A stretch of 64,000 bases of DNA from Sphingorhabdus sp. SMR4y (GTDB taxonomy: Bacteria > Pseudomonadota > Alphaproteobacteria > Sphingomonadales > Sphingomonadaceae). The first letter of the stretch is position 1, and every line of letters starts with the position of its first letter. Below the pieces are notes generated by a model. The model had not been told where the DNA came from and ran no database searches. It saw only the letters and a list, made by a program, of their open reading frames with translations. The stretch spans positions 1,917,001 to 1,981,000 of the forward strand of contig NZ_CP022336.1 in the NCBI RefSeq assembly GCF_002218195.1. Reading direction: 5' to 3'. The position numbers were made by a program, and so were the translations under genes. Shown here piece after piece: positions 1 through 64,000 of the stretch.

Positions 1-1
1 G

Positions 2-103
2 ATCGAACCTGCGGATGATCAGTGGGTCGAATATGACATAGCAACAATCAAGAAATTGGTTCAATCGATGGACCTTCCAACGGACGTAAACTGTAATGAA
101 TAA
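2..103 (+). CDS. 3' end of an unidentified gene (partial)
   Basis: An open frame enters from the left edge and runs 33 codons to a TAA, ending with residues DLPTDVNCNE. It overlaps the start of the following enoyl-CoA hydratase gene by 8 nt, the spacing expected of a translationally coupled upstream gene. The fragment is too short to recognise a family. The tight overlap suggests it belongs to the same operon as the hydratase. Confidence 0.5.
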   Translation: MEPADDQWVEYDIATIKKLVQSMDLPTDVNCNE

Positions 104-890
104 TCCCATCCTCATCGAACAGCGCGGCGCGATAGAAATCCTGACGCTCAACCGCCCCGACAAGCTCAACACAATGAACGAGGATATGATCTTCGCGCTG
201 CAGGATTATTTCCGCGGCCTACAGAAGCGCCACGATATCCGCGTGGTCCTGTTCCGCGCCGAAGGCCGCGCCTTTTGCGCCGGCCTCGATATTGGCGGCT
301 GGAAGAATGACGGGTCAGCCGGGCAGGTCCAGCATGTCTGGCGCACCCAGCGATCCATCGCCACGGTGATGCAGCTGATGCGGCAATGCCCGCAACCGAT
401 TATCGCGCTAGCACAAGGGGCGGCTTGCGGCGGCGGTTTTTCGCTGCTGCTGGCCAGCGACGTCCGTTTTGGCGCGCCGTCGCTGAAGATGAATGCGGCC
501 TATATCAAGATCGGACTCGGCGGTTGCGATATGGGATCGAGCTATTTTCTGCCGCGCATGGTTGGCGCGTCGATTGCGTCGGAACTGATCCTGACCGGGC
601 GTTTCATCCATGCCGAACGGGCGGAGAAATACGGGCTGATCAGCGAAGTCGTCGAGGAGAGCAAACTGCTCTCGACCGGCCTGTCGCTAGCGGAAGACAT
701 GCTCGACACCGCGCCGATGGGTCTGCGCCTGTCCAAGGATGCGCTCAACCGCAATATCGATGCGCAGAGTTTCGAAGCGGCGCTCGCCATCGAGGACCGG
801 CAGCAGGTGATGCTGTCGATGACCGAAGACAGCCGCGAGGCGGCCAAAGCCTTTTTTGCCAAAAGAAAGCCGGATTACAAGGACCGGTGA
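96..890 (+). CDS. enoyl-CoA hydratase/isomerase (crotonase) family protein
   Basis: A 264-residue protein of the crotonase superfamily, which acts on acyl-CoA thioesters through an enolate held in an oxyanion hole. The first oxyanion segment is AFCAGLDIGG (about residues 59-68) and the second is GAACGGGFSL (about 108-117). The usual first catalytic glutamate of hydratases is not seen in the segment after SLKMNAAY, and the second position lies in GGCDMGSS with an aspartate, so it may be an isomerase or another crotonase rather than a classical hydratase. The start overlaps the upstream gene by 8 nt and no strong ribosome site is visible. It converges with the next gene across an inverted repeat at 896-986. 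Confidence 0.88.
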   Translation: MNNPILIEQRGAIEILTLNRPDKLNTMNEDMIFALQDYFRGLQKRHDIRVVLFRAEGRAFCAGLDIGGWKNDGSAGQVQHVWRTQRSIATVMQLMRQCPQPIIALAQGAACGGGFSLLLASDVRFGAPSLKMNAAYIKIGLGGCDMGSSYFLPRMVGASIASELILTGRFIHAERAEKYGLISEVVEESKLLSTGLSLAEDMLDTAPMGLRLSKDALNRNIDAQSFEAALAIEDRQQVMLSMTEDSREAAKAFFAKRKPDYKDR

Positions 891-895
891 GTTCT

Positions 896-986
896 CGTCA
901 TCCTGAACCTGTTTCAGGATCTCGTCACTCTTGCTACCACCTTCCGGTTCGAGTTCCCGGGGTCCTGAAACAGGTTCAGAATGACG
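896..986. repeat. 26 bp inverted repeat between convergent genes
   Basis: Arms at 896-921 and 961-986 are near-perfect inverted copies built on CTGAACCTGTTTCAGGA, separated by about 39 bases. It lies between a + gene ending at 890 and a - gene ending at 990, so its transcript would fold into a long hairpin from either side. It could act as a bidirectional terminator. It looks like a dispersed intergenic repeat rather than a simple terminator, because neither arm is followed by a T-run. Confidence 0.75.
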
Positions 987-989
987 GGC

Positions 990-1907
990 TCACTTGATCG
1001 CCCCCCCGGCAATCAGCCGCGGCAACATCACCAGCGCGCCCAATATCGGCCATCTGCGCTGCCAGGGTTTGATCACATAATCGGTTCCGGCATGGCGGTT
1101 GATCTTCCACGCCAGATAGTCAATCCCGCCGGCATAGGTGGCGGATGCCTTGGCCAGCCTGGCGAGCGTCAGCAATTTCCCGTTGCGCCGCAGTTGCCGC
1201 CATCTTTTCTCGACCGCGTCGCGGGAGGCAATGATTTTGAGATCCCGGCCACCAGCCGCATCCCGCGCGGCAATCGCCGCCATCACGGCCGGCCCAAATC
1301 GCGCATAACGTTCGGGATCGGAATCGACGACGGAATCGGAGCGATCCTTCCGCTCGGCGCGCAACTCCGCGCCGTAGGTCAGTTCGAAGCCCCGCTTCCA
1401 GAGATCAATGACCCTGTGTTCGGTGTCGATGTCCATCATCGGGAAACTCATGTCGAACAGGGTGATCGCAGCGCCCTCGATCGCCTCGACCGCCCGCAGC
1501 CCTGCCGCTTCATCTGCCTGCCAGACCAGCCGTGAGGGTTGGGCAAAGCGGGCCCAGACACTGACCGCGCTGGCGCCGATCCGGTTCAGTCTATGGAAAT
1601 CTGCCTCGCTGAGCACCGCCACCTTGGCGACCAGCCCGTCATGTTCTGCCGGAAAGACATTGGGCGGCAGACGTCTGTTCGCCGCCACCAGCCAGCTTTT
1701 GCCATAAGCCGCCTCGTAGTCCGAGACGATCAGGTAGAAATCGAGCATCTGCCCTTCGAGCTCGGTGGTGCGCAGGCAGGAACCGTAAAACAGCACTGCC
1801 CGCGACGCCTCGCCATATTGCGCGGCGATGGCAGCGGCAAAGGCCGTCACCCGCGTGTCGACGGGCTCGGCCAGTTCCTGCGCTATCAAGGTCTTGAGTT
1901 CGCTCAC
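990..1907 (-). CDS. nucleotidyltransferase-like protein resembling Tam41 CDP-diacylglycerol synthase
   Basis: A 305-residue protein with an N-terminal nucleotidyltransferase-like core. It has a YGS signature (FYGSCLR, about residues 40-46), a following acidic strand MLDFYLIVSDY (about 54-64), then NRRLPPNVF (about 78-86). This order resembles the Tam41 family, which makes CDP-diacylglycerol from phosphatidate and CTP in mitochondria. The C-terminus is basic and partly hydrophobic (ILGALVMLPRLIAGG), which fits membrane association. It begins 15 nt after the stop of a diacylglycerol-kinase-family gene on the same strand; that enzyme would supply phosphatidate. The Tam41 assignment is from remembered motifs and is an inference. 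Confidence 0.6.
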   Translation of the reverse strand: MSELKTLIAQELAEPVDTRVTAFAAAIAAQYGEASRAVLFYGSCLRTTELEGQMLDFYLIVSDYEAAYGKSWLVAANRRLPPNVFPAEHDGLVAKVAVLSEADFHRLNRIGASAVSVWARFAQPSRLVWQADEAAGLRAVEAIEGAAITLFDMSFPMMDIDTEHRVIDLWKRGFELTYGAELRAERKDRSDSVVDSDPERYARFGPAVMAAIAARDAAGGRDLKIIASRDAVEKRWRQLRRNGKLLTLARLAKASATYAGGIDYLAWKINRHAGTDYVIKPWQRRWPILGALVMLPRLIAGGAIK

Positions 1908-1922
1908 GCGAAAGCTTCTAGC

Positions 1923-2897
1923 TCAGGCGGCGAGCCGAAGAAAGGACACTGGTTTGGTCGATTTCAAGACGATCGGCTGCCCCGGCTGAGCCGAGAAAAG
2001 TTCCCCGTCCATCAACACATTGCTGCCATCGCCTTCGATGCGGATCATGTCTCCGCGTTCCAGATAAATGCCCTTTTGTACTTTTCTGCCCAGCCGGCCG
2101 AAAATCACCGACAGCAGAAAACGCATAATGGCACCGGCCTGGTGATCAATGGCCAGAAACTGCATCCGGCCAATCGCGTTCTTGTTCCGCATCGACCGCT
2201 TCATCAGCAACAGCTTCTCCAGTGTGGTCACGATCAGCACCGCGAAATTGCCCTGAAACTGGCCATCACGGATCAGCGATATCTTGATGGGCGTCGACCG
2301 TTTCGGCAGGAATTTGCCCTTTATCCCGAACAGAACGGAGGCAAGAGCAGCAAAAACCGTCAGCACATGCGCTGCGGCATTGGGGAGGCCCAGCGGGTAG
2401 ATCTTGTGCCGGCAATAGAGAATGAATTCCGACAGGCCGGCCCCGCCCAGAAACATGCCGAGCACTACCTTGCTATCCTTGCTGCCGTCCGACAGCGCGA
2501 TCAGTTCGCGGTCAACAAGATGCTCGTGCAGGTCATGCTTGGCCAGTTCGACAATCCGTTCCAGTGCTTTCAGCGGATTGCCCTCGGCACCCAGATCAAG
2601 CGCGATCAGATTCGTCTTGCCATTGGGCAGAACGGCCACCGGCGGCGGGTTGTCGCCGAAATGGCCGCCCTGGTGCAATTCGGTCAGCGCCGCCTGTACC
2701 GTACCATCGCCGCCGTTGATCACCAGCACCTTCGGCTTCACCCGGGCAATGGTTTCCAGCGCCTTGGCAATTTCATCGACATGATCCACCTCGTAATGGA
2801 AAACATCGCTGTTCTTGACGCAATAAGAGCGCACTTCCGGCAAAATCGACCGGTTCCCGGTTGAGTTAGGATTGGAAAGAAGTGCGACATTTGCCAT
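1923..2897 (-). CDS. diacylglycerol kinase family lipid kinase
   Basis: A 324-residue protein of the DAGK catalytic (DgkB/YegS-like) family, which phosphorylates diacylglycerol or related lipids at the membrane. The N-terminal SNPNSTGN and the nucleotide-binding signature VINGGDGTVQAAL (GGDGT at about residues 62-66) are clear, as is the later LPNGKTN segment. The C-terminal half contains the second beta-domain, with the segment GDMIRIEGDGSNVLMDGE. It lies directly upstream of the Tam41-like gene on the same strand, so the two probably form a lipid-precursor operon. The exact substrate cannot be read from sequence. Confidence 0.87.
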   Translation of the reverse strand: MANVALLSNPNSTGNRSILPEVRSYCVKNSDVFHYEVDHVDEIAKALETIARVKPKVLVINGGDGTVQAALTELHQGGHFGDNPPPVAVLPNGKTNLIALDLGAEGNPLKALERIVELAKHDLHEHLVDRELIALSDGSKDSKVVLGMFLGGAGLSEFILYCRHKIYPLGLPNAAAHVLTVFAALASVLFGIKGKFLPKRSTPIKISLIRDGQFQGNFAVLIVTTLEKLLLMKRSMRNKNAIGRMQFLAIDHQAGAIMRFLLSVIFGRLGRKVQKGIYLERGDMIRIEGDGSNVLMDGELFSAQPGQPIVLKSTKPVSFLRLAA

Positions 2898-2932
2898 GAA
2901 TTAGCCCCAAATTGTCCCGCGTGCTGAATGCA

Positions 2933-3415
2933 TCACATATATTTCATCGTGATGCGGATGGATTTAACCTCATTGCCGATGGCAAATTTGGTTTTCTTGT
3001 AACTCGGCTTGCCAAGGTTGAAGATGTTGATGCTCGGATTGTTCGACATGCCGCCGCCGTCGCTGGTCAGGTCGGTCTTGCCATTGCCGTTGAGATCATG
3101 ACGCACGGCAATCGCATATTCGCCCGACTGGCTGAACGGCAGGCAGAAAGTCATGTTCTTTGCGCTGGCCGGTACTTCAATACGCGACAGCCACGCACCG
3201 CTTTTCAGCCATTCGTCCTTGGTGCCGCGATAGCTCTGGACGCGAACCTTGCCTGTGGCTTCTTTCAGCCCTTCGATTTCCACTTTTACCGCCGGACCTT
3301 TGCCCGATTGGCACTGCCGCATGTCATTGGGTATGACGCGACCTCCGGCGAATGCAGGGGCGGAAGATAACAAAATAGCGGTCGAGAATGCGATAGATGC
3401 CGCAAATTTCAACAT
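2933..3415 (-). CDS. DUF2141 domain secreted protein
   Basis: A 160-residue protein with a clear Sec signal peptide (LKFAASIAFSTAILLSS, cleavage near APAFA-G). The mature part has the features of DUF2141 proteins, including GKVRVQSY, a GEYAIAVRHDLNGNGKTD segment and the terminal FAIGNEVKSIRITMKY. The D-x-N-G-N-G-K-x-D stretch looks like a calcium-binding or turn motif. An AGGAG ribosome site lies about 10 nt before the ATG. The function of the family is unknown; these are periplasmic beta proteins. It is transcribed divergently from lptF. Confidence 0.82.
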   Translation of the reverse strand: MLKFAASIAFSTAILLSSAPAFAGGRVIPNDMRQCQSGKGPAVKVEIEGLKEATGKVRVQSYRGTKDEWLKSGAWLSRIEVPASAKNMTFCLPFSQSGEYAIAVRHDLNGNGKTDLTSDGGGMSNNPSINIFNLGKPSYKKTKFAIGNEVKSIRITMKYM

Positions 3416-3541
3416 GACGTAGTAACTCCTAGTCGTTATACCCGCGCCATTACTCCGGCGCGGACAAGAATCAGCCCCCTGATCTACCGATTGCTATGGA
3501 TTTGATTTGCGGCGAAAACATGGTGAGAGGGAGACAACAAG

Positions 3542-4753
3542 TTGAAACTGCTGACCTCCACTGATCGTTATCTGGCAAGGCTGATCGCGGTTCCATTGTT
3601 CAGCACATTAGTAATCGCTGCCATGCTGCTGGTGTTGGAGAAAATGCTGCGGCTTTTCGATTTTGTCGCGGCAGAAGGTGGCCCTGTCAGCGTGGTCTGG
3701 CGGATGCTGGCCAATCTGATCCCCGAATATCTTTCTCTCGGCATACCGATCGGGCTGCTACTCGGAATCCTGCTGGCTTTCAGGCAGCTTGCGCTCAGTT
3801 CGGAACTCGACGTTTTCCGCGCTGTCGGACAGGGCTATGGGCGGCTGCTCCGCGTGCCCTATCTGTTCACCATCGCCCTGATGCTGGTCAATCTGGCTCT
3901 GGTCGGATTCATCCAGCCACTGTCCCGCTACTATTATGAGGAACTGCGCTTTGAATTGCGTTCGGGTGCCCTCGGCGCCTCGATCAAGGTTGGCGAATTC
4001 ACCAATCTGGGCAATCGCATGACCCTGCGCATCGAGGAAAGCCGTGACAATGGCACCAGGTTGAGCGGCATGTTCGTGCGCGCCGAGAGCAAGGAAGGTC
4101 AGACCGTGTCGGTCACAGCGAAAAATGGCCAGTTTCTCGCTACCGACGATCCCGACACGATCATATTGCGACTGACCGACGGCGTGCTGGTGCACGATGC
4201 TCCCAATTACGAAAAGCCGCGGATATTGAGCTTCAGCAACCATGACTTGCCGATCGACTTGCCCGATATCGAGACCTTCCGTTCGCGCGGCGGCAAGGAT
4301 CTGGAATATACGATACCCGAACTGGTGCGGGTCGGGCAGGATGAAAACCGCCCGGTGGCCGAGCGCAATGAAAGCCGCGCCAACTTCCACTTCCGGATGG
4401 TCGAGGTCGTGATGATGCTGCTCTTGCCGCTATTGGCGGTGGCGCTGGCGGTGCCGCCCAAAAGATCCAGCTCGGCACTCGGCGTTTTCCTGTCGATCAT
4501 CATGATTGTGACCTATCACAAGGTCAACGAATATGGCGAAGATGTCGGAGCCCTCGGCCTTGTCGACCCGATTATAGCCCTGTGGGTGCCATTCTGCCTG
4601 TTCGCAGCCCTGATCATCTGGATGTATCATGTTGCAGCCCATGTTCCCGGCGGCCAGCCGATCGGCGCGCTGGAAAAGGCGTTCTCCAAATTCGGCGGCG
4701 TCTTCAAGGGGCTGCTCAATTTCAATCGCAAACGCGCATTGATGAAGGAATAG
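3542..4753 (+). CDS. lptF: LPS export ABC transporter permease LptF
   Basis: A 403-residue inner-membrane protein of the LptF/LptG (YjgP/YjgQ) family. It forms the LptB2FG complex that extracts lipopolysaccharide from the inner membrane. Three N-terminal membrane segments (about residues 12-125), a periplasmic beta-jellyroll domain (about 130-270) and three C-terminal membrane segments (about 280-385) follow the family layout. The best start is TTG at 3542, about 9 nt after a GAGAGGGAG ribosome site; the ATG at 3520 is out of frame. It is about 35 residues longer than the E. coli protein, mostly at the C-terminus. lptG begins 6 nt after it. Confidence 0.92.
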   Translation: MKLLTSTDRYLARLIAVPLFSTLVIAAMLLVLEKMLRLFDFVAAEGGPVSVVWRMLANLIPEYLSLGIPIGLLLGILLAFRQLALSSELDVFRAVGQGYGRLLRVPYLFTIALMLVNLALVGFIQPLSRYYYEELRFELRSGALGASIKVGEFTNLGNRMTLRIEESRDNGTRLSGMFVRAESKEGQTVSVTAKNGQFLATDDPDTIILRLTDGVLVHDAPNYEKPRILSFSNHDLPIDLPDIETFRSRGGKDLEYTIPELVRVGQDENRPVAERNESRANFHFRMVEVVMMLLLPLLAVALAVPPKRSSSALGVFLSIIMIVTYHKVNEYGEDVGALGLVDPIIALWVPFCLFAALIIWMYHVAAHVPGGQPIGALEKAFSKFGGVFKGLLNFNRKRALMKE

Positions 4754-4759
4754 CCGGAC

Positions 4760-5848
4760 ATGGACTTTTTCCCATCCCGTACACTCGCCATCTACATGGC
4801 CAAAATGTTCATCATCCGGACGCTGGCGGTGCTCGCGTTGCTGGTCCTGGTCCTGCAGGCGCTCGACCTGCTCGGTGAAAGCGGCAAGATCATGGCCTAT
4901 GAAGGCAATGGCGAAGCCGAACTCTGGACCTATGTCTCGTTGCGCGCACCTCAGCTCGTCGCCCGCTTCCTGCCCTTTTCTGTCCTGCTCGGCACGATCA
5001 TCACGCTGGCCACCCTGAATCAGAACAGTGAAGTCATCTCGATGAAGGCCGGCGGTCTTTCCGCCCACCAGATTCTTGCGCCGTTGATTGTCACCAGCAT
5101 GGGCGTCGCGCTGTTGTCCTTTGTCTTCAACGAAACCATCGTCGCGCCGTCGACCGCCCGGTTGTCGCAATGGGAGAAAGTCGAATTTGGCCCGATCCCG
5201 GCGGAAAGCAACGTCCGCACCAATGTCTGGGTGAAAGATGGCAATAATCTGATCAATGCGCGGACCGTTACCGGCCGCGGCAATGATGTTCTCTTGCAGG
5301 ACGTCACCATCTACAATCGCACCGCGAACGGACTGAAAAGCCTGTTGCAGGGTGAGGAAGCGCGGTTCACGGGCCAGGGCTGGAGAGTGACCGACGTCAC
5401 CCGGTTCGATGTCAGCAGCGGTGTCGAAAAGAAGGAAGCCGAGTTGATTATCGGCGATTCGATCCGGCCGGACCAGTTCACGCTGACCAATGTTGATGCC
5501 GACAGCCTGTCGATATTCGCGCTGCGCACGGCGATCGGCGAGCTCGAACGGGCGGGGCGTCCGACAATGAGCCTCAAGGCCGGCTGGTGGCACAAGATAT
5601 CCGGACCGATGTCGTCTGTACTGATGCCGCTGCTGGGCGCAGTCGCCGCTTTCGGGCTGGCCCGGTCGGGACAGCTTTTCCTGCGCGCTGTGATCGGCAT
5701 GGCACTGGGCTTCGCCTATTTCGTGGCCGACAATTTTGCACTCGCCATGGGGAATATCGGTGCCTATCCAACCTTTCTGGCGGCCTGGGCACCATTCATG
5801 CTGTTTTTCCTGATCGGCGAGACGGTGCTCATCCGCACCGAGGAATAA
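4760..5848 (+). CDS. lptG: LPS export ABC transporter permease LptG
   Basis: A 362-residue partner of LptF with the same plan: membrane segments near residues 15-35, 55-80 and 95-120, a periplasmic domain (about 130-270), and C-terminal membrane segments ending in FMLFFLIGETVLIRT. The pair forms the transmembrane part of the ABC transporter that feeds lipopolysaccharide to LptC. It starts 6 nt after lptF, so the two are surely cotranscribed. The gene ends 5 nt before the convergent desaturase gene, leaving no room for a separate terminator. Confidence 0.92.
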   Translation: MDFFPSRTLAIYMAKMFIIRTLAVLALLVLVLQALDLLGESGKIMAYEGNGEAELWTYVSLRAPQLVARFLPFSVLLGTIITLATLNQNSEVISMKAGGLSAHQILAPLIVTSMGVALLSFVFNETIVAPSTARLSQWEKVEFGPIPAESNVRTNVWVKDGNNLINARTVTGRGNDVLLQDVTIYNRTANGLKSLLQGEEARFTGQGWRVTDVTRFDVSSGVEKKEAELIIGDSIRPDQFTLTNVDADSLSIFALRTAIGELERAGRPTMSLKAGWWHKISGPMSSVLMPLLGAVAAFGLARSGQLFLRAVIGMALGFAYFVADNFALAMGNIGAYPTFLAAWAPFMLFFLIGETVLIRTEE

Positions 5849-5853
5849 ACGCC

Positions 5854-6954
5854 TCAGTTTCTCCCGGCGCTGCCGCGCACCAGTCCGGTAATCAGAGTCC
5901 AGAGACTGCCGTGATCGGCCCGGTAGAATTTGGACTCGCTCGGCAATTCGGCCGCCAGACGCCGGTGCGCTTCACCGAGGCTGTGATAGGGCACACCCGG
6001 CAACAGATGGTGCAGCGCGTGATAACGCAGACCAACCGGCGCCCACAAAGCCGGCAAAGTGGCGGGTGGCGGTACGTTGACACTGTCGAGATATTGCGCG
6101 GTCACGCTCATCTCCTGGCCGTCATTTTCCCAGAGATGGGCGACCAGCGTACGGATCTGGTTCAGCACCACGCTGCCCGACATCACCGCCAGAAAGATCA
6201 GAAACGCGCGCAGCGGTATCACGTCGGTTGCAACCATGGCGAGCAAGGCGATAGCCCAGAGGCTGGCACCGATTTCGCAGGCCAGCCAGCGTCGTTTCAG
6301 GTCCCCTTCGGGCGGCTTGCGGCGGAACTCGGGATTGATGATCAGCCCCGAATAGCGCTCGACGACCAGCTTGCGGAGCGGCGGGATCACAGCCGACAGC
6401 GGGCTAAGGACCGCATAGCGGAACAAGAGCGCCACTGGTGCCAGTGCCGCGACAACCACGAACAGCGGCACCGACCAAGGCTTCATCAGCGCCAGCGGCA
6501 GATATTCTGGATCTTCAACCGTGCCATATTTCTTGGTCCGGTGGTGGATGCTGTGGATGCCCTCGTACATGAAGGACGGAATGAGCATCGGTACGCCAAA
6601 CAGGGCATTCCACGCGAAATGGAAGCCTGGCAATGCATTGCGACGGACATGGGTGAGTTCATGAATGAAGCTGCCCGCCCGGTACAAGGCCAGAACGGCC
6701 AGCAGGCCAAAGGCGATGGCAACAGCGGTCGACTGGCTGATGATGGCACCGGCAAGCGATCCATAGCCCACGGCAACCGAGGCCATAAAATCAGACCAGT
6801 AGATCAACGGCTTCGGCACATTGAGATCGCGCGTCACCTTAGCCGCCGTGCGAATGAGCTCGACATCTTCGGGTACGGGCACAGCCGCATTGACCCGGCG
6901 CGATCCTGCCGCTGCGGTTGCCGCATTTTTCGAAGAGATAGTTGTCGAACTCAT
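5854..6954 (-). CDS. membrane fatty acid desaturase
   Basis: A 366-residue integral membrane di-iron desaturase. The three histidine boxes are HELTH, HSIHH and HALHH (about residues 98-102, 134-138 and 312-316 counted from the chosen start), separated by hydrophobic spans in the usual way for acyl-lipid desaturases. Aside from membrane lipids, ring-hydroxylating carotenoid enzymes share the fold. I chose ATG 6954 because AGGTG sits 5 nt before it; an ATG at 6966 has no ribosome site. It is divergent from the GNAT-like gene, with about 140 bases between the starts. Confidence 0.83.
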   Translation of the reverse strand: MSSTTISSKNAATAAAGSRRVNAAVPVPEDVELIRTAAKVTRDLNVPKPLIYWSDFMASVAVGYGSLAGAIISQSTAVAIAFGLLAVLALYRAGSFIHELTHVRRNALPGFHFAWNALFGVPMLIPSFMYEGIHSIHHRTKKYGTVEDPEYLPLALMKPWSVPLFVVVAALAPVALLFRYAVLSPLSAVIPPLRKLVVERYSGLIINPEFRRKPPEGDLKRRWLACEIGASLWAIALLAMVATDVIPLRAFLIFLAVMSGSVVLNQIRTLVAHLWENDGQEMSVTAQYLDSVNVPPPATLPALWAPVGLRYHALHHLLPGVPYHSLGEAHRRLAAELPSESKFYRADHGSLWTLITGLVRGSAGRN

Positions 6955-7097
6955 AATCACCTGCATTGTCGTTGGTTAGCCTAGAGCAACATATCGTGGC
7001 GAGATCATGGCAAGCGCAAGACCGCAATGGCGCACCTGCCCTTGACATTGCGCTTCGATTAACGCCACAGCCAGCGGCATATTTAGAAGGATGCAAC

Positions 7098-8261
7098 ATG
7101 TCGGCCACTCAGGATATAGTCGTAGAACCTGTCACAACCAAGGCCCAGACCAAACAGTTCATCGATATTGCCTACACGCTCAACGCCGGTGACCCGCAGT
7201 GGGTTCCTCCATTGAGGTCCGAAGTTGCCAAGCTGATCACGCCCGGGAAAAACCCGTTTTTCGAACATGCCCGGGTGCAATTGTTTCTCGCTCTGCGGGC
7301 AGGCAAGGTGGTTGGCCGGATCAGTGCCCATATCGACGAACTGGCACTGAAACAGCCGCCCGAACAGGGCATGGGTCCCGGAACCGGCAATTGGGGCCTG
7401 ATGGAAGCGAGCGATGAAGCGGTGATGCACGCCCTGATCCATCGGGCCGAAGCTTGGCTGAAAGACCAGGGCATGAACCGCATACTCGCCCCGATCAGCA
7501 TGTCAGTCTGGGAAGAGCCCGGTCTCTTGACCCGCGGCCACGACCATAGCCCGATGATCATGATGGGGCACCATAATGCGGACTATCAGGGCTGGATAGA
7601 GAATCTCGGCTATAGCGTCGCCAAGCGGCTGGTTACCTATCATCTGCCGGTAGAGGATGGCTTTCCCACTTTGGTGAAGCGGATTGTGGCATCGGGCGAG
7701 CGCAACAAGAAGCTCCATATCCGCCGGGTCGACAAAAAGCATTTCAATCGCGATGCCGCGATTATCATGAATCTGCTGAACGACGCCTGGTCGGGCAATT
7801 GGGGATTTGTCCCGATGACCGACCACGAAATCGAGCATGCTGGCAAAAGCCTCAAACCAATTGTCCATGAAGATCTGATCCGTATTGCGGAACTGGAAGG
7901 CGAGCCGGTGGCCTTCATGATGACATTGCCGGACATGAACGAGGTGCTCAAGACCATGAACGGTTCGCTTTGGCCATTCGGCTGGGCGAAGCTGCTCTGG
8001 TGGCTGAAATTTCCCAAGTCCAGTTCGATGCGTGTGCCGCTCATGGGGGTAAAGAAGGAACTGCAGAATAGCCGCCTAGCCAGCCAGATGGCGTTCATGC
8101 TGATCGAATATATCCGCCGCGATGCCAAACAGAATTTTGGCACCAAGCGCGCGGAAATTGGCTGGATACTGGAAAATAATCAGGGAATGGTAGCGATTGC
8201 CGAAGCGATTGAGGCAACGATCAATCGCGAATATCGGATCTACGAAAAGCCGATCAGCTAG
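7098..8261 (+). CDS. GNAT-like N-acetyltransferase family protein
   Basis: A 387-residue cytoplasmic protein of a conserved proteobacterial family with GNAT-type features. It opens with VVEPVTTKAQTKQFID and then GDPQWVPPLRSEV, followed by NPFFEHARVQLFLALRAGKVVGRISA, the core strand pattern of an acetyltransferase. A second half (from about residue 200) repeats the fold loosely. An AGAAGG ribosome site lies 7 nt before the ATG at 7098; the longer upstream reading has none. The substrate is unknown. Family members have been annotated inconsistently, sometimes as a dATP pyrophosphohydrolase, which I see no sequence support for. Confidence 0.72.
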   Translation: MSATQDIVVEPVTTKAQTKQFIDIAYTLNAGDPQWVPPLRSEVAKLITPGKNPFFEHARVQLFLALRAGKVVGRISAHIDELALKQPPEQGMGPGTGNWGLMEASDEAVMHALIHRAEAWLKDQGMNRILAPISMSVWEEPGLLTRGHDHSPMIMMGHHNADYQGWIENLGYSVAKRLVTYHLPVEDGFPTLVKRIVASGERNKKLHIRRVDKKHFNRDAAIIMNLLNDAWSGNWGFVPMTDHEIEHAGKSLKPIVHEDLIRIAELEGEPVAFMMTLPDMNEVLKTMNGSLWPFGWAKLLWWLKFPKSSSMRVPLMGVKKELQNSRLASQMAFMLIEYIRRDAKQNFGTKRAEIGWILENNQGMVAIAEAIEATINREYRIYEKPIS

Positions 8262-8290
8262 GCTAAAATGATCCGTCGCCGGCAGGCGAG

Positions 8291-9079
8291 TCAGATATCC
8301 AGGTCAACCCAGGCCGGGGTATGATCGCTGGCCTTCTCCCGCCCGCGATGCTCCTTGTCGACGCCACAGCTTTGCAGGCGGTCTGCCGCTAGCGGACTCA
8401 GCAGCAGATGATCGATGCGAAAGCCCTGGTCGCGCTGCCAGCCACCGCTGCGATAGTCCCAATAGGTCCAGATCTTGCCCGCCGGATAGGTCACGCCCAG
8501 CGCATCGGTCCAGCCGTCGTTCAATATGCGGCGATAGCCCTCGCGGCTTTCCGGCTGCATCAACGCATCATTCTGCATCGCTTTCACCGAATAGACATCA
8601 TTATCACGCGGAATGACATTATAATCGCCCGCCAGCACGGCGGGCACTTCTTCTGCCCAGATTTCGGCGGCGCGCGCGCGCAACCGCTTCATCCAGCGCA
8701 GTTTGAAATCAAATTTCGGTCCGGGATGGGGATTGCCATTGGGCAGATAGATGCTGGAAACGCGCACTTTCAAGCCGTCTTCAGCGCAGATATTGGCTTC
8801 GATATAACGGCTATGCTCGTCTTCCGGTTCCCCGTCGAGGCCACGCTTGACCTCCTCCGGGACCTGGTCACGCGCCAAAATGGCGACGCCATTGAAGCTT
8901 TTCTGGCCGTGCCAGATCGCACCATAGCCGATTTCCTCGAACTTGTCGGCGGGGAAGCCTTCATCCTGCGTCTTGATTTCCTGCAGGCAGGCAACATCGG
9001 GCCGGGTTTCTTCCAGCCACTCGAGCAGGCGCGGCAGACGCGCCTTGATGCCGTTTATGTTGAAGCTGGCTATTTTCAC
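8291..9079 (-). CDS. xthA: exodeoxyribonuclease III (AP endonuclease)
   Basis: A 262-residue enzyme of the exonuclease III/APE family that cleaves DNA at abasic sites in base-excision repair. The motifs are in order: FNINGIKARL (about 6-15), CLQEIKTQD (about 31-39, catalytic Glu), GDYNVIP (catalytic Asp and Asn), the RIDHLLLS segment, and the terminal SDHTPAW (catalytic His). It starts with GTG immediately after the TAA of the Fe-S carrier gene, so translation is probably coupled. It is the last gene of a minus-strand run. Confidence 0.92.
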   Translation of the reverse strand: MKIASFNINGIKARLPRLLEWLEETRPDVACLQEIKTQDEGFPADKFEEIGYGAIWHGQKSFNGVAILARDQVPEEVKRGLDGEPEDEHSRYIEANICAEDGLKVRVSSIYLPNGNPHPGPKFDFKLRWMKRLRARAAEIWAEEVPAVLAGDYNVIPRDNDVYSVKAMQNDALMQPESREGYRRILNDGWTDALGVTYPAGKIWTYWDYRSGGWQRDQGFRIDHLLLSPLAADRLQSCGVDKEHRGREKASDHTPAWVDLDI

Positions 9080-9430
9080 TTAGATCGAGAAGCTGGAGCC
9101 ACAGCCGCAACCGGACGCCGCGTTGGGATTGGTCACCTGAAAAGCGCTGCCACCGAGCGACTCGACAAAGTCGACCGCGCTGCCGCGCACCAGATCGAGA
9201 CTGATTTCATCGACAACCAGAGTGACACCGGATTCTTCTACCGCAATATCGTCCTCTTCAATATTGTCTGCCAAGCCGAAGCGATATTGGAAACCGGAGC
9301 AGCCGCCGCCTTCTACAGCCAGCCGCAAAATGGCTGCCTTGCCCTGTTTTTCGGCAATGGCCGCGACGCGTTTTGCGGCGTTGGGCGTCAGGACAATATC
9401 CTGTTCGGTGGTTGCGAGCAGTTGGTTCAT
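9080..9430 (-). CDS. erpA: A-type iron-sulfur cluster carrier/insertion protein
   Basis: A 116-residue HesB/IscA-family protein that carries [Fe-S] clusters to apoproteins. The three conserved cysteines are present: GGGCSGFQY in the middle and SGCGCGSSF at the C-terminus. The start used is the ATG at 9430 (NQLLATTEQDIVL); an upstream extension in frame has no family similarity. ErpA is the best match by general features, but IscA/SufA paralogues are alike, so the symbol is tentative. It lies between an M23 peptidase gene and xthA on the same strand. Confidence 0.87.
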   Translation of the reverse strand: MNQLLATTEQDIVLTPNAAKRVAAIAEKQGKAAILRLAVEGGGCSGFQYRFGLADNIEEDDIAVEESGVTLVVDEISLDLVRGSAVDFVESLGGSAFQVTNPNAASGCGCGSSFSI

Positions 9431-9521
9431 AATATGTAGATAGGGAGAATCAAAAGGAGCGGCAAGCCTTAAGCTTTGACCGCTCCCTGATGCACCCTCT
9501 CCCAAAGGTATGAAATTCGTC

Positions 9522-10217
9522 TTATTCCGCGGGACCGCCCAATGCAACGCCGGAATTCAGCTTCTGCGCAATCAGGAAATCATTCGATTGCATGAAGGGA
9601 ATGGGATTGACCGCTTCGCCGGCGATCCGCACTTCATAATGCAGGTGGCTACCGGTGGAACGGCCGGTCGAGCCCATGAAACCGATCAGGTCGCCGCTCT
9701 TGACGCGGGCATTGGCTTCTACGTTGAGCCGCGACATATGACCGTAGCGGGTCTGGATGCCGTTACCATGGTTGATTTCTATATATTTGCCATAGCCGCC
9801 CAGCCATTGTGCGCGACCGACAATGCCATCAGCTGTGGCGTAAATCGGTGTGCCGATCGGGCCGGCCATATCGAGACCCTTGTGGTTGGCGCGGCGGCCC
9901 TTGAAAGGGTCAGAGCGGAAACCGTAGGAACTGGTCAATGTGAAGTCTTTTACCGGCTTGCGGGAAGGAATGGTCAATTTGACCTCTTCTTTCTTCCCTT
10001 GCCCACTCCACTTGTCGAAAATCAGTTTGAAAGCGGGGTCAGATTCACCAAGCGCGCTCTCCGCTGCCTGGCTTTTGAGAACATCTACCGGGATACTGGC
10101 GTCTGCCGCTTCTTCAGCGGATGCAGCGGTGGAAAAAATCATTGCCGATCCGAGAAGGGCAACCGCTGTGATCTTGCTCACAGATTTCTTAAACAAAACT
10201 ACTATGTTTTCGGTCAT
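9522..10217 (-). CDS. M23 family LytM-type metallopeptidase
   Basis: A 231-residue periplasmic peptidoglycan hydrolase or hydrolase activator. An N-terminal signal segment ends near STAASA-E (about residue 34). The LytM core contains SSYGFRSDPF, the zinc ligands in NHKGLDMAG (H112, D116), and the second pair in SGSHLHYEV (H191, H193), so the catalytic site looks complete. There is no LysM or coiled-coil region, so it is a compact enzyme. The C-terminal tail (QSNDFLIAQKLNSG) is typical of sphingomonad copies. It is the first gene of the run leading to erpA and xthA. Confidence 0.9.
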   Translation of the reverse strand: MTENIVVLFKKSVSKITAVALLGSAMIFSTAASAEEAADASIPVDVLKSQAAESALGESDPAFKLIFDKWSGQGKKEEVKLTIPSRKPVKDFTLTSSYGFRSDPFKGRRANHKGLDMAGPIGTPIYATADGIVGRAQWLGGYGKYIEINHGNGIQTRYGHMSRLNVEANARVKSGDLIGFMGSTGRSTGSHLHYEVRIAGEAVNPIPFMQSNDFLIAQKLNSGVALGGPAE

Positions 10218-10324
10218 AAAATGAACGAACCTTTATTTGCGACCCATGAAATCCATGGCTTGAAATTTTTGGCGGAACCTTCGCCCCCGTTGTGCGTTTA
10301 CGGGTGTAAATTCATATGGGTTAA

Positions 10325-11122
10325 TTATTCAATGCCAGAATAATATTCTCGGGTCAGACCGGCTGTCTGGCGCGCTGAGTCGTTAAATGGAGGCTTCAAG
10401 CCGCCTTTGAAGTGGGTTTTTACGAGATTTTTCCAATGCGTATGCGGGGGCTGATTGGCTTTTCTGCAGACATATTCGAACCACTTCGTGCCAAATGACA
10501 CATGGACGATTTCATCATTATAGATTCGGTGCAGCACTTTTGCCGTCAGATTATCCCCCTGCTGCCTGAACCGCTCGACGGTTTCCAGCGTCACATCCAG
10601 TCCCCTTGCCTCGAGCACCATCGGGACGATCGCCAGCCGGGCCGAAACATCATGAGCGGTATTTTTGGCACTGTCCCAGAGCCCGTCATGCGCCGGAAGC
10701 GCACCGTAAAAGCTGCCATGGTCCCGCAATCTGCGGTCCAGCAGAGCGAAATGCATTGCTTCTTCGGTGCCGACCCGCATCCAGTCGTCGGTAAATTCGC
10801 GCGGAAATTGCCCGCCGAACCGCCCGATCATGTCGAAAGCGAGATCAATCGCGACAAATTCGATATGGGCCAGCGCGTGGATCAGGGCGATTCTGCGGGC
10901 CACTGAAGTTCCCTTGCCCCGCCGCGGCATGTCGCGCGGGCGCATCAGGACCGGATGTTCGGGACGCGCCGGCATGTCCGGCATCGCTTCACCAAATCCG
11001 TATGCGAGCCACCCCAGCCGCCATTCCCTGGCCGCATGGCGCGCAGCCATTACCTTGGCGCGCGGATCGGCGGTTTGCAGCACGCGCACCACCGCTGTGC
11101 CGACATCTGGCTGTCCGGTCAT
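10325..11122 (-). CDS. DUF455 ferritin-like protein
   Basis: A 265-residue protein of the DUF455 family, a ferritin-like four-helix protein with probable di-metal ligands. The helices carry LIHALAHIEFVAIDLAFD (first E/H pair), GTEEAMHFALLDRRL (second), MVLEARGLDVT, and YNDEIVHVSFGTKWFE (last E/H pair). This matches the ExxH pattern of a di-iron site. The function of the family is not known. It follows the peroxiredoxin gene by 17 nt on the same strand and so ends the tgt-glnE-bcp operon, a setting that hints at oxidative or iron metabolism. Confidence 0.8.
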   Translation of the reverse strand: MTGQPDVGTAVVRVLQTADPRAKVMAARHAAREWRLGWLAYGFGEAMPDMPARPEHPVLMRPRDMPRRGKGTSVARRIALIHALAHIEFVAIDLAFDMIGRFGGQFPREFTDDWMRVGTEEAMHFALLDRRLRDHGSFYGALPAHDGLWDSAKNTAHDVSARLAIVPMVLEARGLDVTLETVERFRQQGDNLTAKVLHRIYNDEIVHVSFGTKWFEYVCRKANQPPHTHWKNLVKTHFKGGLKPPFNDSARQTAGLTREYYSGIE

Positions 11123-11139
11123 TTTTCTGGCGCTCTAAG

Positions 11140-11597
11140 CTAAGCGGCCTGCACCGCAGCCAGAACCTCTTCTGCATGGCCCTTGACCTTCACCTTTGGC
11201 CAGGCCTGGAGCACGGTGCCGTCGGGACCGATCAAAAAAGTCGAACGGATGATCCCCATGAAGGTCTTGCCGTACATTTTCTTTTCCGCCCAGACGCCGA
11301 TTTTTTCCAGAAATTCGGTACTTTCATCGGATGCAATGTCGACGGTCAGTTCCTGCTTGTTGATAAAATTCTGCTGCCGCTTCGGCGAATCCGCCGACAT
11401 CCCCAGAACCGCTGCACCGGCTTTTTCAAATTCCGGGAGCAGCGCAGAAAAATCCTTCGATTCCGTCGTGCAGCCCGGTGTGCTGGCTTTCGGATAGAAA
11501 AACAGCACCAGTTTTTTGCCGGCATAGTCGGAAATCTTCACCGGACTGCCATCCGGTGCCACCAGTTCCATGTCCGGAATTTTATCGCCCACATCGA

Positions 11598-11601
<4 letters not shown>
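11140..11601 (-). CDS. bcp: thiol peroxidase of the PrxQ/Bcp type
   Basis: A 153-residue peroxiredoxin that reduces hydroperoxides. The peroxidatic site is FFYPKASTPGCTTES (Cys near residue 46), and the TPGC context is standard. The resolving cysteine found five residues later in many Bcp proteins is absent (the segment continues TTESKDFS), so this is a one-cysteine version. The end of the protein (AEEVLAAVQAA) is a normal Bcp helix. Its ATG overlaps the glnE stop by 4 nt. Confidence 0.9.
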
Positions 11602-15463
<3,862 letters not shown>

Positions 15464-15601
15464 TCACGTTGAGACCGGATGCGACGGTCATGATTTTGTG
15501 TTTGCCTGCTGTTGGTGTAACCAATGGTCCGTCCTGTTCGAATATTTCGACATCTGTGCAGGATGGAGGCAGATTCTCAAAGACCTAATCGGGAGTAATT
15601 T

Positions 15602-15961
15602 ATGACAAATGCAGCAAAACTTGGTTCCGCAGCAACCGCATTGATTGCGGCCGCTGCTCTTTCCGCCTGCTCCGGCGGCAATAGTGAGGCAGCCAGCGAA
15701 GGCGCGGAGGCAACAAGCAGCGAAGTGACCGAAGTCGCCGCAGCGGATCAGGAAAAATGCTATGGCATCGCCCTGGCCGGTCAGAATGATTGCAAGGCCG
15801 GTGAAGGGACAACCTGTGCCGGCACCTCGGTCCTCGATTACCAGGGCAATGCCTGGAAAAACACCGATGTCGGCGAATGCGAAGCGATGGGCGGCTCGCT
15901 CACCGAAGTCGCCGACAATGACCCACCGGTCGCACCAGCCGCGGCACCGGCTGAAGGCTGA
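15602..15961 (+). CDS. DUF2282 (bufferin-like) lipoprotein, orphan
   Basis: A 119-residue protein. The N-terminus is a lipoprotein signal with lipobox LSAC (Cys23), followed by a Ser/Ala/Glu-rich linker (about 24-50). The rest is a DUF2282-like domain with four cysteines: EKCYGIA (C53), QNDCKAG (C64), GTTCAG (C72) and GECEAMGG (C93). DUF2282 includes BufA1 bufferins, modified peptides that bind copper after processing by BufB (DUF692) and BufC. Neither partner is nearby. A GGGAG ribosome site precedes the ATG and a good terminator follows. Membrane anchoring plus a linker differs from the usual secreted precursor. Confidence 0.75.
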
Positions 15962-15984
15962 GACTGTCCAACAACAGACAAGAA

Positions 15985-16012
15985 GGGGCGGCCCGCAAGG
16001 ACCGCCCTTTTT
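15985..16012 (+). terminator. intrinsic terminator after the DUF2282 gene
   Basis: A GC-rich hairpin with outer stem GGGCGG/CCGCCC (one bulged A inside) and loop CGCAA is followed directly by TTTTT. It lies 24 nt after the stop at 15961, so the DUF2282 lipoprotein is a single-gene transcript. Confidence 0.8.
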
Positions 16013-16032
16013 CATCTTTGCAAATCCGGCAG

Positions 16033-16677
16033 CTATTTAATCAAGCGACGGCGATAGCTGCTCGCCGCTCGGCGAATATGTCCATTGGCGATGGCGCCGG
16101 CCCATTCCACCTCCCGCATCTCGAACGCTGCGATAAAGTCACGATGATCGCGCTGGCTCTGCCGCGCATCTTCCAGCAGATAATGCTCCGCAGTCTGGTG
16201 AATGATAACCTGGCTGACGACTAGCTTCAGCATCTGATCAAGATGGTCGGAACAGGCCGCCTTGACCATAGTATTATGGAACCGTCTATTCCCTTCGACA
16301 AAGCCGGAAACGTCAAAACCGGCAGAATTCTCGATGCTGTTTTCGATAAAATCAAGATGCGTTTTCAGTTCATCCAGCTGCTCGGCCGTGATGAATCGTG
16401 CCGTGCGCTTGGCGCAATACATTTCCAGTATCGCGCGAAGTTCAAACAGGTCATCGATACCGCTGCTGGACCAATGGGGAACGAGAACGCGGTTCGTCTC
16501 CGTCCGTTGCAGCAAGATTTCCGATACCAGTCTGGTAATAGCCTCCCTGACAGGCGTTCGTGACACACCGCAATAGTCGGCAAATTCGTTTTCTGTAACG
16601 AACTCACCCGCTTTGAAATCCCCGTTCAAAATTCCGGCCCGAATAGTTGAATAGGCTTTTTGAGAGGAGTTTGACAT
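16033..16677 (-). CDS. GntR family regulator, FCD type
   Basis: A 214-residue transcription factor. The N-terminal winged helix has KAYSTIRAGILNGDFKAGE and the recognition part FADYCGVSRTPVREAITRL; the C-terminal FCD domain carries metal-ligand-type residues in GNRRFHNTMVKAAC and VIIHQTAEHY. FCD-type GntR proteins usually sense small organic acids and repress catabolic genes. The ATG at 16677 is chosen; a 14-codon longer reading has no ribosome site either. It is adjacent to a TonB receptor gene and close to the methyltransferase/RutA-like operon, whose promoter region has GntR-like palindromes, so it is probably their regulator. Confidence 0.85.
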   Translation of the reverse strand: MSNSSQKAYSTIRAGILNGDFKAGEFVTENEFADYCGVSRTPVREAITRLVSEILLQRTETNRVLVPHWSSSGIDDLFELRAILEMYCAKRTARFITAEQLDELKTHLDFIENSIENSAGFDVSGFVEGNRRFHNTMVKAACSDHLDQMLKLVVSQVIIHQTAEHYLLEDARQSQRDHRDFIAAFEMREVEWAGAIANGHIRRAASSYRRRLIK

Positions 16678-16805
16678 ATAAAGTCCAGCTGGTGGGCAAG
16701 TAACGCAAGCATTACCCAAAATTGGCTAAATATCTACCGCGATGCTTGAAAGGAACTATCTCTTAAGTGCATTTCACAGGCGACTTTGATCCAAGCCAGT
16801 AGCCT

Positions 16806-16822
16806 CATATTCTTAGAATATG
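16806..16822. promoter_or_regulatory. perfect 17 bp palindrome upstream of the GntR gene
   Basis: CATATTCTTAGAATATG has 8 bp arms that are exact inverted copies around one central base. It lies about 130 bp upstream of the GntR start on that gene's coding strand. It may be an operator for this or another regulator; it differs from the TTGT-N2-ACAA sites at 19495 and 19634. Confidence 0.45.
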
Positions 16823-16887
16823 CATTGCTCAACTCTTCCTCGCACCGTCCGACGAAAATGAGGCTTGACCCAAAGTGCCCTGCAAAC

Positions 16888-16918
16888 GGCAGCCTGCGGT
16901 CGAAAACGCAGACTGCCG
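16888..16918 (-). terminator. stem-loop after the TonB receptor gene
   Basis: Inverted arms CGGCAGTCTGCG and CGCAGGCTGCCG (one mismatch) with loop TTTTCGAC on the minus strand lie just after the receptor stop. The T-run is weak (TTTG), so it may be a processing or rho-assisted terminator. Confidence 0.5.
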
Positions 16919-16927
16919 ATCCAGTCC

Positions 16928-19420
16928 CTAGAAATCGAAGCCGAATTCAACACCGATCTGCCTGAGCGAACCTGGCGTTGAGAAGGATCCCCCGAATTCC
17001 GGCGCAGGAATAACCTCTTCGAGATAGTGTTTCTTGAACAGGTTGTTAGCAAATGCCGTCAGCCGCCAGCGGTCAGACTTGATCCCGGCACGAAGATTTA
17101 CAATCCCATAGGCGTCCCGTTGTGTTTTGGAATAGTCGGCTATCCCGGCACCGGGGATGATCAAATCAAATACGGTCCGCACCTGCTGATCCTGGACGAC
17201 ATGGAACCATGTCGGACCCGTCAGGCGATAATCTGCCTTGAAGGTAAAATCCAGACTATCATTGATCGGTTGCTCGATCAGGAAGCCGGCATTCAGGGTA
17301 TAGTCCGCGGAATAGGGAGCCTTGTTTCCGACGGTGTTCGTCCGTGCGGAATTGCGCTTGATCTCGCTGTCCAGAATATTGCCGCCAATGTTGATGGTGA
17401 AACCTGGCGTCACTTTGTAATTAATGCCCAGCTCGGCACCGTATAGTTCCACTTTGTCTATATTCGAAACCACGCGCAGCAACCCGAATGTTCCGGTAAA
17501 AAATTCGAAAAACTGCATGCCATTTACGATATTGCGGTAGACAGCACCGGAGACCTGCAAATCTCCGTCAAGCGCGTTGAGCTTGAAACCAAGCTCCATC
17601 GCCTCGGATTTTTCCTTCTGATATTCGTCGTTCACGCCGATATCGCTACCCAGCGCGAGCACCGGGTCATTGAAGAAGGTTTCTATCACGGCTTCGCTGC
17701 CCTGGCTGTTGAAACCACCGGCTTTGAAACCGACGCCATAATCTGCATAGACGCTGAAGTCGGGTGTCACGGCATAGCGTAGCGTCACTTTTGGCTGTAA
17801 TTGCTGATATACACGCGACTTGGAAACCAATGTACCACTGCCAAAATCATAGCCCGGATTGATCGAGCGAGTCGGATCGATCGGATCAGGCAGATTGGGT
17901 ACAAGCGGATTCACTCTCCGTTCCTCCCGATCAAAACGCAACGCGCCCGCCACTGTGAATTCTGGCGTCACTTCATATTCAAGCGAACCGAAGCCTGCAA
18001 ACACGTTGGTCAGCAGCTGGTCATCAAATAATTGCGAGGTCGGGTTTGCTGAACCGGGAAGGTTCAACAGCGTATCCAGCACAACCCCGCCGGTGTCCTC
18101 GTTCACCGCGACGCCGTAGTGACGGTCAATGTGCAGATAATATGCGCCTAAAGACCATTGCAAAGGCGAACTGCCGGTCGAAACCAACCGCAGTTCCGCA
18201 CTGATATCGCGCTGATCCCGCACGGTGACCTGTATCCCGTCACATGTCGTGGGAGAGAAGGCACCCAAAATCGAGTCGCCCGGGGTTGGTGCGAGAATCA
18301 GGGGTGATTGCAGGGTCGCCCCGCTGGCAAACAAATTTGCGACAGAGTTGATACAGGACGCTTGCCCGTTGAATCTGCCAAGGCCAGCAGCCGTCGCATC
18401 ACCCGTCAATGTCTCGTCAATATCGGAAAATGACGCCCAGCCGGTCAGTTTTGCAGAATCGAACTCATAGTCGAATTTCAACGAAGCTTCGATCGTGCGC
18501 TGGTTATTAATATTGGGAACGTTGCGCAGGAACGTAAAGCGATGGTCGTTAACATCCTTGAAAAAATCGGGATTGCCGAACGCCGCCGCGAAGGTCGGCA
18601 AAGCGAAGACAGGCTCGAATTTAAGCGAAGCCGACTTCAGTTTCCCATATCGTGCTTTGGCGTCGATTTGCAGATCATCAGAGGCCTGGGCGAAAATGCG
18701 GCCGCCGATACTCCATTCTCGCAAGTTATCGACCGTCTTGCCCTGTGTACGGGGGTCGAAACCTGTATTTTCATAAAAACCGTCCGTATGCCGATATCTA
18801 CCGTATACCACAGCGCCGATATCATCGGTAAGGGGTCCGGAAATAGAGGCTTCGCCGAGTTGGCTGTCCTGTGTGGCCACAGAGACCTTGCCCGAGACCG
18901 CCAGATAATCTGACGGCTTTTTGGTCGTCAGGACAATAGCGCCTGCCGTAGCTCCGCGTCCATAATAGGCACCTTGTGGCCCCTTGAGAACTTCGAACTG
19001 CTCCATCACGCCTTGATATTGCGTGACGGCGGCAGTGTTTGTTTTCAGAATACCGTCGACAACCAGTGCGACATTATTTTCAGCGTCACGCGCACCGTTG
19101 ACTCCGCGGATGTTGATCTGCGCATCGCCGGCCTGTGCGGCATTTGACACGATCGTTACCCCGGGTGTGAAGGCGATAGCCTGCTCCATCGTAGCGATGC
19201 CGGAATCTGCGAGATTTTCTGCGGTCAGGACGGATACAGATGCCGGCACGTCGTTCAAACTTTCGCTTTGGCGCCTCGCGGTCACGGTGATGATTCCATC
19301 GTCAGACAACCGCTCCTCCGATGCCGCCGATTCCGTCACTTGCTGAGCCTGGAGCGGCGTGATCCCCAGAAAAGGAATCGCAGCGACTCCGGCCAAAAAT
19401 AGCGAATGCTTCAAACGCAT
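16928..19420 (-). CDS. TonB-dependent outer-membrane receptor
   Basis: An 830-residue receptor that imports a ligand across the outer membrane using TonB energy. After a signal peptide (FLAGVAAIPFLGITPLQA-Q) there is a TonB-box-like IITVTARR, then the plug domain (VPASVSVLTAENLADSG, then YQGVMEQFEVLKGPQGAYYG), then the long beta-barrel ending in IGVEFGFDF with the terminal aromatic. The ATG at 19420 has AAGGGGG 7 nt upstream. The ligand is unknown. It is divergent from the methyltransferase/RutA-like operon and next to the GntR gene, so it is probably the uptake channel for that pathway's substrate. Confidence 0.9.
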   Translation of the reverse strand: MRLKHSLFLAGVAAIPFLGITPLQAQQVTESAASEERLSDDGIITVTARRQSESLNDVPASVSVLTAENLADSGIATMEQAIAFTPGVTIVSNAAQAGDAQINIRGVNGARDAENNVALVVDGILKTNTAAVTQYQGVMEQFEVLKGPQGAYYGRGATAGAIVLTTKKPSDYLAVSGKVSVATQDSQLGEASISGPLTDDIGAVVYGRYRHTDGFYENTGFDPRTQGKTVDNLREWSIGGRIFAQASDDLQIDAKARYGKLKSASLKFEPVFALPTFAAAFGNPDFFKDVNDHRFTFLRNVPNINNQRTIEASLKFDYEFDSAKLTGWASFSDIDETLTGDATAAGLGRFNGQASCINSVANLFASGATLQSPLILAPTPGDSILGAFSPTTCDGIQVTVRDQRDISAELRLVSTGSSPLQWSLGAYYLHIDRHYGVAVNEDTGGVVLDTLLNLPGSANPTSQLFDDQLLTNVFAGFGSLEYEVTPEFTVAGALRFDREERRVNPLVPNLPDPIDPTRSINPGYDFGSGTLVSKSRVYQQLQPKVTLRYAVTPDFSVYADYGVGFKAGGFNSQGSEAVIETFFNDPVLALGSDIGVNDEYQKEKSEAMELGFKLNALDGDLQVSGAVYRNIVNGMQFFEFFTGTFGLLRVVSNIDKVELYGAELGINYKVTPGFTINIGGNILDSEIKRNSARTNTVGNKAPYSADYTLNAGFLIEQPINDSLDFTFKADYRLTGPTWFHVVQDQQVRTVFDLIIPGAGIADYSKTQRDAYGIVNLRAGIKSDRWRLTAFANNLFKKHYLEEVIPAPEFGGSFSTPGSLRQIGVEFGFDF

Positions 19421-19494
19421 GAATATACCCCCTTCAAAATTTTGTCCCCGTCTGTTCGAATCGAACCATGCAAAACTGCACCAAAGAGAATTTT

Positions 19495-19504
19495 TTGTAT
19501 ACAT
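19495..19504. promoter_or_regulatory. GntR-like half-perfect operator TTGTATACAT
   Basis: TTGT-AT-ACAT lies 75 bp upstream of the TonB receptor start on the receptor side of the divergent intergenic region. It shares spacing and arms with the site at 19634. TTGT-N2-ACAA-type palindromes fit GntR-family binding sites. Confidence 0.45.
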
Positions 19505-19633
19505 AAATTTTCAATGCCGCCAAATCGACGCCATGGATCGCCCTTACCCCCATCGCGAGAACGCGAGTTAATCACATTTTATGGGCAGGATACGCGCCTG
19601 AGAGAAAAAGAACATCCGATCTGGACAATTTTA

Positions 19634-19643
19634 TTGTACACAA
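19634..19643. promoter_or_regulatory. GntR-like operator TTGTACACAA
   Basis: TTGT-AC-ACAA, embedded in ATTGTACACAAT, lies 41 bp upstream of the methyltransferase start, where a repressor would block the promoter. A related site near the divergent receptor gene suggests one regulator controls both, most simply the FCD-type GntR protein at 16033-16677. Confidence 0.5.
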
Positions 19644-19683
19644 TATACTGGCTGAGCAGAAGATCCTGAAGGGGGATGCGAAT

Positions 19684-20883
19684 ATGACCTATCAAGACAA
19701 TGGCGAACAATTACGCCACCCGATGCTCATCCAGAACACGGCAGATGAATTATCAAGACAGGAATTTGTCAAAAGTCTCAAATTACATCTTGCAACCAGC
19801 ATATCGCCAGGCGTCAAAGACGCTCTTGACGGCCAGGCCAGCAAAAAATTTGCCAAGAAGAACGGCTCCCCGCCATCGACGATGAAAGAGGTCCGTCACG
19901 CGATTTCCGACCATCCCTATTTCCGCTTCTGGAGCGCAATGTTGCGTAACAGCCAGGAAATGATGTGGCGGTCGGTTCAGATACCGGCGGAACGCCAAGT
20001 GTCGGACATCAACAAACAGGCCTCGGCACCTCCGGCAGCTGGCGGATCACTGACCTTGGACCCCGAGCTGGAAATTCCTGCCTATCATCGATCCGTCGAC
20101 ATTCACTGCATGCCCGGCGGCTATCACACAGAATTTACGGAGAATGACGCCACCAACGGAGCTTTGTACGACAGGGCAGTATATATATACGCCATGGGCC
20201 GGATGGGCGGAATGAATTCCGACATTGGTGACACAACGATTGCCTTTCTCAAAGAACGCTTTCCCGACTTCAAACCCGAACGGATATTGGACCTTGGCTG
20301 TACGGTCGGTCACTCGACTCTGCCATATTGCGACGCATGGGAAGATGCGGCAGTGCATGCCATTGATGTCGGCGCACCCGTTTTACGCTACGCTCATGCC
20401 CGGGCCGAATCCTTAGGCAAGGCCGTCCATTTCAGTCAGCAAAATGCCGAATCCACGAGTTTCCCCAGCGGTCATTTCGACCTCATTGTGAGCCATATTC
20501 TTGTTCATGAAACAAGCAACAAGGCCATTCGCAACATCATGCGCGAAGCCCATCGTCTGTTGCGGCCAGGGGGAATAATCATCCATGCGGAGACGCCTCC
20601 CTTTCGAGACCTGCCGGCCTACGACGCTTTCATGCTGGATTGGGACACGCGGAACAATAACGAACCTTATTGGCACGCCAGTCATGAAATTGAAGCTAGG
20701 GCGATCGCCGCTGAAACCGGATTTGATCCGGAACTTGCGTTCGAAGCCTATCAGCCGAGCGCGTTCGATACCGCCGAAGCCAAACGCCTGAACATATTCC
20801 AGGGCGGTGATTTCGGCGGCGGCGGCGCTTGGTGGCTCTGGGGTGTCCAAAAGCCCGCAGATCAGACAGGAGGAATGCTCTGA
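19684..20883 (+). CDS. class I SAM-dependent methyltransferase
   Basis: A 399-residue enzyme. The N-terminal ~130 residues form a mostly helical region of unknown role (EFVKSLKLHLATSISPG, then HPYFRFWSAMLRNSQEMMWRS). The Rossmann methyltransferase core follows: motif I ILDLGCTVGH (201-210), an acidic residue in VHAIDVG, FDLIVSHILVHE, and LLRPGGIIIHAE (post-II/III). SD AAGGGGG lies about 10 nt before the ATG. It is the first gene of an operon with a small unknown protein (coupled by TGATG) and a RutA-like flavin monooxygenase. The substrate is unknown. Confidence 0.82.
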   Translation: MTYQDNGEQLRHPMLIQNTADELSRQEFVKSLKLHLATSISPGVKDALDGQASKKFAKKNGSPPSTMKEVRHAISDHPYFRFWSAMLRNSQEMMWRSVQIPAERQVSDINKQASAPPAAGGSLTLDPELEIPAYHRSVDIHCMPGGYHTEFTENDATNGALYDRAVYIYAMGRMGGMNSDIGDTTIAFLKERFPDFKPERILDLGCTVGHSTLPYCDAWEDAAVHAIDVGAPVLRYAHARAESLGKAVHFSQQNAESTSFPSGHFDLIVSHILVHETSNKAIRNIMREAHRLLRPGGIIIHAETPPFRDLPAYDAFMLDWDTRNNNEPYWHASHEIEARAIAAETGFDPELAFEAYQPSAFDTAEAKRLNIFQGGDFGGGGAWWLWGVQKPADQTGGML

Positions 20884-21254
20884 TGAACAATCCCGTCCAA
20901 CTGCAGCGTAAAGCCCGTGGAGAACGTCCGAAATATTTCGAAGACCCGGCCATCGACAAAGTGCTTTCGATCACCCTGGCGCTGGCTGGCGAAGTCGCTG
21001 TGCTGCGGGACCATATCGATAGTATGGAACGGCTGCTGGAAACCGATGGCACAATCGACCGGGAGGCGCTTCATGCATTCTCCCCGGACCGACAGACCCG
21101 GGAAGAGCGCGATGCTTGGCGCGATGAATTTCTGTCCACAATCTTGCGATGCGTGCACGAAGAACGCGAGGCACTTGCAGAGGAAGCGTCCTCCGGCTCT
21201 GCCAAAAGCATTTCCACTTATGATGATGCGGTCGACCTGGTCGAGACCGCCTGA
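20883..21254 (+). CDS. small acidic protein of unknown function in the RutA-like operon
   Basis: A 123-residue soluble protein with no family I recognise. It is rich in Glu, Asp and Arg and predicted to be helical, with a middle stretch VLSITLALAGEVAVLRDHIDSMERLLE (shown here by its ends: VLSITLALAG ... ERLLE) that could form an amphipathic or coiled-coil helix. Its ATG overlaps the methyltransferase stop (TGATG), so the two proteins are made together and may act as partners. It may be an accessory subunit or a scaffold, but this is only inferred from coupling. Confidence 0.7.
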   Translation: MNNPVQLQRKARGERPKYFEDPAIDKVLSITLALAGEVAVLRDHIDSMERLLETDGTIDREALHAFSPDRQTREERDAWRDEFLSTILRCVHEEREALAEEASSGSAKSISTYDDAVDLVETA

Positions 21255-21316
21255 TTGAACAGGACTTGCCAGAGCGTATCACAGGTACGGGATATTTTTG
21301 ATAACGGGGTACAGAT

Positions 21317-22375
21317 ATGAAATATGGCGTTTTCCTTCCCAGCGCACGGAATGGCTTCACGATCTCGGAAGCTGCTCCGCTTTATGATCCAACCTTCGAG
21401 CATAATCTGGAAACGACTTTAGAAGCTGAAAAGCAGGGTTTTGATTTCGCACTGTCCATGATGAAGTGGAAAGGCTTTGGCGGTAGCACCGGATATTGGG
21501 ACAGTTGTCTGGAAACTTTCACGCTCGTCGCAGCCATGGCCGCGCGTACGTCAAAAATCCAGCTCATACCCAGCACGACACTGTTGACCACACATCCAGC
21601 GGTTTGCGCCCGCCTGATTGCGACGATCAATGACATCGCCCCGGGCCGATGCGGTTTGAATATCGTGACCGGATGGAATCATATTGAATATGAATCCATG
21701 GGCATCTGGCCTGGCCCGGATTATTACGAACGACGCTACGAATATGCCTCCGAATATATCGAGATCGTGAAACGCCTGTGGACGGAAAGCGATGTATCGC
21801 ACGAAGGCGAATTTTTTAAACTCAATGCCGCGAACGTAAATCCGAAACCCAGCCAGATGCCGACAATTGTCAGCGCTGGCCAGTCTCCAAAGGGCCTGGA
21901 TTTTACTGTAAGCAACGCTGACTACAGCTTTGTGATGACGGGATTGGACAATCTCATCGACTATAGCGCAAATATGCGGGAACGGTCGTCGGCTATTGGC
22001 CGGGATGTTGGCACACTCGCTCTCTATGCTGTAATAACCGGGCGCACCGATGCAGAAGCGCAACGGCTGGCGGAACAAGTTGTCGCCAAGGCTGACAAAA
22101 CCGCGATAGGGAATATTATAGGCAGCGCCGCTCTCGATACCAACAAGGGTGGATCGAGCGAGCATCTTCGGGCGGCCCTCTCCTTGCCTGTTGAACAGGG
22201 CAATATGGCCTTTATGAGCTTTCCGCTTCTGCACGGGACCCATGAAACCATCGCGAGCAAAATAAATGACATTGTTGCGCAAACCGGAGTGCCGGGAATC
22301 ATGTTGAGTTGGCTCGACTTCGTCCCCGGCATTCGAGAGTTTGGCGAAAAAATCGCGCCCAAAGTCAAATATTAG
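21317..22375 (+). CDS. RutA-like FMN-dependent monooxygenase (LLM class)
   Basis: A 352-residue flavin monooxygenase of the bacterial-luciferase superfamily. The whole length follows RutA, the pyrimidine ring-opening oxygenase: KYGVFLPSARNGFTIS at the start, FDFALSMMKWKGFGG, FGG-x8-LETFTL, NIVTGWNHIEYESMGIWPG, and SAGQSPKGLDF. RutA, DszA and HcbA1 work through a flavin-N5-oxide. No rutBCDFG genes are nearby, and the operon mates are a methyltransferase and a small protein, so the substrate is probably not uracil. It ends in a strong terminator and converges with an aldehyde dehydrogenase gene. Confidence 0.85.
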   Translation: MKYGVFLPSARNGFTISEAAPLYDPTFEHNLETTLEAEKQGFDFALSMMKWKGFGGSTGYWDSCLETFTLVAAMAARTSKIQLIPSTTLLTTHPAVCARLIATINDIAPGRCGLNIVTGWNHIEYESMGIWPGPDYYERRYEYASEYIEIVKRLWTESDVSHEGEFFKLNAANVNPKPSQMPTIVSAGQSPKGLDFTVSNADYSFVMTGLDNLIDYSANMRERSSAIGRDVGTLALYAVITGRTDAEAQRLAEQVVAKADKTAIGNIIGSAALDTNKGGSSEHLRAALSLPVEQGNMAFMSFPLLHGTHETIASKINDIVAQTGVPGIMLSWLDFVPGIREFGEKIAPKVKY

Positions 22376-22464
22376 CCAGCGCGGTGCGCCATCAGACTGG
22401 CGCGCCGAGAGGCGGAGCGGCCGGTAAAGACCGGGATTGTCGAGCTATCTGGAGCCGGCAGGGT

Positions 22465-22499
22465 GGAGGAGAAGCCGTCGGCCATCTCCTCCGATTTTT
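22465..22499 (+). terminator. intrinsic terminator after the RutA-like gene
   Basis: An 8 bp stem GGAGGAGA/TCTCCTCC with a 12-base loop is followed by GATTTTTC. It closes the methyltransferase-RutA-like operon before the convergent aldehyde dehydrogenase gene. Confidence 0.75.
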
Positions 22500-22525
22500 C
22501 ACGTTTATTGCAAGCCCTCAGAACA

Positions 22526-23956
22526 TCAGCTCGGCAGACCAGTTACGGATTTCATTTCCATGAAATCCCTCAGGCCATAGACGCCGCCTTCGCGGCCGTT
22601 GCCGGACTGTTTGTAGCCGCCAAAAGGCAGGCCGGGAGCCGGTCCCCAGTTATTGACGATGACCATGCCCGCTTTCAGTTGCGGGGCGACATCAGCGGCC
22701 GCGGCCGGATCACCGGAGATGACTGCGGACAGGCCATATTCCGTATCATTGGCAATCTCGATCGCTTCGTCGAGATCATCATAGCTCATCAGCGTCACCA
22801 CGGGGCCGAAAACCTCTTCCCTGGCAATCCGCATGTCCGGTGTCACGCCGCTGAACAGCGTCGGCTTGACATAATAGCCACGATTGACATTGGAGGGCAG
22901 ATCGGTGCCGCCCGTTTCCAGCGTGGCACCCTCGTCGATTGCAGACTGGATCAGATCCTGGATCTTGCTGTGCTGGGCCTTGTTCACCACCGGCCCCATA
23001 TGCCCGCCCTCGACCGTTGGATCGCCAACCTCCTGACTCTCCACAATATTCTTGACCACCGCAATGGCGTCGTTCGTCTGGTCCTTGTGCACCAGGACGC
23101 GGGTCGGCGCGATGCAGCTTTGTCCGCTATTGACCATTACCCCTGCGATGGTCGGTGGCAGAACTTCCTCCAGCTTGGCACCGGGCAGGACCAGATTGGG
23201 CGATTTGCCGCCCAGTTCCTGATGGACGCGCTTGACCGTGTCGGCAGCGGCTTTCGCCACCAGGATGCCGGCACGGGTCGAGCCGGTGAAGCTGACCATA
23301 TCGACATCGGGATGCGAGGAGATCGCCGCGCCCACGGTCGGGCCGTCCCCCTGCACCAGATTGAATACGCCGGCAGGCACGCCAGCAGCATCCATCACCT
23401 CGGCCAGAATGGCGGCGCTGCCCGGGCATTCTTCGGACGGCTTGAGCACCATTGTATTGCCACCTGCGAGAGCCGGAGCCACTTTCAGGGTGATCTGGTT
23501 CAACGGCCAGTTCCACGGCGTGATCATGCCGACCACGCCAATCGGTTCATAGACAATGCTGTTGGCGCCGACTTTTTCCGAGAACTCGAAATTTTTCAAA
23601 GCTTCCAGCGTGCCCATGAATCCGCCAAGGCCGGCGGGCGCCTGCGCGGCATTGCCGAGACTGACCGGCGCGCCCATTTCGACCGCCAGAGAGGCAGCAA
23701 TATCCGGCATGCGCTTCTTATATTCCGCGATGATCCGCTCGAGTAGCGCGAGCCGCTCCTCGCGCGAGGTCTGGCTGAACGTCTTGAACGCGGCTTTCGC
23801 TGCGGCAACGGCGGCATCAACATCGGCCTTGGTACCAAGAACAATCCTGGTGCCTGGCTCTTCGGTGGCCGGATTGATGACCTGGTGCGGCGTGCCTCCG
23901 ATAGAATCGACCCATTGGCCGTTGATGTAATTCTGTTCGTAACTATCCATGATCAT
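22526..23956 (-). CDS. NAD(P)-dependent aldehyde dehydrogenase
   Basis: A 476-residue member of the ALDH superfamily that oxidises aldehydes to acids. The general base Glu lies in HQELGGKSPNLVL, the nucleophile Cys in NSGQSCIAPTRVLV, the cofactor segment is PWNWPLNQ and FTGSTRAG, and EEVFGPV is near the C-terminus. All catalytic residues are present. Family resemblance is to broad-range or aromatic-aldehyde enzymes. It faces the RutA-like gene (convergent), so it could take part in the same catabolic route, but it is a separate transcript and the link is only positional. Confidence 0.9.
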   Translation of the reverse strand: MIMDSYEQNYINGQWVDSIGGTPHQVINPATEEPGTRIVLGTKADVDAAVAAAKAAFKTFSQTSREERLALLERIIAEYKKRMPDIAASLAVEMGAPVSLGNAAQAPAGLGGFMGTLEALKNFEFSEKVGANSIVYEPIGVVGMITPWNWPLNQITLKVAPALAGGNTMVLKPSEECPGSAAILAEVMDAAGVPAGVFNLVQGDGPTVGAAISSHPDVDMVSFTGSTRAGILVAKAAADTVKRVHQELGGKSPNLVLPGAKLEEVLPPTIAGVMVNSGQSCIAPTRVLVHKDQTNDAIAVVKNIVESQEVGDPTVEGGHMGPVVNKAQHSKIQDLIQSAIDEGATLETGGTDLPSNVNRGYYVKPTLFSGVTPDMRIAREEVFGPVVTLMSYDDLDEAIEIANDTEYGLSAVISGDPAAAADVAPQLKAGMVIVNNWGPAPGLPFGGYKQSGNGREGGVYGLRDFMEMKSVTGLPS

Positions 23957-24039
23957 CTCTCCGTGGCGAAACTTTTACGCTGTGCGCGATCATGCCCTGA
24001 TTCGCCGCGTTATGCCACTAGTAACAGGGCCAGGCCGGC

Positions 24040-25071
24040 CTATCGCTTCGGCAGCAACAGACTGGAATCGCCATAGCTGTAGAAGCGATAGCCTTCAGCC
24101 ACGGCATGCGCGTAGACCTCTTGCATCGTCTCCAGCCCCATCAGCGCGCTGACCAGCATGAACAGGGTCGATTTCGGCAGATGGAAATTGGTCATCAGGC
24201 CGTCGATCGCGCGGAACCTGTAACCCGGCGTGATGAAAATGTCTGTATCGCCTTCGAAAGGACGGATGATCCCGTCCTCACCCGTCGCGCTTTCCAGCAG
24301 GCGCAGACTGGTGGTGCCGACCGCAATCACCCGGCCACCGGCCTCCCGCGCCGCATTGAGCCGGTCGGCTGTGGCGGCATCGATCCGCCCCCACTCGCTG
24401 TGCATCTGATGATCGTCGGTTTCGTCGACCTTGACCGGCAGAAATGTTCCGGCCCCGACATGCAGGGTCAAGGTTTCGCTACCCACGCCCGCAGCAGCCA
24501 GCCCGGCCAGCAATCCATCGGTAAAATGCAGCGCCGCCGTCGGGGCGGCAACCGCCCCCTTCTCTCTAGCAAACATGGTCTGGTAATCGTCGGCATCGCG
24601 CGCGTCGATCGCCCGCTTGCTGGCGATATAGGGCGGCAATGGCATGGTGCCAGCGCGCTCGAGCATCAGCTCGACCGGCTCGTTGCCAAGAAAATGCAGG
24701 ATGAAGCTGCCGTCGTCCAGCTTGGCTTCCGCTTCCGCCGTGACATCGGATCCGAAATCCACGACCTCGCCGACACGCAGCCGCTTGGCGTTGCGGATGA
24801 AGGCCTGCCAGCGACGCAGATCGACCCGCTTGTGCAGCGTCGCACCGATTTTTGCTTCGCCGCGCCTGCCTTGCAGTTGCGCAGGGATTACCTTGGTATC
24901 GTTGAACACCAATATATCGTTCGGACCCAGCAGTTGCGGCAGATCGCTGACGATATGGTCGGAAATCCGGTCGCCCTCGACCTGCAGCATTCTTGCGCTG
25001 TCGCGCGGGACCGCCGGCCGCAGCGCGATAAGCTCCTGCGGCAGCGCAAAGTCGAACAGATCAACGCGCAT
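24040..25071 (-). CDS. queA: S-adenosylmethionine:tRNA ribosyltransferase-isomerase
   Basis: A 343-residue enzyme that transfers the ribosyl part of SAM to preQ1 in tRNA, making epoxyqueuosine. Typical signatures are [14 protein letters not shown] at the start, [14 protein letters not shown], the [14 protein letters not shown] segment, DHQMHSEW, and [18 protein letters not shown] near the end. Length is normal for QueA. It lies 8 nt downstream of the cyclophilin gene on the same strand, so the two are probably cotranscribed. Confidence 0.95.
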
Positions 25072-25079
25072 GTGCTGGA

Positions 25080-25730
25080 CTAGGGGTTGATCGGTGCGTT
25101 CAGGTCATCGACCGAAAACGGCTTTTCGGTCCCGTTGTCGAGAGCGCTCGGCAAGACCGGCGGCTTGTTGTCCGCAGCGATCGAAGCCTGCAGGATCCGG
25201 CTCGGATTGGCGGGCGGTTCACCCCGTTCGATGGCATCCACATATTCCATCCCGGCAGTCACGCGGCCAAAGACGGTGTAATTTCTATCGAGCGAGAAGC
25301 GCGGGTAGAAGACGATGAAAAACTGGCTGTTGGCGCTATCTTCGCTTTGCGCGCGCGCCATCGAGACCACGCCCCGTACATGCGGAAACTGGCTGAACTC
25401 GGCCTTCAGGTCGGGCAGCTCGGAACCACCGGTGCCGGTACCGGTGGGATCGCCGGTCTGGGCCATGAATCCTTCGATCACCCGATGAAAAATAATACCG
25501 TCGTAAAAGCCCTGACGCGTCAGGGTCTTGATCCGCTCGACATGATTGGGCGCCATGTCCGGAAACAGCTTGATCGTCACCCGCCCTCCCGTCGACAGGT
25601 CGAGGTGCAGAATATTCTCTGCGGCAGGAACAGACGCCGGCGCCGGAGTCTGCCCGGACACTTCCTGCGCTTGAGCGGGGAACGAAGCCAGGAAAAGAAC
25701 GGAGATGGTCAATAAAAATTTGCGCAGCAT
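25080..25730 (-). CDS. periplasmic cyclophilin-type peptidyl-prolyl isomerase
   Basis: A 216-residue protein with a signal peptide ([16 protein letters not shown]) and a cyclophilin domain. The domain has [22 protein letters not shown] (read here by its ends [11 protein letters not shown] and GDPTGTG), [16 protein letters not shown] and [15 protein letters not shown]. It catalyses prolyl isomerisation in the periplasm. A short C-terminal tail ([11 protein letters not shown]) follows the domain. The gene lies upstream of queA by 8 nt, a pairing seen in related genomes. Confidence 0.92.
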
Positions 25731-25816
25731 GGCATACTCGATTTGGTATTGCGGGATGGGAAAGCAAACAGCCTTTGGACGATTCTACCTTTCACTGCAA
25801 TGAATTGCTGTGAAGC

Positions 25817-26320
25817 CTATTGATCACCCTTCAGGCCGATCTTTTCCACCCTGGCGGTGATTTCATCGGCCACAAGCGGTGTCACGAACTTGTGTATCTC
25901 GCCGCCGAACATGGCGATTTCCTTGACCAGACGCGAGGCGATCGGTTGCAGCGAGACATCGGCCATCAGGAATACGGTCTCGATATCACCGTTCAATTGC
26001 TGGTTCATGCCCGCCATCTGATATTCATATTCGAAATCGGCGACGGCGCGCAGACCGCGTACAATCACGCTGGCGCCCTGTTTTTCTGCAAATTTCATCA
26101 GCAGCATGTTGAAACCGACAACCTCGACGCCATCTCCCAGTTCGGCGGTTTCCCTGCGCACCATGTCGAGCCGTTCCTCATCGGAGAACATCGGTGATTT
26201 GGAAGGATTGGTGGTGACACCGATCACCAGCTTGTCGACCAGGCGCATGCCGCGCTTGATGATATCCATATGGCCCAATGTAATCGGGTCAAAAGTCCCC
26301 GGATAAACGCCAATTCTCAT
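25817..26320 (-). CDS. coaD: phosphopantetheine adenylyltransferase
   Basis: A 167-residue nucleotidyltransferase that makes dephospho-CoA from 4'-phosphopantetheine and ATP. The (T/H)xGH motif is in YPGTFDPITLGHMDII near the N-terminus, RGLRAVADFEYE is the phosphopantetheine-binding segment, and the second nucleotide motif is near IASRLVKEIA. The ATG at 26320 matches the family start; a longer frame upstream is unlike it. PanB, an earlier enzyme of CoA synthesis, is at 42093-42965 but not linked. Confidence 0.95.
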   Translation of the reverse strand: MRIGVYPGTFDPITLGHMDIIKRGMRLVDKLVIGVTTNPSKSPMFSDEERLDMVRRETAELGDGVEVVGFNMLLMKFAEKQGASVIVRGLRAVADFEYEYQMAGMNQQLNGDIETVFLMADVSLQPIASRLVKEIAMFGGEIHKFVTPLVADEITARVEKIGLKGDQ

Positions 26321-26336
26321 GTCCCGTCCTTCCCGC

Positions 26337-27239
26337 CTAGCGGTCCCTGGTGATTGTATATTCGGCAATTGCGCGAAGCAGGTTTGCTTCCTCGCCATAG
26401 CCGTTCAAATGCGATTTGGCCTGATCCACCAGCATCTGGGCCTGTTCTCTGGCCCGCTCCAGTCCCATCAGGCTGAGAAAGGTTTCCTTGCCGGCCTCTG
26501 CGTCTTTGTGGAGCGCCTTGCCGGCCTTGTCCTCGTCACCCTCGACATCCAGGATGTCGTCGGCAATCTGGAAGGCGAGACCCAGATCATGGGCATAGCC
26601 GCGCAGGCTGGTCCGTCCTTCAATGGCCACCCGACCGAGAATCGCGCCGATCTCCACACAGGCACCGATCAGCGCCCCGGTTTTCAGTTGCTGCAAGCGA
26701 GTCACAGTCGGCAGATCGAAAGTCGACTTTTCCGCCACCAGATCCATCATCTGGCCGCCCGCCATGCCAGCCGGTCCGGCGGCTTTGGCGAGACAGGCGG
26801 TCATCTCTGCCCGAACGAAGGGATCATGATGGGTGCGCTCATCAGCCAGCAAACCGAAGGCCAGCGCGTGCAGGGCATCGCCGGCAAGAACCGCGGCGGC
26901 TTCGCCAAAGGCAATATGGGTGGTCGGCTTGCCCCGGCGCAGATCATCATCATCCATACAGGGCAGATCATCGTGGATCAGCGAATAGACGTGAAGGGCC
27001 TCGACCCCGGTCGCAGCACGGATCGCGCAACTTTCATCGACGTTGAACAATCGCGCGGTCGCCATTACCAGCAGCGGACGCAGCCGTTTCCCGCCTCCGA
27101 TCGCGGCATGGCGCATGGCCTCGTACAAGCTGCGACGGGCATCGTCAGGCACCTGCAAAAGCATATCGAACTGCCGGTCGATAGCGGTAGCAACCCGCCC
27201 CATTTCCCGTAACAGATCCGAATTATTATTGGCCGCCAC
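26337..27239 (-). CDS. ispA: farnesyl diphosphate synthase / short-chain polyprenyl synthetase
   Basis: A 300-residue prenyltransferase that condenses IPP with DMAPP/GPP. The first aspartate-rich motif is in LIHDDLPCMDDDDLRRG and the second in AFQIADDILDVEGD, both complete. GGKRLRP precedes the first motif. I prefer the GTG at 27239, which follows the xseB stop and gives the usual 300 residues; an ATG at 27284 would overlap xseB by 41 nt and add 15 residues. It lies directly after xseB, the common alphaproteobacterial order xseB-ispA. Confidence 0.9.
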   Translation of the reverse strand: MAANNNSDLLREMGRVATAIDRQFDMLLQVPDDARRSLYEAMRHAAIGGGKRLRPLLVMATARLFNVDESCAIRAATGVEALHVYSLIHDDLPCMDDDDLRRGKPTTHIAFGEAAAVLAGDALHALAFGLLADERTHHDPFVRAEMTACLAKAAGPAGMAGGQMMDLVAEKSTFDLPTVTRLQQLKTGALIGACVEIGAILGRVAIEGRTSLRGYAHDLGLAFQIADDILDVEGDEDKAGKALHKDAEAGKETFLSLMGLERAREQAQMLVDQAKSHLNGYGEEANLLRAIAEYTITRDR

Positions 27240-27243
27240 CGGC

Positions 27244-27492
27244 TCAGTCCGCGTCAAAAGGGGCAGTAGCTTGCGGTTTGCCATCGCGGTCGAGGGTGAT
27301 TTTCTCGATCTTGGCCTGCGCCGCTTCCAGCCGTTGCTGGCACAGTCCGCGCAGTTTCTCGCCTTCGCTATAGAGCGCAATCGACTGGTCGAGCGGCACA
27401 TCGCCGCTTTCCAGTTTGCGGACAATATCTTCGAGCCGCTTCAGCGCATCCTCGAAATTCAGGGCGGAAAGATCTTCGTTGGTTTCGCTCAT
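27244..27492 (-). CDS. xseB: exodeoxyribonuclease VII small subunit
   Basis: An 82-residue helical protein, the small subunit of exonuclease VII. The core LNFEDALKRLEDIVRKLESG, then LDQSIALYSEGEKLRGLCQQ, is diagnostic for XseB. The large subunit gene (xseA) is not in this window, which is usual. It is followed within 5 nt by ispA. Confidence 0.93.
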   Translation of the reverse strand: MSETNEDLSALNFEDALKRLEDIVRKLESGDVPLDQSIALYSEGEKLRGLCQQRLEAAQAKIEKITLDRDGKPQATAPFDAD

Positions 27493-27593
27493 GGCGCAAT
27501 TCAATGACGGCGCTTTGGTCCGCGGTCAAGGGCTTGGGCTTCACTATCGACCACTTCCGGTGTAGCCCTTGAAGAAAAGCCGGGAGGAAAAGC

Positions 27594-28253
27594 ATGTTCA
27601 TCGGTCATTTTGCGCCCGCGATGGTCGCAGCAACCCACCCCAAAGCGCCGGGGCTGGGCAGCCTGTTCGTCGCCGGACAACTGGTCGATTTCGGCTTTTT
27701 CGGCCTTGCGCTGGCCGGTATCGAAAATTTCCGGATCACGCCCGGGATCACAGAGATGGTGCCGCTTGATCTCTATGACATGCCCTATACCCACAGCCTT
27801 TTGGGCAGCGCCGTCTGGGCGGCCGGCTTTGCGCTGCTGATCTGGCTGTTCACCCGCAACCGGACGGGTGCGCTGATCGGCGGAACCGTGGTGCTATCGC
27901 ACTGGTTTCTTGACCTTCTGGTGCACGCGCCGGATCTGACACTGGCCGGATCGCCGCCAAAAATGGGCTTGAGACTCTGGGACCATCCGATGATCGAGAT
28001 GCCGCTGGAACTGGCAATGACCTTCGGGGCGTTGGCCTTTTTCGTTGCGCGCACGCGATCAATAGCGCCAAGCGCCCGGTTTGCCTTAGTGCTTTTGGCC
28101 ATATTGCTGGCCGTTTTTCAGGCTGTTAACTGGTTTGCACCAGAACCCGAGACGGCCGACGCGAATATGATGATAACCGCGCTTATCGCCTTTGCGGTCC
28201 TATCTGCCGTCGCATGGCTTGTCGGCAAGACGCGGGCGTTGAAACAGGCCTGA
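27594..28253 (+). CDS. multispanning membrane protein, metal-dependent hydrolase-like
   Basis: A 219-residue integral membrane protein with about five hydrophobic spans. His and Asp residues typical of YdjM/DUF4184-like membrane hydrolases are seen: MFIGHFAPAM at the N-terminus, MPYTHSLLGSAVWA, and VVLSHWFLDLLVHAPDL. These give an H...H...HxxxD pattern. Function is unknown; the family has been called a membrane-bound metal-dependent hydrolase by similarity. A second protein of similar type is at 44377-44928. Confidence 0.7.
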   Translation: MFIGHFAPAMVAATHPKAPGLGSLFVAGQLVDFGFFGLALAGIENFRITPGITEMVPLDLYDMPYTHSLLGSAVWAAGFALLIWLFTRNRTGALIGGTVVLSHWFLDLLVHAPDLTLAGSPPKMGLRLWDHPMIEMPLELAMTFGALAFFVARTRSIAPSARFALVLLAILLAVFQAVNWFAPEPETADANMMITALIAFAVLSAVAWLVGKTRALKQA

Positions 28254-28288
28254 TCCACAAGGTGCAAAGACAGAAAGCAGAAAAAGAC

Positions 28289-28696
28289 ATGACCCAATTT
28301 ATCGCCGCCTATTTCATTGCCGCCATCATTTTCGGGATTCTCGATTTCCTCTGGCTGAGCAACATGACCCAGACCCTGTACCGGCCGGTCATCGGCGAGA
28401 TCATGGCCGACGAGTTCCGCAAGGCGCCGGCAATGATATTCTATGCGATCTATCTGTTCGGCATCGTCTGGTTCGGGATCAAGCCGGCGCTGGCCAGCGG
28501 CCAGTGGACCACCGCCCTGCTCAACGGCGCGCTGTTCGGCGGGATCGCTTATGCGACCTATGACCTGACCAGCCAGGCCGTGCTCAAGGTCTGGTCGACC
28601 AAGATCAGCCTGTACGACATCGCCTGGGGCACCTTTGCCACAGGCGTTACCGCAGCGCTGACCGCCTTTCTGGTGCTGAAATTCGTAAAGGCCTGA
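28289..28696 (+). CDS. DUF2177 membrane protein
   Basis: A 135-residue membrane protein with four predicted spans. The family signatures are FGILDFLWLSNM near the N-terminus, PAMIFYAIYLFGI and GALFGGIAYATYDLTSQAVLK. The ATG at 28289 gives the normal family start. The function of DUF2177 is unknown. It is 35 nt downstream of the preceding membrane protein gene and probably cotranscribed. Confidence 0.82.
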   Translation: MTQFIAAYFIAAIIFGILDFLWLSNMTQTLYRPVIGEIMADEFRKAPAMIFYAIYLFGIVWFGIKPALASGQWTTALLNGALFGGIAYATYDLTSQAVLKVWSTKISLYDIAWGTFATGVTAALTAFLVLKFVKA

Positions 28697-28708
28697 CGCG
28701 CCCGGTCG

Positions 28709-28888
28709 TCAGCGCCTGGACTTGGTCGCAAGCTGCTCCATCCGGTACGGCAGCAGGGATAATATCTCCCGCTGCCGACAGGATGAAGCGGAGCCCCATT
28801 CGCCGATTTCGGCCAGGCTGCGCCCGCAGCCCACACACAACCCGCTGGGACGGTCGATGGTACAAATATCGTTGCAGGGTGATTTCAC
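28709..28888 (-). CDS. DUF1289 cysteine-rich small protein
   Basis: A 59-residue protein that starts with GTG. It has the DUF1289 pattern: SPCNDICTIDRPSGLCVGCG with cysteines at about 5, 9, 18 and 21, followed by RSLAEIGEWGS. These cysteines probably bind a metal or Fe-S cluster. The start overlaps the stop of the upstream DsbA-family gene by 4 nt (GTGA), so it is translationally coupled to it. It converges with the DUF2177 gene. Function unknown. Confidence 0.85.
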   Translation of the reverse strand: MKSPCNDICTIDRPSGLCVGCGRSLAEIGEWGSASSCRQREILSLLPYRMEQLATKSRR

Positions 28889-29484
28889 GCGGATAGCTGT
28901 TCGTCGATCTGGCCCAGCCGTTCCTTGCCAAAATACATCTCGCCATCGATAAACATGGTCGGGATCCCAAAGGCCCCGCGCTCCACCGCATTTTCCGTAT
29001 TGTCGATCAACGCCTGTTTGACCTCCGGGTCCTGGGTCTGGGCGAGAAGATCGGCCGCATCAAAACCGCCGTCCTGCAAGATTCTGCCCAGCGTTTCACC
29101 GTCGGTCACGTCGAGGCCTTCTTCCCAGATTGGCGGCAACAGCATTTCAATGAACGCCACCCGCCTGTCCGGTTCCAGCGCCACCAGCATCCGCTGCAGC
29201 GTGATCGTGTTGAACGGGAATTTCGGGTTCATCCTGAATTTGCTCAGCCCATGCTTCTGGATAAACCGGTTCATCTCCAGCATCGCATAGTCATTCTTGC
29301 CCTTCACTTCCGCATCGCGGATAAACGGCGGCGCGTTGCCGGTCAGCTTGTGCATGCCGCCGAGAAAGGCCGGGGTAATAGTGATCGTCGCGCCATGCTT
29401 TTCGGCCAGCACCTTGAGCGGTTGCCAGATAAGATAGGCGTTGGGGCTGACGAAATCGAAAATCAGCTCGATGGTCTTGGACAT
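28885..29484 (-). CDS. DsbA-family oxidoreductase / 2-hydroxychromene-2-carboxylate isomerase-like
   Basis: A 199-residue thioredoxin-fold protein. The start IELIFDFVSPNAYL has Ser in place of the CxxC cysteines, as in the HCCA isomerase and kappa-GST branch, and the C-terminal cis-Pro segment GAFGIPTMFIDGEMYFGKERL fits the family. It would use glutathione rather than a redox disulfide. AAGGAG lies 5 nt before the ATG at 29484. HCCA isomerase acts in naphthalene breakdown, but no other such genes are near, so the substrate is open. The coupled DUF1289 gene follows. Confidence 0.85.
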   Translation of the reverse strand: MSKTIELIFDFVSPNAYLIWQPLKVLAEKHGATITITPAFLGGMHKLTGNAPPFIRDAEVKGKNDYAMLEMNRFIQKHGLSKFRMNPKFPFNTITLQRMLVALEPDRRVAFIEMLLPPIWEEGLDVTDGETLGRILQDGGFDAADLLAQTQDPEVKQALIDNTENAVERGAFGIPTMFIDGEMYFGKERLGQIDEQLSA

Positions 29485-29574
29485 AGGTTGCTCCTTCGAA
29501 CCTATCCTTAAAGCAGCACAGCGAAACATCAATTCCCTCTAGGCGAAATTGCCCCGCCTCGTTAAAGGGTCTGC

Positions 29575-31782
29575 ATGACCACAGACACGATCATTGCCGA
29601 GCCCCAGATCTCCACCGAAACCGTGCGCGAGCATGGCCTCAACGCGGAGGAATATCAGCGCATATTGAACGCGCTCGGTCGCGAGCCGAATATGACCGAG
29701 CTGGGTATCTTTTCGGTGATGTGGTCGGAACATTGTTCCTACAAGTCATCGCGCCTGCATCTGAAGAAACTGCCGACCACCGGCCCGCAGGTCATTTGCG
29801 GCCCTGGCGAAAATGCAGGTGTCATCGACATCGGTGACGGCCAGGCAGCGATCTTCAAGATGGAGAGCCACAACCACCCGTCCTATATCGAACCCTATCA
29901 GGGCGCGGCGACCGGCGTCGGCGGGATCCTGCGCGACGTCTTCACCATGGGCGCGCGGCCCGTGGCCAATCTCAACGCGCTGCGCTTCGGAAGGCCCGAC
30001 CATCCGAAGATGAAGCATCTGGTCAAGGGCGTCGTCGCCGGTATTGGCGGCTATGGCAATTGCGTCGGCGTGCCGACGGTCGGCGGCGAGACCAATTTCG
30101 ATCCCGCCTATGACGGCAATATCATCGTCAATGCAATGACCGTCGGCGTGGCCGACGCGGACAAGATTTTCTATTCGGCCGCCAGCGGCGTCGGCAATCC
30201 GATCGTCTATGTCGGCTCCAAGACCGGTCGCGACGGCATCCACGGCGCGACCATGGCGAGCGCCGAATTTGACGACGACAGCGATGAAAAGCGCCCCACC
30301 GTACAGGTCGGCGATCCGTTCACCGAAAAACTGCTGATCGAGGCCTGTCTCGAACTGATGGCCAGCGATGCAATTGTCGCGATCCAGGATATGGGCGCAG
30401 CGGGACTGACCAGTTCCAGCGTAGAAATGGCGACCAATGGCGAAGTCGGCATCATCCTCGACATGGACAAGGTGCCCTGCCGCGAAACCGGCATGACCGC
30501 CTATGAAATGATGCTCAGCGAAAGCCAGGAACGCATGCTGATGGTGCTGAAACCCGGCCGCGAGGAAATGGCCGAGGCGATTTTCACCAAATGGGAACTG
30601 GATTTCGCGGTGATCGGCGAAGTCACCGACAGCCGCCGCATGGTCCTCACCCACAAGGGCGAAACCGTCTGCGACATCCCGCTCGGCCCGCTCGCCGACG
30701 ATGCGCCGCTCTATGACCGCCCGCACCTGACCCGCGAGGAATATGCCGCGCATATCAATGTCCAGCCGGTCGGCGATCTGCCCGAAAGCCCTGACATCGG
30801 TGCCGATCTTCTGAAAATGATGGCCAGCCCCGCGCTTGCCTCGCGCCGCTGGATCTGGGAACAATATGACAGCCAGGTCGGCGCCGACACCGCGCAGCGC
30901 TCCGGCGGTGACGCCGCTGTCGTCCGCGTCCACGGCACCAACAAGGGCCTCGCGATCACCACCGACTGCACCCCGCGCTATTGCAAGGCCGATCCCTATG
31001 AGGGCGGCAAGCAGGCGATTGCCGAAGCCTATCGCAATCTTTGCGCGGTCGGCGCAAAACCCCTGGCGACCACCGACTGCATGAATTTCGGCAATCCCGA
31101 AAAGCCGCATATCATGGCGCAATTTGTCGGTACGATCGAGGGCATGGGCGAAGCCTGCAAGGTGCTCGACATGCCGATCGTCTCGGGCAATGTCAGCCTC
31201 TACAACGAAACCACCGGCGCCGACGGGGTCAGCCACGCGATCCTGCCGACACCGGCAATCGGCGCGGTCGGCCTGATCGACGATCTCGACACAATGATGA
31301 CCATCGGTTTCAAGCAGGAAGGCGATTGTATCGCCACCATCGGTTTCCATCACGAGGAACTCGGCCAGTCGACCTGGCTGCGGGAAATCCACGGCCGCAC
31401 CGACGGCCCGCCGCCGAAGGTCGATCTGAAAGACGAAGAATGGGCCGGCCGGATCGTTCGCGAACTGATCGCCGCCGGCAAGGTCACCGCTGTGCACGAT
31501 ATCAGCGACGGCGGCCTCGCCGTGACGCTGGCTGAAATGGCGCTGGCCGGCAATCTCGGCGCGGAGATCGATCCGATGACCAGCGCCTTCGCCTTCAGCG
31601 AGGCGCAGGGCCGCTATGTCATCACCTATCGTAGCGATGCCGACCTCGATCGCGCAGAAGTGCCGTTCGAGAAAATCGGGCAGGTGAAGGGCGACAAGCT
31701 GGTGCTGAACGGCAAGCCGGTTGCGGTGAGCGATTTGCGCGAAGCGCATGAGAGTTTCTTCCGCGACTGGATGGAGGACTAG
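29575..31782 (+). CDS. purL: phosphoribosylformylglycinamidine synthase II (PurL)
   Basis: A 735-residue enzyme of purine synthesis, the small-type PurL that works with PurS and PurQ. The start has [21 protein letters not shown]; the ATP-binding segments include [12 protein letters not shown] and [20 protein letters not shown]. The AIRS-like C-terminal domain has [16 protein letters not shown]. An AAAGGG ribosome site is well placed. The end is directly followed by the DUF559 repeat cassette, whose first repeat starts 7 nt after the stop. Confidence 0.95.
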
Positions 31783-31788
31783 GCCCTA

Positions 31789-31848
31789 GCCCCTCCACCA
31801 CTGCTTCGCCGCGGTCCCCCTCCCCATGCCTGCGGCACAGGGAGGAAA
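31789..31848. repeat. outer repeat arm, left
   Basis: GC-rich repeat with internal palindromes (CCTCCCCATGCCTGCGGC). It matches, in inverted orientation, the arm at 32415-32470. Confidence 0.7.
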
Positions 31849-31962
31849 AGTGGTTTGACAGTTTTGGCCCGACGCTGACAAAATTGCCCTGATTGTGATA
31901 CATCTATCCTCCCTGTTGCGAAGCAATGGGGGAGGTGGCCTGCGCAGCAGGTCGGGGGGGCT

Positions 31963-32318
31963 ATGGCACGAACAACCAGACACACCGTCCTGAAAGCAAG
32001 GCAATTGCGCAAGACAATGATCAAACCCGAAATCATGTTGTGGCAGCAGCTGCGCAAGAAACCGCTCGGCATCAAGTTCCGACGCCAGCATCCGATTGGG
32101 TCATATATCGTGGATTTCTATTGCCCGTCTGCGAAACTGGCTATCGAAGTCGACGGCATGGCGCACGATATGGCGACCGTCCGGAACGCGATGAGCGGCG
32201 GGAATGGGATTTATTTGGCATTGGAGTCGAGGTCATCCGGATAGCCGCGCAGGATGTTCTGCATGACCCGACAGACGTCGCCGACCGGATATTGCGATAT
32301 ATTCAGAGTTTGCACTAG
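31963..32318 (+). pseudogene. DUF559 endonuclease-domain protein, frameshifted
   Basis: The first frame (ATG 31963) encodes the DUF559 core: KARQLRKTMIKPEIMLWQQL, then FRRQHPIGSYIVDFYCP and LAIEVDGMAH, which is the expected PD-(D/E)XK/Vsr-like part. At about 32172 (gatatgg then cgac) the family continuation moves to another frame: GDRPERDERREWDLFG, GVEVIRIAAQDVL, DRILRYIQSL, ending at the TAG at 32316-32318. One missing G in the GG run restores the whole protein. The first frame stops early at 32244. It lies in a repeat cassette whose inner repeat supplies the G-rich bases just before the ATG. It could also be a sequencing error. Confidence 0.75.
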
Positions 32319-32364
32319 GCCTCTCCGTTATCCACCTACGCCAAGGCTTGGGCGGATGCGGATG

Positions 32365-32470
32365 CCACCTCCCCATTGCTGCGCAACCGGGAGGAAATAG
32401 TTATGTTAATTTCATCCTCCCAATGCCGCAGGCATGGGGAGGGGGACCGCGCGTAGCGTGGTGGAGGGGC
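32365..32470. repeat. inner and outer repeat arms, right
   Basis: Contains the inner arm (32365-32396, CCACCTCCCCATTGC) and the outer arm (32415-32470, TCCTCCCAATGCCGC ... GTGGTGGAGGGGCC). Both are inverted partners of the left-side arms. Confidence 0.7.
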
Positions 32471-32568
32471 CACACCAAGACCAACCGAAAGCCCCCATCC
32501 GCTCCTCCAACAGATAGGGAACAACTCCCGCCTCCGGTCGTTGATGATGAAACGACAGGAGAAACACG

Positions 32569-32976
32569 ATGACCGCAGGCTATTCCGCAACCCCGCTTAC
32601 AGAAAAGCTATCCCTCAAGGAGGGAATGCGCGTCTGGTTTCTCGACATGCCGGAGAGCGTCCGGGCAGAGATTGACGAGTCCGGCCTGACCTTGTCCGAA
32701 GATGAAGTCCCAACCCCCGGCCTGAACGCCGCCCATATTTTCGTGACCGACCGGGACATAATGGAACAGCATCTGGCCACCCTGCGCGAAATGATCGATC
32801 CCGCCGGCCAGGTCTGGGTGAGCTGGCCGAAAAAGCCGTCGAAAGTCGAAACAGACATCACCGAGGACATGATCCGCGAAGTCGCGTTACCGATGGGCTT
32901 TGTCGACATCAAGGTCTGCGCGGTGGACGCGGTCTGGTCGGGCCTCAAGCTGGTGATCCGCAAGGAATTGCGCTGA
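32569..32976 (+). CDS. DUF3052 family protein
   Basis: A 135-residue cytoplasmic protein. Signature stretches are AGYSATPLTEKLSLKEGM at the start and the C-terminal VWSGLKLVIRKELR, with VWVSWPKKPSK in the middle. This matches DUF3052, a conserved family of unknown function. The repeat cassette ends about 100 bases upstream, so its promoter is probably in the stretch 32471-32560. The next repeat copy, at 33040, lies after its end. Confidence 0.8.
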   Translation: MTAGYSATPLTEKLSLKEGMRVWFLDMPESVRAEIDESGLTLSEDEVPTPGLNAAHIFVTDRDIMEQHLATLREMIDPAGQVWVSWPKKPSKVETDITEDMIREVALPMGFVDIKVCAVDAVWSGLKLVIRKELR

Positions 32977-33039
32977 CCGGCAGGCGCTTGCGCATCCGTT
33001 CGTGCTTAGCCCGTGGAATCGCGGTCTTGCGCGCCTGAT

Positions 33040-33067
33040 CGTCCTTCGACAAGCTCAAGACAAACGG
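33040..33067. repeat. dispersed palindromic repeat (CTTCGAC family), single copy
   Basis: CGTCCTTCGACAAGCTCAAG-type repeat with three changes against the consensus at 47506. It lies between the convergent DUF3052 and coq4 genes. Confidence 0.75.
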
Positions 33068-33108
33068 CAGGACCTGGGTCAAATGTTGTCAGGAAACCGG
33101 ACGTTTTA

Positions 33109-33912
33109 TCAGGCCGGCTGCGCCAGCATGTCATAGGGATCCACATCCTGGGCGCGGAACCTGGCATGGGCCTCATGGTAGAAACGCGGTGTCCTGATAT
33201 GCAGCCGCTCGCGCAAGGCGTCCAGCGGTTGCGCAAGCAGCTCGGCAATATTCTCTTCGCTGATCTTCGGGCAGGCCTTGCCCATTTTCTGGGCTTCGCG
33301 GATCGCCTTGAAGATCGGCGCGTCGCTCTTGGTCTGTTTCTTCATATTCAGACCGGCCGCATAAGCGATGAAGACATTCCCCAGGGCCGGGTTCTGGCCG
33401 TAGGTGAAGGCCAGCACGCACGCTTCGCCCAGCGCGTCGCGGCCATAGCCGGTCAGCACATGCAGCAGGTCATGCGTGTCGCGCTGGCGAAAACCGTACC
33501 ATTCGATCAGATCGCCATATTTGCGCGGGCTGAACTCGTCATATTCGGCGATCAGACCGGCGGCGCTCAGACCTTCCTTTTCCATGAAGTCGCAATAGGC
33601 ATGGGCCAGACTACCGGCCGGCATTTTCCGCAGACGCTCATGATCGTCGAGCAGCACCGCAAGTTCGGGTTCGCTTTCCAGCAGCGCCTTGCCCTTGTCG
33701 CTCTCGACAAAAGCCTTGGCATCCTTGCGGAACCCGGGGCGCGGCAGCGATTCAAAAATATGGAACACCTGCGACGTGTCTTCCTTGTCCTTGATCAGTT
33801 CGCGGAAATGATGGAGCGCTTTCAGCGGACGAAAGCGGGCTGCGGGACGGTCCGGGTGAACAAACGGCATTTGCGAATCATCGGACGCTGGGAATTTGTG
33901 ATCAATTTTCAT
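33109..33912 (-). CDS. Coq4-family ubiquinone biosynthesis protein
   Basis: A 267-residue protein of the Coq4 family, which acts in coenzyme Q assembly. The diagnostic metal-binding segment is HDLLHVLTGYGRDALGE (HDxxH-(x)11-E) followed by ACVLAFTYGQ. The N-terminal part (about 1-110) is helical. I chose ATG 33912: a good -35/-10 pair lies just upstream, and the 47-codon longer reading would start before that promoter. Coq4 may scaffold or oxidatively decarboxylate at C1; the exact role here is not shown. The promoter predicts a leaderless message. Confidence 0.82.
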   Translation of the reverse strand: MKIDHKFPASDDSQMPFVHPDRPAARFRPLKALHHFRELIKDKEDTSQVFHIFESLPRPGFRKDAKAFVESDKGKALLESEPELAVLLDDHERLRKMPAGSLAHAYCDFMEKEGLSAAGLIAEYDEFSPRKYGDLIEWYGFRQRDTHDLLHVLTGYGRDALGEACVLAFTYGQNPALGNVFIAYAAGLNMKKQTKSDAPIFKAIREAQKMGKACPKISEENIAELLAQPLDALRERLHIRTPRFYHEAHARFRAQDVDPYDMLAQPA

Positions 33913-33918
33913 GCGGCC

Positions 33919-33947
33919 TATATGTCGCTTACTAACATCTATGTCAA
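33919..33947 (-). promoter_or_regulatory. sigma70-type promoter of the coq4-like gene, probably leaderless
   Basis: On the minus strand TTGACA (33942-33947) and CATATA (33919-33924) are separated by exactly 17 bases. Counting 7 bases after the -10 puts the start of transcription at the A of the ATG at 33912, so the mRNA would lack a 5' leader. Confidence 0.6.
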
Positions 33948-34036
33948 TAGAGGATAGTGGCTTTCCCGAAAGCGCCGGCTCCGCTATCTGCTGTGCAGCC
34001 CATGACCCTGACGCGTCCTGATCGCGGGAGATGTAA

Positions 34037-34711
34037 ATGAAGCCGCATGACACCCTGCCCTATACCCAGCTGCCGGACTATTCCGACGCCGAACGCATCG
34101 CGCGGTCCCGCGCCTTTTACGAAGCGATCAGGACCCGGCGGACCTGCCGCTATTTCAGCGACGAAGCGGTTCCCCGTGCGGTGATCGAGAATGCGATTCT
34201 TGCCGCCGGCACCGCGCCCAATGGCGCCAATCACCAGCCCTGGCATTTCGCCGTGATCGAGACAGCGGAGAAGAAGAAAGCCCTGCGTATCGCCGCCGAG
34301 GAAGAGGAGCGCGCCTTTTACGCAAGCAAGGGCAGCGACGAATGGCTGGAAGCGCTGGCGCCCCTCGGCACCGATGCCGACAAGCCGTTTCTCGAGATCG
34401 CCCCCTATCTCATCGTGATCTTTGGCCAGCGCAAGGGCGGCATGAATCCGGGCGAGAGCAAGCAGAATTATTATGTCAACGAAAGCGTCGGCATCGCGAC
34501 CGGCACGCTGATCACCGCGCTGCACGACGCCGGTCTTGCCACGCTCACCCACACGCCCAATCCGATGAAATTTCTCAATCAGCTGTGCGACCGCCCGAGC
34601 CATGAAAAACCGATGATGGTCCTGGTGGTCGGAAAACCCGCCCCCGATGCGACGATCCCCGTCCACGCGACGATCAAGAAGCCGCTGGACCAGATCGCCA
34701 GCTGGCTGTGA
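34037..34711 (+). CDS. nitroreductase family, iodotyrosine deiodinase-like
   Basis: A 224-residue FMN enzyme. The start has [20 protein letters not shown] and the FMN-binding [19 protein letters not shown]. The central EEEERAFY...[11 protein letters not shown] lid and [15 protein letters not shown] match the iodotyrosine deiodinase branch of the nitroreductase superfamily, rather than nitroreductases in general. The C-terminal [12 protein letters not shown] also fits. A GGGAG ribosome site precedes the ATG. Bacterial members dehalogenate halotyrosines in vitro; the native substrate is unclear. Two repeat copies lie after its end. Confidence 0.85.
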
Positions 34712-34733
34712 AAGAATTGCGATCCCCAAATAT

Positions 34734-34816
34734 CGTTCGTGCTGAGCCTGTCGAAGGACAGCCGGTAGCAGCGGGTTCTGCTTATCCCGGTCCTTCGACA
34801 AGCTCGGGACGAACGG
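34734..34816. repeat. paired inverted copies of the CTTCGAC repeat
   Basis: Copy 1 at 34734-34759 (CGTTCGTGCTGAGCCTGTCG) and copy 2 at 34789-34816 (CCTTCGACAAGCTCGGGACG) face each other, with 29 bases between. The pair fills the gap between the nitroreductase end and the DUF418 start, so the DUF418 gene has no visible ribosome site outside the repeat. Confidence 0.8.
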
Positions 34817-34823
34817 CGCGCAG

Positions 34824-36068
34824 ATGAGCACCACCCCTTCCTCGCCCCGCTATCTCGAACTCGACGCCTTGCGCGGTTTTGCCGTGATGGGCATTTTGCT
34901 GATGAATATCGTCGGCTTCGCGATGCCGGAAATGGCCTATGTCAGCCCGGCGGTTTACGGCGGTACCGATCTGCCCGACACCATCGTCTGGGCGCTGTCC
35001 TATATTTTCGTCGACGGCAAGATGCGCGGCCTTTTCACCCTCTTGTTCGGCGCAAGCATGATGCTGGTGATCGAGCGGGCCCGGGGCAATGGCGACGATC
35101 CGGCGAAAGTACATTTTTCCCGCATGATCTGGCTGGCATTTTTCGGTCTGGCGCATTTCTTTCTGCTCTGGGCCGGCGACATATTGTTCCTCTACGCCGC
35201 CGTTGGCTGCATCGCCTATTTCCTGCGGGACCTGACCGCCGATGATCTGATCCGCCGCGCCCTGCTCATCTTCACGCTCGGATTTCTCGGCTATACCTTG
35301 ATGTTCGGCAGCCTGCTGTTTCAGCAATATCAGGCCGGCTTGCCCGGAGCCAGCGCCGGCTCGATCGACAATGTCGCGACGATCATCGCCGGTTTTGATA
35401 GCGGTCCGGCTGCCATCACCGCCGATATCGCGCTTCATCAATCCGGCTTCGTTTCGATATTGCTCGACAAGGTCCGGAACGACCCGTTCGGACCACTGGT
35501 TCTGCTGGCCTATAATCTGGCGGAGACGCTGCCGCTGATGATGATCGGCATGGCGCTGTATAAAAACGGCTTCATCACCGGCCAGTGGACCTTGGAACAA
35601 TATCGTTCCTGGGGTATCCGGCTTACCATCTCCGGAGCCGCCATAGTAGCCGCCATCGCGCTTTATCTTATCGCCGGTGGTTTCGAAATATTGCGGATGG
35701 TCAATGCCAGCTATGCATGGAACTGGCCCTCGCAAATGCTGATGACCATCGGCTATACCGCATTGCTGATCCGGCTGATCCGGACATTCCGGGGCACATC
35801 ATGGATCATGCGGATCGCGGCCGTCGGGCGCGCTGCTTTCAGCAATTATCTCGGTACCAGCCTGCTGATGACCTTCATCTTTTACGGATGGGGGCTGGGA
35901 TTATACGGATCGGTCGGACGAGCAGAATTATATCTGTTCGTGGCGCTTGCCTGGCTTCTCATGCTGCTCTGGTCGCAAGCCTGGCTGACACGCTATCGCT
36001 ACGGACCGCTGGAATGGCTATGGCGCAGCCTCGCGCGGCAACAGGCGCAACCGATGCGCCTCTTATAA
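34824..36068 (+). CDS. DUF418 membrane protein
   Basis: A 414-residue integral membrane protein. The start has RYLELDALRGFAVMGILLMN, typical of the DUF418/acyltransferase-like fold, with about eight to ten spans. The C-terminal DUF418 part has VGRAAFSNYLGTSLLMTFIF, which is diagnostic. The family may transfer acyl or other groups at the membrane; its substrate is unknown. The start lies 7 nt after a palindromic repeat, so the repeat is part of the 5' leader. It overlaps the following convergent gene by 6 nt. Confidence 0.85.
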   Translation: MSTTPSSPRYLELDALRGFAVMGILLMNIVGFAMPEMAYVSPAVYGGTDLPDTIVWALSYIFVDGKMRGLFTLLFGASMMLVIERARGNGDDPAKVHFSRMIWLAFFGLAHFFLLWAGDILFLYAAVGCIAYFLRDLTADDLIRRALLIFTLGFLGYTLMFGSLLFQQYQAGLPGASAGSIDNVATIIAGFDSGPAAITADIALHQSGFVSILLDKVRNDPFGPLVLLAYNLAETLPLMMIGMALYKNGFITGQWTLEQYRSWGIRLTISGAAIVAAIALYLIAGGFEILRMVNASYAWNWPSQMLMTIGYTALLIRLIRTFRGTSWIMRIAAVGRAAFSNYLGTSLLMTFIFYGWGLGLYGSVGRAELYLFVALAWLLMLLWSQAWLTRYRYGPLEWLWRSLARQQAQPMRLL

Positions 36069-36962
36069 ATCGTCCCGGGCTTCTTCTGCAGCCTCCGGCG
36101 GTTCATCGTCACCGAACCCGCTGACATAATTGGCGTTCAGTTGCTGATATAGGTTGAACCCGGACACGATTTCCAGTTGCTCCTGATCATCATCCATCAG
36201 CCCCAGCGGTCGTCCATCGGGCAAATAGGCAAAGTGGAGCAAGCGGCCTTCTTCATCCTGGCGATATACCGAGCAGATGACCGGCGAACCGAGACCGCCC
36301 ACCACGCTGTGCATCACGACCGCTTCCGCCTCTGCTTCGAGAGAGGCATCGCTGTCCGGATCAAAAGGCGTCCCGGAATAGCGATAGACCGTCACATGAT
36401 CCGCTGCATTTTCTATCGGATGTGTCATGCAACTGGCATTGCCGGTCCGTATTTCGTCGTCCGCCAGAAAAAGCAGATGGCTTGGACTGATGGCAACGAA
36501 AACCCCGCCATCGGCCGCCAGCGGACTGACCGCTTTCGGACCCGATTGAACATAATCCCAATCGGCAAGAATATCGGCGGGGATTTTCCCGAAAAATTCC
36601 AGCGAGGGCGTTTCCCCCAAGGTTAAAACAGCATTGCCAGCAACGCCCCCTGGAAGCGACTCGATATGGGCGACGAGGTCCATGCCCCTGATATTCCAGT
36701 CGGCTTCCGCTTCTCCCGTCGGCTCCAATGCTGCGGCAAGTTCGATTTTGATCGATTCCTGCAACTCTTGCAGGTCTCCGGCGAGCTCGCTTTGCACGAG
36801 CTGCCAAAATTCTGCGACCGGAGAATGCCGGGAAACGGCCACATCTGTCGCATATGCACTTTCGATCCCGGGCTGTGAGAGATCGGGCACGCCGGCTGCA
36901 CTGGCCGGCGCTATCGCCAGCAACAAAATCACGGGGACAATGGCACCCCAAATTCTACACAT
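36063..36962 (-). CDS. secreted protein of unknown function
   Basis: A 299-residue protein with a signal peptide (VPVILLLAIAPASA-A). No domain I know is visible. The mature part is acidic (DLQELQESIKIELAAALEP near the start, DDDQEQLEIVSG near the end) and ends in a Glu/Asp-rich tail. Two cysteines (NASCMTH and VICSVYR) may pair. I chose ATG 36962, which has GGAGGAAG upstream; the longer reading adds 17 codons. It is a single gene, convergent with DUF418 and divergent from bfd. Confidence 0.65.
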   Translation of the reverse strand: MCRIWGAIVPVILLLAIAPASAAGVPDLSQPGIESAYATDVAVSRHSPVAEFWQLVQSELAGDLQELQESIKIELAAALEPTGEAEADWNIRGMDLVAHIESLPGGVAGNAVLTLGETPSLEFFGKIPADILADWDYVQSGPKAVSPLAADGGVFVAISPSHLLFLADDEIRTGNASCMTHPIENAADHVTVYRYSGTPFDPDSDASLEAEAEAVVMHSVVGGLGSPVICSVYRQDEEGRLLHFAYLPDGRPLGLMDDDQEQLEIVSGFNLYQQLNANYVSGFGDDEPPEAAEEARDDL

Positions 36963-37041
36963 CACAAGCCTCTTCCTCCCGCGTTGAACCGGTTTAACCA
37001 TTTTCTCCGGCATGGAAATATAATATCGATCGATTTTTGCT

Positions 37042-37060
37042 ATTGCTATCTATTCTCATT
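37042..37060. promoter_or_regulatory. Fur-box-like site upstream of bfd
   Basis: ATTGCTATCTATTCTCATT matches 14 of 19 positions of the AATGATAATTATTATCATT-type Fur consensus. It lies 32 bases before the bfd ATG, where an iron repressor would act. Iron control of bfd is well known in other bacteria; the site here is inferred from sequence alone. Confidence 0.5.
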
Positions 37061-37091
37061 AGCGATATATGATTCGCAGAGAGGAACCGAA

Positions 37092-37262
37092 ATGGTTGTT
37101 TGCGTCTGTAATGCGATTAAGGAAAAAGACCTGAGAGCCGCCGTGCGCAGCGGTGCCGACAGGCCTTCCCAGGTTTATGCCCAGCTGGGGCGCAAGCCGA
37201 AATGTGGACAATGCCTCGCCTTCGCGCAAACCATTATCAAGTCCGAAGTTGCGACCGCTTAG
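37092..37262 (+). CDS. bfd: bacterioferritin-associated ferredoxin
   Basis: A 56-residue [2Fe-2S] protein that delivers electrons to bacterioferritin for iron release. The four cluster cysteines C4, C6, C38 and C41 (VCVCNAI and KCGQCL) are in the BFD pattern. AGAGGA is placed for translation of the ATG at 37092. bfr follows 121 nt later on the same strand, so the two functionally linked genes are adjacent. Confidence 0.93.
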   Translation: MVVCVCNAIKEKDLRAAVRSGADRPSQVYAQLGRKPKCGQCLAFAQTIIKSEVATA

Positions 37263-37383
37263 CATTCTCGTTATCAAATCATTGAAATAATTACGTTTTT
37301 CACAAGACTGCCCTTTCGCATGGCAGCCCTATCCTGTATAGAGATTCCCGATTGATCCACTGACAGAAGGGAAGGACTCTGCC

Positions 37384-37860
37384 ATGAAGGGCGATACAAA
37401 AGTCATCGAGTTTCTCAACGAAGCGTTGAAAAACGAACTCACGGCCATCAACCAATACTGGCTGCACTATCGCATGCTCGACAATTGGGGCGTGACCAAA
37501 TTGGCCGAATTCGAACGGCACGAATCGATCGACGAAATGAAGCACGCGGACAAATTGGCGGAGCGGATTTTCTTCCTCGATGGCCTGCCCAACTTCCAGC
37601 TACTGGGTCGACTGAAAATCGGAGAAACCGTGGAAGAAATCCTCAAGGCCGATCTGGAGCTGGAATATGAAGCGCTGCCGATGCTCAAAAATGCCATCGA
37701 GCATTGCGAGAGCGTGCGCGACTATGTCAGCCGCGACCTGTTCGCCGAAATTCTCGAGAGCGAGGAAGATCATGTCGATTCCCTCGAACAGCAGTTCGAC
37801 ATGATCGAACGGATGGGAATTGAAAATTATATCCAGCTGCAGTCCAAACCGGTCGAATAG
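37384..37860 (+). CDS. bfr: bacterioferritin
   Basis: A 158-residue 24-mer iron storage protein. The ferroxidase ligands are all present: E18, E51, H54, E94, E127 and H130, with Y25 nearby. M52 (DEMKHAD) is the haem ligand, so this is a haem-containing Bfr. The length is that of E. coli Bfr. A GAAGG ribosome site precedes the ATG. It follows bfd, and iron control by the Fur-like site upstream of bfd may extend to it if they share a transcript. Confidence 0.95.
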   Translation: MKGDTKVIEFLNEALKNELTAINQYWLHYRMLDNWGVTKLAEFERHESIDEMKHADKLAERIFFLDGLPNFQLLGRLKIGETVEEILKADLELEYEALPMLKNAIEHCESVRDYVSRDLFAEILESEEDHVDSLEQQFDMIERMGIENYIQLQSKPVE

Positions 37861-37876
37861 ACCCGCAGCTATGATG

Positions 37877-38290
37877 TCAGCCGACCCGGCGACCAAAGCC
37901 GGTCGGCTGGCGTTGCTGGACCAGCGGACTGGTCCCCCTGCCCAATATCGCCAGAGTATCCTCGAACATCGGCCGTAGCGCCACCACCAGCTCGATAAGC
38001 TCGTCCGGCGTCTCGTGATGCTCGACGCACGCACGGGCGGTCATTTCGATTGTTTCCGCCGCAATGCCGAGCTTCAGTCCGCCCAGTTGCAGCGCCTCGC
38101 CTTTCAGCTTGTGTGCCGCAAGCACCATGGCCGCCGGATCATTGGCGCGCATCGCCTCTTCGATCTTGTCGACAGACTGGAAGCCGTCTTCCTGAAAATA
38201 GCCCAGCAGCCGGACAAAATGAGGCCCCAGAGCCGCACGGGTATCGGCCCAGACCTTCCAATCAATCAATTCGCTTTCGACTGGCTCCAC
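37877..38290 (-). CDS. histidine phosphotransfer (Hpt) domain protein
   Basis: A 137-residue helical protein. The phosphorylated histidine is H60 in LAAHKLKGEALQLGG, the standard Hpt motif. The protein is a single Hpt domain, so it would pass phosphate between a hybrid kinase and a regulator. Neither partner is next to it. It converges with bfr, with 16 nt between the stops. The partners cannot be told from this window. Confidence 0.85.
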   Translation of the reverse strand: MEPVESELIDWKVWADTRAALGPHFVRLLGYFQEDGFQSVDKIEEAMRANDPAAMVLAAHKLKGEALQLGGLKLGIAAETIEMTARACVEHHETPDELIELVVALRPMFEDTLAILGRGTSPLVQQRQPTGFGRRVG

Positions 38291-38410
38291 CGAACGCTCC
38301 CGGAACTATAGCGAAAATACGCTAACCTTACCGAACCTAGGCCAAAACCTGTAAAAACTTTGTTACCGGGTGCCGCAATTTTGCGAACTCTTCACCAGAT
38401 TGCAGTGAAT

Positions 38411-39802
38411 TCAGGCTTTGTCATGATAGGGGTTTTTGGGGGCGCGGATGATCAGTCGCACCGGAACCCCGCCAAAGCCCAACTCGCGACGGATACCGTT
38501 AACCAGATAGCGGCGATAGCTTTCCGGCAAATCGTCGACCCGCGTCCCGAAAATCACAAAAGATGGCGGCCGCGTCTTGGCCTGGGTGATATAGCGCAAT
38601 TTGATCCGCTTCCCGCCGGGTGCCGGCGGCGGATTTTCGGTAATCGCGTCCTCGAACCAGCGGTTCAGCTTGCCGGTTGAAACCCGCTGCGACCAGATCC
38701 GCCGGGCCTTGAAAGCAGCCTTCATCAACTGGTCGATCCCCTTGCCGGTAAAGGCCGAAACCGCAATCAGCGGCACATCGCGGACCTGCGCAAGACCATC
38801 ATCAAGCGCTGCACGGATGCCGTTGAACAATTTGCTCGGCCCTTCGGCGACATCCCATTTGTTGATCCCGATGACCAGACAGCGGCCTTCCTGGATCGCA
38901 TGATCGGCGATCCGCAGGTCCTGCGCTTCCAGCCCCTTGGTCGCGTCGAGCAAAAGCACCACTACTTCGGCAAAGTCGACTGCATGGCGCGCGTCTGCCA
39001 CGGCAAGCTTCTCGAGCTTGTCATTGACCTTGGCCTTTTTGCGCATGCCGGCGGTGTCGATCAGCCGCACTTGCCGGTCCGGTTCTATACCATCCAGCTT
39101 TTCTTCCTCGGTCAGGGCATCGTCGTGCCAGACCCAGTCGACGGTAATGCTGTCGCGCGTGATCCCGGCTTCCGGACCGGTGATCATGCGGTCCTCATCC
39201 AGCATCTTGTTTATCAGGGTCGACTTGCCCGCATTGGGACGTCCGACGATGGCCAGTTTCAGCGGCGCCGATTCATCGGTCGGCTCTTCGGCGGCAGCCG
39301 CCTTGAAATTCTCAACATAGGGCTGGATCGCCTGAAACAGGTCGGCGATGCCGTCGCCATGTTCGGCGCTGAACGGAATCGGATCGCCGAACCCGAGGGA
39401 ATAGCTTTCCAATATGCCGGCTTCCGCCGCTTTGCCCTCGGCCTTGTTGACCAGCAGAACGACCGGTGTTTTCGCGCTTCTCAGCCAGCGGGCGATTTCC
39501 TCGTCGAGCGGGGTCAGGCCAGCCCGGCCATCGATCACGAACAAAGCCAACTCCGCGCCGGCAACCGCGAGTTCGGTCTGCTTGCGCATCCGGCCGGGAA
39601 GGCTTTTCGGATCTTCATCCTCATAACCCGCCGTATCAATGACATTAAACTCGAGCCCCAGCAGGTTGGCCGCGCCTTCGCGTCGGTCGCGCGTCACCCC
39701 CGGCGTATCATCGACAAGCGCCAGCTTCTTGCCAACCAGACGGTTGAACAGGGTTGATTTGCCGACATTCGGTCGGCCGATAATAGCGATATTGGGCAGC
39801 AT
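38411..39802 (-). CDS. der: ribosome biogenesis GTPase Der
   Basis: A 463-residue protein with two tandem GTPase domains. Each has GRPN(V/A)GKSTL (P-loops at the N-terminus and about residue 180) and the switch II DTPG/DTAG sequences, and a C-terminal KH-like domain follows. Der acts in 50S ribosome assembly. I chose ATG 39802 (LPNIAIIGRPNVGKSTLF); the upstream 57-codon extension is not Der-like. It follows bamB with the order yfgM-bamB-der, as in E. coli. Confidence 0.95.
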   Translation of the reverse strand: MLPNIAIIGRPNVGKSTLFNRLVGKKLALVDDTPGVTRDRREGAANLLGLEFNVIDTAGYEDEDPKSLPGRMRKQTELAVAGAELALFVIDGRAGLTPLDEEIARWLRSAKTPVVLLVNKAEGKAAEAGILESYSLGFGDPIPFSAEHGDGIADLFQAIQPYVENFKAAAAEEPTDESAPLKLAIVGRPNAGKSTLINKMLDEDRMITGPEAGITRDSITVDWVWHDDALTEEEKLDGIEPDRQVRLIDTAGMRKKAKVNDKLEKLAVADARHAVDFAEVVVLLLDATKGLEAQDLRIADHAIQEGRCLVIGINKWDVAEGPSKLFNGIRAALDDGLAQVRDVPLIAVSAFTGKGIDQLMKAAFKARRIWSQRVSTGKLNRWFEDAITENPPPAPGGKRIKLRYITQAKTRPPSFVIFGTRVDDLPESYRRYLVNGIRRELGFGGVPVRLIIRAPKNPYHDKA

Positions 39803-39833
39803 GGAGCCGGTCCCTGTCCTTTGGTTCTGATCC

Positions 39834-41168
39834 TCAGCGGAACGCGGAAATTCGGCCGCTGTCGTCGAGAATATATAGCATGCCACCCGCAACGACTGGC
39901 GGCAGCGAAACGCCGTCATCCAGTTCAAACAGCGTCTGGCTCGATCCCTCACCCGGCGATATCGAAACGACATCGCCTTCGGTGCTGGCCACGATCAGAC
40001 GATTACCGGCCAATATCGGTCCGGTCCAGGTGATCGGGTTTTTCTTCTTTTTCTCGTTCTTGAAGGCGGCGAGCTGGCTGATCCAGCGAACCTTGCCATT
40101 CGGTCTGGCGATACACAGCAATTTTGCGTCATCGGTCAGCACGAACACCCATTCGCCAGCGACCACAGGTGTGGTAATACCGGCAATGTTCAGCTCCCAG
40201 ATCCGCTGGCCCGTAACCAGTTCATAAGCAGCCATGCGACCGCCCTGTCCCAGCGCGAAGACGCGGCCACGGTCGATCACCGGATCGGCATCGATATCGG
40301 ACAAAGTCGCAACCGATGTCGAAATGCTCGTGCGCGCGAGCGCGTCGTTCCAGAGATTACGGCCATTTTCATAGCGGTAGGCGGTCAGCTCGCCTGAGGA
40401 ATAGCCGGCAACGACCGTACCCTGTCCGGCAGCCGGCGCGGCAACGCCGAAAATGCCCGCGAGGCCGACCGTGCCCGCTTCATTCCATTGCACCGACCCG
40501 TCAACCATGCTGAGCGCATAGATCTGGTTGTCCTGCGTCATCACATAGACATTGCCGTTGGAAATCGTTGGCGATCCGCGCAGCGGTCCGGCCGGACGCA
40601 CTTTCCATATCTGGCTGCCGTCGGCCGCATTGAGCGCGACTACATCGCCCACGCCGTTGGTTGCATATACGACATCGCCCAGAACACTGGTTCCGCCACC
40701 GAACCGTGAAGAGGCGCCGTCGCCCTTCACCTCGATCTGCGAGGACCAGATTTTCGAACCGGTTGCAGCATCAAAGGCATGAACCATTGCTTCGGTGTCG
40801 GTGACGAACAGTCGTCCACCGGATATCACCGGTGCCGCCGCCAGCCGTTCCCGCTTGTTGGTTCCGCTGATGCTCGCGGTCCAGACCCGGTCAAGGCTGC
40901 CCGGCAAGGCTACATGACCGATTGATTTGCTTGCGTTGCCGCCCGACTGTGCCCATTCGCTGTTGGCGGCAGGCGCAGGCAGGATCACGGCAATCGACGC
41001 CAGGCCGGGGTCGACTTCCGCGCCGGTTTCACCACTCAATATCGGCGTGCGCTTGCCGATCGTCGGCGTATTCTTCTTGCTCTCGCCATCGCCGCCGCCC
41101 AAAATGCTGCAGCCGGACAGCAGTGAAAGAGCCAGCAGGCTTGCGGTCAGTGTCTTACCGGAAATCAT
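39834..41168 (-). CDS. bamB: outer-membrane assembly lipoprotein BamB
   Basis: A 444-residue lipoprotein with lipobox LSGC near residue 20 and an eight-bladed PQQ-like beta-propeller. Repeated blade motifs such as GRLFVTDTEAMVHAFDA, DVVALNAADGSQIW and NVYVMTQDNQIYALS are seen. BamB helps BamA insert beta-barrel proteins. It overlaps the upstream yfgM-like gene by 4 nt and is followed by der, so the operon order is conserved. Confidence 0.92.
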   Translation of the reverse strand: MISGKTLTASLLALSLLSGCSILGGGDGESKKNTPTIGKRTPILSGETGAEVDPGLASIAVILPAPAANSEWAQSGGNASKSIGHVALPGSLDRVWTASISGTNKRERLAAAPVISGGRLFVTDTEAMVHAFDAATGSKIWSSQIEVKGDGASSRFGGGTSVLGDVVYATNGVGDVVALNAADGSQIWKVRPAGPLRGSPTISNGNVYVMTQDNQIYALSMVDGSVQWNEAGTVGLAGIFGVAAPAAGQGTVVAGYSSGELTAYRYENGRNLWNDALARTSISTSVATLSDIDADPVIDRGRVFALGQGGRMAAYELVTGQRIWELNIAGITTPVVAGEWVFVLTDDAKLLCIARPNGKVRWISQLAAFKNEKKKKNPITWTGPILAGNRLIVASTEGDVVSISPGEGSSQTLFELDDGVSLPPVVAGGMLYILDDSGRISAFR

Positions 41169-41935
41169 TCCTTGGATTCTCCCTCAGTCGCTACCACGGT
41201 TGGCGGTGCAGCCTTATTATCATCGCTGTCCGGTTCGACAGCGTCAATGCCCTCGACGCCGGCCATCTGCAAAGCACGCGACCGGATCGTTGCCGGAACG
41301 CCATCGTCCTTGGCCAGCTGGGCAAAAAGCGGCCCCGCCAGATCCGACTTGTTCAGATTCAGATAGGATATCGCGACCATTTCGCCGGCGCTGCCGAACC
41401 AGGCATTGCCCGGAACCGCAAGCGGCTTCAGCCGGTCGATCACCTGCTGCGGCTTGAGCGTGTCGAATTCAGCAGTCGTCTGGCGGATCAGGGCAAGATC
41501 ACGAAACGGCTTCGGCAGACTGTCGTCAGCGACAATCTTGGCATAGCCGGCAATCGCCTTTTTCGGATCATTTTTTTCCAGCGCGATATTAGCCTGCAAC
41601 AGCTGCGCCGCGGCGCGATAGCCGCTCTGTTCCGCTTCCATCAACGGTTCGAGCGCGGTCGCGGCTCCGTCCAGATTATTCTGGCGAATGCTGTCGATGG
41701 CCGCGACATATTCCTCGCTGCGCAGACCCGAATCTTCATTCTGGCTATTCTGCCAGAAAATCCAGCCGGCCAGCGCGCCCAGACCGATGACAATAGCGGC
41801 AAAAATCCAGATTCCGTAACGGGTGACGATCGTCTTCAGCTGGTCCTCGCGCACCGCTTCGTCGACTTCCCGCAGAAACACCTGTTCTTGCTGGTCCGGC
41901 TTCTCTTCCGGGGCTTTATCTTTGTCTTTGGCCAA
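41165..41935 (-). CDS. YfgM-type tetratricopeptide-like membrane protein
   Basis: A 256-residue inner-membrane protein. A cytoplasmic N-terminus (REVDEAVREDQLKTIVTRYG) is followed by one membrane segment (WIFAAIVIGLGALAGWIFW) and a periplasmic helical repeat domain with TPR-like units. This matches YfgM, an ancillary chaperone of the SecYEG translocon. It is the first gene of yfgM-bamB-der and overlaps bamB by 4 nt. Confidence 0.88.
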   Translation of the reverse strand: MAKDKDKAPEEKPDQQEQVFLREVDEAVREDQLKTIVTRYGIWIFAAIVIGLGALAGWIFWQNSQNEDSGLRSEEYVAAIDSIRQNNLDGAATALEPLMEAEQSGYRAAAQLLQANIALEKNDPKKAIAGYAKIVADDSLPKPFRDLALIRQTTAEFDTLKPQQVIDRLKPLAVPGNAWFGSAGEMVAISYLNLNKSDLAGPLFAQLAKDDGVPATIRSRALQMAGVEGIDAVEPDSDDNKAAPPTVVATEGESKE

Positions 41936-42092
41936 GCTGGCTTCCTCAAATCTGTTTCGCGTATCCCGTTCGCCGGTCAGACGAAGGCATTATGCAATCG
42001 GCTGTCCTTTAGCGTCCGCAATAGCAAATGTAAAAGTCTATTGACCATTTCCACAGGCTGAACGGCGGATCGGCTGCATCAGAGAAATATCG

Positions 42093-42965
42093 CTATTTTT
42101 TCGGTTGATAGAGTTGATCCGCCCCCGGAAAGGCGCGTTCCCTGACCTCTCCGGCATATTGCTCGGCAGCCTGGTCAATTTGTTCGGCAATATTGTGATA
42201 GCGTTTCACAAAGCGGGCGGTACGGTCGAACATGCCCAGCATATCCTCGGTGACCAGCACCTGGCCATCGCATTGCGCGGAGGCGCCGATGCCGATGGTG
42301 ATCGCATTGACCGCCCTGGTCGCCTCGATTGCGATGGGCTCGAGCACGCCTTCCAGCACAATCGCAAAGGCCCCGGCCTTGTCGAGGGCCACCGCGTCGC
42401 CGACAATCTTCTTCGCCTCGGCATCGCTGCGCCCGCGCGCGGCATAGCCGCCCAGCACATTGATCGCCTGGGGCGTCAGGCCGACATGGCCAACCACCGG
42501 AATGCCGCGTTGGACGAGAAACGCCACGGTCTCAGCCATCACTTCACCGCCTTCAAGCTTGACCGCAGCCGCACCGGTTTCCTTCAAGATGCGCGCAGCG
42601 CTTTCATAGGCTTTTTCCGGCGAGGATTCATAGGAACCGAAGGGCATGTCGACGACAACGACGCTGTGATAGCTGCCCCGGACCACCGCCGCCCCATGGT
42701 TGCACATCATCTCGAGCGTGACCGGAATGGTGGAATCCAGGCCATAGATCACCTGGGCCAGCGAATCGCCGACCAGCAGCATATCGCAATGCGCGTCGAG
42801 CAATTGCGCCGTCCGCGCGGTATAGGCGGTCAGCATGACCACCGGCTCTGCTGTCACCCCGTCGACCTTGCGGCCCTGGATTTTCGGTACGGACAAACGC
42901 CGCATCGGCTGTGGCCGGGGGTTGGCGCGACTGGTCGAGGTATCGAGTTTGAAGGTTGTGGACAT
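42093..42965 (-). CDS. panB: 3-methyl-2-oxobutanoate hydroxymethyltransferase
   Basis: A 290-residue enzyme making ketopantoate for pantothenate and CoA. The start has [19 protein letters not shown], then [23 protein letters not shown] and the catalytic/metal region [25 protein letters not shown] and GHVGLTPQ. The later LEGVLEP is also conserved. The N-terminal ~25 residues form a basic extension. It is a single gene here. Confidence 0.95.
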
Positions 42966-43037
42966 GGCAATCCTAAACAGTATCGTTGATAGAATGGCCT
43001 CAATAAGCGACGCCGGCGCATAAGGCCAGCTTAGCGG

Positions 43038-44123
43038 TTATCGCCTGGCGGCTGTCACCGCCTGCGCGGGATTGTCGCTGAACAATCCGTCGATCCCCGT
43101 AGCGATATAGGCCCGGATTTCACCCGCGAGATCGCCCGTATCGCGCGGATCGATGCCGCTCTTGAAATCGGTCGGCAGAAAATAATTTTCACGACGAAAG
43201 GTCCAGGGATGCACTGCAAGGCCGGCCTTGTGCGCGGCCTCGACCAGTCCGGTCGGCGCGCCCAGCCGGCCGATGGCATTGCGACCGATCACCATATCCT
43301 TGGATGGTCCGATCCCGTCGGCATAGCGGGCCATGTCCTTCAATCCCGCCGCCGTGATCATGGCCGCATAGCTTTGCCCGGCCATGTCCGGTGGCCCGCC
43401 CTCGCTCGCCACCAGCTGCACCAGCCGGACACCGGTCTTGCCGTTCAATACCTGCAAATTGCCGACTTCGAACGACTGGATGAAGACCGGATCATCAGCT
43501 CCGTCATAGCCATATTGCTGGAGCAGTTTCAGCAAGGGTTCGTCATGGTTCAGCCCCAGCGCTGCAAAATAGCTCGGATGCTTGGTCTCCGGGTAGACGC
43601 CAATCCGCCTGCCCGTCTTGGCCGCATGCGCTTCGAGCAGTTGCAGCACCTCTTCAAAGGTCGGGATCTCGTACTGGCCATCATATTGCATATTGCCCGG
43701 CCGCAGGTCGGGCAGCCGTTCCCTGGCCCGCAATGTCTTCAGCTCGGCAAGCGTGAAATCTTCGGTAAACCAGCCGTCATGCTGGCTGCCATCAATGGTT
43801 TTGACGGTCCTGCGGCCGGCAAATTCCGGCCGGTCGGCAACATCGCTGGTCGCGCTGATGTCATTTTCATGCCGAGCCACCAAAATGCCGTCCCGGGTCA
43901 ACACCAGATCCGGTTCGATAAAATCCGCGCCCTGGTCGATCGCCAGCTGGTAGGCGGCCAGCGTATGTTCGGGTCGCTCGCCGCTGGCACCGCGATGGGC
44001 AATGATGATCGGAGGCTCTCCGTTCAACGTTGCTGCATTCATTGGCCCGTCTCCCGCATACTCCGCCCCTGCTCTGCATCCGGCCAGCGCAAACAGCATC
44101 AGAAAGACGAGCCGGACGCGCAT
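43038..44123 (-). CDS. glycerophosphodiester phosphodiesterase, lipoprotein
   Basis: A 361-residue enzyme that hydrolyses glycerophosphodiesters to glycerol-3-phosphate and alcohol. A lipoprotein-type signal ends in LAGC (about residue 16). The GDPD catalytic motifs are IIAHRGASGERPEHTLAAY and GADFIEPDLVLTRDG, followed by HENDISATSDV. Length and the segment FIQSFEVGNLQVL near residue 215 fit GlpQ-type periplasmic enzymes. It lies 2 nt after the DUF427 gene on the same strand, so they are probably cotranscribed. Confidence 0.9.
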   Translation of the reverse strand: MRVRLVFLMLFALAGCRAGAEYAGDGPMNAATLNGEPPIIIAHRGASGERPEHTLAAYQLAIDQGADFIEPDLVLTRDGILVARHENDISATSDVADRPEFAGRRTVKTIDGSQHDGWFTEDFTLAELKTLRARERLPDLRPGNMQYDGQYEIPTFEEVLQLLEAHAAKTGRRIGVYPETKHPSYFAALGLNHDEPLLKLLQQYGYDGADDPVFIQSFEVGNLQVLNGKTGVRLVQLVASEGGPPDMAGQSYAAMITAAGLKDMARYADGIGPSKDMVIGRNAIGRLGAPTGLVEAAHKAGLAVHPWTFRRENYFLPTDFKSGIDPRDTGDLAGEIRAYIATGIDGLFSDNPAQAVTAARR

Positions 44124-44125
44124 CC

Positions 44126-44407
44126 CTAGCCGACCTCGACACCGTTCCAGAACGCGATCCGTCCTGCAATTTCCGCAGCTGCTTCCTTGGGCGCCGGATA
44201 GTACCAGGCCGCATCCTCGTTGATCTCGCCCTCGACGATCAGGCTATGATAGGCGGCATCACCCTTCCAGGGACAATGGCTCGTGCTATCGCTGTACATC
44301 AGATATTTCGACCAGACGGAATCGCGGGGAAAATAGTGATTGCCTTCCACTACGACCGTATCGTCACTGTCGGCGATCACCGCGCCATTCCATTTTGCCT
44401 GAACCAT
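44126..44407 (-). CDS. DUF427 small protein
   Basis: A 93-residue protein of the DUF427 family. Signatures are AKWNGAVIADSDDTVVVEGN, YFPRDSVW and the SHCPWKGDAAYHSL segment, with the C-terminal AWYYPAPKEAAAEIAGRIAF. Its ATG overlaps the end of the upstream YdjM-like gene by 31 nt. The family is of unknown function. The GDPD gene follows within 2 nt. Confidence 0.85.
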   Translation of the reverse strand: MVQAKWNGAVIADSDDTVVVEGNHYFPRDSVWSKYLMYSDSTSHCPWKGDAAYHSLIVEGEINEDAAWYYPAPKEAAAEIAGRIAFWNGVEVG

Positions 44408-44928
44408 GTGCCTGTCCTTTTCCTGATACCATAAGCTGCCACGGCAACCAGTGTCAGCGGTATCCAAACCCAGATAGCTTCGGAATATAACACTTTGATG
44501 CCACGGCCACTGATAAAATCGGAAATCCCGATCGGCGATACGGCAATCGGGGTAAAGGGAGCGAAATGGCGTGACGCTTCGAACGGCCAATAGATCGCCA
44601 CGCCCAGCCCGCCATTGGTGAACATGTCGAGCAACCCGTGCGAGGCCATCGAGACAAACAGGAAAGCCGCCACCAGACCATATCGTTGTGGTCGCAGCAC
44701 GGCTGTGGCAAACAGCGCTGCAACAGCAGCAAAAAGAAGACTGTGCGTCGCGCCGCGATGTCCCCAGCTGTCTCCATATTCGATGCCAAACCCAAAGCCG
44801 GCAACATCGGCATCGGGCAGCATGGCAAATAACAGACCTGTCGCGATCACCGGCACAGACAGCCGGCTTCGTCCCAATATCAACGCGCCGGCAAGCGGCA
44901 CGGCGGCATGGGACATGACCGTCGGCAT
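44377..44928 (-). CDS. YdjM-family membrane-bound hydrolase-like protein
   Basis: A 183-residue membrane protein with four to five spans. The family pattern is SHAAVPLAGALILG at the start, MLPDADVAGF, WGHRGATHSLLFAA and MASHGLLDMFTNGG, giving the H...D...H...H...D arrangement. This family is called membrane-bound metal-dependent hydrolase or LexA-binding inner-membrane hydrolase, but its role is uncertain. It starts with TGATG overlap to the ArsC-like gene and overlaps DUF427 at its end. Confidence 0.8.
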   Translation of the reverse strand: MPTVMSHAAVPLAGALILGRSRLSVPVIATGLLFAMLPDADVAGFGFGIEYGDSWGHRGATHSLLFAAVAALFATAVLRPQRYGLVAAFLFVSMASHGLLDMFTNGGLGVAIYWPFEASRHFAPFTPIAVSPIGISDFISGRGIKVLYSEAIWVWIPLTLVAVAAYGIRKRTGTWFRQNGMAR

Positions 44929-45296
44929 CAGCTGTTGCGCGCGGTCAGACCTGCTGCTTCATAATCCGACGCCTTGAAACCGACGACCAGCTCGTCGCCA
45001 TGTTCCAGCACCGGCCGTTTGATCATGCTGGGATTTTCCGCCATCACCATCACCGCGGTATCGTCGCCGATATTTTCCTTCACCATGTCGGGCAGCTTGC
45101 GGAAAGTGGTGCCGCGCTTGTTGACCAGCGCTTCCCAGCCCACCTGCATCACCCACATTTCCAGCTTTTCCTTGCTGATCCCCGACTTTTTATAGTCGTG
45201 GAAGACATAGTTGATGCCGTTTTTCTCCATCCAGTTGCGCGCCTTTTTGATCGTGTCGCAATTGGAAATGCCGTACATTTTGGTTTCGTTGCTCAT
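44928..45296 (-). CDS. ArsC/Spx/YffB-family thioredoxin-fold protein
   Basis: A 122-residue protein of the ArsC family. KMYGISNCDTIKKARNWM near the N-terminus holds the single conserved cysteine, and KRGTTFRKLPD and NPSMIKRPVLEHGDELVVGF complete the YffB-like pattern. These glutathione-using reductases act on unknown substrates; arsenate reduction is not shown. It starts a run with the YdjM-like, DUF427 and GDPD genes, coupled by overlaps of 1-31 nt. Confidence 0.88.
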   Translation of the reverse strand: MSNETKMYGISNCDTIKKARNWMEKNGINYVFHDYKKSGISKEKLEMWVMQVGWEALVNKRGTTFRKLPDMVKENIGDDTAVMVMAENPSMIKRPVLEHGDELVVGFKASDYEAAGLTARNS

Positions 45297-45309
45297 GGGA
45301 CTGATCCTG

Positions 45310-45480
45310 TTTTTACTGCACCTTGACCCAGAGACCCAGGTCAGCGACCGGTCAATGATCGCATTTCGGGCTCCGGGCAGTGCAAATTCGCTTCCCGAAC
45401 TGAATTAGCCAGAAATGCCCGTCGCGCAAGGCCCAATCGGAACTGTGGTGTTCCAGTTGCCGCGCGGTCCGGTCGACAGT
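45310..45480 (-). pseudogene. remnant of an endonuclease III-type Fe-S C-terminus
   Basis: On the minus strand the frame encodes RDGHFWLIQFGKRICTARSPKCDH, then TGA, then PVADLGLW. This is an endonuclease III-type C-terminal loop, C-x6-C-x2-C-x5-C, with the third Cys now a TGA stop (TGC to TGA would explain it) and the fourth position a Gly (GGT in place of TGT). It lies just after the intact HhH-GPD gene that ends at 45492. It looks like the tail of a second, lost paralogue. Confidence 0.65.
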
Positions 45481-45491
45481 CTTCGCATCGG

Positions 45492-46202
45492 TCAGCCCGA
45501 CAGCGTTGCCGACCCCGTCTCGCAATCGGCGCGCAGCGGACAGGACAGACAATCCGGTCGTTTCGGCCGGCAGATCGTCTGGGCCAGACGCTTGCCGAGC
45601 AGATGATGCTCGTCCAGATCCTCCGCCGACCATTCGGGCGGCATCAGCGGCATCAGCGCGTCATAGGCCCGGGTCGTATCGGCCTTGGCCGGCACCAGCC
45701 CCATCCGCTGCACCACGCGCCGGTGGCCGGAATCGAGCACCAGCGCCCGGCGATTGAAATGGCTGGTGTTCATGATCCCGGCGCTGATCTTGCGCGCAAT
45801 CCCGGGCAAAGTCTCCAGCCAATCCATCGCTTCGGCCGTTTCCATCGGTTCAAGATGCTCCAGGCTGGCCTTGCCGCACCGCGCGATAATTTCGTTGAGG
45901 CAGGCCTTGAGCCGCTCCGCCGCCATTGCCGGGAAAGTGGCGGTCTGCAGAAGACCCCGCAACTGCTCGAAAGGAGCCTCGGCAACGCGCTCCCACGATC
46001 CATATTCGGCGATCAATCGATCGGTATTGGCGTTGGACACCGCGGTTTTCGCGCGCGCGCCGATTACGCCCTGGACCAGGACCCACATCGGGTCGCGGCG
46101 CGTATCGTCGACCGGCATCACCCGGCCAAACCGCTCGATCAGCCTGCCGTGCATCCGGCGCAAAATCTCGGTGCGGTGAGCGGGACCAGAGTCGAGTTGC
46201 AT
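45492..46202 (-). CDS. endonuclease III-like HhH-GPD DNA glycosylase
   Basis: A 236-residue base-excision repair protein. The helix-hairpin-helix is LETLPGIARKISAGIM, with the catalytic Lys in RKIS and the Asp in LVLDSGHRRVV. The Fe-S loop is CRPKRPDCLSCPLRADC (C-x6-C-x2-C-x5-C), complete. The N-terminal part is divergent from the Nth of E. coli (IGARAKTAV replaces ILSAQATD), so it may be a sphingomonad-specific paralogue rather than Nth itself. Downstream is a decayed tail of another copy. Confidence 0.82.
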   Translation of the reverse strand: MQLDSGPAHRTEILRRMHGRLIERFGRVMPVDDTRRDPMWVLVQGVIGARAKTAVSNANTDRLIAEYGSWERVAEAPFEQLRGLLQTATFPAMAAERLKACLNEIIARCGKASLEHLEPMETAEAMDWLETLPGIARKISAGIMNTSHFNRRALVLDSGHRRVVQRMGLVPAKADTTRAYDALMPLMPPEWSAEDLDEHHLLGKRLAQTICRPKRPDCLSCPLRADCETGSATLSG

Positions 46203-46348
46203 CCGCGGAATATGGCCGAGCTGAGGACCGGTAGCAAGACTGTGCGCCCCGCAGCCATCGACCGGTCAGTCCAGCCGGCGACCAATGGTCACAACCGGCT
46301 GCGCATCATGGCGAAGCGCCTTGAAGAAACCGGTCGCCGCGTCATGGA

Positions 46349-47356
46349 TCAGATATCGACAATGATCTTGCCGAAATGCTGCCCCGATTCCTGATGGCGG
46401 AAGGCATCGCCCAGATCGGCGAGCGGGAAGGATTTGTCGAGCACCGGTTTCAGGCCATTGGCTTCAATCGCCGCGATCATGTCCTGCTGTTGCGTGCGGC
46501 TGCCGACGGTCAGGCCCTGCACGCGCAGGTTCTTGCCCATCAGCAGGCCGGTCTGCACCGGCCCGGCAAAGCCGGTGAGCACGCCGATCAGGGCAATATG
46601 ACCACCGATCCGGGTTGCCACCATCGACTGGTCGAGCGTACCCGGCCCACCGATCTCGACGACGCAATCAACGCCCTTGCCGCCGGTAAGTTCGAGCACC
46701 TTTGGCCCCCAGGCTTCGACTTGCTTGTAATTGATCAGATGATCCGCACCGAGCTCCTGCAGTCGCTTCAGCTTGTCATTGGACGAAGACGTCGCGATCA
46801 CCGTCGCGCCCGCCGCCTTGGCAAATTGCAACGCAAAAATCGACACGCCGCCGGTGCCCTGCACCAGCACCCTATCGCCCGGTTTCACGCAGCCATCGAC
46901 AAACAGCGCGCGCCAGGCAGTAAGTCCCGCGCAGGTCAGGGTCGCGGCCTCGGCGGCGCTATAGCCTTTCGGCGCATGGGTCCACGAGGTCGTCGGGCCA
47001 ACCGCCTGCTCGACCGCATAGCCGTCAATCCCGTCGCCGGGCACCCGCTTGAACCCGCCTTCGGGCGGCGCGCCGTCGATCCACTCGGGGAAGAACGTCG
47101 AGACCACCAGATCGCCGACCTTGAACTCGCTGACCCCCTCGCCCACCGCGGTGACCTCACCGGCGCCATCGGACATCGGGATGCGGTTTTCGCCGGTCGG
47201 GATCATCCCCTTGACCACCGCATAATCATGATAGTTGAGGCTGGACGCCCGCAACCGCACCGCGATTTCGCCGGGACCGGGCGCTGCCGGTTCCGGCAGG
47301 TCGACCAGCTTGAGATTGTCGAGCGATGCGGGAGCGTGGAGTTGGATGGCTTTCAT
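46349..47356 (-). CDS. zinc-type/quinone oxidoreductase (MDR superfamily)
   Basis: A 335-residue NAD(P)H-dependent oxidoreductase of the medium-chain dehydrogenase/reductase superfamily. ASSLNYHDYAVVKG and MSDGAGEVTAVGEGV lie in the catalytic domain and GDRVLVQGTGGVSIFALQFAK, then ATSSSNDKLKR, form the NADPH Rossmann site. The structural zinc cysteines are absent, so it is a quinone-oxidoreductase-like or zinc-free alcohol dehydrogenase. It is a single gene with a hairpin-repeat cassette upstream. Confidence 0.88.
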   Translation of the reverse strand: MKAIQLHAPASLDNLKLVDLPEPAAPGPGEIAVRLRASSLNYHDYAVVKGMIPTGENRIPMSDGAGEVTAVGEGVSEFKVGDLVVSTFFPEWIDGAPPEGGFKRVPGDGIDGYAVEQAVGPTTSWTHAPKGYSAAEAATLTCAGLTAWRALFVDGCVKPGDRVLVQGTGGVSIFALQFAKAAGATVIATSSSNDKLKRLQELGADHLINYKQVEAWGPKVLELTGGKGVDCVVEIGGPGTLDQSMVATRIGGHIALIGVLTGFAGPVQTGLLMGKNLRVQGLTVGSRTQQQDMIAAIEANGLKPVLDKSFPLADLGDAFRHQESGQHFGKIIVDI

Positions 47357-47497
47357 GGCGGGTCTCTCCTGATTTTAATTGTTCGATTAAAATGCGGTCT
47401 AGTATGGCGGTGGCGGGTGGTCAACAACTGCCGGAGGTGTTGCTGGAACTGGCACAGGAGCAAATGGTGCGGCAGGCGGGCGATTGGGTTGGCATGG

Positions 47498-47606
47498 CGC
47501 GCACCCGTCCTTCGACAAGCTCAGGACGAACGGACGAGAGATGATTGGCCTCAAGAATGAAAGACGTAATACCGCAATACTCCGTTCGTGCTGAGCCTGT
47601 CGAAGT
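47498..47606. repeat. composite palindrome unit, left flank of the GIY-YIG gene
   Basis: Starts with GCGCACCCGTCCTTCGACAA, continues through AGGACGAACGG and GATTGGCCTCAA, and ends with the inverted partner TCCGTTCGTGCTGAGCCTG. Together the two halves form a long hairpin. The unit is repeated in direct orientation at 47925-48032. Confidence 0.8.
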
Positions 47607-47621
47607 ACGAATTCGCACAAT

Positions 47622-47910
47622 CTATCCCCGCGACCGACACCGAGCCAGTTCGGATATCAAATCCCAGTCTCCATCAATCAAAGCCCGCTTCTTCGCCCGC
47701 GACCAGCCCTTGATCTGACGCTCTGCGGCAAGAGCTTCTTCGCGCGTTCCGAAAGTTTCGCTCCAGACCAGCGCAACCGGGCGACGGCTGTAAGTATATC
47801 CGCCAAACGCGCCAGACTGGTGAGCGGCAACACGGGCTTCCAGATTATCGCTGTGACCGGCATCAAAAATGCCCGTCCGCGCATTGAAGCATGTAAGTCC
47901 AGAATGCCAT
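47622..47910 (-). pseudogene. GIY-YIG nuclease-family protein, frameshifted
   Basis: A GIY-YIG protein of the small YhbQ/UPF0213-like kind. From ATG 47910 the frame reads MAFWTYMLQCADGHF and then a TGA at 47863-47865. In the next frame the family sequence continues as AGHSDNLEARVAAHQSGAFG, YTYSRRPVALVWSETFG, EEALAAERQIKGWSRAKK. Dropping one G at about 47864 (GGGCATTTTTGATGCC) restores FYAGHSDNLE. The second frame alone is open from 47930, but its N-terminus is not family-like. It may be a pseudogene or a sequencing error. Confidence 0.75.
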
Positions 47911-47924
47911 GGCCGCACGATAGC

Positions 47925-48032
47925 GCGCACCCGTCCTTCGACAAGCTCAGGACGAACGGGAGAGAGGTGATTGGCCTCAACTGTTAAGAATGCAGTGCTA
48001 AAAAACCCTGTTCGTCCTGAGCCTGTCGAAGG
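47925..48032. repeat. composite palindrome unit, right flank of the GIY-YIG gene
   Basis: A direct copy of the left unit: CGCGCACCCGTCCTTCGACA at the start, GGACGAACGG in the first half, GATTGGCCTCAA, and TGTTCGTCCTGAGCCTGTCG as the inverted end. It lies between the GIY-YIG gene and the guaA end. Confidence 0.8.
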
Positions 48033-48204
48033 GCCGCAGCAATCACGCTGGCGCTTTCTTCATCACGCCGTTCTAAAAGCCCGTGACTGGCTCAGCGCCT
48101 CCTCACGTCGGCTATTAAATCGGACCATCACTCACCACCATGCGACATCGTGCGATGCCGAGCGCCGCGGGCGAATGCGCCCCGCGCATCCGCTGTTAAC
48201 CGCG

Positions 48205-49776
48205 TCACTCCCACTCAATAGTCCCCGGCGGCTTGCTGGTATAATCATAAACCACCCGGTTGATTCCCTTCACCTCGTTAACGATCCGCGTCGAGACACG
48301 GGTCAGGAAGCTGGCGTCGAAGGGGTAGACGTCGGCGGTCATGCCGTCGGTGCTGGTGACGGCGCGCAGGCCGCAGACATTGTCATAGGTGCGGCTGTCG
48401 CCCATCACGCCGACCGTCTTGACCGGCAGCAGCACGGCAAAGGCCTGCCAGATCGCGTCGTACAGTCCCGCATTGCGGATTTCCTCAAGGTAGATCGCGT
48501 CGGCCTTGCGCAGGATATCGCAGCGTTCCTTGGTCACTTCGCCGGGAATGCGGATCGCGAGGCCAGGACCGGGGAACGGATGACGACCGACAAACTGGTC
48601 ATTCAGCCCGAGCTCGCGGCCGAGATCGCGGACTTCATCCTTGAACAGTTCGCGCAACGGCTCGACCAGTTTCATGTTCATACGTTCCGGCAAGCCACCA
48701 ACATTATGGTGCGACTTGATCGTCACGCTCGGCCCGCCGGTGAAGGAAACCGATTCAATCACATCGGGATAAAGCGTACCCTGGGCGAGGAAATCGGCGC
48801 CGCCGACCCGGGCGGCTTCCTCGTCGAACACCTCGATAAATTCGCCGCCGATGAATTTGCGCTTCTTCTCGGGGTCGGTCACGCCGGCCAGCCCCTTCAT
48901 GAAGCGCGCCTCGGCATCGACCACCACCAGCGGGATATTATAATGGTCGCGGAACAGGGTCTCGACCTGCTCGCGCTCGTTCATCCGCAACAGGCCGTGG
49001 TCGACAAAGACACAGGTCAGCTGGTCGCCGATCGCTTCGTGGATCAGGATCGCCGCCACGGAGCTGTCGACGCCACCGGACAGGCCGCAGATCACTTTCT
49101 TGTCGCCGACCTGCTCGCGGATTTCGGCGATCTTGGCGTCCTTATATTCGGCCATCGTCCAGTCGCCGGCACAGCCGCAGACATGGCGGACGAAATTGCC
49201 GATCATCTTGCCGCCGTCGGGCGTGTGCACCACTTCGGGGTGGAACTGGGTGCCATAATAGCGCCGCTCGTCGTCAGCGATCAGCGCGAAGGGCGCGCCC
49301 TCGGTGGTCGCGACGATCCGGAAGCCGGGCGCGAATTCGGTGACCTTGTCGCCGTGGCTCATCCACACCTGATGCTTCTCGCCAACCTGCCACAGACCGT
49401 CGAACAAGACGCATTCTTCGCTGATCTCGATAAAGGCGCGACCGAATTCGCCGCCAAAGTCACCGCCGGAACCCGATTCCACCGTGCCGCCGAGCTGATG
49501 GGTCATCACCTGCTGGCCATAGCAGATGCCAAGAATCGGCAGGCCGCTCTCGAAAATCACCTCCGGCGCACGCGGGCTGCCTTCGTCCGGCACCCCGGCG
49601 GGCGAACCGGAGAGGATGATCCCCTTCGGTTTCAGCCGGTGAAAGGCCTCCTCGGCCATGTGGAACGGAGCGATCTCCGAATAGACTCCCGCCTCGCGCA
49701 CCCGGCGGGCGATAAGCTGCGTGACCTGAGAGCCGAAATCGACGATCAGGATGGTTTCTTCATGGGCTATGGACAT
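48205..49776 (-). CDS. guaA: GMP synthase (glutamine-hydrolysing)
   Basis: A 523-residue enzyme that aminates XMP to GMP. The N-terminal glutamine amidotransferase has [17 protein letters not shown] (Cys85) and FHPEVVHTP (His); the ATP-pyrophosphatase part has the P-loop [12 protein letters not shown]. The C-terminal dimerisation domain ends in [14 protein letters not shown], as usual. Length matches E. coli GuaA. The interval 48033-48204 after its end holds a GC-rich region with no gene I can support. Confidence 0.95.
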
Positions 49777-49851
49777 GGCTTAGCCGCTTAGTGGGCCGCC
49801 CCTTTTGAGTCCAGTGCCTTTGTCGCCCGTCGCCGCAAATTCAGCCCCGCC

Positions 49852-50556
49852 TCAGGCCGTCGTAAGCTGTCCGAGAAAGACCGCAAGGATCACCCCGATT
49901 GCGGTCGCGACGCCGGCCATATGATGATCCTCCTTATAGGCCTTGGGAAAAACCTCGGTCGCCAGCGAGGCAACCACCGCCCCGGCGGCAAAACAGCGGG
50001 TCGCGGCCAGCACATGCGGCGACACGCCTTCCATGGCAAAATTTCCGATCACCGCCGCCGCCGACAGGATCAGCGCGGTCAGCGCCCACAGCCCCAGCGT
50101 CTTGCCCTTCGACAGGCCGTTGCCGACCATCTGCTTGGCCCCGCCGGCGGCTTCCGGCAGATTGGACAGCAGGATCGATCCGGCCAGCGCCGCCACTTCC
50201 ACCGGTGCCGCCCCGATCAGCGCCACACCGAGCGCCAGATTCTCCGGCACCCCGTCGAGCGTGATCGCGGCCAGCAGGCCACCGCCGCCTTCCGCGCCCC
50301 ATTTTTCGTCGATCCAGTAGTCGACAACGGAAAACACAACCGCCCCCGCCGCGACCGAACCCAGCGCGACCCAGAGACTGCTTTGCGCAATGGCCGGCTG
50401 GATCAGCTCGCTGACCAGCGACACCACCAGCGCGCCACCGGCCAGGGCGATGACAAAGCCTTCGGTCTGGCGCGATAATTTGCCGTAAATACCCCAGAGC
50501 GCGCCCGCGATCAGCGCCGCTGAAACAATCGCCACTACAACAAAGGTCATCAACAT
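49852..50556 (-). CDS. ZIP-family metal transporter
   Basis: A 234-residue membrane protein with eight predicted spans. The metal-site segments are TLDGVPENLALGVAL (in place of HNxPEG) and ILLSNLPEAAGGAKQM, which mark the ZIP fold. The replacement of the usual His by Asp or Ser suggests altered specificity, as in other sphingomonad ZIP members. It imports divalent metal ions, probably zinc or iron. It is 24 nt after the acyl-CoA ligase end on the same strand. Confidence 0.82.
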   Translation of the reverse strand: MLMTFVVVAIVSAALIAGALWGIYGKLSRQTEGFVIALAGGALVVSLVSELIQPAIAQSSLWVALGSVAAGAVVFSVVDYWIDEKWGAEGGGGLLAAITLDGVPENLALGVALIGAAPVEVAALAGSILLSNLPEAAGGAKQMVGNGLSKGKTLGLWALTALILSAAAVIGNFAMEGVSPHVLAATRCFAAGAVVASLATEVFPKAYKEDHHMAGVATAIGVILAVFLGQLTTA

Positions 50557-50580
50557 GGCCTGACAACGCCCTTCCGCAAA

Positions 50581-52146
50581 TTAGGTTTCCCCGACCATGT
50601 CCCGCAGTTCGGTCTTCAAAATCTTGCCGATATGGCTGCGCGGCAGTTCGTCGATCAGGCGCAGCTCGGAGAGCCTCTGGGTCTTGCCGAGAGTGGCATT
50701 GGTCGCCGCCTTCAGCGCTTCCGGATCGAGTGTCACCCCGGCCTCGGCGACGACAAAACCGACCGGCGTCTCGCCCCATTGCCGCGAGGCCACCCCGATC
50801 ACCGCCGCATCCGCGACGCCCCACTGCGCCATCAGCGCTTCTTCCAGATCGCGCGGATAGATATTGAATCCGCCGGAAATGATCATGTCCTTGGTCCGGC
50901 CCATCAGCGTGATGAAACCGTCCGCGTCGACCTTGCCGATATCGCCCATCCGCTGCCAGCGGTCGCCATTTTCGTCATACCAGCTGGCTTCCTCGGTTTT
51001 CTCCGGCTGGTTCTTGTAGCCCGACATCATCGTCTGCGACCGGCCGACCAGCTCGCCCATTTCGCCCGCGGGCAGCCGATTGAGCTGTTCATCTACCGTG
51101 ATCACCTCGCTGCCGCCCCAGGCGATACCGACCGTATGCAGCTTGTCGGGATGCTCGTGGCAAAGCAGGATGCAAACCACACCGCCTTCGGTCATCGAGT
51201 AGATCTCGATCAACCCGCCGGGCATGCGCTTCAGCACTTCCGCCTTCAGCTCCGCCGAGAAGGGCGCGCTGGTGCAATATTTATGGGTCAGGCTGCCCAG
51301 ATCATAATCGTCGAAGCCGTCAAAATCCATCAGCCGCTGATATTGCACCGGCACCAGCATCGTGTGGCTGGCGCGGTGCGCCTGCGCCAGTTCCAGCCAG
51401 CGCTGGCAGTCGAACTTGCCCATCAGGACAATCGTCCCGCCATAGGCGATAGTCGGAGTGAACAGGGCCAGCGTCGTGTTCGAATAAAGAGGCGTCGACA
51501 GCAGGGTGACCTGCCCGGGCTTGCCGTAACCGGTGGCCTCTCCGACGGCCGCGTGATACCAGCGCATCTGGCGGCTGTGGACAATGCCCTTCGGCGTTCC
51601 GGTGGTGCCGCTGGAATAGATGATATTATAGGGGTCTTTCGGCCCCACCTCCGGATCGGCCGGCATCGCGCCTTCCTCTGCCATCCAGTCAAAGATCATC
51701 GGCGCGTCGTCCACCGCCCGATCGAGCATGACATGTTTCAGCGCGGGCAAGGCCTCGCCGCTCTCCAGCAGCTCCGCCCGCTTGGCGTTGTCGATGAACA
51801 GATGCATCGCGCCGCTGTCGCGCATCATGTTCGCCAGTTGCGTAGGGGTCGCCGAAGTGGTCAGCGGCGCCGCGCAACCACCCGCCACTATCGCGCCAAG
51901 ATAGGCCAGCGCATAACGCACCGTGGTCGTGCCGAGAATCGCAACCGCCTGGCCCTTCTGCAGCCCGTCCGCCTGCAACTGCGCCGCAATCCGGTTGACC
52001 AGCGCCGCCGTCTCCGCCCAGCTCAGCTTTTCCGCGCTGTCATCCAGCGCGATCCGCTCGGGCTGGTTGACCGCATGGGCATTGATCAGATCGGCGAGCT
52101 GGCCAAAGGGCTGCTCGAGATAGCGGGCGGGATCGATATGTTTCAT
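50581..52146 (-). CDS. acyl-CoA synthetase / AMP-dependent ligase
   Basis: A 521-residue adenylate-forming enzyme. The ATP-binding signature is IIYSSGTTGTPKGIVHS, then YSMTEGGVVC, and the C-terminal lid has GRTKDMIISGGFNIYPRDLEEAL. It activates a carboxylic acid as acyl-AMP and then as the CoA thioester. The chosen ATG is at 52146; the 12-codon longer reading is not needed. The acid is unknown; the sequence is close to the long/medium-chain and aromatic ligases alike. Confidence 0.88.
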   Translation of the reverse strand: MKHIDPARYLEQPFGQLADLINAHAVNQPERIALDDSAEKLSWAETAALVNRIAAQLQADGLQKGQAVAILGTTTVRYALAYLGAIVAGGCAAPLTTSATPTQLANMMRDSGAMHLFIDNAKRAELLESGEALPALKHVMLDRAVDDAPMIFDWMAEEGAMPADPEVGPKDPYNIIYSSGTTGTPKGIVHSRQMRWYHAAVGEATGYGKPGQVTLLSTPLYSNTTLALFTPTIAYGGTIVLMGKFDCQRWLELAQAHRASHTMLVPVQYQRLMDFDGFDDYDLGSLTHKYCTSAPFSAELKAEVLKRMPGGLIEIYSMTEGGVVCILLCHEHPDKLHTVGIAWGGSEVITVDEQLNRLPAGEMGELVGRSQTMMSGYKNQPEKTEEASWYDENGDRWQRMGDIGKVDADGFITLMGRTKDMIISGGFNIYPRDLEEALMAQWGVADAAVIGVASRQWGETPVGFVVAEAGVTLDPEALKAATNATLGKTQRLSELRLIDELPRSHIGKILKTELRDMVGET

Positions 52147-52218
52147 CGAGCGATTAATTCCGCATATCGGCTTGAAATGCAATGGCTATCCTGCCGGTTG
52201 GCTTATCGAACAGGGGCA

Positions 52219-52250
52219 GAAAACTGATCGCGCGAAGACACGAAGGTGCG
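52219..52250. repeat. solo copy of the GxxExxY-type terminal repeat
   Basis: CTGATCGCGCGAAGACACGA is nearly the same as the start of the remnant at 52716 (TTGATCGCGCGAAGACCCAA), and is related to the arm at 55081. No gene goes with it, so it is a leftover end. Confidence 0.55.
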
Positions 52251-52317
52251 AAACATTGATACGGCTCGCAATGGCGGCGAGGGAAAAAAGACGCCTGGCT
52301 GCTGGAGAGGGAACCAG

Positions 52318-52464
52318 TCAACTTGGTCCGGCGAAATCACCCGCTGATTCGGTAGCGTTATAAACCTTGCCTTCCGATTCCTGGATATCGAGGAGAACGA
52401 CGACTGGCTTTTCATACGCTCTTTTCATTGTCGCTTCGTGCGTTTTTGCTTCATTCCTATTCAT
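52318..52464 (-). CDS. orphan RiPP-like peptide (48 residues)
   Basis: A 48-residue peptide: a polar leader then AYEKPVVVLLDIQ (YxxP motif, seen in leaders bound by PqqD-like recognition proteins) and a C-terminal part EGKVYNATESAGDFAGPS. The start at 52464 has AAAGGAAG 8 nt upstream. Taking G32 as the first core residue, a glutamate at position 8 (E39) would allow a lasso-type ring, but no cyclase or protease gene is here. A short frame with its own AGGAG lies upstream and ends in TGA before the ATG. Other readings: a non-modified peptide or chance. Downstream is a repeat remnant. Confidence 0.5.
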   Translation of the reverse strand: MNRNEAKTHEATMKRAYEKPVVVLLDIQESEGKVYNATESAGDFAGPS

Positions 52465-52670
52465 TTCGACGCTTCCTTTAAATTTGTTATCATCATGTGC
52501 GGGGGCACAAATTTTGAATCTGGCATATCCACATATTCGCACTCCTAAGCATCAGGAAAAGATAGTCAATTTCAGATTTGCGCGATAGCCTGCCAATCTG
52601 CTGTCATAGGCCCTCTCACCCGCACCGCCTGCCGTGGTTCCCCCATCATGATGGTGCGTTTGGCAAGCCG

Positions 52671-52853
52671 TCACCCTGTTCCTATCCTGCGGCGCACGCC
52701 TTCATCGCGGTAGAGAAAATTGATCGCGCGAAGACCCAAAGGCGCCAAGGATTTTACGCATTGACGATAAGCCAAAGACCCTGTTCGAATGCTGGCGCGC
52801 CAAAAATTCATCAACGGACCAAGCCGAAGATGCATGCACCGGAGGCAGGTCAT
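52671..52853 (-). pseudogene. decayed GxxExxY-type gene remnant
   Basis: The minus frame contains TCLRCMHLRLGPLMNFWRAS, matching TYLRLMHLPLGLLMNFGAPT of the intact gene at 55102-55491; the rest has lost the family sequence. DNA at 52716-52860 aligns with 55081-55200: both have CGCGAAGAC, ATTGACGATA, TTGGCGCGCC-like and ATTCATCA segments in order. Only the gene's 3' third and its end repeat remain. It is the second copy of this family in the window. Confidence 0.65.
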
Positions 52854-52862
52854 TCCGGTGGA

Positions 52863-53681
52863 TCAGCTCTCGCTCAGCCCGGCCCGATATCGCCGGCTGC
52901 CCGCAACCGTGCGTCCGTCCAGCAGCGCTATAGCAAAATCACCGGATCGCGTCGGCGTCAGCGCTATGATCTTGCTGCGATTGACCAGACGCGACCGGTG
53001 GACGCGGACAAAGCCGTGCGCGACTAGGCGCTCTTCCCAGGACGCCAGCGTCCCGCGGACCAGATGGGATTGCTCCCCGGCATGGAACTCGACATAATTG
53101 CCGGCGGCTTCGACATGACTGATATCGTCCGGCGCGAGATACAGGGATGCACCGCCATCCTGCAGCCTGATCCGGTCGTCGGCCGGCGGCGATGTCGCCG
53201 CGCGATTGCGCTCGGCAATATAGTTGAAGGTCCAGTAGGTCGCCGCGATCGCGGCATAAACCAATACATCCTTGCGCCATTCATAGAGCAATGTGATCGC
53301 AACGCCGTCGTCGAAGAAACCATAGCGCGCGCCGTACGCCTGATAGGCGATTTCGCGGGTAACGAAGATGAAGCCGATATGGACCATGGCGAAAGGAATG
53401 GTCAGACCGAAGTGGATAATGAGGAAGCCCGGCAAATTGCCTTCTCGAAACGGCCATCTTTGCATTGCACGACCGACCAGCGGAGCGAGCGCGACGATGA
53501 TGATCGCGCTGGTCACCTCCCACAATATCGGTTCAGTCCAGTGATCGCCAGCACCCTCCATGATGCCCGAGGTGGCGTTGACGAACAACAGCACCATAGC
53601 AGCAAACAGGATTGCCAGCCACGGGTGCCATTCGCCCCGCGGTCTGCCGTTGGTCCCTGCTTTATCGCCGTTGGTCACCAC
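52863..53681 (-). CDS. LytTR-domain membrane transcriptional regulator
   Basis: A 272-residue protein. Four membrane segments lie in the first ~160 residues (PWLAILFAAMVLLFV, SAIIIVALAPLVG, FGLTIPFAMVHIGFIF, DVLVYAAIAATYWTF), then a linker, then a LytTR DNA-binding domain (ISHVEAAGNYVEFHA, RVHRSRLVNRSKI). It may sense a membrane signal directly; no response-regulator receiver domain is present. It starts with GTG. It sits beside a RiPP-like peptide gene and the acyltransferase gene. LytTR regulators often control peptide or surface functions. Confidence 0.85.
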   Translation of the reverse strand: MVTNGDKAGTNGRPRGEWHPWLAILFAAMVLLFVNATSGIMEGAGDHWTEPILWEVTSAIIIVALAPLVGRAMQRWPFREGNLPGFLIIHFGLTIPFAMVHIGFIFVTREIAYQAYGARYGFFDDGVAITLLYEWRKDVLVYAAIAATYWTFNYIAERNRAATSPPADDRIRLQDGGASLYLAPDDISHVEAAGNYVEFHAGEQSHLVRGTLASWEERLVAHGFVRVHRSRLVNRSKIIALTPTRSGDFAIALLDGRTVAGSRRYRAGLSES

Positions 53682-53781
53682 AGCATTCCCGTTCGTCCCC
53701 GCTCCCCGCCTCGTGCGGCATAGCTATAGGCCGCTGGCCAGAACCGCGCAACAATCCGGCGGAGAAGGAGACATCGCCCCC

Positions 53782-54966
53782 ATGACCGACCGCCGCTTCG
53801 ACCTCGACTGGCTTCGCATCATCGCCTTTGGTCTGCTGATATTCTACCATTGCGGGATGTTTTACGTGTCCTGGGACTGGCACGTGAAATCGCGTTTTGC
53901 CAGTACCGCCATCGAACCCCTTATGATGCTGACCAGCCCGTGGCGGCTGAGCTTGCTGTTCCTGATCGCAGGCGCCGCCAGCCGGTTCATGGCCGACAAG
54001 ATGACCCTCGGGAATTTCCTTGCCAACCGCATGGGACGGCTGTGGCCGCCGCTGCTGCTGGCGATGTTCGTGATCGTCCCGCCGCAATCCTATTTCGAGA
54101 TTGTCGAGGCGCTGCAGGTCGCCGACGGGCTGGGCCCGAACCCTGCCGGCTGGCTCGACAATTTCTACGGCAAATATGTCACCGGCTCGGGCAATTGGTG
54201 CGATGCCGAGGGCTGCCTGATAACGCCGACCTACAACCATATGTGGTTTGTCGCCTATCTCATCCTTTATACGCTGGTGCTGCTGCTGATCTTGCCACTG
54301 CTGCGCCGGGCCCCTGCTGCGCTGAACGCCCTGATCGAGGGGCCATGGCTGATCCTGTTGCCGTGGCTCTACCTGACCGCACTGCGCCTGACCCTGTTTC
54401 CGATATTCGGGGAAAGCCACGATTTCCGCACGGACTGGTATTTGCATGCGCTCTATTTCGCCATCTTCCTGTTCGGCTTTGCCATCGCCAAAAATCAGGG
54501 CTTCTTTAATCGCTGCGTCCAATTGCGCTGGATCGTTTTGGCTCTCGCCCTGGCCTGCTGGGCAGCGCTCGTCGTCTATTTTGACGCCTATGCCGAAACC
54601 CGTCCGCCGGAATGGCTACGCCTGACCATGCGCAGCGTGCGGGAACTCGATGCCTGGTGCGCAATCATCGCGGCAATCGGCTTCGCTCACCACCATCTGC
54701 GCGGCAATGACGGGCCTGTGCGCCGGATATTGACGCAAGCCATTTTCCCTTTCTATCTGATTCACCAGACGATCATCGTCGTCGCCGGCCATTATCTCGA
54801 CGAAATGCAGCTCCCGCTCGCCATGGAAGCACCGCTGCTGGTGGCCATCACTTTGGCCGGATGCTGGCTCTTCTATGATCTGGGACGACGGGTGCCGATG
54901 CTGCGCATCTGGATTGGCTTGTCACCCGTGCTCGGAACGCGACCCGAGCGCCGAGGCCAGAATTAA
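53782..54966 (+). CDS. acyltransferase-3 family membrane protein
   Basis: A 394-residue integral membrane protein with about ten spans. The start FDLDWLRIIAFGLLIFYHC has the D-x-L-R-x2-A and H of acyltransferase-3/OpgC-type proteins, and the end LTQAIFPFYLIHQTIIVVAGH holds the conserved His. It would move acyl or succinyl groups onto periplasmic or surface glycans. An AAGGAG lies before the ATG at 53782. It is divergent from the LytTR gene, with 100 bp between starts. Confidence 0.85.
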   Translation: MTDRRFDLDWLRIIAFGLLIFYHCGMFYVSWDWHVKSRFASTAIEPLMMLTSPWRLSLLFLIAGAASRFMADKMTLGNFLANRMGRLWPPLLLAMFVIVPPQSYFEIVEALQVADGLGPNPAGWLDNFYGKYVTGSGNWCDAEGCLITPTYNHMWFVAYLILYTLVLLLILPLLRRAPAALNALIEGPWLILLPWLYLTALRLTLFPIFGESHDFRTDWYLHALYFAIFLFGFAIAKNQGFFNRCVQLRWIVLALALACWAALVVYFDAYAETRPPEWLRLTMRSVRELDAWCAIIAAIGFAHHHLRGNDGPVRRILTQAIFPFYLIHQTIIVVAGHYLDEMQLPLAMEAPLLVAITLAGCWLFYDLGRRVPMLRIWIGLSPVLGTRPERRGQN

Positions 54967-55006
54967 CGCGCATGCCGCCACAGCGGCTTTCTTCGGTCGC
55001 TAGATC

Positions 55007-55068
55007 CTAGCCCGCCACCAGCTTGACATAGATACTCTCGACCCAGCCGCTCTTGCACGGGCCGTCAT
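55007..55068. repeat. 62 bp direct repeat, copy of the end of the SH3-like gene
   Basis: This stretch matches 55634-55695 at 59 of 62 positions (three changes in the middle, GATA versus AGTG). In the second copy it is the last 20 codons and stop of the SH3-like gene. The two copies bracket the GxxExxY cassette. Confidence 0.85.
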
Positions 55069-55080
55069 TCAAGAAATTTT

Positions 55081-55106
55081 TCACGCGAAGACGCTAAGAC
55101 GCTAAG
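55081..55106. repeat. terminal repeat, left of the GxxExxY gene
   Basis: TCACGCGAAGACGCTAAGAC and following bases. It is the inverted partner of 55501-55526. It contains the stop codon of the gene (55102-55104). Confidence 0.75.
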
Positions 55107-55491
55107 AGTGGTAATTATTGACGATACGCCGGAGGCCCAGTTTGAACGTTGGCGCGCCAAAATTCATCAGCAGACCGAGCGGGAGATGCATGAGCCTCAG
55201 GTAGGTCAATAGTTGCTTCCCGTGAATCGGCATCATGTTTTCTGAGGATTTGAGTTCGATCAGAAGCTTGCCTTCGACAATAAGGTCGTAGCGAAAGGCA
55301 TCTTTGATCACTAATCCGTCGAACCGGATATCGACCGGCTTTTGCCGGTCAATTTTCAAACCACGGCGCTCGATACTTCTGGCCAAAAGGCGATCATAAA
55401 CCGTTTCCAGCAACCCCGGCCCCAGATCCTCGTGAATCCGGAACCCGCAGTCAATGGCGACGGTCGCCAAATATTCAAGTTGCTGCCCCAA
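55102..55491 (-). CDS. GxxExxY-family protein (PD-(D/E)XK nuclease-like)
   Basis: A 129-residue protein of the GxxExxY family. The name motif is GLLETVY (in LGPGLLETVYDRLLAR) and the nuclease-like core is YDLIVEGKLLIELKSSEN, with D...E-x-K in place. The tail LTYLRLMHLPLGLLMNFGAP is typical. A TTG at 55491 is the best start; no ATG fits well, and GGTGG is close to it. The family has a PD-(D/E)XK-like fold and unknown function. It lies inside inverted repeats and a duplicated neighbouring gene end. Confidence 0.8.
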   Translation of the reverse strand: MGQQLEYLATVAIDCGFRIHEDLGPGLLETVYDRLLARSIERRGLKIDRQKPVDIRFDGLVIKDAFRYDLIVEGKLLIELKSSENMMPIHGKQLLTYLRLMHLPLGLLMNFGAPTFKLGLRRIVNNYHS

Positions 55492-55500
55492 GGACCACCT

Positions 55501-55526
55501 CTTTGCGCCTTAGCGTCTTCGCGTGA
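55501..55526. repeat. terminal repeat, right of the GxxExxY gene
   Basis: CTTTGCGCCTTAGCGTCTTC and following bases, inverted partner of 55081-55106. It lies upstream of the gene's start, so both gene ends are marked. Confidence 0.75.
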
Positions 55527-55633
55527 GAAACACTTCATCTCGTCCGCCACCAAAATAGCAGAATTTTGGTTATTCAGCCATCTCCGCCGATTGACCGTTG
55601 CGGTCATTCTGGAAAGCCAGTGTCTGCGAGAAA

Positions 55634-56164
55634 CTAGCCCGCCACCAGCTTGACATAAGTGCTCTCGACCCAGCCGCTCTTGCACGGGCCGTCATAATTG
55701 CGCTTGGCGCGCACCGGAGAGGATACGCCGCAGTCGACGGACCCATTGCTGGCTGCGGGGGCTGAGCCGTTTGCTTCAGTGTCGTCGATGCTCTCTGCCA
55801 CGCCGTCATCATAGACGATGCCGAACCATTGCTGGTCGTGGCTGCGGGTGCAGATCCACAATTGCTGGCCTTCGCCGATTTCAGCTTTCTGTTTCGCCGC
55901 ATCAAACGGGGCGATCCGCACCGGAAGCGTGCCGCCGCGCAGACCCTGCACCCGTCCCACCGCCTGACAGGCGTCAAAACGCGGCCCGCCTTCGCCGATG
56001 CGCACCGGCTTTTCTGCCGGATCCGCACCCTGCCGCGCCTCGCGACCCGTCGGATTAACGAGATCGGTCTGCGCTTCGGACAGGTCATCTTCCACCCGGG
56101 TGGTCTCGGAACAGGCAAGGGTCGCCAGTGACAGTGCAGAAATGGTCAGGATTTTTCGGATCAT
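55634..56164 (-). CDS. SH3-like-domain lipoprotein
   Basis: A 176-residue lipoprotein with lipobox LATLAC (Cys at about residue 18). After an acidic linker, the C-terminal half has bacterial SH3-like strands: TLPVRIAPFDAAKQKAEIGE, QLWICTRSHDQQWFGIVYDD and GWVESTYVKLV. Cysteines ACQAVGR, ICTR, DCGV and PCKS may form disulfides. SH3-like modules often bind peptidoglycan. The last 20 codons and stop are duplicated beyond the adjoining GxxExxY gene at 55007-55068. Confidence 0.75.
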   Translation of the reverse strand: MIRKILTISALSLATLACSETTRVEDDLSEAQTDLVNPTGREARQGADPAEKPVRIGEGGPRFDACQAVGRVQGLRGGTLPVRIAPFDAAKQKAEIGEGQQLWICTRSHDQQWFGIVYDDGVAESIDDTEANGSAPAASNGSVDCGVSSPVRAKRNYDGPCKSGWVESTYVKLVAG

Positions 56165-56252
56165 GCCAAGAGGTCTAGCGCAAAAGCAGGGTCCTTGGGA
56201 AGCTGCGAATATTTGCGCCGGCGAGGGCCGAGGCTATTCGACTCCCATCCTG

Positions 56253-56279
56253 CCGTTCGTCCTGAGCCTGTCGAAGGAC
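56253..56279. repeat. dispersed palindromic repeat (CTTCGAC family), single copy
   Basis: CCGTTCGTCCTGAGCCTGTC-type repeat in inverted orientation to 33040. It lies between the SH3-like lipoprotein start and the PaaI thioesterase end. The rest of 56165-56330 holds no gene I can support. Confidence 0.75.
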
Positions 56280-56330
56280 ACTGGAGAACGCAAAGGTGCT
56301 TCGCCACGCTCGTCCCGAACGGATCAAGCC

Positions 56331-56732
56331 TCACAGCACGATCTGGGTCTGCGTCACCACCGCGACCAGGGTGCCGTCCTCGAGAGTGATCTTGGTTTGC
56401 CAGACCGACTGGCGCCGGCCCACCTTGAACGGCGTCGCCTCGCCGTAAACCGTGCTGCCCTCCGGCGCCGCGTTCAGGAAATTGGTCTTGCTTTCCGAAG
56501 TCGTGGTGCCGTTCGACCCCTCAGGCAGATTGGCAAAACCGCCGAATGCGCCGAGTACATCGGCAAAGGTCATCACCGCGCCGCCGTGGATACTGGGACT
56601 GCCGCGCCCGTTGCCGGCAGTACAGAGCTCCGGCCGCACCAGCATCTCGCCCCGCACCTTGTCCTTGTCGATCGCGGTGATGGTGATTCCCATGGTTTTG
56701 GCAAAGGGCACCATATCGGCGGGATTGGTCAT
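56331..56732 (-). CDS. PaaI-type hotdog thioesterase
   Basis: A 133-residue hotdog-fold thioesterase. The core is GRGSPSIHGGAVMTFADVLGAF, read here by its parts SPSIHGGAVMTF and DVLGAF, with the catalytic acid in the helix after it. The C-terminal strands are SVWQTKITLEDGTLVAVVTQTQ. The ATG at 56732 gives the family length (about 130-140). It hydrolyses acyl-CoA thioesters; the acyl group is unknown. It is divergent from gyrB. Confidence 0.86.
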   Translation of the reverse strand: MTNPADMVPFAKTMGITITAIDKDKVRGEMLVRPELCTAGNGRGSPSIHGGAVMTFADVLGAFGGFANLPEGSNGTTTSESKTNFLNAAPEGSTVYGEATPFKVGRRQSVWQTKITLEDGTLVAVVTQTQIVL

Positions 56733-56961
56733 ATCTCGGGTCCTTTTTGGTTCATTTCTGGCGCATTCTCGCGCAAAAATGACAAGATATGGCATGTTTT
56801 GCACAAAGGCGGAGCGGGAAGAAGTGCTTATTCCGGTGGCGCCGGAGCCGCGATTCTACCGGCTATTTTCGCCCCCTATTCATTTTAATAATGACGGCTT
56901 CGCGCAAGAATGGCCCTGACAATCCGAAAACAATATACCCTACTGAGTTACAAGGGTTTTA

Positions 56962-59538
<2,577 letters not shown>

Positions 59539-59655
59539 TCGCTGCTGCCCATAGGCCTTTTGGCCATATAGGAGAGGACGAGTCCGTCCGCTAACTGTCA
59601 GCTGCAATGACAGCGAGGCAGGCATGAAGCACGATTGCGATGACGAGACAGATCA

Positions 59656-60009
59656 ATGAGCCGCGTGACCGTCTGGTATGATGGTGCATGCCCGCTGTGC
59701 GTCCGGGAAATCGCCCTGATGCGCAGGCTCGACAGCCGCAGCGCTATCACATTCACGGATATTTCCACTGCCAGCGCATCCTGCCCGATCGACCGGCAAT
59801 TGATGCTCGACCGGTTTCACGCTTCGGAAAACGGAAAAATATTGACGGGCGCGGCGGCTTTTGCCGCCATGTGGCGAGCCATTCCGCTGCTACGGCCCAT
59901 TGGCCAGCTCGCCCGTCTTCCGGGTGCGTTGCCGGTTCTCGAAGCCCTGTACGTTCAGTTCCTCAAAATCCGGCCCCACATCCAGAAGCGGCTCAAGCCG
60001 ATAGACTAG
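59656..60009 (+). CDS. DCC-family thiol-disulfide oxidoreductase (DUF393)
   Basis: A 117-residue protein. The N-terminal WYDGACPLCVREI has the paired cysteines (C12, C15) that name the DCC family. GAAAFAAMWRAIPLLRPIGQL is the usual middle part. It is predicted to be a thioredoxin-like redox protein with unknown partner. It lies 117 nt after gyrB on the same strand; the stretch between holds a small imperfect hairpin and no further gene. Confidence 0.85.
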   Translation: MSRVTVWYDGACPLCVREIALMRRLDSRSAITFTDISTASASCPIDRQLMLDRFHASENGKILTGAAAFAAMWRAIPLLRPIGQLARLPGALPVLEALYVQFLKIRPHIQKRLKPID

Positions 60010-60010
60010 G

Positions 60011-60802
60011 TCAGGAAGCGGCGGCGACAGCACCCATCATCAGTTCCTGATCCTTGCGGGTTGGATTTCCGCGCAGGCAAAGCCCGCCGTTGACCTGCAA
60101 ATTCTCGCCGGTCATGAAACATTCGTCGCTGGCCAGGAATACGGCAGCAGCTGCGATATCCTCGCTGGTGCCGATCCGGCCAAGCGGATAACGCGCCTCG
60201 AATGATTCAACCAGCCCCGGCACCTGATCGACACCGGCGGTCATTGGGGTCCGGGTAAGCCCCGGAGAGATGCTGTTGGCCCTGATGCCCTGCTCACCAA
60301 ATTCATGCGCCACGCAGCGGATAATATGGTCTGTCGCTGCCTTGGTACCCATATAGGCGGCATGATCATTGAGCATGATCGTCGCCGTGGCCGAACTGAT
60401 CTGGATCAGCGATCCGCCGTCGCCCATCGCCTTGATCATTTCCTGATAGAATTGGAACGGTCCGACCAGCTGCAGCGCTGACATCGTTTCCAGCTCTTCC
60501 TTGGTATTTTCCAGAAACGGCTTGAGGAAACCCAGACCGGTTGCATTGACCGCGATATCAACACCGCCCATTTTGCTTTTTGCGCTATCGGCCAGAGCCT
60601 TGATATCCGATTCCTTGGTAAGATCGCAAAGTGCATAATGGCCGCCAAGCTCTTCGGAAAACCGTTTCAGTTCGTCTTCCTTGCGCCCTGCCACCAGCAC
60701 GTCAGCGCCTTCATCGCGAAACCGCTTGGCAATTACCTGCCCCATATTGTCCCGACCAGCGGCACCCAGCACCACCGCTTTTTTACCTTCAAGACGTCCC
60801 AT
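60011..60802 (-). CDS. short-chain dehydrogenase/reductase
   Basis: A 263-residue NAD(P)-dependent SDR. The glycine-rich site is VVLGAAGRDNMGQVIAKRF (a variant with GAAGRDNMG), the NATG segment is present, and the active site is YMGTKAA (Tyr-x3-Lys) after SSATATIML. The C-terminus ends in GGLCLRGNPTRKDQELM. It is FabG-like; the real substrate is unknown. GGAGGAG lies 6 nt before the ATG at 60802. It is on the same strand as the TonB receptor at 60951 but a strong terminator divides them. Confidence 0.9.
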   Translation of the reverse strand: MGRLEGKKAVVLGAAGRDNMGQVIAKRFRDEGADVLVAGRKEDELKRFSEELGGHYALCDLTKESDIKALADSAKSKMGGVDIAVNATGLGFLKPFLENTKEELETMSALQLVGPFQFYQEMIKAMGDGGSLIQISSATATIMLNDHAAYMGTKAATDHIIRCVAHEFGEQGIRANSISPGLTRTPMTAGVDQVPGLVESFEARYPLGRIGTSEDIAAAAVFLASDECFMTGENLQVNGGLCLRGNPTRKDQELMMGAVAAAS

Positions 60803-60892
60803 TATTTGCTCCTCCAATTCAGTTGTTATGCGTTGCGCCATATTAGCCGTCCAAACATCCGGCACTACTCTCACAATGGCTATTGCCTTGGA

Positions 60893-60928
60893 CAAAAAAA
60901 GGCCGGATCGACTCGCGTCAACCCGGCC
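60893..60928 (-). terminator. intrinsic terminator after the first tandem TonB receptor
   Basis: On the minus strand GGCCGG/CCGGCC arms with a 16-base loop are followed by TTTTTTTT. It ends transcription of the receptor at 60951-63410 before the SDR gene. Confidence 0.85.
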
Positions 60929-60950
60929 CAGATTAATCAACGGGAGTTGA

Positions 60951-63410
60951 TTAGAATTTGAAGGCAGCTTCCACGAATACCTGGCGGCCACGATTCTGGG
61001 TCACCACGAGATCGTCACCCACGCCCGGTTCGAGGAACGGACGTCCGCTGCTGGTGTTGATCCAGATTTCGTCGGTCAGGTTGACGCCGACCAGCGACAA
61101 TTTCCATTTGCCATCGGGATCGCCGACCGAGATCGAGCCGTCGATGGACACATAGCTGTCCTGCTTCAGGTCGGTCACCGAATCCTCGTTGGTGAAGTAG
61201 GATCCGCTATATTGCAGGTTTCCGTTCAATCCCAGTTCGAACGCGTCTCCCATGGGAACGGTCCAGTCAAACGCAGCATTGGCGGCAAACTTGGGCGCGC
61301 GTGCAGCTGCCCGGCCGTTGATATCCTCTCCCGACGTTGTCACGAACGGAGCGGTAAATTCGGCGTCGGTATAGGCGATCGAACCGGAAAGGTTCAGGCC
61401 CTCGACCGGCGTACGCCATCCCCATTCGACATCCACGCCCTGGCTGGTCAGCTGGCTGGCGTTGAAGGTCTGGAACTGAACCGCAGCGGCATCGAAATTC
61501 TGCACCTGAAGATCATCAAATACATAATAGAAGACCGAAGTGTTCAATGTCAGCGTGCGATCGGCAAATTGTGCCTTGACGCCGACTTCACCACCGAGAC
61601 CGGTTTCCGACTTGAATTTCAATGCATCGGCAACAGCCGCGCGTGTGGCCGGGTCCGGATCATTGAAGCCCAGCAAGCTGGAGGATGGCAGAGCGCTATT
61701 GTCGATGCCGCCGGATTTGAAGCCGGTTTTGAAGGCGCCGTAAATATTGATATCCGGCGTTGCCTGATAACGGATGGACAGTTCAGGCGAGAAATTGTCA
61801 TCGCTGAAATTAATCGGTCCGGAGAAAAAGCCGCTCGGAATGAACGCCGGTCCGGACGACAGGAAGGTGTGAACATAAGGCACCGAAATCCGGCTGGTCT
61901 TGTTCTCGTCTGTCCAGCGCACACCACCGGAAATCTGCAACTGTTCCGTCAGGTCCAGTGTCGCGCTGGCGAAAAACGAAAGCGCTTCGGTCTTGGTGTT
62001 CTGCTTCTTGTACCAGTCATAGGTATAGCCTGTAACCGGATCAGCGCCGAGGAAAGAAATGTTCACGCCCTGCTGCGAGGTGTTGAAATCGATATCGCGC
62101 GATTCATAAAACGCACCGACCATGAAATTGAACATGCCGTCGAAATCACTGGTAACGCGAAGTTCCTGGGTGAATTGCTCGGTCTTGTTGACCGGATCAC
62201 TACAGCCAGCATTGCCAGGAACGCCCGGTGCGATTTCACCAACATAGGCATAGCAATCGGTATCGATCGCATCGAGGCTGAGATAGCCGGAAACCGATGA
62301 CAGGGTCAGATAATCGGAAAGACCCAGGTCCCACTTCAGGCGGCCGAAGAAAATGTCGGTTTCGCCATAAGGCACACCATTTTCAAAGCGCGTGTCGCCG
62401 CCCGATCCGTCGGGAACATTGCCGACCAGAGCCGCTGCACCGTCGGACGTGTGATACAGGCCGTCACGGTCGTTACAATCGGCGTTGGATGGAATAACCA
62501 GACCGCCGGAAAGCAGATAGACCGGATCCGCCACGCCGTTGGCACCACAGTTTACGTCGGTATGGCCAATGGCCCCGTCGCTCTTGTTCTTGACATAGTT
62601 CAGCTTCAAGTTGGCATTGAAATTGTCAACCGGATCCCACTGCAGGGTCACACGGCTGATGAAACTGCTGATGCCACGGGAATCGCGGACACTGCCATCT
62701 GGGTTGAAAGCTGGCGTACCGGGCGCAAGCTTCACATAATCATCGATATCCTGATATTGTGCGGCAACACGGATGCCGAGCGTATCGGTAAGTGGACCGG
62801 AAATATGTCCACCGATGGTGTAGCCATTTTCTTCAAATTCATAGGAAGCTTTGCCGGCCATTTCCCAATCCCGGGTCGGGTTTGCGGAACGGATGGCAAA
62901 GACACCGCCGGACGCGCTTTTGCCGAAGAACAGTGACTGCGGTCCTTTCAGGACGTCAATCTGCTGGACGTCAAAGAAGCCGGCCTGAACAATCCGCATC
63001 GTGCTCACCTGAACACCGTCGAAATCGAAAGCAACTGCGGAGTCGAAGGCTGCCGAAATATTGGACGATCCGACACCGCGCAGGCTGATCTGGCCGCCAG
63101 AACCGGAACCGCCGACCTGCACATTGAGCGCGGGCACACGGCTCACCACGTCAGCGATTTCATTGACCTGGAATTTTTCCAGCGTGTCGCCGCCGATGGC
63201 GGTAACCGTTACCGGCACTTCCTGCAAAGTTTCGGTCTGCTTACGGGCAACCACGGTGATGACATTGCTATCATCATATTCGACAGCGTCCTGTGCATAG
63301 GCTGGCGCTGCGATACCGGCAAAAGCCAGACTCGCTGCAGAACCCATCAGCAGCCCCCGGACGGAATTGCGGGGCAATATTGTATCAAGACGTGTCGATT
63401 GTGAACTCAT
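60951..63410 (-). CDS. TonB-dependent outer-membrane receptor (tandem copy 1)
   Basis: An 819-residue receptor. A signal peptide (SLAFAGIAAPAYA-Q) is followed by a TonB-box-like VITVVARKQTE, the plug (VPVTVTAIGGDTLEKFQ, QIDVLKGPQSLFFGKSASGG) and the barrel ending in VFVEAAFKF. GGAGG lies 5 nt before the ATG at 63410, and a perfect intrinsic terminator ends directly before that GGAGG. Its C-terminal ~100 residues are nearly identical (about 4 changes) to those of the next receptor (63624-64000). The ligand is unknown; sphingomonads use such receptors for many plant or aromatic compounds. Confidence 0.92.
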   Translation of the reverse strand: MSSQSTRLDTILPRNSVRGLLMGSAASLAFAGIAAPAYAQDAVEYDDSNVITVVARKQTETLQEVPVTVTAIGGDTLEKFQVNEIADVVSRVPALNVQVGGSGSGGQISLRGVGSSNISAAFDSAVAFDFDGVQVSTMRIVQAGFFDVQQIDVLKGPQSLFFGKSASGGVFAIRSANPTRDWEMAGKASYEFEENGYTIGGHISGPLTDTLGIRVAAQYQDIDDYVKLAPGTPAFNPDGSVRDSRGISSFISRVTLQWDPVDNFNANLKLNYVKNKSDGAIGHTDVNCGANGVADPVYLLSGGLVIPSNADCNDRDGLYHTSDGAAALVGNVPDGSGGDTRFENGVPYGETDIFFGRLKWDLGLSDYLTLSSVSGYLSLDAIDTDCYAYVGEIAPGVPGNAGCSDPVNKTEQFTQELRVTSDFDGMFNFMVGAFYESRDIDFNTSQQGVNISFLGADPVTGYTYDWYKKQNTKTEALSFFASATLDLTEQLQISGGVRWTDENKTSRISVPYVHTFLSSGPAFIPSGFFSGPINFSDDNFSPELSIRYQATPDINIYGAFKTGFKSGGIDNSALPSSSLLGFNDPDPATRAAVADALKFKSETGLGGEVGVKAQFADRTLTLNTSVFYYVFDDLQVQNFDAAAVQFQTFNASQLTSQGVDVEWGWRTPVEGLNLSGSIAYTDAEFTAPFVTTSGEDINGRAAARAPKFAANAAFDWTVPMGDAFELGLNGNLQYSGSYFTNEDSVTDLKQDSYVSIDGSISVGDPDGKWKLSLVGVNLTDEIWINTSSGRPFLEPGVGDDLVVTQNRGRQVFVEAAFKF

Positions 63411-63420
63411 AAGAACCTCC

Positions 63421-63453
63421 AAAAAAAATACCTCAGTTCTGAACCTGAGGTAT
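63421..63453 (-). promoter_or_regulatory. terminator-like attenuator in the TonB receptor leader
   Basis: On the minus strand ATACCTCAG-GTTCAGAA-CTGAGGTAT forms a 9 bp stem, followed by eight T and then at once by the ribosome site GGAGG and the ATG at 63410. A transcript from any upstream promoter must pass this hairpin. This is the layout of a transcriptional attenuator. It may also be a plain terminator from the upstream receptor gene. Confidence 0.7.
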
Positions 63454-63463
63454 ATCCAAACTT

Positions 63464-63484
63464 GGCGGCTTTTTATCTGCCGCC
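63464..63484 (-). other. second hairpin in the TonB receptor leader
   Basis: GGCGGC-AGATAAAAA-GCCGCC forms a 6 bp GC stem 10 bases before the attenuator stem on the minus strand. It could be part of an anti-attenuator or pause hairpin, or just a remnant. Confidence 0.45.
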
Positions 63485-63560
63485 TTGATTGCAAGCGAGT
63501 AACAGGTCCGTTGGAGCCTGCTACTGTCACTTTCGCTATCTGGTGAACTTGAGCATCACC

Positions 63561-63599
63561 AAAAATGACAGGCCGGAGTCAGCTTGCGCTGCCCCGGCC
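63561..63599 (-). terminator. stem-loop after the second tandem TonB receptor
   Basis: GGCCGG/CCGGCC arms (63571-63576 and 63594-63599) followed on the minus strand by a short T-run after six other bases. The same stem as after the first copy, so the terminator was duplicated with the gene, but its T-run is poorer. Confidence 0.55.
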
Positions 63600-63623
63600 C
63601 GTTTTGATCAAATGGAAAGACGG

Positions 63624-64000
63624 TTAGAACTTGAAGGCGGCCTCCACAAAGACCTGACGGCCACGATTTTGCGTAACGACGAGATCGTCGCCAACACCCG
63701 GCTCGAGGAACGGACGCCCGCCACTGGTATTGATCCAGATTTCGTCGGTCAGGTTGACGCCAACCAGCGACAATTTCCATTTGCCGTCGGGATCGCCAAC
63801 CGAGATCGACCCGTCGATCGAGACATAGCTGTCCTGCTTGAGATCCGAGACGGAATCCTCGTTGGTGAAATAGGATCCGCTATACTGGAGGTTGCCGTTC
63901 AGTCCGAGTTCGAGCGAATCTCCCATCGGAATCGACCAGTCGAAGGCCGCGTTGGCAGCAAATTTGGGAGCGCGCGCAGCCCTGCGTCCATCGATATCCT
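63624..64000 (-). CDS. TonB-dependent receptor (tandem copy 2), 3' end, partial
   Basis: The frame is open from 64000 to a stop at 63624, so the gene enters from the right edge. Its last ~99 residues are almost the same as those of the receptor at 60951: LGLNGNLQYSGSYFTNEDSV, SVGDPDGKWKLSLVGVNLTD and QVFVEAAFKF agree. At DNA level many third positions differ, so the duplication is not recent. Only the barrel end is seen here. Confidence 0.88.
   Translation of the reverse strand, partial: DIDGRRAARAPKFAANAAFDWSIPMGDSLELGLNGNLQYSGSYFTNEDSVSDLKQDSYVSIDGSISVGDPDGKWKLSLVGVNLTDEIWINTSGGRPFLEPGVGDDLVVTQNRGRQVFVEAAFKF

Follow-up and report, generated by a model that had tools for sequence, protein, structure and literature searches.

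This locus raises the question of how a small nuclease gene, with no transposase recognised beside it, came to lie between two copies of the 3′ end of a neighbouring gene. In the window, i.e. the whole 64 kb stretch of DNA that was analysed, positions 55007-55068 and 55634-55695 are identical at 59 of 62 bases. The next-best ungapped match of the first copy elsewhere in the window is 33/62, and the best match in 50 mononucleotide-shuffled windows is 35/62. The repeat is therefore not due to chance, and the 62 bp duplication reported in the preliminary description is real, its agreement being far above both backgrounds. The assignment of the second copy to the end of an SH3-like gene also proved right: positions 55634-55695 comprise the stop codon and the final 19 2/3 codons of a minus-strand open reading frame at 55634-56164. 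The label SH3-like lipoprotein stems from the first reading of the sequence; the encoded protein has no match in Pfam or NCBIfam. The first copy, also in minus-strand orientation, is an orphan tail.

Between the two copies lies a GxxExxY gene (55102-55491, minus strand, TTG start, 129 amino acids), which profiles and alignments characterise as PD-(D/E)XK nuclease-like. It is framed by inverted repeats, previously given as 26 bp; they are present, and at 32 nt with 91% complementarity they are longer than stated. Both arms are octamer arrays. One lies 5′ of the gene (55499-55530), the other 3′ of it (55077-55108), and the latter contains the stop codon of the gene. A stretch of 103 bp (55531-55633) extends from the 5′ arm to the SH3 stop codon. 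Over roughly the first 80 bp, it is related to the DNA just outside other element arms in genome G028 and, more weakly, in G010, so that the stretch between the tails is more than the DNA from arm to arm. Beyond the orphan tail follow an acyltransferase gene (Acyl_transf_3, 53782-54966, plus strand), a LytTR-domain gene (52863-53681, minus strand) that adjoins the acyltransferase gene also in G002 and G005, the remnant of a second GxxExxY element with an array and the C-terminal part of the gene (52709-52850, minus strand), and a lone array (52226-52252) beside an AMP-ligase gene, the remnant of an older element. None of the five neighbouring proteins scanned in the window is a transposase, no partner gene was recognised next to the GxxExxY gene in the window, and an Rfam scan of positions 52000-57000 matched no family.

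The window protein scores 119.1 bits against the GxxExxY profile TIGR04256 (cut-off 35) and 117 bits against Pfam PDDEXK_3 (PF13366; cut-off 22). These values, well above the cut-offs, bear out the earlier view that one PD-(D/E)XK-like gene lies between the inverted repeats. PDDEXK_3 is the sole Pfam match of the gene, i.e. it does not encode an HUH tyrosine transposase, and no DDE, serine or HUH transposase lies between the ends, which enclose this single gene. Two alignments, of 11 and 54 sequences, show no variation at G24, E29, Y32, D69, E79, K81 and Q93, and Y97 is invariant in the smaller and nearly so in the larger one. The catalytic D..ExK residues of the PD-(D/E)XK superfamily (D69, E79 and K81) are kept. 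The predicted structure is a single nuclease-like domain (pLDDT 95.7, pTM 0.89). In a Foldseek search against the PDB, E values ≤0.001 were reached by two chains only, both of 4ic1 (SSO0001; best E 2.3e-4, TM by query length 0.47), which we take to be a Cas4 protein; MGME1, LHK-Exo and lambda exonuclease came next. The TM values by query length were at most 0.55 among the matches listed and at most 0.50 for the named nucleases, and a PDB sequence search with the 54-sequence profile yielded no relative at E ≤ 1. The protein may resemble Cas4 and the RecB-family exonucleases in its predicted fold and has the residues E..D..ExK..QxxxY, presumably a motif common to these enzymes and GxxExxY, and it differs from them in being a single domain of only ~129 amino acids with weak TM scores. 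The best reading is that GxxExxY is, by prediction, a minimal Cas4/RecB-like PD-(D/E)XK nuclease. No match of the window protein was found in 50,697 phage records, and the family is rare on plasmids, with 8 and 7 of 72,556 records for two queries.

For comparison, we analysed the flanks of GxxExxY genes in a broad set, the best 80 of 577 confirmed candidate loci, all in named records; 77 of them had enough flanking sequence. The record titles include archaea, Bacteroidota, Cyanobacteria, Planctomycetota, Verrucomicrobia, Chloroflexota, Acidobacteria, Proteobacteria, and others. Inverted flanks scoring at least 16 were found at 64 of the 77 loci, compared with 0/58 for flank pairs 1.2 kb away and 2/77 for shuffled flanks. 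The search for common repeats around other GxxExxY genes, suggested in the preliminary description, was thus successful in many phyla, and the proposal that gene and inverted repeats belong together as a unit is upheld. Flanks in direct orientation also reach a score of 16 at 24 of the 77 loci, because some genes sit between whole palindromes. In the window's genus, 24 of the 30 scored loci have inverted flanks of this quality, many of these loci being orthologous sites, which spoils mismatched pairs as a background for this set.

Each arm is a run of CRCNNAG-type units with a period of 8 or 9. Two-unit arrays face inward on both sides at 43 of the 77 loci and outward on both sides at seven, and on the far flanks they were found at 1/55 on each side. 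The arms have a characteristic outer end, which in 99 arms reads TTTMAC before the first unit, CRCRRAG. Of the two bases immediately before this unit, the first is A in 96 of these arms and the second is C in 89, and both positions lie outside the part that was fixed by the search pattern. The majority consensus of the 99 arms starts with TTTnACCACAGAG and has no GTAG or CGTC tag at its end.

Arrays also occur away from the genes. The window's own genome (3.48 Mb) was scanned with a three-unit pattern, allowing up to two mismatches, and with the reversed pattern as a control. It contains 28 arms (two of which are overlapping neighbours) versus two for the control, and four of the 28 belong to its two GxxExxY genes. 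Seven gene-less inverted pairs were found, six of 66-69 bp and one of 86 bp. The sizes are similar elsewhere: among the pairs listed, 30 of 42 in the window's genus are 64-70 bp long (three outward-facing pairs, one each in G013, G016, and G025, are not among the 42), and at least 12 in the acidobacterial genome that is home to locus L151 have 66-76 bp. Single-strand folding was predicted for four palindromes, and all of them gave z-scores between −5.0 and −6.8. From the 80-locus set, 20 named genomes were picked for arms with 8 bp spacing. Sixteen of them hold arms of the pattern, and in 12 the arms outnumber the sum of the reversed control and two for each GxxExxY gene; the remaining four lack such arms despite having a GxxExxY gene. 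In G461, the value of the reversed control (17) is above that of the arms (9).

The abundance and the type of the gene-less copies were compared with the presence and the type of the gene. Within the genus, the median is 16 arms for 14 genomes with an array-type gene and one arm for seven genomes without a GxxExxY match, all of these genomes being related. Set aside from the medians were seven genomes that have only L015-type genes (other arm spacing, 0-2 arms of the pattern), two with divergent genes (0 arms), and two with truncated genes, i.e. G005 (4 arms) and G004 (23 arms). The outer unit is CAC in 43 of 86 gene-less arms of four genomes with an L001-type gene (for G016, among the arms listed) and in 2 of 31 gene-less arms of three genomes without it. 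The L001-type gene's own arms are of the CAC type, and kinship between the compared genomes is included in these values. G021 has two GxxExxY genes and only two arms, and G006 has eight array arms and no GxxExxY match, so the palindromes may outlast the loss of the gene. The arms of G006 would also suit an alternative in which another enzyme, a RAYT-like HUH or IS transposase, moves the arrays, with GxxExxY merely carried along or serving the cell in some other way. The same holds for CGTC-type palindromes, which according to the accessible part of PMC3733652 have no dedicated transposase and which resemble, by eye, repeats at the same operon junctions here. However, in many phyla the arms are placed in much the same way around GxxExxY genes and have a motif in common, and the repeat type tracks the gene type, so that we regard another enzyme as improbable.

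Filled and empty sites were compared at several operon junctions, where the gene names (trp, his, met, pyr, and pheA) represent a reading of the translations. For family f43, 30 trpC loci were read, out of 63 genomes with a match. A GxxExxY gene is present between trpD and trpC at 15 of the 30 (broken in two cases), and at ten there is no element and the two genes meet at ATGA. The remaining five are L254, where the gap is probably a deletion scar, two other gaps, and two loci at which trpD does not adjoin trpC. Further f43 elements occupy the pheA|hisC and pyrB|pyrC junctions. In the f43 gene tree, most copies at the trp site group together and are separate from those at pyrBC and pheA-hisC, which indicates that the insertions are old and mostly inherited, and that mobility is low. 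The arm sequence of L116, a member of f43, is identical in L144, a named zetaproteobacterial record.

Two junctions with gene-less palindromes were read in the same way. At related hisB|hisH loci of the window's genus, a gene-less palindrome is present in 8 of 30 cases and a plain 4 bp overlap in 18, the others being a 12 bp gap in G003, a 2 bp gap at one locus, and another palindrome at two. The GyrB tree places G003 within a set of species whose site is filled, and recombinational replacement could explain its gap as an alternative to precise excision. At 30 related metX|metW loci, ten have a gene-less palindrome, 12 are empty, five have other repeats, and three have a gene-like insert. The latter (L333, L342, and L348, in G022, G007, and G009) is ~430-440 bp long and perhaps encodes an acetyltransferase. 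ATGA is found on both sides of the palindrome at all ten filled loci and ATGACC on both sides at seven of the ten; these shared bases exceed what the stop and start codons need, and the ten loci are related by descent. In some relatives, CGTCAT-containing palindromic repeats were also seen at the same junctions (L312 and L318 at hisB|hisH; L268, L275, and L278 at ruvA|ruvB), as if such operon junctions collected several repeat families.

Read across filled and empty junctions, the shared bases number ~4-14 and are variable. Duplications flush with the arms were also scored at 103 loci, and a score of at least 8 was found at 32 of them, compared with 18% of mismatched pairs. The excess is modest, which is compatible with a short, variable duplication at some junctions and with no fixed target duplication. 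As several of the palindromes lie between operon genes, they would be transcribed as hairpins, and the arrays might then be host regulatory hairpins (terminators or mRNA stabilisers), with the gene encoding a repair or defence nuclease. We consider this very unlikely, because the palindromes are missing at the same junctions in many relatives, the operons are unrelated, and inverted pairs stand on both sides of the nuclease gene.

The arrangement has counterparts among known systems. According to the accessible parts of PMC2817692 and PMC8266576, RAYT genes are flanked by inverted REPs, and the cognate REPs are dispersed and coevolve with them. The RAYT/TnpA-REP and REP/REPIN systems (REPtrons), as far as these parts describe them, are thus similar in that a gene lies between two inverted palindromic repeats, here at 64 of the 77 loci, and in that cognate repeats are dispersed without the gene, their type and abundance following the gene (among related genomes in our case). 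In contrast, the enzyme here is a PD-(D/E)XK nuclease and not an HUH transposase, and the repeat consists of arrayed units of 8-9 bp and ends in TTTMAC, with a consensus that lacks a GTAG or CGTC tag. With the same architecture and another enzyme superfamily and repeat, the system is therefore not a member of the REPtrons, but may work like one. In TIRtrons (TIRYT), too, long inverted repeats enclose a gene, and some of these repeats form modest repeat families; they differ in their tyrosine (HUH) transposase and the motif GGGGWSAS, and octamer arrays are not part of their description in the accessible portion of PMC3733652. MITEs, as treated in the same portion of that paper, are short gene-less inverted-repeat elements that accompany a gene-bearing relative, as do the gene-less copies here. 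They differ in that a DDE transposase is not found here, the arms are unit arrays, and the bases shared at the junctions are short and variable. A classical insertion sequence is likewise dissimilar in its transposase, the ends here enclosing a single PDDEXK_3 gene. With regard to a target duplication of fixed length, the ~4-14 bases shared at the junctions vary in number, and the excess over mismatched pairs at the 103 loci is modest.

In the open literature, without most subscription journals and bioRxiv, we found no description of a GxxExxY array or palindrome system among the entries listed. GxxExxY is named there only in passing, the array strings matched only in fish eDNA work, and the title of the TIGR04256 profile states no function.

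The tiny nuclease gene and its arrays look like a mobile system without a known transposase that occurs in many bacteria and some archaea. Given the association of gene and arrays, the terminal motif, the hairpin potential, the dispersal, the filled and empty sites, and the short bases shared at some junctions, all of which were observed, we infer that the nuclease acts on the arrays, cutting or mobilising them. GxxExxY would recognise the cognate array once this has folded as a single strand or extruded as a cruciform, and would cut at or near the array edge. Host repair would then copy or join the array-bounded DNA into a new site, mostly an intergenic one where it is harmless. Gene-less copies would probably arise by internal deletion; the remnants in G003 and G016, in which both arms are kept, may be compared. 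In its widest form, the proposal is that GxxExxY mobilises widespread transposase-free elements: a Cas4-like nuclease would cut array hairpins, host repair would copy array-bounded DNA, the gene-less copies would constitute a large palindrome family in bacterial and archaeal chromosomes, and the occasional duplicated end of a host gene, such as that in the window, would be a by-product of repair. We advance this widest form tentatively, with somewhat less than even confidence.

To return to the duplication in the window, the gene orders of relatives were compared. In the GyrB tree, the window genome (G000) groups with G003, then with G016, and then with G012 and G028, and G002 and G005 are sisters elsewhere in the tree. 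In G003 and G016, the order is AMP-ligase gene, array-bounded GxxExxY remnants, and SH3 stop codon, the arm being flush with the stop codon. A CGTCATTGCGAGGAnCGCAGCGACGCGGCAATCC-type repeat was noticed inside these both-arm remnants of G003 and G016 (L062, 5650-5810, and L086, 5500-5600 and 5880-5980). In G002, the order is AMP-ligase gene, GxxExxY remnant, LytTR gene, acyltransferase gene, and SH3 gene. An empty site in relatives, predicted in the preliminary description, was therefore found, the acyltransferase gene of G002 being directly followed by the SH3 end. G002 is collinear with positions 52866-55068 of the window, and collinearity stops exactly at the end of the orphan tail, which places the orphan tail at the position of the SH3 end in the G002 order. 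The acyltransferase is 81-82% identical to that of relatives (82% for G002). Its stop codon is 40 bp from the SH3 tail in the window versus 38 bp in G002, and the similarity between these two spacers is weak, 2.6% of shuffles being equally good.

On its other side, the element adjoins the SH3 gene as in the G003 order. The window thus looks like a junction of G002-type and G003-type arrangements at the edge of the element. A single junction at 55068/55069, which is 8 bp beyond the array, suffices to explain the orphan tail as well as the position of the element, and a junction of two neighbouring arrangements accounts for the repeat at least as well as a target duplication. In mechanistic terms, a G002-type "acyltransferase - SH3 tail" would have been joined at the element edge to the "element - SH3 gene" order known from G003 and G016, and the junction would have left one orphan SH3 tail and one intact SH3 gene. 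The origin of the orphan tail was addressed with its sequence, which is short, as are all SH3 tail comparisons. The orphan and the true tail both carry CTTGACATA, which is found in 0 of 29 relatives' tails, and a duplication inside the G000 lineage therefore fits better than a G002-like donor tail. At the protein level, the three mismatches between the two tails amount to one replacement (T to I), and on reading the translations the isoleucine is present in G002, G005, and others. Judged from the sequence, the differences look like allelic variation rather than decay.

Alternatively, the SH3 gene could have received the element by insertion near its 3′ terminus, with repair duplicating 62 bp of the target. 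Compared with the G002 order, the 565 bp at 55069-55633 are indeed an insertion between two SH3 tails, the lineage-specific string is common to both tails, and shared bases, if shorter ones, exist at other junctions. However, the remnants in G003 and G016 are flush with the SH3 stop codon and have no second tail, the inserted stretch brings along the ~80 bp beyond the arm that are related to the flanks of other elements, the tail differences resemble allelic variation, with a codon for a residue common in relatives, and comparable duplications were recognised at few other GxxExxY loci. We regard an insertion with target duplication as unlikely, although its probability is appreciable.

The last point concerns all GxxExxY loci. 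A flanking direct repeat scoring at least 20 was found at 33 of 134 loci, and the content of the repeats was judged in context for L002, L005, L007, L098, and L112. Among the five loci judged, those with a duplicated end of a neighbouring gene were the one in the window and the two at pyrB|pyrC (L098 and L112). The latter two, which probably represent one event, have a tandem duplication with the pyrB end, the element, and the pyrC start; in L112, most of the GxxExxY gene is gone from the first copy. Long direct repeats of 335 and 236 bp also flank the GxxExxY genes of L182 and L189, respectively. The expectation that duplicated host gene ends would flank other GxxExxY genes was thus borne out at pyrB|pyrC, within a tandem duplication, and the duplications were otherwise unrecognised among the five loci judged. 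A duplication of the 62 bp type is not a general hallmark of GxxExxY loci, and the idea that the nuclease generally produces very long target duplications is not supported, as such loci are few and the shared bases elsewhere number ~4-14.

The pyrB end - element - pyrC start arrangement read at L098 and L112 provides a model for another origin of the window, a tandem duplication of the SH3 tail plus the element by slippage or unequal exchange, after which the second element was lost or replaced by the LytTR-acyltransferase block. A GxxExxY remnant does lie beyond the far side of this block, element remnants are doubled in G016, and flank and array are doubled in G012 and G028. Yet the match of the acyltransferase-tail spacing to G002 (40 versus 38 bp) would then be a coincidence, and we assign a low probability to this scenario. 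Taken together, we lean slightly towards a REPtron-like system of GxxExxY genes and arrays with scattered gene-less copies, in which the 62 bp repeat of the window is a secondary scar of a junction.

The link between GxxExxY and the palindromes suggests what the gene is likely to do and which enzyme is likely to serve the repeats. Should the nuclease be the mover, small palindromic repeats would have acquired a cognate enzyme at least twice in evolution, the enzymes being unrelated.
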